Below, piece after piece: positions 1 to 64,000 of a DNA stretch of 64,000 bases. The stretch is taken from contig JAHLKC010000039.1 in NCBI GenBank assembly GCA_025449115.1, forward strand, positions 215,716 through 279,715, given 5' to 3'. Every line of letters begins with the position of its first letter. The first letter of the stretch is position 1. A model generated the notes under the pieces. It was not told the DNA's origin and made no database searches. It worked only from the letters and a program-made list of their open reading frames with translations. The stretch comes from Chytridium lagenaria. Lineage: Eukaryota > Chytridiomycota > Chytridiomycetes > Chytridiales > Chytridiaceae. The translations under genes and the position numbers were made by a program.

Positions 1-780
1 CGGTCCCTTTTTTCCCTCCTTTCTGTTCACTCATCGTGAAGCTGTTCTTTCAATTCAAGTTCTCTTCTTTTTTCTTATTTTTTTTGGGGATGTGTGTCGG
101 AGAGGGCGACTGGGCGACTTTGTCCTGTGTGTTTTGTAAAATTAAGAACGTTTTATAAAAGAGCAATCCTTTTTTGGAGTCTGTGAGGTTGTGGGGATTT
201 AGAATGCTTTGTTAACTGATGGCTTGGGGCTGCTACAGTCGGTGCTTTTGTTGGCATGAGTTACGATTGAGCGGTGCTGTAGGCGGAGGAATTAGAGCAC
301 CCATTTCACACTGGGGTTCATGACAAGAACCTCACATCCGTCACAAACTGAGGATAAAATCGAAACTTTAAGCATACATGTATTTTTTAACTAGAAGATT
401 CATCAATGGCTGTGTTTTCACCAAGACACGATGTGGGTGGACGGCATACTTAAGGGGTTTCTACGGCGATGAGACAACGATAACATGAACGAAACTAAGT
501 ATTCCAACAAAACCAGCCAACATCCCTCCAAAAAAAGGAAATAGAAGATTATCTCCAAACAGGCCTTTATTGCTAGAATTGATTTCCGCAATGATTTACG
601 AACCCATCGGTCTAGGTTGTATTAGAAATGGGTCTCCGTACTGTCTTAAGGTAAAAAGTGTTCAAGTGAGATCAGAAAACCGTTTGAGAAGAATCCTGAA
701 GGCGACCAATTCAACAACGACCGCTGTTTGGGCTTTACACGTTTGTTTGTGTCGCATCCCATAAGGGGGGGAGTGGGGAT
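1..780. other. Upstream region, no gene recognised
   Basis: No open frame here resembles a known family. The stretch holds T-rich runs near 60-90 and 170 and unremarkable mixed sequence. It is probably the 5' flank of the cyclase gene starting at 781. Confidence 0.4.
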
Positions 781-3700
781 ATGGAACGACGAAAATCCGT
801 CAAAAAGAAAACAACGGATAACCTCCACGTTTGGGGTGAAGATGCAGGTCTCATCCATCCCTACTTTCTCTACTTCCCACCCACCCTCGAAAAAATCTAC
901 CTGGAAGAGGTACGTCCCCCCCCACCGGCCATAGGCGCCATTCCACCCCTACTGACACAACCAAGTATCTGGGTCGAGATTTTTCGTACCCTCCTTGTCC
1001 GTAAAGTCCTGATCGTTGCCGTCATCTTCACGTTTGTTGGGGACGTGTATCAACATTATACCTATTTTCAAAGGGTTTGAGAAATGGCAGTTGTTGACGG
1101 TGGGACATTATGCGTTTGTGTTTATGTTGAGCTGTATTGGGGTTTTGGTGTTGATGAGGATGTCGTTGAAGGGGTGGAAGGAGAGTAGCGCAAACAGTGG
1201 GATTACGCTTGTGCCGGTACCCGCTTTCAATTGGAATTGCGGTGGCTATGTTGCAGGTGTTTAGGTATAAGCGTTTTAGACGATATTGATTTGCTTTGTT
1301 TTTGGTTGTTGGGGGGTTTAAACGTACTTCTTTTTCTATTTAGATATGAGTTTGTATTGCTTTTGACTCGCGAGAACGTGTCGATATCAACACCTCATCT
1401 TTACTTTTTGATGGTCTCTATTGGCGTCGGTATCATCATCAGGGTAAGTCAACCTGTTTCTATGTGATACACGCTTCCGCTTCCCCCAAAACAACACTCC
1501 TCTTTTAAAACTACCGCCTGTCTACGTAGTACCTCACCTCCGCGATCACCATGGCCATATTCAGCTTGATCATTCTAGCTCGAACTTTGTTCATGGTCTT
1601 TAGAGAACCCGACCCATCTTCCGCCATCCTCGACTTTTTCGGTCGAATCGCTCCAATCTTTTTCTCAGCCGGTAAAGACCAAAAACCACATCTCCTTTCA
1701 TCTAAAACTCCCCAAAGTCTTTTGCTTCATCGGCACCTACCACAACGACAAACTCTCTCGTCGCAATTTCGTCCGTGGCAAGCGCATCAAACTCGAAATC
1801 CTCCGTCTATCCAAACATCGAAAACTCGTCTCAAAACTCCTTCACCTCATGCTCCCAGCGGTACATCTACCCCACCCATTTCAATATTTTTGCTTATGTT
1901 TTCTAAAGAGCGTTATACCGAGACTTAAGGCTTTGGAGATGGATTTCTCGACGATTGTGGATGATATTGAACAAGGGTATTGCGTGTTTCTGGATTTATG
2001 TGATGGACGTGGGATCATGGATATACAGAGACGGATTCAAGTCATTAACATGAATTTTGGAAGGTTTGATGAGTTTTTGGAAAAAGTGGACGGAGTTTGA
2101 GAAAATCAAGGTTTCTTCTTTTTTTTCATTTCTTCTTTCCTTCTTCAATTTTTTTTTTTCATTTTCATTTCTTGTTCCTGTTCTTTTCTTGTTCTTTTTC
2201 TTGTTCTTTGTTTTTGAGCTTTTAATCTTTTTGATTCTTATTATTTTATTTTTTTGGCGTTGCTGCGCATATAGACTATATCTACAAACATCATTTTGCT
2301 GCTCCCTGTAAACGGAGACGCCGGAAAAGGCTGCAATCAGGGTCACTGAATTCGCGAATGACGTACGGAACGTATTTGGGATCAAACGTGCCAACATTGG
2401 ATAACGAGGAACAGGATGAAGTTAGAGACGACCCTTTGAAAGTCTCTTATAAAATGGGGATATCATTTGGGTTTATTGTTGCTGGTATGATCTGGTGTCG
2501 TTTCTGGTGCCAAAAGTCTTACATTCGCACATATCGTAATCTCCTTTTTTTCTTTCGTTTTATTCTTTTGAATTTAGGCATAGTTGGGAAACTCAAGTTT
2601 TGTTATGATGTGTTTGGGGATACGGTGAATACAGGGTTTGTTTTATGGGTGTTGGTGTGATTCTTGGAGGTTTGACGCTTTTTTTTTTTTTTTTTTTTTT
2701 TTTTTCATGGTGTCTACAGCAAGTCGGATGCAAAAAATTAAAGGCCATGATACGATTTGCACAAAACAAGTATACGACACGTTTCCAAATCCAACCTGTG
2801 AGTCCCCCTTTCTTATTCAACCCAAAAAAAAGACTTACATTCCACAGCATCCCAATGGCGCTCTCTTGGCCTCCACAACGTCAAAGGCAAAGGCTCCATG
2901 GAAGTCTACGCCCTTAACCTCCCACCACCCACAAACCGACCCAAGCTCCATCCACTCCTCTACCATGGCTTCCCAACACCTTAACCAAACCTCCCTCCTC
3001 CAACTCCTCGCCCAAAACCCTTTCCTCTCCGACACCGAACCCATCCACATCGTCGACATGGATCGATCCGCGTTTGTGGTATCCACTGGCGTGCCTGGAG
3101 CAGCTGGGAGAGATCAGCTGGCGTGCCTGGGAGCAGCTGGGAGAGATCAACCGGCGTGCCTGGGAGTAGCTGGGAGAGAATGACACCAGGCGCGTCTGGA
3201 TTTTTCGCACCCGGTGGATCGGTGTTGGGGTTGAAAGAGGAACCGTGTGATCCCATTGCGACGAATGTTAAATGTGGAAGCTCGTATATGGCGATATCGC
3301 CTATCCCCGTTGATCTAGTGGACGTTACCACGTCATCCATAGATATATGGGTTCTTCTCGATAAACTTAGATGCACGTTCAAAGACCCAGCGATTGAGTC
3401 TCATTTCAATCAATCGAGTGTTGTGGAAAACGCGTATAAAGGGTTCATCAGCGCGATATTCGGAAGCGGGTTTTTGTTCCTACTTGCTGGGTTGACGCTT
3501 TTGTATGAAGCGAGATATAGCCCTGAAGAATTTACTGAGAAAATTGGGGTTGTGATGGGGTTACCGCTTTCAGCGCTTATAGAGATGATGTTTTTGTTTA
3601 TGCATGCTGGGTTGTACGGGACCATCATTTACACAAAGGATAACGTTGAACGGACGCAATGTAGTCGACGACTCAGCATCTGCTACGTTCTCCGGGTTTT

Positions 3701-5075
3701 CAATATCACTGTCTTTACGCTCCTCTTTGTCATGTACTCTTTTTATGGAGGCGTTGGGATGGAGGGATCTGGACGGTCTTCGTTGGTCATGTTTATGATT
3801 ATTTATGTGCATCATGTTGAACCTGTTGAGGTTGTGTTTTGGGGGGAGGTTGTGGGGTTGGTTGGGTCTGTGGTTATGGCGGTAGGGGTTTCCAAGGCGA
3901 TGAAGGCGATGTCGTTGACGGATATGGTGGATATTACGGCTTGTGTTATTGCGTCGGGGTTGGGGAAGTATAGTCAGAGGGTGTTGATGAGGACAGAGTA
4001 TTTGATGGGGCAGGTGTTGGTGAGGAATGAGCAGGAGATAAAGAAAGGTTGGGAACGACTGTTTTCGTTTTTTTTTATCGTTTATGTGGGGGGGTTATTT
4101 TTGTGGCGGTGGATTCCGGGTTCTTTTTTTTTTTTTTTTTTTTTTTTGTAGTGTGTTTTGGAATTTTTGATTTTCTGATATGGGGTTTTGGTAGAGATGA
4201 TAAAGGCAGCTGGACTGCTTAAGGCCATTCTTCCTTCTCGCGTGATTAGGAGATGGCTTTCTGGGAATGGTAGTTTGTGTGATATTGTCGAGAGTTTTAA
4301 ACGTGAGTTGTGATTGCTCCGAAAGCATTTTAATTAACTTTACGTTGGGCAGATGTGACGGTTCTTTACCTGGACGTTGTGTCGTTTACTGTTTTATCTA
4401 GTAACATTTCTCCTACTCGCTTGATAGCAATACTGGTGAGTCGCGTTTATACTGCCCATTTTCCGCTCTTGTCGCTAAACCAGAATACTACCATTGTGTT
4501 CCAAGAACACTGTGTTTACCGAGTTTGACGAGATATGCCAACGATCCAAGGTCGAAAAGGTAAGCCTTCGTTAGTTCATGCCAATAAATACCTCCCAGGT
4601 TCTTCAAATCGGTGACGCCTTCATGGCCTCCATCCTGGAAGGCATGAGCACCCGAACCCCAGACCCAGATGCAATCCGTCGATCCGCCCAAACGGTCTGC
4701 TCCGTCTCCCTCGAGATCCAATCCGCCGTCCAACGCTTCACCTTCCCCGACATTGGTGCCTTTCAAATCCGTGTAGGCGTTCACAGCGGATCCGGGGTTG
4801 GGTTTGTGTCGGGAGGGGAGTCGATGATCAAGTATGAGCTTGTTGGAGAGGTTGCGGAGATTGTGGAACGCGTGCAGGAGGTTGCGGAACCGGGGATGGT
4901 GGTTATGACGGAGGCGACAAAGGCGTTGTTGGATTTGGTGAGGGTCAAGTGTGAGGTTATGGCGGGGAGGGTGGATGGGTTGGAGTTGTTTGTGTTAAAG
5001 GAGTGTCAGAAGCCAAAGGATGGAAGAAGTTTTATGACTAAGGAAAGCGTGAAGAGGAAGTTGAATCCTCATTAG
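781..5075 (+). CDS. Two-unit transmembrane class III nucleotide cyclase (adenylyl-cyclase-like)
   Basis: Predicted membrane enzyme making cAMP from ATP. Reading through introns gives: an N-terminal tail; a first cassette of about four to five TM segments (about 990-1640); a helix leading to LLHLMLPASVIPRLK (1830-1930); cyclase domain 1 (1930-2925: EKIKTI, YDVFGDTVNTASRMQ across an intron, VKGKGSMEVYAL); a repeat-bearing linker; a second TM cassette (about 3440-3910); and cyclase domain 2 (4195-5030: VTVLYLDVVSFT, QIGDAFMA, VGVHSG). This M-C-M-C plan is that of animal transmembrane adenylyl cyclases, whereas usual fungal CYR1 enzymes are peripheral LRR proteins. Domain 1 keeps the adenine-type Lys/Asp and catalytic Asn/Arg; domain 2 keeps the paired metal Asp but has lost the Asn (EVAEIVER). 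Single-base frameshifts occur near 1075, 1230, 2098, 2305, 2480 and 2640; the second half is clean. Start at 781 is the first plausible ATG. Confidence 0.8.
3091..3182 (+). repeat. Three tandem ~32-33 bp repeats in the cyclase linker
   Basis: Three direct copies begin at 3091, 3123 and 3156, each starting gtgcctggg(a)gcagctggga. Read in frame they give a VPGSSWERSTG-like 11-residue repeat between cyclase domain 1 and the second TM cassette. One copy is a base shorter than the others, which changes the frame between repeats. Confidence 0.8.
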
Positions 5076-5932
5076 TTGGTTTCTTCCTAAAGTATGTAAG
5101 GGTGCGACCTTTGCACCGGAATAAATCACCTTTTGGAAAGATACCTAGTTCACGGCCTTAAGGTCGGGCTTGTGAACTCTAGAAAAGTCTAAAGTACTTA
5201 AAAGGCTTTTTCCCTTTATTCCTTTTGTTAACTAAGCATGCTGTCTTTCCAGCTGTTGGGTTGGGTTAACCACCCTAGAACGCGCGCCAGTTTCTCCCCA
5301 CATTCAAAACTCGTTTGACTTCGACGCGACATTGCAAAAAAAAAAAAAAGGAAAGAAGAAGGATGTGGAATAGAAACTAGAAAGCAAACAAAGGACTCGA
5401 CTCCTTTATGAAGATAGGACCGTGTTGCTTAGACTTATGACCATTTTTGCCGTGTTCAAGGAGATGGTTTTGAATGAGGGTGCTTGCAGAAATTTAAACT
5501 CCGACAATTTGAAAAATGACCAGGGTCACCAAAAGGACAAGGGGCTAAAAAGAGGGATCAAGCGTCAAGTCGTCGGAGGCAGACAAAAGTGAAAGCCGCC
5601 CCCTTTTCAAAGACTCGTTTTGATCCGTGATGTGGGGTTTTTTGGAATCAACCCTTTTCGGGTTGTCTGGAAAAAGCACTGCTCCACTTTGGTGCAATAT
5701 TTTCTTGCAGCCTCCAACTTCAACGTCTCCCATCATCTCTGCGACTCAAGCACATTGCCGAGAGAACAAAGTGCTGCCTTCACAAATACTCACAAATAAC
5801 GTTGAAGGACATTAGCATCCAGCCGTAAATCCATCACTTTTCACATATTCTCGCCTTACATTCGTCCCAATTAAGCACACAGTGTCAGTTGATTCCGTCC
5901 GTCCTTCACTCGTCGCATTAAGCCCTCGGAAA
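5076..5932. other. Intergenic region between cyclase and WSC gene
   Basis: No recognised gene. It contains the palindrome at 5145-5181, an A-run near 5336-5349 and the presumed promoter of the WSC-domain gene. Nothing else stands out. Confidence 0.5.
5145..5181 (+). other. Imperfect palindrome downstream of the cyclase gene
   Basis: CTAGTTCAC at the left and GTGAACTCTAG at the right form an inverted repeat around an 18-nt centre, about 70 nt past the cyclase stop. It could be a 3'-UTR hairpin; no function is shown. Confidence 0.4.
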
Positions 5933-7918
5933 ATGCCTAAGCACAGGTTCTTTAAGCCTCTTTTCCTCCACTACATCGTCCTCCAGCAGGCCCTGCTTCT
6001 CACCCTCGTCTCTTCCCAATCCGTTCGCATCGTCTCCCAAGGCTGCTTCACGTTCACTCCCCCGCAAACCCCGCCCATATCCGTCCTCACCATCGAAGAC
6101 TGCGTTAGAGTCTGCACAGAAACTTCCATCACGGTCGACAATGGGACTGTCTTTGGGCTCGTCAATGCTTCCCCTCGTGCACATTGTTTCTGCGGGGAGG
6201 CGGTGGCGAGAAGTACACGAGCTGCACAGACTTGTGGGAGGTGTGCGTTTGCGACGGCGAGAATGGCTTGGATGTGTGGGAATGAGAGAGGGGGATCGGT
6301 GTATTTGTATTCGGGAATACCTGAAGAAACTGTGACGACGACAAGGTGGACGCTTGCACCAGGAACTGCGGTTGCGACTGTGTCAAGAGCATTAACATCT
6401 CAGGTGAGCAGCATCTTGTTCGAGATTATCAAGAGGTTTTGCCTACATTGGAAGAGGGATCGCTAATAAAAGTATTACTGATTAATCTAGGCGACTACTG
6501 CAGAGCCAACGCTGTTGGATGTAGAAAATGCTGTGATTCCGTTCACCCTTACTTTCCAAGCCGGTAATGCGAATCTTCCAACACCTACCGAAACAACAAC
6601 TACAACAACATCCGCATCCGCCCCTTCTCCCATTACTGCCAAAGACGTTGTCTCGCACCCAATGTTCTTTGTTGGAGTCGGGTTTTTAGCCTTTGCATCT
6701 ATATCTGCCTTCATTGCCATTTTCTTGGGCAAGTCGAGGCGGAAGAATAACCGCGCAAGTAAACTATTTAGGTCAACGCTATTTCCTGAGGGTGTGCATG
6801 ATGATTATGCGCATCGGAGGATCGGAGAGAGTGGCAAGGAAGAGGGTGCTGTGAACTGTGTTGAAGAACCGAGTTCTTCAGCTGTTTCGGTGTCGTCGGG
6901 TGCAGCTAGGACTTTATCGTCGTCGGCTTCGCTGTTGCAGGAAGACGGCGGGAGAGGGGAATCATTTAGGATTGCGGTCGTCGATCAAGCAGAGTCAATG
7001 CAGCCTTCAGTGGCTTCATTTGCTACTGATGTGGTTGGCGGCTCGTCAAGTAGGATACCACCTCCTGTACCGATGGGTGCGTCTGGTTACGTTGCTGCAC
7101 CTTCGAAAGCGATACCCTCTGAACGTATTCACGTGACACCTCCTGGACTTTTCGTCGATGAGTCACCGCCGAAACGCGTTGAGCCTCCAACGCGGACGGA
7201 AGAGATCCAATTTTTTGCTGCACGAGGATCTGCGGCAAAGAGTGCGATGACGCCAACTCTGCCTGCTGTTCCGCCCAAACAGGTGATGGAACGAGGATCA
7301 AGTCGGAGAAAGGAGGGTGAACGACCGAGTGTATCTGTGAAGCACGAAAGAGGGTCAAGCAGACGCAGGGATGAGGAGCGGACGCCATCGCCACCGCTTT
7401 TGAGGGATGCGGTGCCTGTGAGAAGTGATTCTAGGGGGATGACCACACCTAAAAGCGATGGGAGGGTTGGTGTGATGCATGGAGCTTGGACGACGGTGGA
7501 GGACGATGGAGTGGATAAGGGGAAATTGCGACGATTTGGGGATGATGCAGGGGTGAGGATGACACCTCCTTTGACGCCTTCGCCAACAAAAGAGGACAGA
7601 GTGCGGGTGTCGTCGATGGGGTCGAAGGGATTGGAAGAGCAGAGAGATGGAGTATGGAGGGTCAGGACGTTGGAGGGAATTGCTGGGAATGTGACGCCTA
7701 AACCAATAGAGCCACGAAGGCGAGGAGACAGTCTTGTATCAAGAAACAACGACAGAAATCGAACGCCAGAGTTTAGAGACTCACCTAATGACGCAAACAG
7801 ACAAAGTCGGAGGAGGGAAGATGTTGGATTCTTTGCGTCGGGGTTGAGGGCAGAGGATTTTGCGTTTTTTCGGGGTAGACACGAGGGGAAGGGAGGCAGA
7901 GGGGAGGGGTTATCCTAA
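5933..7918 (+). CDS. WSC-domain single-pass membrane protein
   Basis: The ATG at 5933 starts a signal peptide (MPKHRFFKPLFLHYIVLQQA, then a hydrophobic stretch). A WSC-like carbohydrate-binding domain of about 95 residues follows, with eight cysteines (QGCFTF, EDCVRVC, HCFCGEA, QTCGRCAF, WMCGNE) ending in VYLYSG. A clean intron at 6404-6490 joins SQ to ATTAEPT. Then come a Thr/Ser-rich stalk, one TM segment (FFVGVGFLAFASISAFIAIF, about 6663-6728) with a basic stop-transfer sequence, and a long Ser/Arg/Pro-rich cytosolic tail with repeated GSSRRK/RRDEER motifs. The plan resembles fungal Wsc-type wall sensors, but sensing is inferred. The stop at 7918 lies after a G-run; the next frame continues for 17 basic residues (to about 7971), so the true C-terminus may be longer. 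Confidence 0.75.
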
Positions 7919-8958
7919 AGGCGTTGTTTCGAGTAGGAGGGATCACAGTAATGAAAGGCGAAGTCGAGTCTAAGTATACAGAGTTTTATCGCTCCTATGG
8001 TGAGTTGATATTTATTTTCTCTATATTTTCTCTTTTTTTTCCTGTCTCTTATTCTTTGGCTAATGGCGCTGCCTTTTTCGGCGTAGATAAATTGAGCTCC
8101 GTCTTCGGCCTTTTACAACCGTACCCTTTTGTGTATCATTGCCGGATTCATATTTCTGCTTGCCCCTTTTTTTTCTCAAGCCATCTGTATATATGGGTAC
8201 ATGGCAGATATTTATTGGTTCCCGCGTCGATATTCAAACAACACTGTTCTTTTCTCTTTTTCTTCCTTTATTGTGTTGTTTACATTCACTTCTGTGTTTA
8301 AGGCTGTGGAGTTTTGTGTATATTATGTTTTTTTCTTTTTTTATAAAACCGTTTAAGGCATGACATTAATCGAGGCTTTGGTTATGGTGAAAAGAAAAGC
8401 AAAAGTGCTTGTGTAATGTAATCCATTCTTTCTTCTATCCCATCCATATATATATACGTAAGTCAAAGCTTTAAGGTTTGAAAGTCTACAAAGTAACAGA
8501 GTCTGAAGACATGAACCTCTTTCACTAATACTAGTCACGCCGTATATACTCGGAGACTTGATGAACATTATATTAATCCCCACGACATTCGAACCGCTTT
8601 CATATCAATGTTATTGGCGCTGAAAAGTCCTCGTCCTCCGCATCAATTGACTCACGTCACCAAATTTGCAGCAACCCGCCGAGTTGCTTCCATTGCCATC
8701 CGTCCTATCACTCTCGACAAAGTTTACGCCTCTCTATAAACCAACGTTATCAGTGTATTATCAGGTTTTGGGGAATGGACTTATGCAATTCCATAAATAG
8801 CTTAACATATTGCTTCAAAAGGTTATTGTACTGTGGTATTTTTTGTTTAAAGGATAATAGGTACTGAATGGTGGGTGAAAGTGCAACGATGCTACAGATA
8901 CGAAATGTATTAGACATAAGTAAGGAGTCAAAGTTCCAAAGTCTACCAAAAACCGCCG
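7919..8958. other. Intergenic, T-rich 3' flank
   Basis: T- and TA-rich sequence with no recognised gene. Short open frames at 7924-8363 are pyrimidine-rich and look like untranslated 3' flank of the WSC gene. The two genes on either side converge here. Confidence 0.5.
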
Positions 8959-10140
8959 TCAATACATGATACTCCCACAAACGACTCCAGCAAGGTATTC
9001 ATTCACCTCTAACAAGTCCCGATACACCTTCCCGTACACCGAATCTTTCGGCATGTCACGCATAAGATTTCCACCCTTCATCGGCACGTCGGTACGTAAA
9101 GATTGCAGAGTGTCTGCGACAGAGGTGAGGGAAGGTGTCGCGTCCACAAAAAAATTGCGGAAGCCTGAGCTGATGAGACGATCGCGAAAGCGTGTGGGCG
9201 TGTATTCCGGGGTGCGGTGGTATGGAAGCGCGGGGAAAACAAGGTGACGGGTGATGAGATGGGCAAGAGTGTGGTCGATGGAGTGGACGACCTGAGGAAT
9301 ATGTAATCAGGATTAAGGAAAAAATAATTAACATGAATTATAGGTTGCAAGACGTACGGTGTGAAGGAAGAAAAGTTCACGAAGATGCGGAGGGAGACCG
9401 ATTTCTTTTGTATGTTTCATGCAGGATGCTCGGGCCGCCCGCAGAAACTTTGCGAGGGGTATTTGACTGTTCGATGAGCCCATCACTGCCTCGTTCTCGT
9501 TACTCTCCTCCATATCATCTGCCTTCCTATTCCTTACAACAAGCAGACCTTCATGCGTGAACTCCTTCCAATTCTTTGTTTCCGACACAGTCGAATTTTT
9601 TATGACCGTCAACCGATAGAACCACGACCACGGCGTGAAGGTGTCACTCATTGGGGAGAACACTGTCTCTAATAGCATCGTATGCAATGAACGCGTCATG
9701 TGGAGGGATGGTGCAAGATGCTTCTGAAGTTCAGGATGATGTTGGATGTAGAGCATGAGGTCTTCGGATGCGGAATGTATCTTTGGGTGTTGGCCAACTA
9801 CAAGGTAGATGAGGAGGATACCCATCATGACTTCGGGATCCGTTATGGGAAGAGATTTGTAGGTGAACGAGTGGATGGTGCCGGTTGGTGCAAGGAGGGG
9901 GAAATCTGCAGATGATGGTTGGGTTTGATGAATCGAAGTCAAGTTCCAGTTTACGGAATAAATTATTTCAAATGAATCAAAGTCGTGAACGGAAGATTGA
10001 CCCGACACGATAGACCATAAGCGTGAGAAGAAATGGGTGGAATCGTGTCTGAGCTTTAACTTGCAATTCTCGACTCGAACAGTGTAGAGGTTTGGGATTG
10101 TAGGATGTTTTCTTGATAATAATAAGATGGTGGAGTCCCA
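8959..10140 (-). pseudogene. 3' portion of an unidentified gene, 5' end cut by a transposon
   Basis: Coding continues in one frame from about 10135 to 9358, then across a 66-nt intron (9357-9292, gtacgt...ctcag) to a stop at 8959, giving about 370 residues. Recognisable stretches include PEVMMGILLIYLVVGQHPKI, LPPHLRELFFLHT and the C-terminus LLEVNEYLAGVVCGSIMY. I do not recognise the family. The frame is open upstream of the first ATG (near 10008) right up to the edge of the CACTA-like element, so the real N-terminus is missing. Minus-strand coding of similar character resumes beyond the element at 21890-22322, which suggests one gene split by insertion. A decayed paralogous fragment lies at 22721-23062. 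Confidence 0.55.
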
Positions 10141-10385
10141 GTGAAAAGTACTTTCGACAGGTATGGTATGGCTATTGGACTTTTCTTGATTCCTGGTACT
10201 TTTGTTAGACCGTTAAATCTTTTTTTCAAACCGATCTTTCAACTCTGGGACTTTGATGGTTCAATTATGCAATTTGGCAATAAATGGGACTTTGATGGTA
10301 CATTACCATCTTTCGATTCTGGCACTATTGTGGGACTATCGTGGTTTTGGATTAATATTGTACTTTCCTTAAATTGTCAACCCAC

Positions 10386-13300
10386 ATGTACAATAATGCA
10401 GTGGCAAAGGGAGGTGGTGAATACGTGGTCACCTATAAGAAGAAGAGATACGAATGCGAGATATGCAGAAAGATGTATTCTTCAGCAAAGGCTTTGAAGG
10501 TGCATATGCATAAAAATAAATGTATCGCTGTAGAGCCCGCAGGTTGTGTATGAATATGTTCATTTCTTATTCTTTATATTAGTAGTTGATACAGCTGATT
10601 ATCCTTCTCGACTCGAGTCATCAGATGATGCTGAACCACGAAGGCTAGTTGAAGAAGATCCAGAGGGTGATTTCAACATCACGATGGTTGGGTCATGGGA
10701 TGGACCAGACGCTGACGAGGATTTACAGCATGAGGCAGATGCAGATCTGCATGGTAATCATGCATTATGGCTAACAGAGAGGGAAGCATCTACGGACGAA
10801 GAAGACGTTGAAACGGAATTAAGTGAAAAGGAGCTTTCCGAATACGAGGGTGATGAGAACGAATCCTTTAGTACCGAAGAAGACAACGATGAAGGCATAT
10901 CTGAAGGGCCAGCTACTCGTGATGCTCCTTTTTTTCGGTCACATTACAAAGAGCTTTTTGGCATTTTGGCATGCAAGCTTACCCACGGCATGGCTGACCG
11001 AGCCTTTCTCTGTTTCCAAAGAAAACTTGGTCAGTCTTCCTTTTCATTTTTTTGCGGTAACATAAACTTACATTTAACTTTCGTTCAAAGGCAGAACACC
11101 GATTAGCATTTATAGAGGAAGAAAACTACTCGAAAAAGCTAGCGAATTATCTTCAATTTCGATTCCTTGTTGTCCAAAGTATTGTATGGCGTACACGGGG
11201 GTTTTCGAAAACATACGCGAATGCTTTTATTGTAACTCATCAAGGTAATTCATCAATATAATCATATTTTAACGTGATATTGAGGACAACTGCAGCTAAA
11301 TTCGACTATATCCCGATTATGAATCAACTGATTAACGAAATAAAGAACTCAAAACAGAGAAGGGTTATGAGATATCGACACGAAAAAACGTTTCACAGTC
11401 CCAACGAAAATGGAACTTATGAGGATATATTTGATGGAAAGCATTACCGCAGCTTGGTTGAGAGGGGATTTTTTGTCGAGAACCGAGAGGATGATGTCGC
11501 TCTATTATTTGCTACGGATGGGTACTCACTTTATAAATTGTAAGTGCTTTAATTTTTATACACCGCTAACATATTTCTTGATTAGTTCCAAGAAAAAGGA
11601 ACAAGCTTGGCCGCTGGTATTCATCAACCTTAATATTCCTCCAACAGAACGCGTAAAAAAGAACAACCTAATTCTTTGCGGCTTATTGCCGAAGAAACCT
11701 GCGGACATAAATAGTTTTCTTCACCCCAATTATCAAAGACCTGCAAATACTTCAAGGTAATTCTATTCAATTATGCTATCTACTTGATACATTACCTAAT
11801 CATTAATAGATGGAATCAAGATCAGTGTTTGCGGAGATCAACAGTTTGAATTTCGCGCTCATCTTATTGTGATCACGGGGGACCAGCCTGCGGCGGCAAT
11901 GTGTATGGGTTTCGCCGGACATAACGCTGTTTTTGGGTGTCGGTATTGTTCTATACGCGGTGAGCGTGGGACAAACTCCAACAAGAACTATTATTACCCG
12001 CTGGTGTCATTTAGTGCAATCAATAAAAAGCGAAAAAGATCTCTCGAAAATGCGAGCATACGAAAAACACTTTTTTTCTTTGCGGCGCCACGAATACGAC
12101 ATACGTGCAACGTGGGTCAAGCTTTTAAAAGCTAAAAATAACTCTCGGCGGTCAGCGGTAATTCGTCAGACAGGTAAGATATTTTTTTAAAAAAAGGAAT
12201 GGTTTTACTTTACTTATTTCTTGATAGGTATATCAAAGATATCTATATTTTATAAGTTACGTGCAGTCTCGTGGCCCGCGTCTTTTGCACTTGATTTGAT
12301 GCATCTCTCGTCAAACATTTCGAAGTATATGTTTGACCACTGGGAGGGAAGATATTTCAGCAGATCTTCAGGAATTACTTCGCCGGGGTTTTTCGATTCT
12401 AGACAACGCGCGGAAATGTCTAATGTGATAGACAAGAATTTACTGAATCTACCCAGCTCTTTTGGGCGTCCTCCGAGTAAGCTCTTTGAGGATGGTGGTC
12501 TAAAATCTGAAGAATGGAAAACATGGTCTACGCTAATATCTGTTCCGTTGCTCAAAGGATATTTACCGCAGAATCACCTTCTCGCTTGGTCGAAATTTGC
12601 GGACGTGCTTCAATTTTGCCATAATGCGCCATCTTTTGACCAGAGAGCTGTAGATAACATTCGCAATGAGTGCTACAATTTTTATAAATTCTATGAGAGG
12701 TAGGAACCGTTTATTAGTGTGAGTGATTTTAACGTGGTTAAAGCGAGTATTATCAATACAAAGAAGAATATCTTTCCGCGTGTAGATCAGTCTTCCATTA
12801 TATCCTCCATATACCTGACGTTATTGAGCAAATGGGGCCAATGTGGTCATATTGGCAATATCCTATAGAAAGGCTTATTGGGATGCTACAACCGCTTTTG
12901 AAGTCATGAAGCACGGGTACCAAAATTTAAGTAATACGTGCTTGGTTTGGTCGCAACTTCGCTCTATTGGAGAATTGACATGCTGCGATGAAGGTTTAAT
13001 CATATTTAGAAGGCGCTAATTTTTTTTTTAGGAACAGAGCATGGTTGCGAGGAAATCAATACGAGAAACACTTATTCTAGAACGTTTAATGATGGGAAAA
13101 TCTCTGTGGATTTATTACACCCTACTTTTGAAGTTCATTTTACACCATCTGAGGTATTTTTCTATTTTCAACTATAACCATTTTATTAATGACATTATAG
13201 ATGCGCAAGCTAATAAATTATTTTGAAGCCAATCGCATCGATCATAAAGGTCTTCAAATCTCCCTGAAAGGTTTCAGTCGACTGAGGCTAGGCGGGCAGC

Positions 13301-13673
13301 GAGTTTTCAGCAGTCAATATAACGAAGGCAGAAAGAAGGGCACGAGAAAAAATCTGGAGTTGCAGTTTGCGTGACTGAAGACGTCAACAAAAACAAGCCC
13401 AGAATGCCAGTCTCTTTGGAAGACTTCACAAGATATGGCATTGTCAAGTATTATCTACTAGTTACTGTCGGTGATGAGGACCCTTTGACGTTAGCGTGTA
13501 TTGTCTGGACTCAAGATAACGTTATAGTTGACAAGTACAACACCTATTTTGTAGAGAAGTTTGCGGAGACTACCTTTCAAGATGCTTATAGCATTGACCG
13601 TAGTATCGCTTTTTGGGAGTCCGAATCGCCGCGAGGTTTCTACATTCTTGATCCCGAAAGGTCGTTTACTTAA
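10386..13673 (+). CDS. Tnp2-type (Plavaka/CACTA) transposase with N-terminal zinc finger
   Basis: The ATG at 10386 opens an exon with a C2HC-type finger (CEICRKMYSSAKALKVHMHK, then NKC), joined by an intron to a long acidic stretch (10580-10910). The transposase core follows over several exons: FATDGYSLYKL (about 11510-11545), WPLVFINLNIPPTERVKKNN (11608-11670), a GLLPKKPADI stretch, VITGDQPAAAMCMGFAGHNA (11871-11930) with the CRYCSIRGERG zinc-ligand-like motif, DLMHLSSNI (12294), then HYILHIPDVIEQMGPMWSYW and PIERLIGMLQPLL (12800-12900). The C-terminal part (INYFEANRIDHKGLQISLKG, FTRYGIVKYYLLV) is typical of the family. The DG and GD acidic residues expected of the DDE core are present. A single-base shift occurs near 13370. 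This would be the element's mobilising enzyme. Confidence 0.8.
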
Positions 13674-13803
13674 ATAAAATTTTTGATTTTGTCGTGGGAG
13701 AAAAATGAGGACCAAAGCCACCGTGCGAGAGCAGCAGAGTCGTTACAGGTTAGCTCTGTTTTAAACATCCCGTTTACTTCTTTGAAGTATAGAAGCTGGT
13801 GGT

Positions 13804-15611
13804 ATGTCTTCATCCATGTTTGGCATCCAGAGATCATCCCTTCAAGTGCCAGATCATGATGAGTTTGATACGGATGACGAACGAGAAAATAGGCTTGAAG
13901 TGCGTGATCCCTTTTTGTATCTATACTTAACTACCTTTAGCGCCTTCAGCTGCCAATTACCTGCTCGCCTGCGAGAGCTGCAATGACCTACCCACAAAAC
14001 CCATCCATGAATAATCGGCAATGGCAGCAGCAAGTGCAGGCAGAAATCACCAGGCAGGATCCAAAGGCGCTTAGAATGGATGCCCGACCGCTTATAGTTG
14101 ATAACGAGGTTAAAGTCAGAAAGCCAGGTTGGTTTTTCTATAACTTCTTAAATTAAACTTTATTGATACGCTTATTAGTAAATGCCAGTGTCTACGTAAA
14201 TGTGGACACGATGGTCCAATACTTGACGAAATTCGACTTGCATCAAAACAGGTTTAATACGGCGGCACTTTTATTGAATTGTGATTCCGGCGCCATTAAT
14301 GTAAGTTTTCGCAGTTTTCAACTTGCAGTAATTCTTATCCCCAGGATGCTACTTTGAAGGGAGCCAAGCGTCTTTTTGTTAAAGGCAAAAAGTATAGCCA
14401 GATACATCAAAGAGAAATTGATGAGGTTATTAATAAGGTACGGTAAACACAGGGATTTTTATTCTTATTGGAATTAATAAATTCAGCTACGCCAAGAGTT
14501 GTCGGAATCGGAGAGGGCGATTCTTGATAGAGGTGTTGGGAACTGGCCCTACGAACATTTGGTGCAGCAAAAGTACAACCGACTGATGAAAACTGTTAGC
14601 GGTGGGTAAATTGTTCATTCTTTTAATTAATCTTGTTAGGACAAAAAAATGCAACGAACCAATCAACCAAAATAACGATCAAAGAAGTTCCGAGAAAGAG
14701 GATTAGACCGCTTTCGGAAGTACAAGTAAGTAATATAGCACAATATTTTTCTAAGGATTAAATAAAGGATATAAACGCAAATTCGATGGAAAAGGACATT
14801 GTTAACGCCCGAGTAAGTTGACAACTTATAGTTTACATTTATATTTAAAATGAATTAGAGACCGAGGGTACGGTATGGGCGTCTCGAGAAGAGGTCCCGA
14901 AGAGCAGCATCATCGGAGGAGCCATGCGGTGAGGATGTTGAAGACGATCGCGATGATACCGATGGAGACGAAACCGACAATCTCAATCACGATGTCCACG
15001 ACGATAACGGAGGCCAATCAAATCAAAGCGATCAAGGAGAAGAAAATATTAGCGATGACGGAGAGGAGTCGGAGGATAGGAGACCTTCCGATTACAAGCG
15101 GATGTCAAAAAAGGATATGGCCGAGCTCCTGCTTCAATTTCAACACGAGCGAAGGATTAATGAGTCCACCTCAACGTTGCCTCCTATTACACAAAGGAAT
15201 TCGCGATCGGCTCCGGCAAAAACCACCACCCCCTCAAAAGTGGCTTCTACACAAAAACGTTTGAGAGATGTTGCGGAACTCAAGTCAACCCCCAAAATGG
15301 CCGCCACAAAAAAAGTCTCTGCAAGAACGGCGACTTCTTCTAAGGTTACGTCAAAGGCGGCATCAGTCTCTGAAAAGGATGGGCGATCACAAAGTTCGAC
15401 TAGATCAGAAAGGCCTGTGAGGTATGATTCAAAAATGCAACTTTACACTAATTGCGTATTAGACTTTCGCGCATGCGTTGATGACAGCCATTCTAACCCC
15501 CCTTTAATACTATCAGAACATTTTCACTATGATTATCTAACTATGGGTTTGTATTTTTTCGTTTGGTGTTTGAGTCCCAACGTTTCGTCTTTTATCTTTT
15601 CGTCTTTATGA
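13804..15611 (+). CDS. Second gene of the CACTA-like element, unknown nuclear-type protein
   Basis: The ATG at 13804 begins MSSSMFGIQRSSLQVPDHDE. About six short exons follow (introns such as 13901-13938, 14128-14178, 14301-14343), encoding NVDTMVQYLTKFDLHQNRFN, a helical stretch around REIDEVINKLRQELSESERA, a basic KEVPRKRIRPLSEVQ motif, a strongly acidic Asp/Glu/Asn block (14930-15080) and a Ser/Thr/Lys/Ala-rich tail. I recognise no family. Its position after the transposase suggests a partner like the second protein of CACTA elements (TnpA in plants binds subterminal repeats), but that is inference. The coding end is uncertain; the frame closes at 15611, 18 bp before the LTR insertion. Confidence 0.5.
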
Positions 15612-15629
15612 GCGACGGTAGGGGTTTTT

Positions 15630-16598
15630 TGTGAAATCTCTGGGCACGCTCCGTGGACTCTAAGTCCATAGGAGGAGATCACAAGATGTCATTACATGTC
15701 TAATAAAGATTAGCAGTAACAAGTCTACTCATTAAAGAGCTATTACACTCAATGTTAGTAGTATGAATTTAAGGTGTGAGGATGAAGTGATTCTAATGGG
15801 GTTTTTTCTAAGGGTTTCCAACAATGCCGATCAATGAAGATACTAGGGTGACAAAGCTCTAAGCTATGTCTAACAACCATTCTGGTGTCAATCTACAAGA
15901 CTCTTCCAACAACTTATTTATATAACCCATTACCTATGCAAACCAGCAGTCAAGTCGTATTTCCACGCGCTCCCAGGTGGTGGAGTCGTTTCAGGACTCA
16001 ATGGCATGCATAAGAGGGGGAATAGCGTAGCGTACTTGCCTGTCATCGTCCATGAGCATCAGGAGGGGCATTGAAGGAGTTCTCATTCAAGAGCATGTCA
16101 CAACATCCCGTGCCATGGTACACTTTACGACTTAATTAAAACAGGGCCCATTCCAAGTAAGAGGCAGATAGAAAGACATGGTGTCATATAAGCAATGTGG
16201 GGGGAAGATCATGCACAAACAGGACAGGATATGATGATTTTTGTGGGGACAACTTCTCTCTCAGTTTATTATTAATTTTGCTGCTGTAAATAAGTTAGTC
16301 AAAAAAGGATATAGTAAACAACAAAACAAACAAGAAACGAGAAAAATATAAACAATAAACACATAAACCCCTATATACATAAGTACTCTGCTCGTTCCTA
16401 ACGCGCTATATAACTTTAAACAAATACGCATTAGTGACGTCAGTCGTAATTTGACAACAAAGAATCATCATATAAGAGAACACGTACTCTTGGAAATATA
16501 AGTGACGCCTAGGCTAAGACAATCATTTATAGTCATTATATCTTTTATTTATAGTAAAATATATCACGTGAAATATAAGAAACCTTCAATATTTCACA
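15630..16598 (-). repeat. LTR copy 1 (3' LTR in element orientation)
   Basis: A 969-bp repeat with TG...CA ends, matching 20585-21557. It lacks the GTC found near 21341 in the other copy and has one A fewer near 16580. The run gcgctatataac near 16403-16414 could hold a TATA box. Confidence 0.9.
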
Positions 16599-16670
16599 TT
16601 CTCCGCATTTTTAAGAGAGCATCACGTAAGTGATGATAGATAATAACACCAAAGTTATAGGGAAAGAGAA

Positions 16671-17311
16671 TTACGAATCAGAATCGTCATCACTATTAAA
16701 ACGGAAACCGTGGTTATCAGCTTCAGTGACATACTCAGCAGGCTTAGGCCTGGAGAGGGCCAGAATGAGGGATAATGTCTGGATCAACATTATAGAATAA
16801 AGGAGGGCGTCGGCGACGCGTACTAAAAGAAGCGGCCAAGGGGAGTTCATCATCCTCAACAGGACACGCGTCGGAGGACGAGGTGCTATAAGAGCAGGTT
16901 CTTTACCCTTGGGTCGGCGCATCTTGCGCTTAAGGAAGGCCTGACGCTTCATGTGAGCAACAGGGTTGCGAGCGTGGAGCTCTTGCCAATAATCATCAAC
17001 AATAAGTTTGGGGAGGTCTGACTCAAGATACCATTTGTTCTGATGAGAACCTTGGCCAAGGTACTTAACAGAGTAGCGATAAACATATTCATCTCATCAA
17101 AGTCATGGGCTGCGAGTTTCTCTATGTAATACTCGGGATCATCAGGACAAGCATCAGCGACAGTAGGGTCAAAGCGACGAAAGAGTTCCCGGTTAACACC
17201 AGGTTGAGTCTTAATGTGATTAGGAGGACGGCGCTGAAGGATCTCTAATTCTCTCCAGGCCTTGACTTCAGCTTCAAAGTCTTCAGTTTTCGAGTCTGAA
17301 GCTGCTATCAT
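16671..17311 (-). CDS. LTR-element ORF D, unknown protein with basic middle and acidic tail
   Basis: Starts MIAASDSKTEDFEAEVKAWR at 17311 and reads LQRRPPNHIKTQPGVNRELF and DDPEYYIEKLAAHDFDEMNM. A one-base shift near 17060 connects to WYLESDLPKLIVDDYW and then the basic block MKRQAFLKRKMRRPKGKEPA, ending FRFNSDDDSDS. About 210 residues. It looks like a soluble charged protein; no catalytic motif is seen and I do not recognise the family. It is the last ORF before the polypurine-like stretch. Confidence 0.4.
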
Positions 17312-17622
17312 GAGTTTAAGGGATGGCCCTCAAATAAAGGTATGGTAAAGAGTGTCCTTATAACGTAGCATTAAATCGCGATTTTTTGCTTCAATCAAGT
17401 TTGCTATTTAGAGCTACAGCATAGTATATGCAGGATCAAAAAAGGGCTGGAAGTGAATACGCAGTCAGTAGTCAAAGTAACAGAATATTCACGAAGTTTG
17501 TGTGTACAAACAGGTTTGGCTATATTCAGGCAACAGTGGTTGTGATTACCAGCTATGCTGGAAAGAGTGGCAGACATAGGAAAAACTCAAATGTGAGTTG
17601 GTTAGACCTTCTTTTTGAACGA

Positions 17623-17901
17623 CTAGATCACAAAGCTCTCTGAATCATCAGAAGTACCCCAGCTTTCAAGAAGATTGCCAGGGGAAGAAATAAGAGAATG
17701 AATGGACAGAAGAGTGGTGGCCAATATAGACACGGGGCCAGGAGAGGACGGCAAAAGAAGGAAATCTACAGGGAGAGTGGGAGGGTCAATGTAGATGTAA
17801 AAGTGTGAGAAAGCTGTTAAATTGAAGCTAGTAAAAATGCGACAAGAGGAACAGAGCAATCTAGAATCAAACCAAAGGAGGGGATTGTAATATTTGAACA
17901 A
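17623..17901 (-). CDS. LTR-element ORF C, small unknown protein
   Basis: A 92-codon frame beginning MFKYYNPLLWFDSRLLCSSC and ending in the acidic SWGTSDDSESFVI. It lies directly after ORF B on the same strand. Acidic endings recur in ORFs A, C and D. Whether it is translated is unknown. Confidence 0.3.
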   Translation of the reverse strand: MFKYYNPLLWFDSRLLCSSCRIFTSFNLTAFSHFYIYIDPPTLPVDFLLLPSSPGPVSILATTLLSIHSLISSPGNLLESWGTSDDSESFVI

Positions 17902-17922
17902 TTATATTGTAGAGGAGGGAAC

Positions 17923-18230
17923 TTAGTCATTGAGAGAAAGACAACGGGAGATGGGAGTAGAAAAAGTCAGCGGCGGCAAGCTATGGTCCCAAATAGGTAT
18001 TCCGAACAGGAAGTCGGCGAGGCTATAGACGGCAAAGGCTAGGAGAATGAGGCCGTCGTCAATACTGCAACCGATCACGAACCGGATAGTAACGTCGGAA
18101 GGGTCGTCGGGGAGGTAATCAACGACGATAAGATGAGGGATACCTGATCCTCATCATGGATAAGTAAGGGAACAAATACGCGACGATAAGGGTCGAGTAA
18201 ATCTCTTAAAGAAAGCACAGAAAAAGGCAT
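17923..18230 (-). CDS. LTR-element ORF B, small unknown protein
   Basis: Starts MPFSVLSLRDLLDPYRRVFV at 18230 and, after one base shift near DEDQ, continues IPHLIVVDYLPDDPSDVTIR, then a hydrophobic stretch (DDGLILLAFAVYSLADFLFG) and ends CLSLND. About 100 residues. It lies between ORFs A and C. Family unknown. Confidence 0.35.
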
Positions 18231-18353
18231 AATGAATTAAAAGACAAAACTTAATCTTTTATTAGAGTACTTCAAGAAAACTCACTACAAGTGAAGCAAA
18301 CAAATTCAACGAGTAGGTTAATAACGTGAAACAGAATCACGAAAAGTAAGAAA

Positions 18354-19350
18354 TTACTCAAGAGCAGTATCACCGTCGGCGTCAACAGGAGAAACAGGAG
18401 CCTCAGAGGAAGAAGCAGCAGTCACTCGCGGAGAAGAAGAGTGATGAGGAGTAAAAGAAAAGACAGGGTTTGTGCGAACCAACTCTTCAAGGGGGGTCAC
18501 AAGACGGAAAGGGAGGGTGAAAGCCTCAGAAGATTCCCACCCAGGAGGAAGAACAACAGAGTTAGAACTAGAGTCCCAAAAAGAAGAGAAGTTTTTAACT
18601 AAGGCACCCAACTCAGCGTCGTGGAGACCGTAAAAGTGGGAGGGAGAGCACTAAGGAGTTTACCCTGACCAGCAGATCGAATTTGGCGAAAAATACTACC
18701 CAATCGACGAGACAAAGTCCGACGTAATTCGCGATGACTATAGAAAATCTCGTCAAGGAGACCAGCAAGACTAGCAAGGGAGGAGGTTCGAGCGACGTAC
18801 TCCTCGGGGAGGTGGGCAATGATCTCAGGAGAGGTGGGGTCAAGGTAGTGAAAATGGCGCAAACTATGAGATAATCGACCAAAACCTTCGGCAAGAGAGG
18901 TAGGGGCCGGAGGAGGTGGAGGGAGAGGAGTAGGCTCACGACGTTCACGGACGGGAGGAGTAGGAGGCTCAACTAGAAAGTGGTTGAGAGACGATAAGAA
19001 ATTAATAAATGCAAAAAAAATACGCAAAAGTAAGAATATGTTACCAGCAGAAGGGACTGGAGCAACAGAAGTGGTGGAGGAACCAGCTTGCTTGAGGGAG
19101 GACAAGTAGTTGGTGAGGTCAGAACCAGCAGCTCCAGTGAGGATAGCGTGGAGAGGAGGGTGAATTCCAAAGTCTTGGCTTTATCTTCAATGGCGTTGTT
19201 GTTCAGGATGCTCTGAACCAAGTTGAGGGTACCAGCAGTGGCACTGAAGGACTGATCGACAGCGTTACGCGTGCGTGTGTTGATGCCGTGGCCTCCAATG
19301 TAAGGAGCGTGACGTTTAGGGCCAGATCTTTTTTGTTGATGCGGATGCAC
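18354..19350 (-). CDS. LTR-element ORF A, unknown (possible Gag-like)
   Basis: First sizeable coding stretch after the leader. It starts MHPHQQKRSGPKRHAPYIGG at 19350, continues through NLVQSILNNNAIEDKA and, after a one-base shift, LTNYLSSLKQAGSSTT. An intron (about 19043-18972, gtaaca...ttctag) leads to a Pro-rich segment (PPTPPVRERREPTPLPPPPP), a helical region (LASLAGLLDEIFYSHRELRR) and, after another one-base shift near 18630, LGALVKNFSSFWDSSSN to the stop after DADGDTALE. About 300 residues in total. No zinc knuckle, protease or RT signature is visible. Position suggests a structural (Gag-like) role but similarity does not show it. The two shifts may be indel errors. Confidence 0.4.
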
Positions 19351-20584
19351 TATCGTAAATATACGTCAAAAAAATCCGAAGTTAAAAAATACGAGGTTTA
19401 TGTAAAAAATTCGGGCAGAGGTTCAGCCTACAATTGGCTACAATAACACTTGAGATGCTGCAAGCTGAAACTGTGTCAACTGCCTCGCACAAAGGGAGAT
19501 CTCAACAAAATAAAGAAGAACTAGGAGGAGTTGCTGGCTCAGAATAAAGATTCCGGGCAACTCTAGCTCCTTCACACCGGAGTGTCACGCAAAACCAACC
19601 ACCAAAGGTATTGGAATGGAAGGAATGCAACGTCCTTGAAGCCAGAGGAACGTTTATGGCAGATACTCTGACCAAAAATAAAATAAAAGGAAAAGAGATG
19701 ATTGAAATCCCAGTGATCCTTAATAATTCCAGAATACTAATGAATGATCCTGAAAGAATCCAGGATGAAGATTATCCAAGATAACGAGATTTCGAAGTCC
19801 AGATGAGAAAAACCTCGAAAAATAAATCCTGCAGAGTTTCTGCCTATAATGGTCAAAAACAAAAATCCTGCAGAGGTTCTAGGTAATCCTGAGTCTAAAA
19901 AGAATCCTTAAAAGTCCTCGAAATCTGTAGCCTCCTGAACGAAATCCTGCAGAGGTTCCAGATGGAGAGGTCCTGATGAAACAAAGATGTCTCACACAGG
20001 CAAATTGGTGTGGGGAACAGAAATAAAGACACCAAAACAAATGAAGCAAATCTAAGCTACAACAAAGCAAAGTACTCAAACTCACTAGTTAACCAGAAGT
20101 AGGGTAGGCAAGGAGGGCACTAGATGGCAGGTAAGCAGCAGGGATCTGATCAAAAGAAAAAAGTAAAGACAAAGTGAAGGAATTGTCAAAAAGATGGGGT
20201 AGATGGTTATTAAGTAAAAACGGGCTACTTAAGGAGACCCCTCGAAAATGATCCGATCTCGACGGGACCGCTTTTGCTGTGCTCGCGTGATTTTTCTCTA
20301 CAACATATGTAAGAACCATAAGGATCTGAGAGAAAAAAGTGGAAAAATGGAATCCGAAAACTTAGGCTATTCTTTAGCCACTTAGGCAGACCCATCGAAA
20401 ATGGTCGGAATTCGACGATCTAAATTGCGTTCGGTAGCGCCGACTGTGTTCTATACTGTGTCAAAGTATCATGTAATATAATAAAGAATTGACGGCGAAC
20501 GAAAACGAAAACATAAACTTAACAAGTTTGATCCAGATGATGAAAAAGGAGATCACCAGATCCTCACATTAGGTTGGGCCCCAA
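19351..20584 (-). other. Leader region of the LTR element with short repeats
   Basis: About 1.2 kb between the primer-site-like sequence and ORF A. It has no convincing gene. The motif GAACCTCTGCAGGATTT (minus strand), exact or slightly varied, recurs at about 19828, 19866 and 19946, with a related piece near 19413. Such repeats could be structured leader elements. Confidence 0.4.
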
Positions 20585-21557
20585 TGTGAAATCTCTGGGC
20601 ACGCTCCGTGGACTCTAAGTCCATAGGAGGAGATCACAAGATGTCATTACATGTCTAATAAAGATTAGCAGTAACAAGTCTACTCATTAAAGAGCTATTA
20701 CACTCAATGTTAGTAGTATGAATTTAAGGTGTGAGGATGAAGTGATTCTAATGGGGTTTTTTCTAAGGGTTTCCAACAATGCCGATCAATGAAGATACTA
20801 GGGTGACAAAGCTCTAAGCTATGTCTAACAACCATTCTGGTGTCAATCTACAAGACTCTTCCAACAACTTATTTATATAACCCATTACCTATGCAAACCA
20901 GCAGTCAAGTCGTATTTCCACGCGCTCCCAGGTGGTGGAGTCGTTTCAGGACTCAATGGCATGCATAAGAGGGGGAATAGCGTAGCGTACTTGCCTGTCA
21001 TCGTCCATGAGCATCAGGAGGGGCATTGAAGGAGTTCTCATTCAAGAGCATGTCACAACATCCCGTGCCATGGTACACTTTACGACTTAATTAAAACAGG
21101 GCCCATTCCAAGTAAGAGGCAGATAGAAAGACATGGTGTCATATAAGCAATGTGGGGGGAAGATCATGCACAAACAGGACAGGATATGATGATTTTTGTG
21201 GGGACAACTTCTCTCTCAGTTTATTATTAATTTTGCTGCTGTAAATAAGTTAGTCAAAAAAGGATATAGTAAACAACAAAACAAACAAGAAACGAGAAAA
21301 ATATAAACAATAAACACATAAACCCCTATATACATAAGTACGTCTCTGCTCGTTCCTAACGCGCTATATAACTTTAAACAAATACGCATTAGTGACGTCA
21401 GTCGTAATTTGACAACAAAGAATCATCATATAAGAGAACACGTACTCTTGGAAATATAAGTGACGCCTAGGCTAAGACAATCATTTATAGTCATTATATC
21501 TTTTATTTATAGTAAAATATATCACGTGAAATATAAGAAAACCTTCAATATTTCACA
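20585..21557 (-). repeat. LTR copy 2 (5' LTR in element orientation)
   Basis: A 973-bp copy of 15630-16598 with the same TGTGAAAT...ATTTCACA ends. It is followed by TTTTT, matching the five bases before the other LTR. Confidence 0.9.
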
Positions 21558-21889
21558 TTTTTGTGAGGGCGGGGGGTAGGAGTACGTTGTAAGATATGAT
21601 ATGATTTGTATATAATAAACCTTTAAATGTATTTATATTTATATTTATAATATAAGTGGAATCTGTATGTATAAATAAAGCACGAGAAAGGTACTGGAAG
21701 ATTCTATTTTTTGTATAAGCGACGTCCAAAAATGTAACAAGGATAGTCCCAAACTTGCAAGGAAAGTACCATGGAGATAGGGCACATTTTCTGGAAAAGT
21801 CCCACTTCCATTCTGCATCTGGTACGTGTCTGGTATGAAAATTGTTTGTAAGAAAAGTCCCATAAAAAGTGATGGATATTTTTCATAGG

Positions 21890-22322
21890 GAGTTGAGGAT
21901 AAGAGATACCGCGTCAGATGCTGTAGGGAGTCTGTAACGGGTGTTGATGGCTCGATGAGGAAAGGCAATGTTGTACTGGACGACGGAAACAGCGTATAAG
22001 GCTTTTATGACACGGTAGATGTAGAGCAGGATGTAGGAGGTTGATTGTAGGATTGAGAAGGAGAGCATGTCGAAAGATATGAAAGAAGACGCGATAATTT
22101 TTGGATGGTGGATAAATGCTGAGGCTTTAATAAGAGGGTCATTGTCAGGTGGAAGGATGAGGTGGGGGTTGGGCGGGGGGACGTGGAGAGGACATGAGAG
22201 GAGACCATCGTAAAGAGCAGAACAGTGGATGTTAGGAGAACAAGAACGAAGTTGTAGGGGTGGACGATCATGACATCGCTAGGGATTTGTGATGTGGTGT
22301 TCATGGGGCCCTCTTTCTGCAA
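21890..22322 (-). pseudogene. 5' portion of the unidentified split gene
   Basis: A minus-strand frame starts near 22322 (MNTTSQIPSDVMIVHPYNFV, followed by a hydrophobic signal-like stretch). After a one-base shift near 22195 it continues through LILPPDNDPLIKASAFIHHP, YRVIKALYAVSVVQYNIAFP and RYRLPTASDAVSLILNS, then hits TGA about 20 bp before the motif-rich right end of the CACTA-like element. Same strand and order as the coding at 8959-10140, which lacks its N-terminus, so these are probably two halves of one gene separated by 11.7 kb of transposon. An independent small gene is the alternative. Confidence 0.4.
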
Positions 22323-22720
22323 CGTTGGCGTTCTGCAGCAGGATTGTAAGTCGTGAACTCGGAATTATGGGATGGAGGGTAAGAGTGATCGACTTTGTTT
22401 CAAGGGACTCCGTAATTGATTGGAGGAAAGTAAAGTGGTTATCCCCGGAAATTATAAATAGCCCACGGCTCGCTCATTTATTGGTTGGGCGGAACATGCG
22501 GCCAAAAACAGCTCGAAGTCTGAAGAGGGTTAGAAGATTTATTGCTAATTATAGGCTATGAGCTGGATTGACGATTAGACCCCAACTCAAATAACTGTTT
22601 GCAAATATGAATTTTATTATGGCGGAAACAGTCGCCATTTTATACTTTACATATGAATTAACTAAGCATCCAAGCTAGGTTTAAGCTCAGATTCCCTTCA
22701 CCAACAAACGTGTTAAAGGA
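22323..22720. other. Intergenic, nothing recognised
   Basis: Mixed sequence upstream of the split gene. A plus-strand open frame at 22289-22561 overlaps the split gene's start and resembles nothing known. Probably promoter-side DNA. Confidence 0.4.
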
Positions 22721-23062
22721 CTACTGAAACCAATTAACTTCTTCAATTAACTTGGTGAACAACATTCTACTCAGCAATACCGGCAACCCAATAACTCCTG
22801 AAGCAACGCACGCTTTGACAAGTTCATTTCGGTAATTTAGGTCAATAATTGGGATGTAGAGGCTGGGGGCTTGGTGTTGAATGTAACGTATACAAAAGAT
22901 ATTGTGTGTAGTGATGGCAGATGCAATGATATAACAAAAATACATTTTATTAGTGATATGCTTTAGAACATCTAAGTTCACATGTTCATTAGAGTTCAGG
23001 ACGACGTTGGATATAGAGCGGAAGGGCTTTGAATGCGGCATGTATATTTGTGTGTTGGCCAA
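22721..23062 (-). pseudogene. Decayed paralogous fragment of the gene at 8959-10140
   Basis: Around 22990-23090 the minus strand reads VVGQHTNIHAAFKALPLYIQ then RRPEL, closely matching LVVGQHPKIHSASEDLMLYI then QHHPEL of the gene at 9730-9840. The nucleotide match is also visible (ttggatatagagc, tgttggccaactac). Two stop codons follow at once; a shifted frame carries on to 22721 (MYFCYIIASAITTHNIF, VIGLPVLLSRMLFTKLIEEV). This is a duplicated, broken copy of the family. Confidence 0.55.
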
Positions 23063-24182
23063 CTACGGATGATTCCCATCGTGTGTTGGTCATTCCTCAG
23101 AGAGCGCTGCCCGTCCCAAGGATCCTCAAAGAGTAAGGATTCTGTTACACAAACATTCTTCCCCTCGTTATTTTATTCCCTTGCCTATAAATATATATAT
23201 ACCATTCGTAAGCTGAAATAGTTATCTTTCTTTGATGCTGTTATTTTGCCTTTAAAGTGTCACCGAATAAAAGCATCCGTAAACTTCCGTGAAATAGTGG
23301 TGGTACGCTTCCCTTCGAGCAGCCCACTATCCACATCAACCGGCTTAGAGGAGGGTCAGCACAAGGATAAATATCCGAGGTACTTCTTCCTCTTTCACTA
23401 CTTCTTCTCACTTGAGATACGGCTGACGCTCTTCGGTTGAAACTCTTCACCTTCACTCCTCACACTCTTGTATATAATAAACATCTTTATTACTACTACT
23501 ACTCTTTATCATACCTTTGCACGCACTCGCATCATCGGCTTCCAACATCATGAATTCGGAATCGGCTGCGACCTTGATTACCGCATAGGCAAGACCTTTT
23601 CTAAATATGATGAATGCAACCAAATTCCGTCTTTTTGTTTATCATAAATAATATATTTTTTTATTATTGAAATACACGGATCAAACATCATAGACCTTGT
23701 TGTTTCATCATCCTACTATCCGCTATGTCTATATACGCCTTCTGCGGCTTTCAGCATGGCGTCTACGGCGGCTCGATATTGTTTCGGTTTTTTGCCATAG
23801 GGGTGTGCTTTTTTCTGGTACGCCAATATTTGACAAGTCATGGCGTCAACAGAAGCTCGGAATCGATGAAGAATGCCTCGAAGCCAAGCATTTTCCTTTT
23901 TTGGTTATTCTACTCTTTACAACGACTCTCCCCATCTTTGAGTAGCACACAGGCTGGTTGAAATAGGAAGGTAACACCGCATTCTCTAATTATTTATTTA
24001 TTTTATTTTATGAATTATTTAATTATTTATTAATTATTTAAATTTATTTATTGCAGAAATTAAACTATTTTGTATTATAAAAATAATGTGCATGCTGGGA
24101 CGCTAATATTAAGAAATATAGGGGGATTATTGATTAAATATTGTCATTGCTTTTTCACCCATCCATCATCATCAACCAGCGA
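23063..24182. other. AT-rich intergenic region before the P450 gene
   Basis: No gene recognised. Contains (TAC)n near 23490-23505 and TTTA/ATTT-rich tracts at 23995-24060. It probably holds the P450 promoter. Confidence 0.45.
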
Positions 24183-26275
24183 TGGAAACAGCTCAACGAC
24201 ATCCCTCTTCATCATCGCCACCACCACGGTCACCACAATCCTCATTACCTCCCTCCTCTTCCTCATCGTCCTTCTACATCGCAATACTCGTCGTTCAACA
24301 CTACCGGTTCCTTCCTCACCTCCAGCACCCATCATAGGCAACATTCCCGAAATCTTCTCAAACTGCATCGCACCAACGATTTGTTTTACGAGTGGGCAAA
24401 GAATTACGGTCCAAACATGGTAACCACATAGCAATGTTTTACAAGTGATGTTTAATTGGAAAACAGGGCGTTGCTCTTACCCAAATTGACGAGGAACGAG
24501 GTTCTGATGACGGTGGACCCAGCAGTCGTCGAGTATATTTTGAAAACCAATTTTGAAAACTTTGTAAAAGGTGAATTGGCTCGCAGTTGTGATACAAATG
24601 TTTGAACGATACAGGTCCACAGTTCCATGAGATGCTGGAACCCATGCTTGGAGACGGGATATTCAACACGGACGGGGATACTTGGAGATGGCAGCGTAAA
24701 ATTTCATCCCACATTTTTACTGGAAAGAACTTTCGGAACGTATTGAGGTCTGGCGTCATGCCTCTCTGCAACTAAACGCTGAACGTTCGTTTGCAGCAAA
24801 GTCATAACGGAAGATCTTGAAATATTATTCAACGAAATTGCGAGACATACAGGCGATTCAATCGATATATACGCGTACCTTCACAACTTCACCATGGATA
24901 CGTAAGTACCAAAAAAAAGCACACCGATTTAAAAAGCATTTAACGTTTAAAAACCAGATTTGGCAAAATCGCATTCGGCGTCGACTTGCAAACCCTTCAA
25001 AACGGAACCTCTGACTTTGCTGTCGCCTTTGACACCACCAACGTTATTCTAGCAAAACGTTTCATCAATCCTCTTTACAGTTTATCCGAGTACGTAAATG
25101 GAAGTGGGAAAGTGTTGAAGGATGCGGTTGACACGATGACGAGGTTCGCGAATGACAGGATTCAAGAAAAACGCGCGAGGAAAAGAGATGCAAAGGGTTA
25201 CAAAGATCTATTGGATCTATACATGGATGCGACGGTTGACGGGGAGGGGTTGACGGATAAACAATTAAGAGATATGGTGTTGAATATGATGATTGCAGGT
25301 GGGTTTTCGGCAATTGACATTGTAGCTTATGGTGATTGTAGGTAGAGATACGACAGCACAAACGCTCTCGTGGGTATTTTGGGTACTCGCGAGTCGAAAA
25401 GATGTCGTGGATGGAATTTTGGACGAGTTGAAGGAAGTTACTGGAGGGAATATTCCAACATATGATGAAGTACCGTTGCTAAAGTATTCAAACGCGGTGT
25501 AAGTGGAATGAAGTTTTAAGGAGGACTACGATTTGATGTGTGTGTGTGTTTTTTTTTTTATTCTCGTAGATTATTTGAGACTCTACGGTTGTATCCTAGT
25601 ATTGCGGCCGGTAGTAAGATATGCGTGACGGGTGTAAGTTTTTTTATTAAATATCCTATACTTGATTCTAATATTCTCTTGTGTAGGACGTTCTCCCCGG
25701 TGGTCTCCATATTCGTAAAGGAACTCAAATGTAAGTTAAGTAGAGAGTGGTAGTCGTCGGGGACCATTCAAAAGGAAATCAAACGTAGCTGCAAATTGTC
25801 TAGTCAATATACAACAAAGCGAATATGGAGCATACTGCCGTTTCTCATCTCCGATCTTGCTTTCTATGATGTACTTACACGTATTACAAGAAACTGGCTC
25901 AACTACGCCATGGGACGCATGGAGCATATCTGGGGCCACGATGCCACCTCCTTTAACCCATCTCGTTGGATCGACTCTGATGGTAACCTTAAACGCGAGC
26001 CCGCGTACAAGTTCCCCGCATTCAATGCAGGACCAAGGTGATTTTTTTTGTGCTTTTCTGTTGTTTTTTTTTAAAATTTGATTTTTTTATTGTGTTTTAG
26101 GACTTGCCTTGGACAGCAGATGGCTATTGTGGAATGTGTGATGACGATGTCGGGGTTGTTGACACGGTTTGAGTTTGTGGTGGATGATGCGGTGAAAGTT
26201 GAGATTGGGGTTGGGTTGACGTTGAATATGAAGAATGGGATGAGGGTTAAGGTGCTTCAGCGAAGGGTGAAATAA
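24183..26275 (+). CDS. Cytochrome P450 monooxygenase (fatty-acid hydroxylase-like)
   Basis: About ten exons rebuild a membrane-anchored P450: an N-terminal hydrophobic anchor (VTTILITSLLFLIVLL), proline-rich hinge and IIGNIPEIF, LPKLTRNEVLMTVDPAVVEY, FNTDGDTWRWQRKISSHIF (24660-24720), I-helix AGRDTTAQTLSW (split by the intron at 25299-25341), ExxR as ETLRLYP (25573), FNPSRW and the heme loop FNAGPRTCLGQQMA (25/26 kb junction). The DGD-WRWQRK-SHIF region and AGRDT are typical of CYP52/CYP86-like fatty-acid hydroxylases; substrate is inferred. Introns are short with good consensus (24420-24466, 24571-24614, 24748-24796, 24902-24958 and others). Frame breaks near 24350 and at the start of exon 2 look like one-base indels, so the exact start is uncertain. 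Confidence 0.85.
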
Positions 26276-26646
26276 ATTACTTTGGAAGAAAGGACGTCAT
26301 CTTTGAATAAAGAAATTAGAACTAGAATATACCTTATAAAATATCCCTTTTGTGTGTGGGAAGGCGGTTCACTCACTTCATCAGAAATTTTGGGATACAT
26401 TCAAAAGGGCAACAAACCCAGGCGAGATTTTACACTCTGTATCTTATAAACAACAGCAGCAATAAACTTCCATAATCAGTACATGAAAACAAGGTAACAA
26501 ATATCACGCCAGAAAAGACGTTTACCAAAGCGACACGATCGCGTTAAGACACGTAAAGATTCGTGGAACACTTTATTCATGGAATCATTGGTGATGACGT
26601 TCGCTATAAACGCTTTATTGAAGCATAAAACCACCATCATCGGTAC
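26276..26646. other. Short intergenic region between convergent genes
   Basis: Contains the extra decayed copy of the neighbouring protease-like gene's 3' end (about 26472-26580). No other feature. Confidence 0.5.
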
Positions 26647-26735
26647 ATGAAACACACGGCAACAAGCATCACGCCACCAAACACGTAACCCACAGCGACG
26701 CGATGACCTTTAGACACGTAAAGGTTTATGGGTTT
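26472..26735 (-). repeat. Duplicated ~100 bp tail-coding segment
   Basis: 26632-26735 encodes the C-terminal TM segment of the protease-like gene (minus strand NLYVSKGHRVAVGYVFGGVM). 26472-26580 is a diverged copy reading NLYVS, a stop, then RDRVALVNVFSGVIFVTLF. The copies are about 160 bp apart in direct orientation. Confidence 0.65.
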
Positions 26736-29184
26736 GACATTTTTTTCCCCGTGCATGATGACGTTGGCGTTTTTTTCATACGCGATAGGACGGATGGTGG
26801 CGATTTGGAGAGGTTCGGTTGTGGTGGTACCTGATGCGGAGGAGATGGGGTTGACGTGTTCAGGGGAATGCGTTGTAGGAAGGTGTTTGGGTGTGGATGA
26901 GGTTGTGTTGGATGAGGTTATGGTTGGAATATGTGTTGAAGGTGTGGTGGTGGTTTCGGACTCTGGAGAAGTGGTTTCAGCGTTGGATGGGATGGTGATG
27001 GTGTTGAGGTTTTGGGATCGGAGTCTGGGATGGTTGTAGCGGTTGAGGTCTTTGCAGCGGGAATTGTTGTGGTAGATTCAGTGATGGCGGTTGAGGTCGT
27101 GATCTCTGCAGCGGGACTTGTTGTGGTGGGTTTCGGTGATGGCCGTTTCGGTCGTGATATCTGCAGTGGGAACTGTTGTGATGGATTCGTTGACGGCCGT
27201 TGATGTCGTGATCTCTTCAGCGGTAGAGGATCTTCTGTAGTATATTCGTTGACGGCGGTCGAGGTGTCTGCAGCTGTACCTGTTGTAGTATCTTCGGTCG
27301 TGATCTCAGCTTCTCCAGTCGTGATGGCGATACCCGTCGCGGTGGGTATATCGGTGGACGTGCCTGTGGTCTCGACTTTTGTGGTGGTGGAGGGTGCTTT
27401 GGTCGTGGGGTTGGGACGAGGGAGCGGACCGGTGTAAACGATGGAAGGGGATTCGTTCTTGAGACCCATCGACCGGCTCCAAGAGCAAACCCGATTCTCT
27501 TGTTTTCGAAATCAAACACGGTTGTAAAGCGTCTAAATATTGGGGTTAACCACGTCAATCAAAAAAAAAACGAGTCGACGGTCTTAAGCGAGGTCAACAA
27601 CGTTAATCAAGAAAGGGTCGAAATCAAACACGGTCGTAGACAAGTTAACAACGTTAATCAAGAAAAGAGTATCATACACGGTCGTAAACCGTTTAAATAT
27701 CGAAGTCAATCATCAAAAAAAAAAAAAAAAAAAAAAGGAGAATGTTGTGCACGCAAAAAAACTCACTTTAAGAAAGAATTTCCAAGATAAATCTGACCAT
27801 CCAAACTCTCACTCGCCTCAACAACACACCCAGCGGATCACTCAACGCATCTCTCTGATAATCATTCGCCGTGATCGTCACATTCACATTCACAAACTCA
27901 AACGTCACTTCCGGTCCCTGAAAACACAACCTCCCATTCGCATTCACAAACTCCTCCAACATCTTTGGGAGAAGCATGTACGTTTCCCCTCCGAATATGC
28001 GCGGGAACGGGTGTGGGTGCGTGGAAGATGGTGCGTGGAGTGCGGTCTGTGGGTCTACTGAAGAGGGTGACGTTGCGGACGAGGGTGATGGATTTTTAGG
28101 GGAGAGACCAACCGCCTCCTGGGAGAGGGGGGAGGGCGGGGACCCATTCGAGGGTGGCGGTGGGGTTGGAGAAGGTGGTGGTGGAGTAGCCGCCGAGGAT
28201 GGCTGAACCGCCTCTGTTGTCGGTGGAAATGTGCCATGAAAACTGATGTTTTTTAGTGGTTGGTGGTTAAAAAGGACTTACGATGGGAATCGATGAAACC
28301 GGTTTTGTGGAGCTCTGTGACGATACTTGGGAAGGTGTCTTGTGAAGAGGAGGAAAAGAAATGGGATATTTTGGAAAGATGTTTTCGAAAAAAGAAACGG
28401 GATATTTAGGAAAGGTGTTTTTTACGTATGAATGTGCCATTGGCGAGAGACGCATTGGCGAGGGACAAAAAAAAGTCGCATTGGCGAGGGACAAAAACAA
28501 AGTCGCATTGGCGAGAGACAAAACAAAGTCGCATTGGCGAGAGACAAAAACAAAGTCGCAATGGCGAGAGACAAAAACAAAGTCGAAAAAAAAACGAAGA
28601 AAGGGGATGCAGTTCTCACCTTGATCAGAAGGCAACCCCAACCCAAGACTTCCTTGCGCATTAGAAACAGGAGTATCAAAAGGAAATTTATCCTGTTTCC
28701 ATTTAATACTCTCAGCAATCACCACTTAAACCCATTCAACCCCTTCCCATACCCCATCCCCGGGAGCTCAACCATACAACTCCCCTCAACACCCTTCACA
28801 ACATCCACTCCAACCCCATACGTCCCATTCGCGATCGTCACAAACCCTCTTGGAACATTGGGTTCAAAAAAATCAACCACAGATGTGACGGACCGACTGC
28901 GACGATATCGTGGGACCCATGTGGTGCTGCTGCTGGTGTCTGGGACGATGCGGTAGTTGACGGGGACGGGGTATCCGATGTTGGCGTGTTCCTGGAATGT
29001 GGTAAGAGGGGAGAATTATGGATATCGATTGTACCAGCGCGAATTGGGGGATCCAGCGTTGACCGCGATTGGGTTGGGCTCCTGGCCAGTTTGCTTCGAT
29101 GACGTTGAAGATGATGGTTGAGGCGTGGATGGAGGGGAGCAGGGCTGTGGTGATGGTGGCGATTGTTGTAAAGAAGGAGACCAT
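26647..29184 (-). CDS. Membrane-anchored aspartic-protease-like protein, catalytic motifs altered
   Basis: Begins with a signal peptide at 29184 (MVSFFTTIATITTALLPSIH). The pepsin-like fold can be followed: PVPVNYRIVPDTSSSTTWVP (first active-site region, DTG replaced by DTS), PVSNAQGSLGLGLPSDQ, TFPSIVTELHKTGFIDSH, GGSAILGGYSTTTFSNPTA, FGGETYMLLPKMLEEFV (where a second D-T/S-G is expected) and the C-terminal IYLGNSFLK plus FTTVFDFENKRIGFA. A long Thr/Pro/Ser-rich stalk (27470-26900) and a terminal hydrophobic segment (VAVGYVFGGVMLVAVCFMY) follow, the plan of yapsin-type surface proteases. The second Asp appears lost and the first motif is changed, so activity is doubtful. Several one-base shifts occur. 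One intron (28621 to about 28350) holds a minisatellite. Confidence 0.65.
28438..28590 (+). repeat. ~27 bp tandem repeat array inside an intron
   Basis: Six imperfect head-to-tail copies of a unit like ggcgagagacaaaaacaaag followed by tcgcatt. The array lies within an intron of the protease-like gene. There are no spacers between copies. Confidence 0.85.
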
Positions 29185-30240
29185 CTTTTTTTTTTTTTTA
29201 TAGTGTAAGGTCTGTAGCTTTTACAAATTGGTGAAAACGATGGGCATGCCTTTATATCGCTTTTTTAGGCAAAGAACCCAGGCCCAAGTCAATGATATTC
29301 TTAAGAATTGACTGAGTCGTTTGAAAGTCCAAGTATTTGATTATTGTAAATTTTAAGGTTTATTTTCGTAATTATAAACTTTGTTAAAAAGGTAGGCCTT
29401 GGCGGTCTTTTTTGGTCAACTTGACGCGTGTTTTTCTTTCTTAGGGAAAATCTGTTGCGTCGCGTGTTTCGCGGTGAACAACAGAGAAGAAAAGGAGAAG
29501 GATGGGTCATGACCGTCTTTTAGCTATTATCCAACGTGTAGCAGTTATCATCGACCTCAAGAATGCTTTTCTGGGACAGTGCTGGAGTTGACGTCTTATC
29601 GACATGGGCATTTTGCGAGAACACTTTTTAAACTATGTACTGCAAGAATGTTTGATGCTCTGAAAGGAGATGACGTGGACTCCCTCTTTGACACTATATA
29701 CGCTTTGATGGACTTGGTGTGACATACACGCTTTGATGGACTTGGTATGCCGTATGACGGTAGACAGAGACAGACAACACCAGTATATGCAGAATACAGT
29801 GAGGATTGGAGATAAAATGTAGGTACATTCGATGATAAATTCTTTGTATGTGTCATGACATACGCTCTATGCATACTGAAGCAAGTTCAAACGGTTACTC
29901 GGACATGTATAAGAGACGGAAAATGTGATTGGAATAGACGAGAGACGCGAATGATGTATGGTTTTGATTGGAGATGCGTCAATATAGACAGATGGAGTTG
30001 GTAGTATTGATATCTTACAAAAACAAATTGGCATACGTTGTATGCTTTAAATAAAAAAAGAAAAGGGATGGAAAACGCTTGATCTGCGTAAAACTACTCA
30101 AACCATCAAGAAAACGATGGAGGAGCTGCCGATACCAAACACGATAGTTGGTGCGGGTACGAAGTTTAATTCATTCATTTTATTTATTTCTTTCTAATTT
30201 AAATTACAAAGCCTTGAATGTTTACTAGAAAAGTACTTAC
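29185..30240. other. Intergenic region, no gene recognised
   Basis: Divergent promoter region between the minus-strand protease-like gene and the plus-strand F-box/ankyrin gene. A 28-bp direct repeat (acgctttgatggacttggt core) occurs twice at 29698-29752. Nothing else recognised. Confidence 0.5.
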
Positions 30241-31279
30241 TTGCATGTAGAAGTGGCAACCCCTGCACCCAGCCTCACGACCCTCCCAGACTCGATCCTC
30301 CTCCTTATCCTCGAAACAGCGTCCAACGTCACCACCCTCACTCGGACATGCCGTCGCCTCCACCACCTCTGGTCTCTCCCCAGCATCCGCGCCAACTGGC
30401 TTCTCCGGGTCACCACGTCGTCCAACAAGGTGGAGGCTCTGGATATATCGATTTCATTGTTTAGGGATCTCAGGGTTGCAGCGAATCTGATTGATCGATG
30501 GAGAGGGTTCACGGGGGCTTGGTTGGCACATGTGATGGTGGATGCTGTTAGGGGGGAACCGTGTGCGGTTGGAGCGGGAGATGGCGTTTGGGAGATGGTG
30601 GAAGAGGATGAGGAGGTGGAGAGGATGATGAGGGGGGTGTTGAAAGGATGAAGGGGGGTGACTTGAAGGAGGTGGAATGGAGGCGGCATCCTTTTCATGG
30701 GGATTCAAGAGTCATGTTTCGACCAGCGCCTGTAAGAGAAAAAGACGAGTGTTGTGAGGAGAATAAGGAGGTGATGGTGATGGTATCGGATGAGGTGGAT
30801 AGGAAAGACGATCTTGGACACCTCATTCAAAGCATGATCAAGGCAGGGGCTGACCTTGATCTGGACCCCTCTACCTCCGGTCCATCCTTCTCATGGGTAG
30901 CGGTACCTCTGGCCCTTCCATGATGAACAGTAAGATGCACCATGCATCCCATCGCACTCGATCTGGGATCCCGATATCGGGGACCACCCTGCTGAGCTGG
31001 ATCCTCAACGAAAGCCTCCGCAGCACCGGGGGTATAGTGACGTGTGGGCTGTCGTGCCTCCTGTTGGCGGCAGGGAGCGGTCATGAAGGAGCATGCCGGG
31101 TGCTGCTAGAGTCTGGGAGGGTGGATGTGAGGGGGTTGGAGGATTTGGCCATCTGCGTGGCGTGTCAGGGAGGGTGGGAGAGGGTGGTGAAGGTGTTGAT
31201 TGAGTATGGCGCGGATGTTGATGCGAGGGAAGGGATGCCAATGAGGGTGCGATGCTGGGAGAGTGGACGGGGATCATGA
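30241..31279 (+). CDS. F-box-like / ankyrin-repeat protein, frame-disrupted
   Basis: The N-terminus carries an F-box-like helix set (LTTLPDSILLLILETASN, then CRRLHHLWSLPSIRANWLL). After a frame break near 30645 the coding resumes with DLGHLIQSMIKAGADLDLDP and, after a second break near 30920, ankyrin repeats: CLLLAAGSGHEGACRVLLES and GGWERVVKVLIEYGADVDAR. F-box proteins usually recruit substrates to SCF ubiquitin ligases and ankyrins bind proteins; that role is family knowledge, not shown here. Breaks may be indel errors or decay. The end is taken as the stop at 31279; another frame runs about 15 codons further. Confidence 0.55.
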
Positions 31280-32022
31280 AGGTGTTGAAGAAATAAAATA
31301 AAATAAAATAATAATTAGTTATTAAATTAAAGCATAATAAAGAATAATTAAGAAACACTTGTAAAACCAACTATATTATATAGTATAATTATATATGTGT
31401 GTGTGTACCTCATTCATTCATACATGTTAATGTAGTTCATACATTCATACATACATTATACATACTATACATTCATACACACACACACACACATACATAC
31501 ATCAGTAACTATTATAGGTATACAATGGGTATAATATAAAATAAATAATTCTAATTATTATTATTATATACATATTATTATTATTATTATTTACCATACT
31601 CTACATACTCTTATACTTGTATATAAGTGCTAGCTGCAAGCCATTCATCATCAATCATCATTGACTATTATATATTGTTATTAATAGATATTACAAGTCA
31701 GCCCCTTCCTTCAATACCTATATAACAAGTATTATATTCATCATCCACTTATATATATATGAGTTGAGTAGTGAGTTGAGAGTCAGCCTCTAATTAATTA
31801 ATTAGACCAGCCAGCCTCTTATATATAGTCAGTCATACAAAAAGAAAAAACAAATAAATATAATTTCATTTATTCCACTCAAGAGTCCATCCATCATCCA
31901 TCCATCCATCCATCCATCCAATTCCTATTCACATTATATACATATCTATACATATCTATACATCTATCTATCTATATTCATTCATTCATTCATCCCATTC
32001 ATTCATCCATCCATCCATCCAA
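31280..32022. repeat. Microsatellite-rich intergenic region
   Basis: Dense short repeats: (AAATA)n near 31290, (TG)n at 31396-31406, (CATTCATA)n and (CA)n at 31435-31500, (TTA)n near 31555-31590, (TA)n near 31750, (CCAT)n at 31885-31920, (CTAT)n and (ATTC)n at 31940-32020. No gene seen. Confidence 0.85.
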
Positions 32023-34326
32023 ATGCTACCTCTAACCATGCTCAACTCGCTCTCTTTACTACTACTACTCACCATCACCATCACAACTACCCTCCTTCCT
32101 CACTCTTCTCACGCTACACCTGCCTTTCATTTCCACCACCACACACCTGCTGCAACTACCACTACTGATACTACTAATGATAACCTCATTCGCATCCCCA
32201 TTCAACGTCGCACATTCTCTTCTTCACTAAAGACAGATTCCATCTCGGAAGGCAATCATGACACCACAATCAATGTGGAGCAAGAGAGGTTTAACGTGTT
32301 TACGAGAGCGTTTGCAAGAGGGTGGCCTTTAGTAGTGGTGGTTTGGAGGAAGAGAGTGGGGACCCTGTGAATGTAAGAATGGACAGTGGTAGTGATGATG
32401 GTGGGGATGCGTTGAGAAAGGGTGTCGGGTATTTAAAGAATCTGAGGGACAACACTTACAACTGTAAGTCGAGCTGGTGAGTCTTTTCTCATTCTTTTGG
32501 TTTCACCTTATGGCAGTAAAAAAAAACAGCAGCTTACTTTACTTATCGTTGCTGCACAAAACAAACAAAAAAAAAAAACAGGGTTCCGGCCAAACCTTTA
32601 TGGTCGACCTCGACACTGGCTCCTCCGACACTTGGTTCCGCGGTCCCACCTGCAAAGCCAAGACGATTCCTGCAACGGTCACCGCGCAACCCTCGACTCT
32701 CTCAAATCCACCGGCATCCCCTTTGCCACGCACTATGGTCAAGGTTTCGTTCGCGGTAAAGTCTACATTGGTGACGTTTCCATCGGGTCTGCCAAGGCCC
32801 GGGAACTGCTTGTCGACTCTCAACCGAGGAGGAGGCGGATGGAGATACCGATGGGATTTTGGGGTTGGCTTTGCGAGTTTGTCGCAGATTGCGAGGCAGA
32901 CGAGAAAGGAGATTGGGAGACGGAAGAGTGTGGGTGCTGCAGAGGTGAAGAATGATGGTGTGGGAAGGAAACTGAAAAAAGGATGCTGGCAAAGAGAGTG
33001 GAGAGGGTTCCAACAAGTTGAGGTATGGGACTGTGAGACTTGATGGTCAACAGTTGGACCGACGGGACAATGATCAAGGAGAGGAAGATAGAAAACAAAC
33101 ACCCGAAGAGGATGAAGAGAATGGTCGAAATCTTCTCAGTCTCTCTGAATGATACCGCCACCAACCAGAACAACAACAACAATAACAAGAACAACAATAT
33201 TAACAACAACAACAACAACACCATTTCAGACCAAGACGCTGAAGCCGCCCGTATCGCATCCAGCCATTCCAACTTTTTAGATGCCCTCCGTCTCCCATCG
33301 ACAAAAACATGTTTGGCTTTTACCTCTCCTACTACCGCGATGGCGATCACGGCGAAGTTGTCTTTGGCGGGTACGACCCCCACCGCATCGTTGGCAACGT
33401 GACCTGGCTCAAAGTCAACAGTCCATCCTACTGGCAATTTGACATGAGGGGGTTCACGTATGATGTGTGTTGGGGGAGATGAACAACCTGTTAAAGGGGA
33501 GAAACCGTTGTGGACGGATGGCGTGGTGAATGGGATCAGTGATACGGGAACCACGTTGGTGTTGTTGCATCCTAAGGTTGGAGGATGTGAATGTGAGGAT
33601 TGGAGCAAAGGCTTTGGGGGGAGGGATGGGGAGAGTGGGAGGTTGTGGGGTGTGGATTGTGGGATGATGGAGAGGGAGGAACCGGTTGTGAGGATTCGGA
33701 CGGGGGAGGGGGAGACGTTTGAGTTGATGCCGAAAGACTGTGAGTTGTTTTGAGGGTGTTTTTGTTTTTGTTTTTGTGTTTGTAGATATTTTGTTTTTTT
33801 CTTTCTTCCCACCTCATTGTATTTATAACATTTCTTTTTTCTTTTCTCACCCTCCCTCCTTTTTCTCCCTTTTCTCTCCGTAAACTCACTGATCCATGCC
33901 TTTGTCTTTTTTTTTTTCCTTGTTCCCGTTAACTAACTCATCCTTCCTTTTCATTTCTTCTTTTTTTTTTCTTTGGTCCCGTTAACTAACTCATCCATGC
34001 CTTCTTTTTATCTTCCTTGCTTTCCCCCACCAGACATCCTCCCCTCTGGCTCCAAGACCTGCATCACAGGATTCTCCTCCTCCACGTCCAACGGTGTTGC
34101 GATCTTTGGAGACGTGTTTCTCCGCAAGTATTATTCCATCTATGATCGAGGGAATGGGAGGGTTGGGTTTGCTCAAGCTGTTCATGATCATGTGGAGCAG
34201 AGGGTGGAGGATGTGGAGGATACACGGTTTGTGAGGGAACGGGTTGGATGGGTTGGGGAGGGTTTGGGAGGGGTGCCGCCTTTGGAGGAGGTGGGGAGGA
34301 TTGCGAGGATGGTGGGGAGGGGGTAG
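32023..34326 (+). CDS. Secreted pepsin-family aspartic protease, catalytic motifs intact
   Basis: Signal peptide MLPLTMLNSLSLLLLLTITI, then a Thr/His-rich propeptide. After an intron ending at 32581 the mature fold starts with QTFMVDLDTGSSDTWFRGPT (first catalytic DTGS), followed by FATHYGQGFVRGKVYIGDVS, MFGFYLSYYRDGDHGEVVFG, GYDPHRIVGNVTWLKVNSPS and GVVNGISDTGTTLVLLHP (second catalytic DTGT, 33535-33570). The end is FGDVFLRKYYSIYDRGNGRV then GFAQA, a standard A1 C-terminus, after a T-rich intron at about 33750-34033. Both catalytic Asp are present. A polyAsn insertion (33165-33225) sits before HSNFLDALRLPS. One-base shifts occur near 32663, 32830-32960 and 33300. It contrasts with the motif-altered relative at 26647-29184. 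Confidence 0.8.
33875..34010 (+). repeat. Imperfect ~65 bp direct repeats inside a protease intron
   Basis: The core cccgttaactaactcatcc occurs at about 33925 and 33978, each followed by a T-rich run, with a weaker third copy (cgtaaactcactgatcc) near 33879. Confidence 0.65.
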
Positions 34327-34968
34327 ATGGAGTGGATGTGATTCATGTTGTTTTTTTTTTTTGTCGTTGGAGATGTTGAATGTTGTGATTTGGTGTTGGG
34401 TGACTGTTTTTTTTTTGTTTTGCTTGTTCTCCATATCACCCCTCCCCACCTTGTTGATGGGGGTTTGTTGTACCCTTTTTTTTTCTTGAATCTACGTCTG
34501 GTTGTATCTTTTCTCTTTTCATGTCAAATATAACGATATCGACTCTATTGGCATTTGTAGACGTTCTCGTTGTGACATCTTTTTTGTAGTCACTTTTTGA
34601 AAAGCAGAGAGTGGCTGGACAAGGTAGAGTATCTAAAGGACGGCGTGCCCCCGTATGACGGTGAAATTTCCCATTACAGAAAACAAGATTCCGTTTTTCC
34701 TTTTGTGTGGCCGAAAAAAGAAAAAGGAAAAATTCGACCCAGTTGCCAAAGACCAAGGTTTTTCGGAGCCCAGTCCCAGTCTACCCTCACCCTCACAACC
34801 CGCATCGTATAGCCCGTTTGTTCCCGACAACACCTCCGCAGCCAACCTAAAACGCCAACCCCGTTGAAAGTCTTTGTTGACGGTTTTCTTTTGATCAAGT
34901 TGTTGTGAAGTTGGGAGGGGGTGTTGTTTGGTTGTTCTGGGGAGTCTTTTTTTTTTTGGGTATCTGAG
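34327..34968. other. Intergenic region before the zinc-finger gene
   Basis: T-rich sequence with no recognised gene. Minus-strand frames at 34436-35201 run opposite to the PacC-like coding region and look spurious. Confidence 0.4.
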
Positions 34969-37249
34969 ATGGGAGTGGATGCAGAGATTGGGATGGAGGG
35001 GATGGAGGAAGGGGAGAGGGAGAAGGGGTTGTTGGAAGAGAGTGGAGTTGGGGATGGAGCACAAGTGGAGGTGGTTGAAATGGAAACTAGAGTGGAAAAC
35101 GCCTTGATCGAGCACCCCGAATCCACGTTGCCATCAGAATCAACACCACAACCGTTCACCATGGTCATGAAACCCCAACAGATTCCATCTCTCAACCTCA
35201 CGCTTCATCTCAACAAGACGAGATTCACGTTTCAAAGAAACAACGTCTCACCCTTCCTCCCGTTCAGATTTCTGATCAACAACCTTCTCCTATACCTCCC
35301 CCTTCTGCTGCTGATTCCCTCGCCTCTTACTCCTCCTTCTCTGCTCTCGTCTCGGCTGCTACTGCCGCCGCTGAAAACTCCCTCACATTACCTATCCACA
35401 TGACCCTCCTTCCCCCCAACCCCCCACCTCACCAACCCCCTCAACAACCCAACACCTCCCCAAACCCCCCTCAATAACCCCCCCCCACCAACCCCCCTCA
35501 ACAACCCCCCCCCACCAACCCCAACCCCGCCCTCCACCGCTGCGCCTGGGTGATCCACCCCCCAGGTCCCGGTCCAACCCCCTCCCTCAGCGACGTCAAC
35601 TCTGGCCAAAAGGTCACCGTCTGCAGCGTGTCCGCGGTGGATCCCAATGAACTCTATGATGACATATTATTCAAGCGCATGTGAGACGAAAGTATGGGGG
35701 CACGAGAGGAGTGGATCATGCGGATTTGTTTTGTAGATGGCTGGGGTGTCGACATGGACCGAAAGCGTTTACGAAACGGAATCATATTATTAGTCATTGT
35801 AGAAGTCATGTGGAGCTTTGGAGTAATAGTTGTGTGCAGTGTGAGAGGGCGTTTAAGTGGTGAGTGGGTTTTAGGCCTTTCTCTTTTCCCGTGGTTTTTT
35901 TTCTTTTGTTTTTTTTCTTGGGTTTATTTTCTTTCTTTTTTCTGTTTTTTTTTTCTTTCTTTTTTTTTCTTCTTTTCTTTTTATCGTGACGAAATGTGGA
36001 CGTTTTTTGGTTGATTTATGGGGGTTTTATTGGGTTTATGTGTTTTTTTTTTATTTATTTTTTTTTTTTTTGGGGGGGGGGTATCTTGCTTTAAGGGCAA
36101 CGTTTGGTTTTTGTTGGTTCCGGTTTGACGTTTGTTTTTTTTTTTTCCTTTCCGTATTTCTTCTTTAAAACGATGATGCACTCTTTTGATTTTCGAAAAA
36201 AGTCTTTGGAGTTTTGTTTAGATGTTGTGTTTTTTTCTTCTTCCGTTCTTTATTTTTTTTTGTTTGAACGATGGGCTGTTTGTTGCTTTTTCGAAAACTT
36301 TGGTTCAGATGGTTCAATCCTAATCAAAACCCACACTAACCAAAAACAAAAAAAAAACAAAACAACAGCCTCACGATCTCAAGAAACACGGGACAAGACT
36401 GGTCACGACACTGGCATGAAACGTCAAAACACCATCTCTGCCGTTCAACCTCTGCTCGACTTCGAGCCACATCGTCATCCATCTCAGCGTCAGCTGTTCC
36501 GTCACCTGCTTTGCGATCCCCGGACGCTCGGACGCAGAGAGGAAGGAAACGAACCTCTACTGATCCGTATGATCGGAAAGGTGCGAATCTGGAAAAAATG
36601 TTGAGTACAGGCGTTGTGAGAGTGGAGGGATCACGGTCTCCTGGGGCTGTGTATCATGAAGGAGCTCCACATCCGCATGTAAGTCTATTCATTTTATTCG
36701 TTTTTTTTTATTTTATTTTTTTTGCGAGAGAAGTTCCACTTTTCTATGCTCTTTCCACTGTATATAACCCATTCTCGTTATTTCTCAGGATCCTCATTAT
36801 CACCACCATCCATACCTCCACCCCCATCATCATCCTACTCCAACCCCCCCACCCATGCTCCAGGCCACCCTTCCCACCATCCCCCCTCACCACCCCCCTC
36901 CCCACCACCACCACTACCAACCCCACCACGACCCCCCTCCCACCCCTACGACCCTCCCCATCACTACCCCGACCCTTACTACCCCTACCCCCCCACCCAC
37001 TACCCCCCTCAACCCTACTACCACCCACCACCATCACATACCTACTCCTCTGTCACCCATCTCAACCTTATTACCCGCCTTATTATCCGGACCCTTACCC
37101 GCCTTATCAACCTTATTATCGGGAGACGCCGTATGAACCTTATAGTGGGCATCCGGTCGTGGAGGTGGACATGGGGAGGGCATTTGGATGCGCATCCGGT
37201 GGTGACGCCGAAAATGGAACGGGAGGAGTCATTGAAACAAGAAGATTAG
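34969..37249 (+). CDS. PacC/RIM101-like zinc-finger transcription factor
   Basis: The zinc-finger region matches the three-finger PacC/RIM101 layout: a degenerate first finger (HRCAWVIHPPG, VSAVDPNELYDDILFKRM), a second, FCRWLGCRHGPKAFTKRNHI then ISHCRSH, and a third, SCVQCERAFK, that continues across an intron into PHDLKKHGTR (about 36370). In known family members these fingers bind DNA in the ambient-pH response; the role here is inferred. Before the fingers lie an acidic leader and a basic KKQRLTLPPV stretch; after them come a Ser/Arg-rich segment (PDARTQRGRKRTSTDPYDRK) and a very Pro/Tyr/His-rich tail (PDPYPPYQPYYRETPYEPYS) ending EREESLKQED. The first finger lacks the usual His pair. One-base shifts occur near 35190, 35480, 36380 and 37190. 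The start is uncertain. Confidence 0.65.
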
Positions 37250-37464
37250 AATCGTGAGATGTTCCCACACCCCTCCATGCCTGGTTTTTTTCCTTTGTTT
37301 TTTGCTGGTTTTGTGCGTTTGTTATACCTTCTTTATGGATTTTGTCTTGGTTTGTTCTTTGGGGTCTTTTTCCGTGAATAAAAACGTTGCTTATGGGCCT
37401 TTTTTTTGGTCCGTGAATCAAAACGTGCCGTGACGCCGAAACTGGAACGAGAAGAATCCTTGAT

Positions 37465-37751
37465 ACAAGAAGATTAAAATAATGATATCCTATCATTACC
37501 GCCCCCCTCAACCCTACCACCACCACCACACACCTACTCCTCTGTCATCCCATCTCAACCTTATTACCCGCCTTATTATCCGGACCCTTACCCGCCTTAT
37601 CAACCTTATTATCGGGAGACGCCGTATGAACCTTATAGTGGGCATCCGGTCGTGGAGGTGGGACATGGGAGGGGCATTTGGATGCGCATCCGGTGGTGAC
37701 GCCGAAATTGGAACGGGAGGAGTCATTGAAACAAGAAGATTAGAATCATGA
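37465..37751 (+). repeat. Direct duplicate of the PacC-like gene's last exon
   Basis: 37530-37750 repeats 37055-37260 almost base for base (Pro/Tyr-rich coding, the GHPVVEV region and the final EREESLKQED with its stop). A shorter remnant of the same terminal piece (ctggaacgagaagaatcctt) occurs at about 37442-37480, so the tail was copied more than once. Confidence 0.85.
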
Positions 37752-38660
37752 GATGTCCCACACCCCTTCCCTGTTGTGTTTTTTCCTTTTGTTTTTTGGC
37801 TGGGTTTGTACGTTTGTTGGATGGTTTGGTGTTATCACCTTCTTTGTGGATCGGTTTTATCCTATGCTATGTTTTGTTTCGGGGTCTTTTTTTGGTCCGT
37901 CAATATAAATCGCTTTTTTTCAATGCTCTTGGCGGCACATCGCGAAACATCCAGTAAAAGGAACGTAAAAAAGTGAGATGGGCACGCCGAGGAAGGGAAG
38001 CAGAAGACCTTTGTCTATGGGGTGAAACGTGTCCACCAAAAGAATTTTGACTTTAAAAAGAGAATCGCTGGACATCACAGCAAATCAACAAAAAAAAAAC
38101 GGATTTCTTTTTTTTTTTAGGGGGGAGGGGAAGACGGGTATTTTGCCCCAACAACAGCAGCGTGTTGTGTACGTCGACAGAAAAGAAAACGTCTTTGAAA
38201 ACATAGAAAACATGACATGACCGCGATGTTCAAATTACGACAACGAACTACCAAAGCATACTATTCGGAAGATAAGAAGTCTAAACAAATCCCACGCTAA
38301 ATGTTACTAGAAAGCTTTGAAATCACAGCAATATAAACCATCAAGGAGAACTTGGTGTTTTGGTTTCATTACAGGACAGGCCTTTCGCTTTAATAAGATA
38401 TACTCTAGTTGGTGAGCTTGGAATTTTTTGGTGACATTTTTGTCATCCAAATGGGATGATATAAAATGGCGCCAATTCCGTTGCCAGGAACGCGTCTTCA
38501 ACCAAAAAAAAAAGACCCCGACTACACATCAAGTCTCAATCTCCTCATATATTCAAAAGTACCAAAAACCCTCACATAAACTTGATGAACCAAATAAGAT
38601 AAACCCTCACAAGAAACGAAAAGAAAAAAAATTATCCATCAATCAAAACAAAGAGAGACC
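37752..38660. other. Intergenic region between convergent genes
   Basis: No gene recognised. Presumed 3' flanks of the PacC-like and carboxypeptidase genes. Small open frames have no similarity I can identify. Confidence 0.5.
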
Positions 38661-40644
38661 TCAGTTCTTTTTAACCAAAAGCGGGTTGGCCACAGCCTCC
38701 TTTACGAAATAAACCACAGAGTTGTAAATCTCCTCGCCGGTCGGGATAATCTGCTCAGGCGGGAGGATGAACCCCTGGTTTCCCCAAGCTGCACAAATGA
38801 ATTAGAAGATGAAGAGAGGGTTTAAAGACAGGTGAAACTTACTCTCATCAGGCGATGGACGAAGTTCAATGGTGTAAGCGTAGAGTCTACGGTCGGGCAA
38901 CCATGTTTGCACTTGATCATCTAAAAAAAACGTGTCAATGTACAACAGATCAGAGACTTATGACGTACCATAGAACCAGTCAGAGGCGGTACCAGAGCAT
39001 TGATAAAGATCAATGGCGCGCTCACTCGTGTATTTTTTTCCATGTGTCGCTTTGATCGTTTCACGAATCCCATCTCCAACCTTTTTCAAAAGCTTCTCAT
39101 CAGGTGCCGCATCTTCGGTCCATCCTATAATAGATTTTTTGGTCAATGGGGGTTCTTTAGAGGTTTTAAAGTGGCTATACCGTAAGGCCTAAGAATGAGT
39201 TGACTGTAGCTGTGGAAATCAATGGCACCGACGAGTCGAGTGTGGTTCTTGTTCATAAAGAATTGCATCAAGGCTTTGACTTCGGGTTCGGAACCGGCAG
39301 AGGGGCCCATAAAGACATCGCTGTAGGGGAGGAGGAGGAACCACCTTCACCCCAGTGAGCGGGCCAGTTGCGATTAAGCTAAAGAAATATAGTTATGGTA
39401 AGCTTAAAATAGATAGCAAGTGTATTGATAACGATAGCTTCGGAGATAGCACCATATCGATTCTCAAAAGAATAAAAGAGAGTCCAATAAGTTACTCACA
39501 TCAACTCCCACAGATCCAAGATATCACCCTTAATGGGCCTCCTGTTCTTTCTCCAAAGACGGCTCTTGTCCCAAGTGTACTTGTATCCGTCAGCGTTCAT
39601 GAGAGGAACAATGATGAGTTCAGCCGTGTCGAGGACGGTGGTGGCTTCAGCGTCTTTACCGTAGGTAGTCAAAAGGCGGTGGACAAAGTACTGAACGGTG
39701 GCGGGGCCTGAAGCATGTAAAGGTTGTTAGAACGGAAAAGAGCACAGATGAGGAAAATTCAAAAAAGGAGGACGCAAATAAATAAAAAAATATGGAGGAT
39801 ATAGAAAGAAAAAAGAGATAACACGGTGGTGTAAAAAAGGATAACGAAAAAGAATACATGAGGGGATTAAAAATAAACGACTCTCACCAATCCATTCCCT
39901 CGCGTGATCACCGAATGGAACCACACCTGCGGCTTCACTCCCTTACCAACACTCGACCCAATCTTCAACGCAAAGATATCCTCTCCCAAAGCCGTTTTCC
40001 CATACTCGGCAAAAGCGTCACCAAGTCCTTATGCTCCCTGCAAGCGCTTCATACCAAACCTTGATATCCTCGTATCGGTGGTACTCGCTAAACCAATCCT
40101 TGGTCGCCTTAACTCGAGTCACAGGGTCAGGGTACAGCCGGGATACTGCCTGCTGAACGGTTTGAAGACGAATGTGTTCACGGCTGATGAGGTCTTGGAG
40201 GTCGCTGATAATGGGAGTTGGGCGCGGGACGTTGAAGGCGAGGTTTGCGAGGGCGAGGTTGAGGCGGCCCAAGTCAGTGGGGAGACACGGACCTAAAAAA
40301 CCCAAAAGACGTTAACAAAGGGTATATTTGTTGAACCAAGCAGTTGTATGCAGCAAGGAACTCACATCCAACCCTTCCTTTCTAGCAGCCCATAAATCCA
40401 ACCCCAACTTCTCCACAATGACTCGTTCAACCTCCCTCCTCCTTCTCTTGAGATGCGTTGACACCTCCACCCTCACAAGTTGATGACCCCTGTAATCGCC
40501 GTCATCATGGGAAGAAGCTTGAAGGGCAATCATATCCCTGTTGTCCTCAAACACAAAGTCGTGTTTGGGAGCCGCATGGGAGATGACGGCTGAGAGGGCA
40601 AGGACGACGACGAGGAGGAGACGTCGCGAATGAGGCGACGGCAT
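38661..40644 (-). CDS. Secreted zinc carboxypeptidase (peptidase family M14)
   Basis: Signal peptide MPSPHSRRLLLVVVLALSAV, then a propeptide (DYRGHQLVRVEV..., LALANLAFNVPRP, SDLQDLISREHIRLQTVQQA). The catalytic part begins FSEYHRYEDIKVWYEAL and carries the expected zinc ligands and general base: HAREWIGE (His and Glu, about 39890), GAIDFHSYSQLILRPYG (second His) and AYTIELRPSPDE (catalytic Glu), plus substrate-binding RLWRKNRRP and LDLNRNWPAHWGE. It ends GFILPPEQIIPTGEEIYNSV and VVYFVKEAVANPLLVKKN. Introns are short (for example 38842-38789). All catalytic residues are present, so it should be an active C-terminal exopeptidase. One-base shifts occur near 40290, 40010-40060 and 39910, probably indel errors given the intact motifs. 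Confidence 0.85.
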
Positions 40645-41617
40645 TGTTGCTGAATGGATAAAAACCGAGTGCGGCCACGCAATTAGAATTTATTTGGGAA
40701 TGCTTTGTTTTCGTGCCATAAAGTTATCGGGTGGGGAACATGACCTTTTGTTGCGGAAAAATTGTGCAAATGTTGTAACCCGATTCCGTGCTGGTCCACC
40801 ATTTAAATTGAAGGATGAGAAAGCGAGTGATTTTGTAATCGACGCGTCATTTGTTGCAATATGTAGCCTGAGATAACATCGTTATTTCTTTTGTTTTCCA
40901 CGAGTCGACCTTTGATATTTAACCTATACGCGCAGCATTTATCCGCATTCCTTTGCAAAGTGTCGGGCAAGAACTGGAAACAGCTGCGGTACGTATATAA
41001 GAGTGATCGCCCGGAACAAAAGCACCGGTTATGTTACTGGAATATTTCCGCGTTGAAGCTATTCTGAAAGGAAAGCCTTCTGGCAAGTCCACTTTATTTC
41101 GTTATAAAATGGCGAGGCAAACTCAAGAGTCACTCGCCATCAAGAAGATCCACTTTGCCACAATCATGTGGTAGTCGAGATCAAGGGCATCCATAACGTT
41201 ATTTTAAGCTGAAATAGCAATCCGAGAGTCTAGACTCTTTGTATCAAGAATCTTTAATGCGTGGAACTGATAATGAAGGTTGAGACTTGTATATGGATGA
41301 GAGTGTCTAACTGAAAGAAAGGAGAATGACGAATTATATGAGCGAGTGTGTCCAATTATACATACTAATTCCTAAAAAGTAAGACAAAAGATACTAAAAG
41401 CAGTATAAATGAAATATTTTTTTTATATTCGAAATGGTAATCGAACTGCAACTACATATGCAATGCACAATAACAAAGAGAAAGCGTGATGGAAACTGAA
41501 ATCAAAGATGGATGTGCGGATGGAACCATCAAGAAACTAGAATAAACAAAAGAGGAAGGGCAGATTTAAAAGGTCGGAGGTCGCCATACACATAAAACCA
41601 GGCGTAGATAATGAGAA
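40645..41617. other. Intergenic region, no gene recognised
   Basis: AT-rich with no convincing coding stretch. It holds the carboxypeptidase promoter on one side and the 3' flank of the GH16 gene on the other. Confidence 0.5.
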
Positions 41618-43486
41618 TTAAAAAAAAGTACGAGTGAAAGAAACAAAGTAACTCCAAAAAACTTGATATAGAAGAAAATGGAAAGCGTGGGATACAGAAA
41701 GGGGAGAGGTAACCGAAAAACGCTCCAAAAGCTCTTTTCTACCACTTAAACAATGAAAAAACGCCACACCCGCCAATACAATCCCAACAACCACCGTCCT
41801 CCATCCCCGATTCTTCCCACCCTCACTCGGGAACGATATCGGTGCCGTACTCAATCCAGGTCCGGCTTTCGGGGTCGCCGTCGTGACTGCCTTTGTTGTC
41901 ACAGGTGCAAATGAATCAACGTTGGGGAAGGCACCGTTGCGGTCACTTGAACGGGGATCGGTGGGTGGTGCGTTGGGGGCGGAAGGGTAGGGACCGTTAT
42001 AGCAGGTGATGTTAAGAGAGGTAATGAAACCTTGGAAACCAGAGGCGGTAGAGGGGTCACGCCAGTTGACGGGGCCGTCTGCCCATGGCTTTGAAAATTA
42101 TAAGAGTATATTGTTAGAGGATGCATTATTAGAAACTATTTCTTAAAGACAATGTACCTTTTCTTGGAGGTTCCAGACTCCAATCTTGAGCTTCATTGGA
42201 GAGTCCGGGTAGTGGTAGTGGTCGTAATCTGGGGCCAATGATGCATTGTAGCCACGACCCACTCCGGCAAGCTGCCAAGTCTCATTTTTTCTCTGTCTGT
42301 GAACCAGCTGTCCTTCCACATACCAACTACAAGTGGAATTAATTATCAATGATTAAAAAAAAGGACTGATGCCAAAAGAGCAAAGAAATGAGAAATAGAA
42401 TTAATTTTACGTCATCTCGTAGGGCGTCCAGTCCATTTTGTAAGTGTAAAAGTTCCTTGTAGGATCAACAACAGCCTAGACAAAACATGAGATAAGGCAT
42501 GAGCAAGACGTTCAAAGGGATATGAAAAGGAGGAAGGAATAATATAAACTAACGGGACGGGTGGCCCAGAGCTCGAAAGTGGTATTGGGATCACGCTGCC
42601 TTAATCCTTTCCAGAAAAAGTTTGTCCATGCCCCTCCCGTATCGCTGCCCACCCATCTGTTCACGAAAAATTAGCACAAAAACCATCAACTGTGACATAA
42701 ACGAAACATGGAATATTGCAATTTCAAGACTCACTCCCAATCAATTTCATCCTTAGTGGCATCATTTATAAGAGTCAACGCAGTAATGACTCCACCGCCT
42801 GGAGCAGCCCTGATCTTCGCTTCCACAGATCCATACAGAAGCGAACGGGCGGTTGAGAGACGAGATTGTTGACCTGCGATACTTTCCATGCGAGCATCGC
42901 TGGGAATTGGCCCACTTTATATAGTAAGAAAGCAGCGGTAAGAGAATGGTTTATAAAAAAGAGTGCTGAGTCACTGGAACAGCGGGTAAAAAGATGAAGT
43001 ACCTCGGAGGTAAAAGGGTCATCATCATGGCACCTTCATCGGGAATGAAATCAATCTTTCCATATTCTATATAAAAGGAAAAGTAGTTAGTGGGCCAAGT
43101 TAGTCATGTCAGCCAGTCAGTGAGTTTAATAGATGAACTGCGAAGAAAGGAAGGAGGCGTGCGGGGTGATCAAGAGGAGAGGAGAGGACAGGAGGATAAG
43201 TAAAACGACATGGATGGAATAAGAATCCGAGTTTTTACCAAGAGCCAAATCGGAAGTGGTGAGAGGCCTTGAAAAGTTTGGATAGACCAAAGAGCACTGA
43301 TCTCCAATGAACAGCCATGAGCTGAGGCGATTCGATGATGAAGTGGATGACGGTGGTGATGAGGTGGTGGTGGTTTGTTGCTGTTGTGGTTGCTGGGGTG
43401 GTAGTGGTGATGGCATCCTGTGCCGTGACTTGCAGTGTCCATCCAAGAATGAAGAAGGCGCTCGCCTTCACGACTACTCCCTTCAT
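41618..43486 (-). CDS. CRH-type GH16 cell-wall transglycosylase
   Basis: Signal peptide MKGVVVKASAFFILGWTLQV. The mature protein contains RMESIAGQQSRLSTARSLLY then GSVEAKIRAAPGGGVITALT, LINDATKDEIDWEWVGSDTG (GH16 catalytic ExDxE within DEIDWE, split by an intron), WKGLRQRDPNTTFELWATRP, NFYTYKMDWTPYEMTWYVEG, YPDSPMKLKIGVWNLQEKPW and DPSTASGFQGFITSLNITCY. It ends with a Ser/Thr/Pro stalk and a hydrophobic anchor (RTVVVGIVLAGVAFFHCL), as in GPI or membrane-anchored Crh1/Utr2 proteins, which join chitin to beta-glucan. The substrate is inferred from the family. A His/Thr-rich N-terminal stretch (TTTTPATTTATNHHHLI) follows the signal and contains a frame break near 43340. Introns are numerous and short. 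It is divergent from Ras. Confidence 0.85.
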
Positions 43487-44280
43487 TCTTTCTAATAGTA
43501 AATATTTAAAAAAGGATGGTTATAGCAAAGTAGGGTGTAGTAGGTAGCGTATAAGGGCCTATATTTGAATAATACGAAAGTAAATAAGAAAAGTGAATGA
43601 CTGACACTGCATGCATGGTTTGATTGGTGGTGAGTTTGGGTTGGTTATTTTATTTATTATTTATTTATTTATTTTTTATTTATTTATTTATTTATTTACT
43701 ATTTATTTATTAATAAATATTTAATATTTATTTTGTTTCCTCATTTTTTATTTCATAATAGTTACTAATACTATGGACTACATACTGTTAATAACAATTT
43801 AATAATATTAATAATTAAATAAATATAAAAAAATGAAAAAAATAAAAAATAAAAAATAAAATTATTTGTATTACAAGGGAGAGACAAGTGTGTTACACAA
43901 ATGTCTCATTCGCTCAATTCGCTGGTCCTTTTTCATTTTACAATTAATTATTTATTATTATTATTATTTACACATTAACCGTCGCTCATCCATCCATCCA
44001 TCCATCCAACGTCCATCCATCCGTCCATCCCGTCATCACTGCTACTCCCAACCACCCACTCCTCACCAACCACCGACACTTCCAAACCACTATCGGCATT
44101 CCCATCACTCTCATCACTCTTACCTCAAGCCCTACCGACCGCCTGCATCTCCTTTAGTCATTCATCAAACTCAAGCCGTCCATTCCAGCCATCTTAGCCC
44201 ACATCCCCATTTTTCTATCAAGTTCCTCATCCTCTCACACCGACCTTCCTCACCCCAACCCGACCCCCTCCATCCAGACG
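43487..44280. repeat. AT-rich bidirectional promoter region with TTTA repeats
   Basis: Between divergent GH16 and Ras genes. (TTTA)n tracts lie at 43645-43740, A/T runs at 43820-43865 and (CATC)n at 43988-44030. Open frames across 43866-44309 are Pro/His/Ser-rich and look like 5' UTR of the Ras gene. Confidence 0.6.
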
Positions 44281-45101
44281 ATGATCCATCGGCTTGTAGT
44301 TCTAGGTGACGGAGGAGTGGGCAAGACAGGTACATTATTCATTCCATAATTTATATCAAAAGATTAACCTTACCTTTGTCTCCTATTAATGGATATACAG
44401 CCCTCACCATCCAGGTAAGATCTTCCTTCATTCCTTTCTTTATTCACCTTGTAAAGTTTACTTTTAATCGTTTGTAACTATCTCTAAACCCCAATTTTCA
44501 TTCATCAGCTCTGCTTAAACCATTTCGTCGAAACCTACGACCCAACCATTGAAGATTCCTACCGCAAGCAAGTAGTAATTGATGATATACCGTGCGTATT
44601 AGAGGTGCTCGACACCGCAGGGCAAGAAGAGTACACTGCGTGAGTTTTTATTTTATTTTATATTGCTTTTCTTTCCTTTTCTTTCCTTTTTTACTTTCCT
44701 TTTAATTTCTCCTGTCACTTACCTGTATTCTCTAGGCTCCGTGACCAATGGATCCGTGACGGTGAAGGCTTCTTGCTCGTCTATTCAATCACCTCTCGCT
44801 CCACCTTCGAACGCATCCAACGGTTTAAAGATCAAATCGTCCGCGTCAAAGACCTTGAGTCGATCCCTATCATTCTCGTCGGTAACAAGTGCGATAAGCT
44901 CGGTGAGAGGGAAGTCAGCAAGGAGGAGGCCATGCAGCTTGCGAGGAAGATGGGGTGCGAGTTTGTGGAGACGAGTGCGAAGACTTGCGTGAACGTCGAG
45001 AGGGCTTTTTACAACGTCGTCAGGGGGATTCGGAGGGGGCGAGAAGGGGCAGACGGAAGGCACGGAGGGAGAGGAAGAAGAACAAGTGCACTATTTTGTA
45101 G
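44281..45101 (+). CDS. Ras-family small GTPase
   Basis: Four exons: 44281-44329, a 14-nt micro-exon 44401-44414, 44519-44639 and 44736 onward, with clean GT-AG junctions. All G motifs are present: G1 [10 protein letters not shown], switch [14 protein letters not shown]3 [12 protein letters not shown]4 VGNKCD, G5 ETSAK. It would be a membrane GTP switch. The frame as read runs to 45126 without a CAAX box, but one base lost or gained in the G-run at 45023-45039 gives a basic tail ([15 protein letters not shown]) ending CTIL at 45101, a typical prenylation box with the terminal Leu favouring geranylgeranylation. I take that as the true end. Effector-loop residues match fungal Ras rather than Rab or Rho. 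Confidence 0.9.
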
Positions 45102-45773
45102 GGTGGGGGTAAGAGTCTGCGGCTGATTAGGTTGATGCGTGTGGGAAGGTGGTGGGGAGTTTTGGTTAGTCGGGATTTATCAGCGGATTTTTCTTTCTTT
45201 TAGAGATAAGAAGGACGGACTTCTTTTTTTTGGTTACTTTGTTTAGATCTTCTGACATTATACTTGATAGCTCCCCGTCCCCTCCCACCTCTACTCAAAT
45301 ATTGATCCGCGCCCCCTATTTTCATCTTTTTCTTGTTCTCAACCCCCACACTCCCCAACTATGATCATCTCCGCCTTTTCTTTCATTATTGGTCGTCTCT
45401 TTACAGTTTTTTCATGTCATATACATCCTCTTTTGTATTTCGTTCTTTCTCTCCATTTTCCTCAAACGCCCCTTTTTAGACATTGTTTGCTTTTTTTTGT
45501 TTTTAGTTCATTAAAGGAACAAGTAACGTTTATCATGAGCTCGGCTGGCGTTCTCTTGGTATTTTGTTCATTTGTGATGTTGTCCACAGTGGCATTAGGC
45601 TTCAAATCAGAGTCTTTGATCGGCGACCCGACTTTAAGCTGGTCGGACAAACCGTTTCAACATCTAGCCGGGTTATTCGTATGATATACCAACTAGTAAG
45701 TTTTTTATACTACTTTGCTTTCATATTTTTTCTTTTCTTTTCGAATATGTATGTATGTATGGTGTTTTTTTTT

Positions 45774-45807
<34 letters not shown>

Positions 45808-47356
45808 AATCTCTTCTCTTCCACCGCCTTGTTCTTCCATGTTCAATTTTTGGTTATAATTATTCTCCAAGACACAGCTGTAATGGTTTTATCAGCGCGG
45901 TGGTGTCCATGCCGAATTCAAAGTACCGTAAATTGAATTATTCGAACACCCTTTGTGGCAGCTTTTTGAATTCCTTTTTATTAATGCTTGGGTATAGTTT
46001 TTATCCGTCGACGGGTGAGTTATAGATCAATGACTTCTTACCTTTTATCGCTGCCGTTTAGCTTCCTCCTTGTCTTTCTTTAATAACTTAGCTTTTTGTC
46101 ATTAGTCCATTTAACGTCCATTCAACGAACCGTGACGCCTTTCATGTAATTACTGGCATTGTATTTCGGCTCCGTTTCAGATCAGTCATTCATATCTTGT
46201 TTACTTTTCATATTTCGCGCATCTTTGAAAAGCGGATCCCTTTCAGATCGGTTATTCATATCTTGTTTTCTGCTGTCGTAGCTTCCGCTTAATTTCGAAA
46301 CGATAGATCCGCAGTCTTGAAGATCTTCAATAACGCCGTAACGACGAAGACGGATACATACCTTGAACGGTAGAGTGCTATTTATCAACGCCGCTACATA
46401 CCACTTTCTCCTCTGTTTTCCACGTGCTTTCAAATCTTGTTTGGCTTTACTATTATTGATTTCAATTAAAGAGCAACGTTTATGGTTCCTGTGCATCATG
46501 GCATTCTTATTTCGACTATTGAGTCCCGAGATAAATTTAACTGAAATATCTTCACGTTGGTGTATATATCATTTAGTGTACCATCAAGGAACCACGGTTC
46601 GGAAAGAGACCTCATCCGAATGCACGCCTTTTTTAGAAAACTCAATAATAATTATACATAGCCCTCAACATACAAGGATGTGCTACTGTGTTGACGGTGA
46701 GTGTTTTGTGTTAATTCTAATTGCGTAGTTTTTTTAACAAACTTTTTTTGCGGCTATTGAGTAAAATGTGCCAATAGCTAATTACTTTGATTCTTCCACA
46801 TTGTTTTGTAATAAGTTGGCCCAGAACGAAAAACGGCTAAAATTTCTTCGACATACACATAATAGTAAATGTGCATTTTAACGGAGCTCATGCAAGCTAT
46901 TGCTGGTGAACAGGAAAGAGAAAAGACGTATGGAGCTGTGATCATACGACAGAATAACGAGTGAACAATCGAAGGGTCAAGCCAAAAGGTCGGAGCGAGC
47001 CATATTTACATACAAAGTCCTGTTACTTTTTCAATAACGTATGGATTAATATATCAGAAAGCCGTAAGTATCTGAAAACACGTGTTTATTATTTATTCAC
47101 TATAATTCGTTTATTTCCTCATATGTCTTTCCTCCAACAAAAAAAGGGGTTATAACTAAAGTTTATTTGTTTATATAGTAGCAAGTATAACACCTTTTTT
47201 CATATTCTCTTGAAATAAAACGTTTTTTCTTTTCTTTCTTGAGTAATTTATTATTGAGATCTAAAGTGCGCAGAGAAAAACAAACCTCAATGTTCTGCTT
47301 TTTTGCACTCTGGTCTTAACTCATCAGTGAATACAAAAAAGCAAATTCAAAAAAAG
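45102..47356. other. Long intergenic region, no gene recognised
   Basis: Contains a T-run of about 35 at 45768-45805 and a 28-nt imperfect direct repeat (tttcagatcrgt..attcatatcttgttt) at about 46178-46205 and 46240-46267. Small open frames (45361-45684, 45564-46025) show no recognisable similarity. Confidence 0.45.
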
Positions 47357-48416
47357 ATGCCCGTCACCATCGCTACGTCGTCCGAAGTCCCTGCAACTTC
47401 CTCAACCACCAAAGTTAACCAAAAAAACTGCGTTCTTATCTTCTCGAAAGAGATCTCATCAAGAATAACACCTGGGAAAGGCACTCTTTTTGTTGACGAG
47501 CAGTACGTGGACATATCTTTTAAGCTGCCCGCATGCATTTGACACTGACCTCGATCATCTTCTTAGGAAGCTCATCTTTCACAGCCCCGATACTTCCACC
47601 GTCATCTCCGTCGATTACCCTACCATCGTCATCCATGCTATCTCTCGAGGTGATGCTGATCCTGTAACAAGGGCAGGATGCATATACTGCCAGCTTGGTT
47701 CCGCAGCCGTAGTTGATGATAGGTCCCCGGAGGCCAGGACTGCACAAGGGAGTGCGGACGAAACAAAGGAGGATGAAGATGAGGATGATATGAGTGATGA
47801 TACTTGTGAGATGAGAATTGTTCCGGATGATGCTGATGCATGTTAGTTGACCTTTCCCTTTTATGTGGCCCTTATGTGAAGAAGGCCAAAGCTATCCTCT
47901 TTTTTAACTTTACCAGTCCTGTTACCGTTACTTACATGTACTTTTCTTTCAGTGGATGATATCTTCCTTGCGCTTTCTGAATGCGCTGCTCTTCACCCAG
48001 ATCCCGACTTTGTGGACGATGAAGAGGGAGACGGAGGTGAGTTATTTCTATGATTCCTCACCATTTCCTTTCGGTTTTGTAGAATTACCGATTTTACATC
48101 CTCACTTCATCTGCGTAAACTATCCGGTTTCCTTCGCTTTCTCTGTCCCATCACTGATCACACTCCTAACGCCATTTTCGTTTCATTTCCTTCATTTCCG
48201 TTCACCCTCGCCATTTCCAAAGACTGGATGTACAGCGCTGGTGAAGCAGCTGAGCTTACCGAAGCCGGCCAAGCCGCTCTTGACCATCTTGAAAGCGTGT
48301 TTGACGTGGCTCCTGGAGCGACATTTACTTTCCGTGCACCAACTGGAGGATCTGCAAACCCTGGACAGTTTGATGATGCGGAGGAAACTGAGGACAACGG
48401 TGGTGTGGGGAGATGA
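47357..48416 (+). CDS. pICln (methylosome subunit / chloride-conductance regulator homolog)
   Basis: Four exons with exact joins: 47357-47502, 47567-47841, 47953-48036, 48223-48416. Protein about 232 residues. The PH-like fold of pICln is visible: ITPGKGTLFVDEQ, VISVDYPTIVIHAISRGDAD, GCIYCQLGSA, then an acidic block (ETKEDEDEDDMSDDTCEMRI), VPDDADALDDIFLALSECAA and the hallmark LHPDPDFVDDEEGDGG, ending with the acidic FDDAEETEDNGGVGR. In animals and fission yeast pICln chaperones Sm proteins for snRNP assembly with the PRMT5 methylosome. No frame breaks, so it is one of the cleanest genes here. Confidence 0.85.
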
Positions 48417-49797
48417 GGGAGTTGCATTTATGGAAATTGTATCGACTGGAGAATCATGTATAATTGCGAGCCCGAAGGGTGAGCTTTTAGTCACCCGCGA
48501 GATCTGTGCAAAATACAAAATTTTGTCTGTCTGTCTGTGCATCTTTCTGCACCTTAAATTCATTGATTGGTCAAAAAAATAGACGATTTCATTGGTGGAT
48601 TAAATGATTTTTAATTGGCGGAATAAATGATTTTATATTTATTTTTCGGAGGCCGACACTCGCGGAGGCCGACATGAGTGAGGTAGATACGGATGAGAAG
48701 AGTGGCAAATATTGAACGAATGCGCATTGGAAGAGAGATGGAGACTGATACAAGGAAGGCTGCAATGTTGAGACTCAGTCCAATAAGCCTTGAGTTCAAG
48801 TTGTCACGCGCCAAAAACCAAAGTGACAGACGTACTCTATGAACCGCATGACGAGTCCGTAGCAGTGGTTGGGGAGAGGGTGGGGAGTTACGGGCAGAAC
48901 ACGTCAGGACGCGCCACCCTTTGTAAGAATGACAATCTAAGTGGAAACCTGTGGGTTTATTGATAGAATGTGTCAGATGGATACAGGAAGAGAGTGAAAA
49001 GCAATGTGGCTTATATAAGAATGTGATGTTCGGGCTGATCGTCTTCTCAACAACGTCAGAGAGATGGAGAATGAAATGCGAGGAGGGTTGGTGATGCGAG
49101 CGTCATGCCAAAATCAGACGTCTTTAAATAATGTTGAAAGAGGAATACCTACCAAATTCAACTCCTGAGAGGACGGACCTCTTCACGGCATGCCATTCGC
49201 AAATGATGCCATGAAGGTCTTTACACGAAACCCAATAATGTGGTCACGTTTACGATGTGTAATTTGTATGTAAGTTTGGTCTCGTAAAACTCTATCAGCT
49301 TTATGTATTTATTAATATGTAAAAAAAAATAAGAAGCAATTTAGTAGTCACTAGAGCTTTTACCACCTTATTAATCCAAACCAACGGTTTGGATTACCCT
49401 ATCAAAAGGGCGAGCTGCAAGGCGTCGCCTTACATATCTTATCCTATTGTGTTGATGTGTTGGAGCTTTTTTTACGAGAACAGAGACAAGAAAAGACCGT
49501 AATGGTTTTATGACTTTGTTGTCCATACACATTCGCTAGTTCCCGCAATACTCGACTAATTAATGCGCACTGCGGTTTGTTTTGAGCCTTATACATCCGT
49601 CAGTGCTGATTTTGGGCTTTGGCAGAGTTGCTGTCACGACTGGCGTGATTTGGAATCCACATGAATTGCCACGGCAAATTTCAACTAAATTCTGAAAACT
49701 TCGCCAAAAGGCCCACCATCGGAGAAAAACCATTCAAAAACAGATTGAGATCTCATCACACAACCCCTCTTCCTCCACCACAAACACATTCACCATC
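48417..49797. other. Intergenic region, no gene recognised
   Basis: Contains a short direct repeat cggaggccgacaytcg at 48648-48678 and a perfect 10-bp-arm palindrome (AATCCAAACC-aac-GGTTTGGATT) at 49373-49395. No coding similarity recognised. Confidence 0.5.
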
Positions 49798-50494
49798 ATG
49801 TCCGGCTGGGACGACGTCACCGTCATCAAGAAGAGGCCTGAGAGAGCCACCGTCCTTAAGAGCGAAAGCGAAATTAATGCTGCACGGAGGGCTGGTGTCT
49901 CCGTGTCCACAGAGAAGAAGGGGTTGCGAACAACAACGGACCTTCTTATGACCCTGGGAAGCAGGCTAAACTTGACAGAGAGACTGAGGTGAGCGATGTT
50001 ATATTTATCGGTGGGGTGAGGAAAGTGGGGTATGCGAGATGGTTGTTTGGAAAAGGGTCAAAGGGTATCTTGATAGAAGACGAATCTTAAGTGCTGGATA
50101 CAAAGACCTTTCACCAACATACGCTTACTGCTTCGCATTTGCTTCACGGATGTTGTGGGAATGCGGTCGTCGACAGTCTGTGTGGATGTGGTGGAGGAAG
50201 ATCTTGCTTATCCGACTGAGCACATCACACTGATATCCATCTTTTATTGAACAGGACTTCAAAGTCGAACGTCTCGGTCTCAGCGTCGGCAAGGCGATCC
50301 AGCAGGGTCGTCAAGCCAAGAATTTGACTCAGAAGGACCTAGCCACTAAGATTAATGAGAAGCAAACCGTCGTCAACGAATACGAGTCTGGAAAGGCTGC
50401 AAACCCGAACCAGCAGGTGCTTCAGAAGATGGAGAGGGTTCTTGGTATCAAGTTGAGGGGTCAGAACATTGGGTCGCCACTTGGATCCAAGTAA
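49798..50494 (+). CDS. MBF1: Multiprotein bridging factor 1 (MBF1)
   Basis: Starts [20 protein letters not shown] at 49798. Exon 1 ends [17 protein letters not shown] at 49988; intron 49989-50254; exon 2 encodes [60 protein letters not shown] and [16 protein letters not shown]. The N-terminal MBF1 domain and C-terminal Cro/C1-type helix-turn-helix are both present at normal length (about 150 residues). MBF1 bridges TBP and bZIP activators and acts at stalled ribosomes. A one-base shift near 49925 separates the N-terminus from [12 protein letters not shown]; in such a conserved gene it is most simply a sequencing indel. Confidence 0.9.
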
Positions 50495-51870
50495 ACGATG
50501 GAATCTCCCACTATTATTACCCTATTCGATCAGATCAGTCCGATCTTCTATTTTGAGCCCACGCAGTCTTTCTTCACGCCATAATACCGCCGTCGCCTTT
50601 GCAACGAATATTCATTGGGAACCCTGCTTCATCACATTTTTTTTTTTGAGCCCCCGTCATGTATCTTTCGTTTTTCTCTTTTCTGTTTTTGAGGGATAGA
50701 ATCTTCAGTCGGCTAATGTGATTGCTGCAAGATGTTGTGCATGATGGTTGATGTGTGGATAAAGAATGAAATGAGTCTGGAGTTTTATCAAAACAGCCTG
50801 TCCTTTTTGTTTAGCTTTGTTCGCGTAAATCTCCAATGAACTATCGCACCGCGTGCCGCCGTTTGGCCCGTGTTGTCATTATCTCTCGATGTGTTTTGGG
50901 AAATGGAATAGTATTGTAGAGACTCAAACCTTATGAATTGGTGGACAAAGGCACCCTACTTTGCTGATACCCTGCAGTAACAAAAGCGTATCAAAGCCAA
51001 ACAGCACCCTGCACCCTGGCGCACCACACACAATGACGACGTTGATCATATTTTTATTTGGGCAACCTTGCGGTTGAATTTTCAACTCTTAAACGAAGAC
51101 TCCAAAACTTCGTTTAATATCTTTGAACCCCTAACCCATTCCAAGGTTACTATCCCTTTTCTTTATTTTCTCCTTTTTTCTCGCTATCCAAATATTTATA
51201 GCGCGTGAAATTCAGAAATAACAATGTTTCACGCCCTATATGTTCCTTTTAATCCGCCGTGATATCATAAATGAGACATTAACTAGTAATCCCTCCTTCT
51301 GCATCTTTTTCAAGAAAGAACTTCTAGCAACATGTGATCACTTACCCACACATTAAACATGGCTGTTCCTAACTTAAGTATCTGATTGTACGGAAGTCTT
51401 TAACTTATTGAGCAGAGACTCGCTCTTCACAAGGAAAAAGAGAAACTAATCAAATTAAGACCGCCGTCGAGGATCGTCCCTTTGCTAAAAAATCCATGCC
51501 CTTATTACCTGCACAATCATCACAGCCAAACAAGCACTCGTTGACGCATCGTTGAAGGCTTTTCGTGACGTTTGCCTCTTAACTCAGTGTATTTTAGAAG
51601 AACAATATCATACTTCTTACATCCCCAGTGTTTCTATTTTACTGATAATTATTGCTTTTTATAGTTTGAGGTTTCCGGATGCATTTTTATATACGTTTCG
51701 GTTTAATGTACAAAAGGCTATCGGGTTCTTTTCAAATCCTTTAAAGACGTCCGTGCTGCCATCGTCACCACAAAAGCCCCTCCAAAACAACTCAAGCATA
51801 TACATTCAAACCCTTTCATTGCGATTCAATCCTCGTCATTATTATTATCATCATCATCAACACAACCCAC
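50495..51870. other. Intergenic region, no gene recognised
   Basis: Mixed AT-rich sequence with no recognised gene. Open frames near 51552-51878 have no clear coding character. Confidence 0.45.
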
Positions 51871-52240
51871 CACAATGACCACCACCCCAAGAGCACAGCC
51901 AATTTCTCCTTCCTCCCACCCTCGCTGAACTTGAAGTCGGCACTATCGACATTTCTGAAATGTACCGTGTTGATACCAACACTCCTACAACACTACTCCC
52001 ACAACCTCATTCATCAGGCGACCGAACTTCCCGCACCATATCCATCCGCTTTCCCAGTCACAGCCTCAAATCTTCCAACAACCCTCAACAGATCCCAACC
52101 ACCACCTCATTCAACAGACAATAAACCCATCTCCCATCCGCTGTTCCCATCACACTCAAGTTCCACTCCCCCAACCCTCACCAGCTCTCCGTCCCCTCCT
52201 CGTCGATGGCATTCGAGCGCCTTTGAAATAAGAGACACCA
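51871..52240 (+). other. Possible coding stretch upstream of the receptor array
   Basis: The plus strand reads FLPPTLAELEVGTIDISEMY, then Ser/Pro/Thr-rich sequence in shifting frames (to TTTSFNRQ). It is compositionally protein-like but I do not recognise it and cannot set its ends. It leads directly into the first copy of the repeated unit edge at 52241. Confidence 0.25.
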
Positions 52241-52982
52241 TGACCGAACACACATACGAAGAAACATCAGACTTCTCACAACCTCCAACCCGTCTCCCTT
52301 CCACGTCCTCCTCGTTTCTCTTTTCCCTCTCAACCTCGCACTGCCGGGCGCCTGGGTAAAACTAATTTCACGAGTGGCTACTCAAGCAGAGGATCTCTTC
52401 CCTACCATGCTTCCAATGCTGGAACGCACCGTTTCTTCCGAATTACAATATCACGCTATCCTTTCCATTTGATCTCTCGCGGGATGTTGCATGCATGAGG
52501 CACTATAGCCTAATTCTCAAATATACCCCGTTCTCACTCAACCTCCCGTTTTCCATAGCTTGTTTCGCCTTCAATTTTCGGATAAAGAATAGTAACCAAC
52601 CCCACACATCATGCGGATACTCGTCAGTGAGAATCTACAAGTTGAGTCCAAATCCTGAATATTCGTCATTACAATTAATACAAAAAGTAAACCTCATTCA
52701 TTTTGTTTTAAACAATAATTAAGTGGTCCTCATGCCGAGATTCGCCATAACATATCACCTATTTTACTCCTTAAATACGATTGTAAATGGTTTTACGTCA
52801 ATGCGCATAGACACGAATTTTCTAACGTCAAGAAAATCTGTGTCTAATGTATGCGCATTAAGTTTACTTGTGTTGGAGCACAAAATGATAGAACTCTGGT
52901 TGGTATCACTCACTTTACCATCTTTTCTGCTTTAAAATTCGAAAGGGCGACAGTGTCAACATCATCCGTCTATATAAGAAGC

Positions 52983-55009
52983 ATGCTGCTGGTACTCATC
53001 ATCTCGATGGTGGCTGTTGCTACCGTGCGGGCTCAAGAGCCTTCAACTTGTGGGAGGAACCTAATCATCTCGATGGACTTTGATATCCTGAATAACGGTA
53101 CGCTAACCCTAACATCTTACTTCATTATGAAACTCATCTCCATTACAGACAGAGAAACCAGAGTTGTAGACTCTCGTTGCGAGTGCGCAAGCTTTTGCGA
53201 GTCTCTAAGCACTTGTTTGTGTAAGTTGATAAGCTGTATGCGAGACTCTTCTAAACATTCTTCTTTTCCCTCAGCTTTGCATATGCGAGCTCTGTTAGTA
53301 AGTACTTTGCGCTCTTGTTATCTATTATTGCTCTGTGAGCGTGAGTGTGTACGTGTGTTCTAACCCTCCTTTTTCTTTCAGGAAGGTGCTATATGTGAGT
53401 AGAGATTTCAATAGAAACGATTGTAAGCATAACACAATATACAGAAAGCGGATCACGCCAGAATCAAACTACATAACAATCTTCATGTCGGCTCCGAATA
53501 TTGAAATACCCGGCAATCTTAGGTCCGATATCAGCATTGCATGTGAGTGCCCGATACCGGCCTTTTATTTCATTGACAGCCATTGCCTTTTTCAAAGTTC
53601 ACGTTACCAGCTCGAAGCGAGAGTGTGTCTCGCGCTGCCAAAGCTTTATGAGTTGCAAATTCGTTACCATTCGGTTCTGATGGCTTTTTTTATATGTACG
53701 CAGGAAATACAGGCACACAAGGAAGGGTCAGTATTATGGCTGGAACTGTTCTAGCGCCTGAGGTTGCAATCCCTCTCCTTCAAACTCTGCCGCACCAGTG
53801 ACCTCCATTTCACCAGAAATTCAATTACCGCTACCTGCAAGTGAGTTGTTTTTTCTACCAGTTGTATTCTAGTGTTTGCGCTTTATTCTGATCTTCGTGG
53901 CATCCAATAATGTGTAGCCAGCGAACCGACGAAGACTGCCAACGCAATTCCCCTGGATTTCACGCCTTCAAGTTTTCTGCATCAAGCACCCTCCTTCCCA
54001 CAGACACTTTCTATCACCAACACCTATGAAGCAGAATCCGCTAGTCTTCACACCTTCTAACTCTGCTGCACCGCGAACTTCTATTTCACCAGACACTTCA
54101 AATGCCGCTACCTCCAATGTTGTATCCCCGGTCTAATTACTGGCGTCTTCTTTTGGAATAATTGTCATTCTTGGAGTCATTGCCGTCACTTTTCTATATC
54201 CGCGCCGTCGTCGTCACAATATCAATATGTCCCCAACGTCACCCAATTCCGAGAATGAGCCCACTTCAAGCTCGTCAAACCATCCTCCAACCGTTTTCCC
54301 AAAGATTCATGACATGGAGGCACCATCACTCATCCTACTTTACCAATCACAAATCTACGATCAGAATCGCTCCCCATACCTGACGACCCTCGCGACTCGA
54401 AATCCACCATTTTTTCCGGCTTGAACGCGATCCCAACGGCCAGCTCCTCTCGCATTGATAAGGATTACAGTGCGATCCCAACAGTGACGGATGTGAAAAC
54501 GAAAAGGTGGAGGAATTAACGCATTTGGGTTCTATCTCTTGATGGGACGCAAGGTTCGTCTCGTTACGATAAAGCGAATGAGGCTAGGATGGATCGCGTG
54601 ATTGCTCCAGCTCGTGGATCGAGTATGATGGTTGTGACGTCTGGAGCAGGGCAGAGGTCGAGGAGTAACGTCGCATCATGGTCTTGTGAGTATGTTGAAG
54701 ATTGGTTGTCTGAGAATGGGTATGCGCCGGTTGTTGTTGCAAAGTTTAGATGTAAGAGTTTGCTTTTTAGCGCATGTTATATTTTATTATTTTCTAATGG
54801 TTTTTTCATCAGCCCATCAAATTGACGGATATCAACTTCTTCTGCTTTCGTCGAGTCGGCTTCTTGAGATGGGAATTACTGTGGAGACCATGCGAGATAA
54901 TCTTCTTTACGCTGTTGAGCGACTACGTGTTCCTATTTGGCCTGGTATTGGAGTTTCAACCGCAGGAAGTATGACGTTTGCGAACGACGCCCCGCCGCAG
55001 TACTCGTGA
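52983..55009 (+). CDS. PAN/apple-like ectodomain - TM - SAM receptor, with in-frame stop
   Basis: Signal peptide MLLVLIISMVAVATVRAQ. Splicing two tiny exons (23 nt at 53275-53297 and a 13-nt exon near 53383) gives a Cys-rich module, CECASFCESLSTCFFAYASS then VRRCY, and a second, ECVSRCQSFMSCKFVTIRKY then GQYYGWNC, both PAN/apple-like in Cys spacing. A TGA at 53759-53761 lies in frame right after NCSSA; beyond it the frame continues into a Ser/Thr/Pro stalk, a TM region (LITGVFFWNNCHSW...), a proline-rich cytosolic tail and a SAM domain: SWSCEYVEDWLSENGYAPVV, an intron, then HQIDGYQLLLLSSSRLLEMG and ITVETMRDNLLYAVERLR, stop at 55007. SAM domains oligomerise or bind partners. Either the TGA is an error or the gene makes a soluble ectodomain. 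PAN assignment is by pattern only. Confidence 0.6.
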
Positions 55010-55740
55010 AAGTTATCGTTCTATTTTTTTCCGCCTTGGAGTAGAGCTTTAGATAGCGATGTTACGGTTTTCGTCTTTGATTTTGATTTGCATTTTCCTC
55101 ATGAGCCTGCTATCACTATCATTTTATATTTCTGTTTTTCCCCTTGCAATTGTTTTTGTTTTAGAGCCTTCCTTCGTTTATTTCCAAACTTTATTATTGC
55201 TGTCACAGCCCCGATTGGGCCATTTTCCTTCCGACGTTTTTGTTTGGCTTTGTCATTTCGGTTCAAATCGCGCTGTTAGTCGTGAACCGCTTTTAATACT
55301 TTTGTTGAATGCCTTTATCGTTATCTTACCAATCTCCTGTAAGCGGCCTCTTTGTATCATTAGACTACGCAACAGTAAAATTCTGTCGTTTAAAATACAC
55401 TTTGTTTGTTTCATTATTGAGTAACTGATTCTTCCGCAGCTTCTCTAACCAAACAGTATTGGCGGTAGAGGTTCGAAATGAAATTTCTTTTTCGCTTTGC
55501 GGCGACTCTTTGCTGACGTTGCGTTGCAGTGGCGTTTTGTCATTATTATGCACGCTTTCTGCGTCAATCACCTTTGACACCGCCAGCATATCTTATAGTT
55601 GCTCAGCCCTCAACTTTCTTCTGAGTTCAATTAAGTGTATTTTCTTGCATAGTGTTGAATATAATTGTGCTGTAAGTTTCACATTATTAAGTTTTTTCGG
55701 GATCCTTATAAATAAAAACTTCTGTAAATGCGAACATGCA

Positions 55741-56100
55741 ATGACCGGACACACAGACGAAGAAGCATTAAACCGTTCCACCAACCCCCAACCCGTCCCA
55801 CCTTCCACGTCCTCCTCGTTTCTCTTTTCCCTCTCAACCTCTCACTGCCGGGCGTATGGGTAAAAACCAATTTCACGAATGGCTACCCAAACAGAGGATC
55901 TCTTCCCTACCTTGCTCTCAATGCAGGAACGTTTGAGAGAGGAAAGTCGTTTGTTCCATGCAAAGTGGAACCCTTCCTTATCCTGTCGTCACCACTCAGA
56001 AAGAGGCGAATTAACGATAGTGTCGCTCTTTTTTGATCACGTTAGGGATCTTTGTCTTGGTCGTTGGTGGGGTAATGGGACCTATTCTTGCGTTGGTCAT
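55741..56100 (+). other. Second copy of the repeat-unit edge (possible gene remnant)
   Basis: Matches 52241-52480 and 60365-60680. Possible readings include FHVLLVSLFPLNLSLPGVWV and ATQTEDLFPTLLSMQERL. It looks like a piece of an exon carried along with each duplicated unit; I do not recognise a family. Confidence 0.35.
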
Positions 56101-56819
56101 TTTCAAGTACTAACCGTGCCTTTTCTTTCTTTATTAATTAGAATGTATTCTGTTTTTTTTTCGGTTTTGTTTGTTTTTGACCTGGTTGTTTTTTAGTTTT
56201 TTGAGTTTTCATTGTGAGTATTTCATTCATCCGATTCGTTCTCAGTTTGATTTTTTTGTTTTCTCTTTAAGTTACTTCCCATTCGAGCGTTAGAATTCTC
56301 TTTCTCTCTCACACTATCCGATATACTTTATCGTTTCTTCCGAAATACAATTTCACGCTATCTTTTCCATTTAATCTCTCGTGGGATGTTGCATGTATGA
56401 GGCTGTATAGCCTAATTCTCAAATATATCCCGTTTTCACTCAACCTCCCGTTTTCCATAGCTCGTTTCGCCTTAATTTTTTCGGATAAAGAATTGTAGCC
56501 CACCCCATACATCATGCGGATACTCGTCAGTGAATCTACAAGTTGAGTCCAAGTCCTGATTCGTCATTACAAAGACAAATAGTAAAACCTCGTCCATTTT
56601 GTTTTAAACAATAATCAAGTGGCCCTCATGCCGATAATGTCACCTATTTTTACTCCTGAAATACGATTGTCAATGGATGCGCGTCAAGGCGACGCGTCAA
56701 GAAAATCGGTGTCTGCCCGCATAAAGTTTATTTGTGTTGGAGCACAAAATGATGGACCGGTTGGTATCACTCACTTTAACATATTTTGTTTGTGCTCGGT
56801 TGTCTTCTTATTTGAGAGG

Positions 56820-59653
56820 ATGTCGTTGTCGAGCAGCGATTGCTCCGTCGTGTCATCGGCGTTTCCGTCGCTACGCATAAGTGCGACGGGATGCTGTGGG
56901 GTTCTGGAATTGGGTGTGATTCAACCTGGGCGTATCACATATCTGTAAGTTTATATCTGTTCCTCATCTTTTCGTCATTGGCAGCGAGATAATCATTGAA
57001 CCATTATGCGTTTTTACATCTTCATTTGTTGCAGGAATCTTTCCAATAACCAACTGACAGGAGCCATACCGCGGCAATTGGGCAATCTTAGTAATCTTCA
57101 AACGCTGTAGGTTCATCATCTATCCCTCATCCTTTCCTATTGGATGCGATCTCGTTTCTGAACCATCATGCCTCACTTACATCTTCATTTGTTGCAGATA
57201 TCTTTACAATAACCAACTGGCAGGATCCATACCGCCGCAATTGGGCAATCTTAATGAACTTCAGCTGCTGTAAGTTCATCATCTGTTCATCATCCCGTTC
57301 GTAATTGGATGCTCGATACCAATTTCTGAACCACCATGCTCATTTGCATCTTCGTTTGTTACAGATATCTTTACAATAACCAACTGGAAGGGACCATACC
57401 GTCAGAATTGGGCCAATCTTAATAATCTTGCAGGGTTGTAAGTTCATCATCTGTTCTTCATCATTCCGTAATTGTATGCTTGATACTCATTTCTGAACCA
57501 GCAATATGCTCATTAACATCTTCATTTGTTGCAGATCTCTTTCCAATAACCAGCTGACAGAAGCCATACCGTCACAATTGAGCAATCTTAATAAACTTCA
57601 GCTGCTGTAAGTTCATCATCTGTTCATTATCCTTTCGTAATTGGATGCTCGATATCATTTCTGAACCATCATGCTCATTTATATCTTCGTTTGTTGCAGA
57701 AATCTTGACAGTAACCAACTGACAGGAGCCATACCGCCGCAATTGGGGAATCTTAGTAGTCTTCAAGGGCTGTAAGTTCATTCATCTGTTCATCATCGTT
57801 CCATAAATGGGTGCTCGATACCTATTTCTGAGCCATCATGCCCATTAATATTTTCATTTGTTGCAGATATCTTTCCAATAACCAACTGGAAGGGACCATA
57901 CCCCCACAATTGGGCAATCTTAATAATCTTCGAGACCTGTAAGTCCATCATCTGTTCATCACCTTCCGTAATTGGATGCGATACCCATTTCTGTACCAGC
58001 ATGCTCATTAACATCTTCATTTGTTGCAGATATCTTTCCAATAACCAACTGACAGGAAGCAATGCCGCCACAATTGGATAGCCTTAGAATTCTTCAAGTG
58101 CTGTAAGTTCATCATCTGTTTATCATCCTTCCATATTTCGGAATCCCGATTATTATTTCTGAACCATCATGCTTATTTCATCTTCATTTGCAAACTTTTA
58201 ACGAATAATTATTCCCAAAAAACAGTTACCTCGAAAACAATTATCTTTCAGGCGCTGTCCCTGAATATGTTTCGAATCTATTTGCCAAAAGGTATGCATA
58301 TTTAAATCTATGTTTAGCCCTGAACCATGGAAAATGATTTCCCAGTTGAATCATTCCGATTTTTATTGATATGTTTTGTAGTTAAGATTTTCTGTCTTTC
58401 ACTCACCACATTTGCTCCTTTTTTGCGGTCCTAAACTCCCCGTATCATAAAGCAATCGACCTGTAACTAACTGACTTTGTCCTGACAGTATTGAAGGGAA
58501 TTGTTTTTCTGATATTCGTAATTCCGCGGCATATAGAAAGTAAGTTTATTTTGCTACCAGTTATATTCATATGTTCACGCTTTATACTGATTATTGTTGC
58601 ATGCATTAGTATAACCCAGCGATCTGAAGAAGTCTGCCAGCGCAATTCCCCTGGATTCACGCTTTCAAGTTCTTCCACCGTAACAACCGACACCTCCGCT
58701 AGTCTCACACCGTCAAACTCTGCCACACCAGGAACTTCCATTTCACAAGACACCTCAAATACCGCTACCTCCAATGTTGTATCCCCGGGTCTAATCACAG
58801 GCGTCGTTCTTGCAATAGTTGTCATTCTTGGAGTCATTGCCGTCACCTTCTATATCCACCGCCGTCGTCATCGTCACATATCTCGTCAAAATCATTCAAT
58901 TCCGAGAATGGCCCCACTCCAAGCTTGTCAAACCATCCTCCAGCTGTTCCCCCAAAGATTCATGAAACGGAGGCCACCGTCACTTCTCCTACTTTACCAA
59001 TCACAAATCTCCGATCAGAACCACTCCCCCCCACCTGACGACCCTCGCGACTCGAAATCTACCTTTTTTCCGGATTGAACGCGATCCCAACGGCCAGCTC
59101 CTCACGCATTGATAAAGACTACATGTGATCCCAGCAGTGACAGATGTGCAAAACGAAAAGGCGGAGGAATTAACGCATTTGGGTTCTATGACTCTTGATG
59201 GGAGCAAGGTTCGTCTCGTTACGATAAAGCGAATGAGGCTAGGATGGATCGCGTGATTGCTCCTCGTGGATCGAGTATGATGGTTGTGACGTCTGGAGCA
59301 GGGCAGAGGTCGAGGAGTAACGTCGCATCATGGTCTTGTGAGGATGTTGAAAATTGGTTGTCTGAGAATGGGTTGCGCTGGTTGTTGTTGAAAAGTTTAA
59401 ATGTAAGAGTTTTTTTTTTTCGCATGTTTATTTATTATTTTTCTAATGGTTTTTTCATCATCAAATTGACGGATATCAACTTCTTCTGCTTTCGTCGAGT
59501 CGACTTGTTGAGATGGGAATTACTGTGGAGACCATGCGAGATAATCTTCTTTACGCTGTTGAGCGACTACGAGTTCCCATGTCGCCTGGTATTGGAGTTT
59601 CAACCGCAGGAAGTATGACGTTTGCGAACGACGCCCCGCCGCAGTACTCGTGA
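56820..59653 (+). CDS. LRR ectodomain - TM - SAM receptor
   Basis: An N-terminal cap (SSSDCSVVSSAFPSLRISAT then GCCG) is followed by eight plant-type LRRs, one per exon: NLSNNQLTGAIPRQLGN, YLYNNQLAGSIPPQLGN, YLYNNQLEGTIPSELG, SLSNNQLTEAIPSQLSN, NLDSNQLTGAIPPQLGN, YLSNNQLEGTIPPQLGN, YLSNNQLTGS, YLENNYLSGAVPEYVSN. A C-terminal cap (NCFSDIRNSAAYRN, SEEVCQRNSPGF), a Ser/Thr stalk, one TM segment (GLITGVVLAIVVILGVIAVT), basic HRRRHRH, a proline-rich tail and a SAM domain (SWSCEDVENWLSENG) follow. No kinase is present. LRR exons 3 and 7 are 73 nt instead of 72, breaking frame. Inside the SAM domain the splice acceptor seen in the first receptor (catcag) is missing here through a 5-base deletion. 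No signal peptide is obvious at this start; a hydrophobic stretch (FNIFCLCSVVFLF) lies just upstream. Confidence 0.75.
56949..58102 (+). repeat. Array of seven LRR exon-plus-intron repeat units
   Basis: LRR exons at 57035-57106, 57198-57269, 57365-57437, 57535-57606, 57700-57771, 57867-57938 and 58030-58102 are near-copies. The introns between them are near-copies too, each beginning gtaagttcatcatctgtt and ending ttcatttgttgcag. Unit length is about 155-170 bp and every intron falls in the same codon phase, so units can be added or lost without breaking frame. Confidence 0.9.
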
Positions 59654-60364
59654 AAGTTTTCGTTCCTATTTTTTCGTCCTTGAGTAGATTTAGATAGCGA
59701 TGTTACGTTTTCGTCTTTGATTTTGATGCTTTTCCTCATGAGCCTGCTATCACTATCATTTTATATTCTTGATTTTTTTCTTCCTTAAATTTGTTTTTGT
59801 TTTAGCCTTCCTTCTTTTATTTCCAAACTTTTTATTGCTGTCACAGCTCCGATTGGGCTATTTTGCTTCACGACGTTTTCGTTTGGCTCTTTATTTCAGT
59901 TCAAATCGCGCTGTTAGTGCCTCCGCTTTTAATACTTTTGTTGAATGCTCTTATTTTATCTTACCAATCTCCTTGAAGCGGCCTCTTTGTATCATAGATC
60001 ACGCAACAGTAAAATTCTGTCGTTTAAAATACACTTTATTTGTTTCATTATTGAATTTACTGATTCTTCCACGGCTCTCTAACCAAACAGTATTGGCGGT
60101 TAGGTTCGAAATGAAGATTCTTTTTCGCTTTTGCGGCGACTCTTTGCTGACGTTGCGTTGCAGTGGTGTTTTCATTCTTATGCACGCTCTCCGCGTCAAT
60201 CACTTTGACACCACCAACATAACTTATAGTTGCTCAGCCCTCAACTTTCTTCTGAGTTCAATTAAGTTATTTTCTTTCATAGGGTTGAACATTGTGCTGT
60301 AAGTTCACATGTTCAAGTTTTTTTGGGATCCCTATTAATCAAAACTTCTGTAAATGCGAACATC

Positions 60365-61096
60365 CAATGACCAAACAGAGACCAAAGAAACCTCAGACAT
60401 TTCCGCTAACCTCCTAACCCTTTCTCCCTTCCACGTCCTCCTGAGTTTTTCTTCCCTCTCAACCTCGCACTGCCAGACACATGGGTAAAGGCTACTCAAA
60501 CAGAGGATCTCTTCCCTACCCTGCTTCCAATGCAGGAACGTTTGGGAGAGGAAAGCTGTGGTTTCCATGCAACGTGTAACCCTTCCTTACCCTGTTGTCA
60601 ACAGTCAGAAAGACGCGATCAACGATGGTGTCGCTAATTTTTGATCACAATGGGGATTGTTGTCTTCGCTTACCATCCAGGCTGCCCATCCTCCCTTTAC
60701 CCTCGAGAAGCACCACACCCACGGCTTCCACTTCGACCTCCTCCACTTCTGCGACTGACATCTTGGCCTCCTCGCCGGCCCTGGTCGTCCGTCAAAGCGG
60801 GCCAGACAAACCCCTTCCACTGCCTCTCTCAACCAAAAACCGATACTTGCCTTCTTCCTCTGCTCCGCCTCTCACCGCGATGCCAATATCAGGAGATCAA
60901 GCAATGGCCACCTCACCACTGCACCTGCAGTCGAGTTTAACTTGGACCAATTATTCCATAACCCCGACCGCGCCCCTGATGCAGTCCAATCAACCGTCGG
61001 GGAAATCCAATTCGTATCCCAACCACCACATCCACACCCCCATCCAAATCATCTGCGATTGCTGTCAAGACAAATAATCATGAGTCAGATACCCCC
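60365..61096 (+). other. Third unit edge, then uncertain coding upstream of the Cut8-like gene
   Basis: 60365-60660 aligns with the edges at 52241 and 55741. Past it, Ser/Thr/Pro-rich frames (TTPTASTSTSSTSATD, LPLPLSTKNRYLPSSSAPPL) may belong to the 5' part of the Cut8-like gene, but no single frame is continuous. Confidence 0.35.
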
Positions 61097-62450
61097 ATGG
61101 ATTTGGATTTGGCTCCCGCTGCAGAGCCGTCGCCTCGTCCAGACGCCATCTTGTCTTCTTCCTCTCATGCTAAACGCAGTTCTTCGCTGTCAGTTGATAA
61201 GGACGCCAGGAATAAACGTCTTAAGCTCGATGGATCCAGTGCTGTTACGGCGGGAATGAACTTGCGCACATCCACCCCGCCATCACCGATCCCTGAAAGT
61301 GCTTCGTGCTCCTCCTCATCCTCACGCCAGCATCACGATAACATGGTAATAGACGTCGCCAATTCATCCTGTCATCACCGCCACGACGACATCTTTACGT
61401 CCGTCATCCATCCATCCCCATCTCTCACCTCTGTCAATCTCTCCGGCTCAATGTCGGACCTCGACAATCCCACCGATACAGCGATGACGGCCGCTCCTTC
61501 CCCCCCCTCCTCCGAATTCTCTCCCACCAACACACGCGCCTCATCGCATGACATCACTGTCGTCACTTTACCTCCTCCCATCCTTTCAGTCTCAAAGGAG
61601 CGTTCCATGACTCTTTCGAATTCGCTGGTCTCGCCACAAATGACCTCCCCTCCCTCGACCTTGTTCATCAACGCCCCTCTTGCACCTGTGAGGTGCTCAA
61701 AGCCTTTGAGGCCGGTTTCAGGTGTATTACAGCATCAGTATCATGCTACAAAGCCGCCGTTGTTGGGGTCGAGGCTGATGGCTTTGACGCATGCGCAGAT
61801 GACGGCTTTGATGTTGGGAGTTGTGGAACGGTTTGGGGTACCTGAGGAAGGGATTGTGGGGATTTGCCTGGATTGGACATTGCAGCTGTTGAGAAGGACT
61901 TAAATGGTGAGTTTAATTTCTTTATATATCATGTTGGGTTAAGTCAGTTGCCTGTATTGAGTTTTCAGTGATTGTTTAATGCCTTTTTTTGTGAATGTAG
62001 ATGCTTTGCAGGCTATTTACCGCGTTCTCACGCCTACTCGTTCCGGAACCCACGCCCAAGACATGCCCAATTCCGTCTCCGTCACATCTACCTCAACTCT
62101 ACCCGCTATCCCCACCCACCTTCTTCACCCTCTTGATAACTCACAATTTCGCCGCGCCTCTCCTCAACTTGCCCATTTCCGTGCCACCGTCCTCCGTCAT
62201 TCCCAAACCCTTGTCAACGCCGCCATGCATCGAGACCTGCTGACCCTATTCTTTCCCACTCGCCATGCAATACATTGACCGCGTTCCAACTTTTGAAGAT
62301 CCTCGCCGTAACCGTGGAGTGATGGGTGTGTATAAACGCATTGCCGGACACGCCAAATGGGCGCTTGGGCGCTGCGTTGAAGAGATTTTAGCGAGAGGAC
62401 AAGGTGGTCGACGTGGATCGAGTGCTTCGGAAAATCCAACGCGTCGCTGA
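61097..62450 (+). CDS. Cut8/Sts1-like proteasome nuclear-tethering factor
   Basis: Begins MDLDLAPAAEPSPRPDAILS, with a nuclear-localisation-like KDARNKRLKLDG and a long Ser/Pro/Thr-rich region. The conserved part starts LLGSRLMALTHAQMTALMLG and VVERFGVPEEG. After a one-base shift and an intron (about 61908-62000) it continues LPGLDIAAVEKDLNDALQAI then YRVLTPTRSG, SQFRRASPQLAHFRATVLRH, and YIDRVPTFEDPRRNRGVMGV then YKRIAGHAKWALGRCVEEIL. This order (LTxxQM helix, dimer helices, a bundle, the R-P-xF-xD...N segment) resembles fission-yeast Cut8 and budding-yeast Sts1, which hold the 26S proteasome at the nucleus. The match is by pattern only. The frame may begin upstream of 61097 and the C-terminus may extend past 62450 in another frame (ETVLEVERKEVRWNVEEVVG). 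Confidence 0.5.
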
Positions 62451-62744
62451 ATTCAGGGTTTAGCGTTGAGACTGTTTTGGAGGTTGAACGAAAGGAAGTA
62501 CGGTGGAATGTGGAGGAGGTTGTTGGGGTTTTGGAAAAGACGGAACGGATTGTGAAGGGGTGTAGATGGTTTTGGGAGGTTGCGAGTTTAGGGCGCTTGT
62601 GGAGGCTGGGGAGTCTGGGAGGGGGAAGGTTCTTGAGGAGGTTATAAGGGCCTGTGGGTTAGAAGGTTAGGTAGTTTTTCGTATATAAACCACAATAAAA
62701 TTGACGAGCGTATAATATATTGTCGAAAGAAAGCGCCTAACCCT

Positions 62745-62850
62745 AAGCGTCGCCTTCACGCGTGCTTTCACGCGCGCCTTCACGCGTGCTTTCACGCGCG
62801 CCTTCACGCGCGCCTTCACGCACGCCTTTACGCGCGCCTTCACGCGGGCC
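62745..62850 (+). repeat. GC-rich 10-11 bp tandem repeat
   Basis: About ten copies of a unit like gccttcacgcg or gctttcacgcg, contrasting sharply with the AT-rich surroundings. Confidence 0.9.
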
Positions 62851-62851
62851 T

Positions 62852-63110
62852 GTAAGTAAGTATATAAATAAATAAATTAATTAATAAATAAATGAATAAA
62901 TAAATAAATATATAAATCATTATATAAATCTGTTTATAAATGATAAGTACCTAAATAAATATATATACCCAACCGATAATAGATATATATAAATCTGTAA
63001 ATAAATATATGTATAAATCTGTAAATAAATGATACGTAAATAAATATATATTAAGTAAATAAATATAAAGAATAAATATATTTAAATATATAAATAAGTT
63101 AAAAAATAGG
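62852..63110. repeat. AT-rich microsatellite (TAAA/TATA)
   Basis: Dense taaataaa and tatataaa repeats, continuing after a short unique segment as ttaattaatt runs at 63385-63505. Confidence 0.9.
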
Positions 63111-63525
63111 ATAAATCACCCAGTGCAGCGTTTGTGGAACGCTGTCGTAAGGCAAAATAATTACAAAAGAAATCGTTGTGAGAGGGAATATCCGTCTGGT
63201 CTGATCTGGCCAGGATTTTGGACTTAGAGCAAAAAATCTCAAGAAAAGGCCTGAGCGATTTTTGGATTCCGCCCACCTGGAAAACGGTCCTGGAAGCACC
63301 TTCCGGGATCGAGGAGGAGGAGGAGGAGGAGGAAAGGTGAAAAGACAAATTACTATTTAACTTATTTATTTCATTAATCATTCTACTAATTTTTTATTAC
63401 TAATTAGTTAAATATATATAACTTTATTAATTGTTTATTATTAATTAATTAATTAATTAATTAATAATAAATAATTATTATATTTTATTAATAATTTATT
63501 TACTTATTTTTTTTTTCGAATCACT

Positions 63526-63566
63526 CCCCGACACCCCCCCGACACCCCCCGACACCCCCCGACACC
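63526..63566 (+). repeat. C-rich GACACCCCCC tandem repeat
   Basis: Four copies of gacacccccc, with C-runs of 6-7, followed near 63610-63640 by (CCAT)n. Confidence 0.9.
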
Positions 63567-63827
63567 ATCAAAAGGGCCGTCATTCGGATGGCCATCCCCC
63601 CACCACCTCCTCACCCAACCATCCACCCATCCATCCATCCACACAATTTATCATTAACAGTTATACGGGCATTATGGTTGGAGGGTTATGCCATTTATCT
63701 ATAGAGTGAACAATTTTAACATAAATATTATCACTTCATGCATTAAACTATCTTTCTCTATAAATGCTTCTATTGAGGTCACTAACATCTCGCCAACACC
63801 TTTTTTCATAGAGGTATAATGCCGCAT

Positions 63828-63927
63828 AGGGGGTTTGAACCCCTACTGAAGCAATAACTCAAACAGGATTGAGAAGGTGGTCATGCCGCAGACGACAGGA
63901 ACTGAACAGTAGAGGGCTTAAACCTCT
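63828..63927 (+). other. Pair of similar short hairpins
   Basis: AGGGG(GTTTGAA)CCCCT at 63828-63844 and AGAGG(GCTTAAA)CCTCT at 63911-63927. Both follow the string atgccgca at some distance and precede a ..taataa/aataac string, so they look like diverged copies of one unit. Stem changes are paired. Function unknown. Confidence 0.45.
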
Positions 63928-64000
63928 TCCTGCTCTAATAAGAGTGGTGAAGTAGTTGTCATGATGAGGAAGGGAGGAAAGGGTGACGGAAGGGAGTAGG

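What the first reader, a model, noticed from the sequence alone, without database searches (positions are those of the whole stretch)
52241..60680. Receptor array with a shared membrane-SAM half and swapped ectodomains
Two tandem genes share 5' flank, stalk, TM, proline-rich tail, SAM domain and 3' flank at DNA level, but between about 52930-53840 and 56790-58540 the ectodomains are unrelated: PAN/apple-like Cys modules in one, LRRs in the other. A third unit edge is present. This looks like a modular system for changing the outward-facing domain while keeping one intracellular output, reminiscent of variable receptor arrays but without a kinase or NB-ARC. The sharp homology breakpoints are seen directly; a recognition role is inference.
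Basis: partly seen in the sequence, partly recalled or inferred. Interest (0 to 1): 0.85.

Follow-up and report, generated by a model that had tools for sequence, protein, structure and literature searches.

The report
Fungal receptors with swapped outer domains
A water fungus (chytrid) carries a family of cell-surface proteins that keep the same inner half while the outer, sensing half has been exchanged between quite different domain types; one of the two copies in this window is such an exchange, but that copy has probably decayed.

Summary
The homology pattern is real. Two tandem units (52240-56058, 55741-60666) share flanks, stalk, TM, tail and SAM at 82-87% DNA identity; 52926-53839 and 56787-58538 are unrelated; a third edge lies at 60367-60540. 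The genome is Chytridium lagenaria. The same TM-SAM half occurs at eight more DNA-level loci. Eight of the ten copies have leucine-rich-repeat (LRR) ectodomains; window unit 1 has PAN/apple (donor family at C166) and C70 a small Cys-rich one (donor family C134/C31/C60). Both swaps join in the Ser/Thr stalk. C77 repeats unit 1's 5' joint, so mis-assembly is unlikely. Diverged loci combine LRR, PAN or other Cys-rich ectodomains with TM, SAM and usually a C-terminal [L/P]PxY motif (16 of 20 loci; shuffles 0.37). LRRs also vary by a ~165-bp exon-intron unit (2-7). Unit 1 has probably decayed; both units are frameshifted as assembled, but this assembly has proven one-base errors. Most likely: a birth-and-death receptor family with a common SAM/PPxY output. 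A recognition role is unproven. It matters because a survey of 49 fungal genomes found LRR receptors almost absent.

The parts
52240..52426 (+). unit 1, 5' flank block A (shared by all three unit edges)
   Evidence: 86.9% to 55741-55931, 77.6% to 60367-60540
52430..52926 (+). unit 1, 5' flank block B
   Evidence: 82.0% to 56332-56787; also C15, C206, C77
52946..53775 (+). unit 1 swapped-in PAN/apple ectodomain cassette (signal-peptide exon from ATG 52983, two PAN modules); second module disturbed
   Evidence: 85.5% to C166:57949-58817(-); four pieces match P0005 (PAN, PF00024); joints
53777..53840 (+). unit 1 extra copy of the Ser/Thr stalk at the 3' joint
   Evidence: 80% to 54053-54117, 83% to 58710-58774
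53839..55009 (+). unit 1 stalk, TM, Pro/Ser-rich tail and SAM (SAM exons about 54676-54759 and 54812-55009, borders by eye); interrupted as assembled
   Evidence: last SAM exon alone 19.8 bits, just under the 20.5 cut-off; public model P0006 has SAM but skips PAN and TM
55010..56058 (+). unit 1 3' flank, running into the unit 2 5' edge (block A 55741-55931)
56332..56787 (+). unit 2, 5' flank block B
56820..58290 (+). unit 2 LRR ectodomain: N-cap exon (ATG by eye), seven LRR exon+intron units, last LRR-like exon
58475..59653 (+). unit 2 juxtamembrane cap exon, stalk, TM, tail and SAM (last SAM exon about 59453-59653, ends ...APPQYS); interrupted as assembled
59654..60666 (+). unit 2 3' flank with the third unit edge (60367-60540)

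Best explanation
The window holds two tandem members of a family of single-pass surface receptors of the chytrid Chytridium lagenaria. The common half is a Ser/Thr-rich stalk, one TM helix, a basic and Pro/Ser-rich tail, a SAM domain and a C-terminal [L/P]PxY motif. SHOWN: LRR is the usual ectodomain of the DNA-level family (8 of 10 copies); two copies have another one, PAN/apple (window unit 1) and a small Cys-rich one (C70), each closely matched by another gene family of the same genome, with the joint in the stalk; LRR length also varies by an exon+intron unit. INFERRED: LRR was the earlier state (parsimony); exchange came by rare ectopic recombination in a birth-and-death family, not by a programmed switch; ligand binding brings receptors together, SAM domains (on their own or with SAM proteins such as a Byr2/Ste11-like one) pass the signal on, and the PPxY tail binds a WW protein such as a NEDD4/Rsp5-type ligase. 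Unit 2 is an LRR member; unit 1 is a PAN chimera that has probably lost function.
For: Breakpoints. Same half at C39-left, C15, C206 (four copies), C70, C18: (12 matches = the two window units plus eight copies, two of these in two pieces each). Donor family of the unit 1 ectodomain, C166. 5' joint repeated at C77. C70 with another ectodomain and its relatives C134, C31, C60. LRR and SAM by Pfam in P0001's sequence, SAM in P0003. On the tree two changes from LRR suffice. PAN-TM-SAM also at C84 (PAN_4 29.2 over 27; SAM_1 29.0 over 23). [L/P]PxY in 16 of 20 loci (22 of 26 without merging the recent clade), shuffled tails mean 0.37, maximum 4 in 20,000. Two loci with three WW matches in a row. 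Byr2/Ste11-like SAM protein at C32. Pairwise dN/dS 0.28-0.71 over 45 pairs, so the half was long under constraint. Unit 1 private codon changes 10:1 against 73:53 in the other eight copies compared, p 0.028. LRR unit number 2-7.
Against: No ligand, expression or signalling data. Frame-breaking indels occur in eight of the nine copies compared with C39-left (all but C206b; a part being stalk misalignment), so much of the recent family may be dead, or the assembly poor: two copies of one place (C110/C202) differ by 15 one-base gaps and no mismatch. C70 changes frame between TM and SAM as assembled, and its public model P0003 lacks the TM. Against decay of unit 1: threaded codon by codon it has no stop in 325 codons, its 10:1 is not different from neutral (p 0.48) and rests on 11 changes. 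The PPxY pattern was defined after seeing the tails. The intron inside SAM is also in non-receptor SAM genes (C165, C27), so it does not prove common origin of the deep members. A genome search with Pfam PAN_1 gave four exon matches, none in the window or C84.
Confidence: 0.67

Rival explanations
1. Plain birth-and-death debris: tandem LRR-TM-SAM genes recombine with other tandem surface genes by accident; chimeras such as unit 1 are dead by-products and ectodomain exchange has no adaptive meaning.
For: Unit 1 shows no sign of constraint on its own branch and its PAN module 2 has a net 8-bp loss with, by eye, a Cys lost and an in-frame TGA; most copies interrupted; C70 frame changes after the TM; C77 is a truncated chimera fragment.
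Against: C70 is open from signal peptide through the TM and is in the public gene set, though without the TM; PAN-TM-SAM also exists as a diverged pair of genes at C84, so non-LRR combinations have persisted; no nonsense codon in unit 1's threaded TM-SAM half.
Confidence: 0.4
2. Cell-wall or mechanical sensors of the Wsc/Mid type rather than receptors for other organisms: ectodomain binds wall carbohydrate, the Ser/Thr stalk acts as a spring, the tail signals.
For: Same plan of Cys-rich/PAN domain, Ser/Thr stalk, one TM, tail; Wsc1's ectodomain has the PAN/apple fold (PMC9024836, abstract and passages).
Against: Most members carry LRRs, and no WSC domain was hit; C-terminal SAM is not a Wsc feature (recalled); the repertoire is large and variable.
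Confidence: 0.3
3. Adhesion or host/substrate recognition proteins of zoospores, with ectodomains under pressure to change.
For: Variable LRR number; five placements of the recent family lie near contig ends (combined p 4.7e-4; C206, wholly within a 48.8-kb contig, left out).
Against: Contigs also end at repeats, so end position is biased; no expression data; positive selection on the ectodomains was not tested.
Confidence: 0.25
4. Assembly artefact (chimeric contig).
For: The assembly has base errors and the units lie about 3-12 kb from a contig end.
Against: Both sides of the swapped segment belong to the same family on one contig; unit 1's 5' joint recurs at C77, with a few differing bases at the seam; an independent third ectodomain occurs at C70.
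Confidence: 0.04

Closest known systems
Plant LRR receptor-like kinases / receptor-like proteins
   Same: Plant-type LRR consensus; the best solved matches of P0001 are GSO1, FLS2, PEPR1 and other LRR receptor kinases; one TM
   Different: No kinase; SAM and PPxY instead; short ectodomain with 2-7 LRR exons, one repeat per exon
Fungal Wsc cell-wall integrity sensors
   Same: PAN-fold or Cys-rich ectodomain, Ser/Thr stalk, one TM, short tail (PMC9024836, abstract and passages)
   Different: SAM output, LRR ectodomains, tandem arrays; no WSC domain hit
Eph receptors; tyrosine kinases of Acanthamoeba
   Same: Acanthamoeba: seven tyrosine kinases with a TM, six with SAM (PMC4053784, passages). Eph has a C-terminal SAM followed by a short linear motif (recalled)
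   Different: No kinase; motif is PPxY-like, not a PDZ ligand
Ectodomain shuffling in holozoan receptor tyrosine kinases
   Same: Varied extracellular domains on a related inner part, read as extracellular domain shuffling (PMC8662651, passages)
   Different: There the constant part is a kinase; here SAM, and recent joints with donor families are visible
Opy2-Ste50-Ste11 module of yeast
   Same: Membrane protein coupled to SAM-SAM contacts of a MAPKKK (recalled; only a search listing seen)
   Different: Opy2 has no SAM of its own (recalled); here SAM is in the membrane protein
Fungal LRR receptors reported as almost absent
   Same: Soanes and Talbot 2010 (PMC2939053, abstract and passages) left five LRR+TM proteins in four of 49 fungal genomes, one of them a chytrid
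   Different: Those had no other functional domain predicted; here one chytrid has about 18 LRR-TM-SAM loci, counted partly by eye

Membership tests
LRR-TM-SAM receptor family of this genome | LRR ectodomain by Pfam | tested here: met
   P0001's sequence: LRR_1 55.8 bits; 6 of 9 diverged loci tested reach a Pfam LRR cut-off: C228, C40, C194, C15:395k, C26, C110; C89, C106:84k, C106:101k do not. C8 only by eye; an N-terminal piece of C18:307k had no hit, so C18:307k is not counted as LRR
LRR-TM-SAM receptor family of this genome | SAM domain by Pfam | tested here: met
   12 of 12 proteins or exon-joined pieces tested are over a SAM cut-off: P0001's sequence, P0003, P0004, C84 (two), C102, C26, C89, C110, C106:101k, C90, C18:307k. 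Single-exon window pieces: 19.8 bits (cut-off 20.5) for 54638-55009, no SAM hit for 54520-54825 and 59199-59618
LRR-TM-SAM receptor family of this genome | single TM between ectodomain and SAM | tested here: inconclusive
   hydropathy and reading by eye; no topology predictor on hand
PAN/apple proteins (window unit 1) | PAN domain over Pfam cut-off | tested here: inconclusive
   window pieces alone: none; its 85% homologue P0005: PF00024 38.4 over 21.4
CFEM proteins (C70 ectodomain) | CFEM Pfam match, eight Cys | tested here: not met
   no CFEM hit; six Cys by eye. 'CFEM-like' is only a likeness
LRR receptor kinase / Toll-like receptor | intracellular kinase or TIR domain | tested here: not met
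   P0001's sequence: only LRR and SAM families over cut-off
Wsc sensors | WSC domain (PF01822) | tested here: not met
   no WSC hit in P0001's sequence, P0003, P0005 or the C84 pieces
pattern-recognition receptors | binds a microbial or host molecule and triggers a response | not testable with these tools
   -

The most novel reading that the evidence does not exclude
Chytrids possess a surface recognition repertoire of their own: interchangeable ectodomains (LRR, PAN, small Cys-rich and others) plugged by recombination in the stalk onto one SAM/PPxY output that works without a kinase or TIR, serving non-self, prey or mate recognition. That would be a fungal counterpart of plant and animal pattern-recognition receptors, in a kingdom reported to lack LRR receptors.
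Probability: 0.2. Interest if true: 0.9.

Novelty: new variant of a known kind. Interest (0 to 1): 0.68.

Why it matters
A survey of 101 eukaryotes, 49 of them fungi, concluded that LRR receptors are almost absent from Fungi (PMC2939053). One chytrid genome here shows about 18 LRR-TM-SAM loci (counted partly by eye) plus PAN and other ectodomains on a like inner half, and keeps recent chimeras for which donor family and recipient can both be pointed to. That makes two questions directly testable: whether early-diverging fungi have a receptor-based recognition system, and how ectodomains are exchanged in receptor evolution. It also gives a concrete guess for a kinase-free output (SAM clustering plus a WW ligand).

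Tried and rejected
Rejected: (1) SAM intron position as proof of common origin: also in C165 (kinase-SAM) and C27. (2) Frameshifts as proof of pseudogenes: C110/C202 show 15 one-base gaps and 0 mismatches in 3,048 columns, so one-base indels are not trustworthy here; C32/C218 show 7 mismatches and 6 gaps in 3,185 columns. (3) CFEM membership of the C70 ectodomain: no Pfam hit. (4) AlphaFold of P0003 alone: mean pLDDT 35.2; no fold search made, second job not used. (5) Relatives in other species: protein searches returned only C. lagenaria, but candidates were capped in 33 and 51, the method needs shared 5-residue words, and no fungal genome set was on hand, so absence elsewhere is not shown. 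(6) Rfam: no match in the window at gathering scores. (7) Literature: searches found no paper; in the listings of 42, 66, 67, 68, 69 and 89 nothing seemed, by title or abstract start, to describe TM-SAM receptors in chytrids; two searches listed only 10 of 42 and 8 of 44 papers, and subscription papers are mostly not held. (8) Subtelomere reading: five placements near contig ends, no telomere repeat in the stretches checked, and contigs break at repeats.
Full report
OBSERVATION. A self-comparison of 48-62 kb against the window places the homologous blocks at 52240-52426/55741-55931/60367-60540, 52430-52926/56332-56787 and 53839-56058/58538-60666, with 77.6-86.9% identity. Nothing joins 52926-53839 with 56787-58538. 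The window is the right end of contig C39 of a 41.9-Mb genome (contig length). Protein titles in nr identify Chytridium lagenaria, a chytrid fungus.

THE FAMILY AT DNA LEVEL. The unit 1 stalk-TM-SAM stretch was searched in the genome: 12 matches fall on the two window units, C206 (three direct copies and one inverted), C39:2844-3985 at the other end of the same contig, C15:15076, C70:193339 and C18:390318-391178, that is ten copies. With flanks added, W2 (window unit 2), the four C206 copies, C39-left, C15 and C18 show LRR DNA upstream of the shared half, eight of ten; W1 (window unit 1) and C70 do not. C39-left reads through as one LRR-TM-SAM protein (P0001 in nr, 485 aa). Against it as reference, frame-breaking indels in the TM-SAM coding part number W1 12, W2 7, C206a 5, C206b 0, C206c 4, C206r 12, C15 3, C70 6 and C18 10; in the stalk, where the alignment is poor, some of these are alignment effects (five of C70's six, several of W1's and C206r's). 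In that codon threading no copy has an in-frame stop (0 in all ten).

THE TWO SWAPS. Unit 1: 52946-53775 matches C166:57949-58817 at 85%, inside an array of genes whose protein P0005 has PAN domains, a Pro-rich stalk, another TM and another tail. The joint on the right falls in the Ser/Thr stalk; a second stalk copy (53777-53840) sits between it and the intron donor that opens the shared block. As assembled, cassette and stalk are in different frames there. Unit 1's left joint, family flank followed by the PAN signal-peptide exon, recurs at C77:150822-151703, although the few bases at the seam differ; C77 loses the likeness within the first intron. C70: the ectodomain DNA is 89% identical over 492 columns to C134 and 80-81% to C31 and C60, small Cys-rich proteins that end like GPI-anchored ones (by eye). 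Family homology of C70 starts in the stalk. C70 is open from signal peptide through TM, but changes frame between TM and SAM, and the public model P0003 leaves the TM out. On a tree of the shared half two changes of ectodomain class are enough; the exact place of W1 has support 85/83 only, and only one of seven inner branches is strongly supported.

DEEPER MEMBERS. Further SAM tails were found by Pfam and protein searches and 18 fetched stretches were read for them, besides the loci. LRR-TM-SAM: C228, C106 (two), C15:395k, C40, C194, C89, C26, C110 (= C202), of which 6 of 9 reach an LRR cut-off, and C8 by eye. PAN-TM-SAM: C84, one gene with PAN_4 29.2 bits over 27, a second at 15.4, below the 21.4 cut-off. 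Other Cys-rich: C90 (two genes plus a third partial match) and C102 (weak match). Ectodomain unsettled: C15:42k, C18:307k (no Pfam hit), a third SAM end at C84. Non-receptor SAM genes: C165 (kinase) and C27. SAM reaches a cut-off in 12 of 12 proteins or joined pieces tested; single-exon window pieces do not. With the eight DNA-level copies this makes about 18 LRR loci (8 plus 10).

OUTPUT MOTIF. The sequences after SAM hold [L/P]PxY in 22 of 26 loci tabulated (C206b, c and r left out as near duplicates of C206a; C110/C202 counted once), 16 of 20 when the recent clade counts once; 20,000 shuffles give a mean of 0.37 and a maximum of 4. Misses: C106:86k, C15:397k, C26, C102b. PPxY strictly is in 16 of 26. 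The pattern was chosen after looking. That PPxY binds WW domains is recalled. The genome has 24 WW exon matches, three in a row at C29 and at C2, as in NEDD4/Rsp5 ligases (recalled; HECT was not tested).

LRR LENGTH. The LRR exons sit in a tandem repeat of exon plus intron, period about 165 bp: two units in C206a, four in C206b and c, three in C206r and C39-left, seven in W2 and C15 (for C15 the script listed eight; one lies out of step and was left out). C18 was not counted.

STATE OF THE WINDOW COPIES. Both are interrupted as assembled; nr's model of unit 1, P0006, skips the PAN modules and the TM. But one-base indels are unsafe here: C110 and C202, two copies of one place, differ by 15 one-base gaps and no mismatch. 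Substitutions are safer: private codon changes of W1 are 10 nonsynonymous to 1 synonymous, against 73:53 pooled over eight other copies (C18 left out; one-sided p 0.028), and not different from neutral (p 0.48). On the other side, W1 has no nonsense codon in the threaded comparison. W2 has 2:2. So unit 1 has probably, not certainly, lost function; unit 2 is undecided.

MECHANISM. Shown: architecture, presence of different ectodomains on one inner half, and the donor families. Inferred: outward LRR/PAN/Cys-rich domains bind something; clustering brings SAM domains together, possibly with a Byr2/Ste11-like SAM protein (SAM 52 bits; Byr2 Ras-binding 21.8 bits, under its cut-off of 27; its kinase was not looked for); PPxY recruits a WW ligase for turnover or signalling. 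Exchange is best read as rare ectopic recombination in tandem arrays, with the low-complexity stalk as the joint (two of two cases).

KNOWN SYSTEMS. Nearest by ectodomain are plant LRR receptor kinases; nearest by SAM sequence among solved structures are animal SAMHD1, SAMD12, aveugle and SARM1; nearest by plan are Wsc sensors (PMC9024836, abstract and passages) and, for C-terminal SAM, Eph receptors (recalled). A survey of 49 fungal genomes left five LRR+TM proteins in four genomes, without other domains (PMC2939053, abstract and passages). Nothing in the listings of searches-69 and 89 seemed to describe TM-SAM receptors in chytrids.

Noticed in passing
L039 (C166) 2391-7603: Array of PAN-TM genes with an unrelated conserved tail motif (T.[EK]QYL..GWT.EQ...VKPP) in three reading frames seen; no Pfam name for the tail of the one tested (P0005). 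A second receptor family with its own output.
   Followed up: partly
L006/L007 (C110/C202): Two copies of one place differ by 15 one-base gaps and no mismatch: assembly indel errors, which matter for any pseudogene claim in this genome.
   Followed up: yes
L040 (C77) 3500-4700: Truncated chimera: family 5' flank plus PAN signal-peptide exon, then DNA without family likeness.
   Followed up: partly
L060 (C165): Protein kinase with a C-terminal SAM domain, split by an intron at the same place as in the receptors; seen by eye.
   Followed up: no
window 50234-50494: HTH_3 exon (52.3 bits) resembling MBF1 (name recalled), open as read.
   Followed up: no
window 62740-62850: GC-rich tandem run of CACGCGCGCCTT-like units near the contig end.
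   Followed up: no
L037 (C70) upstream of the chimera: Several near-identical inverted-repeat pieces, MITE-like, seen by eye.
   Followed up: no
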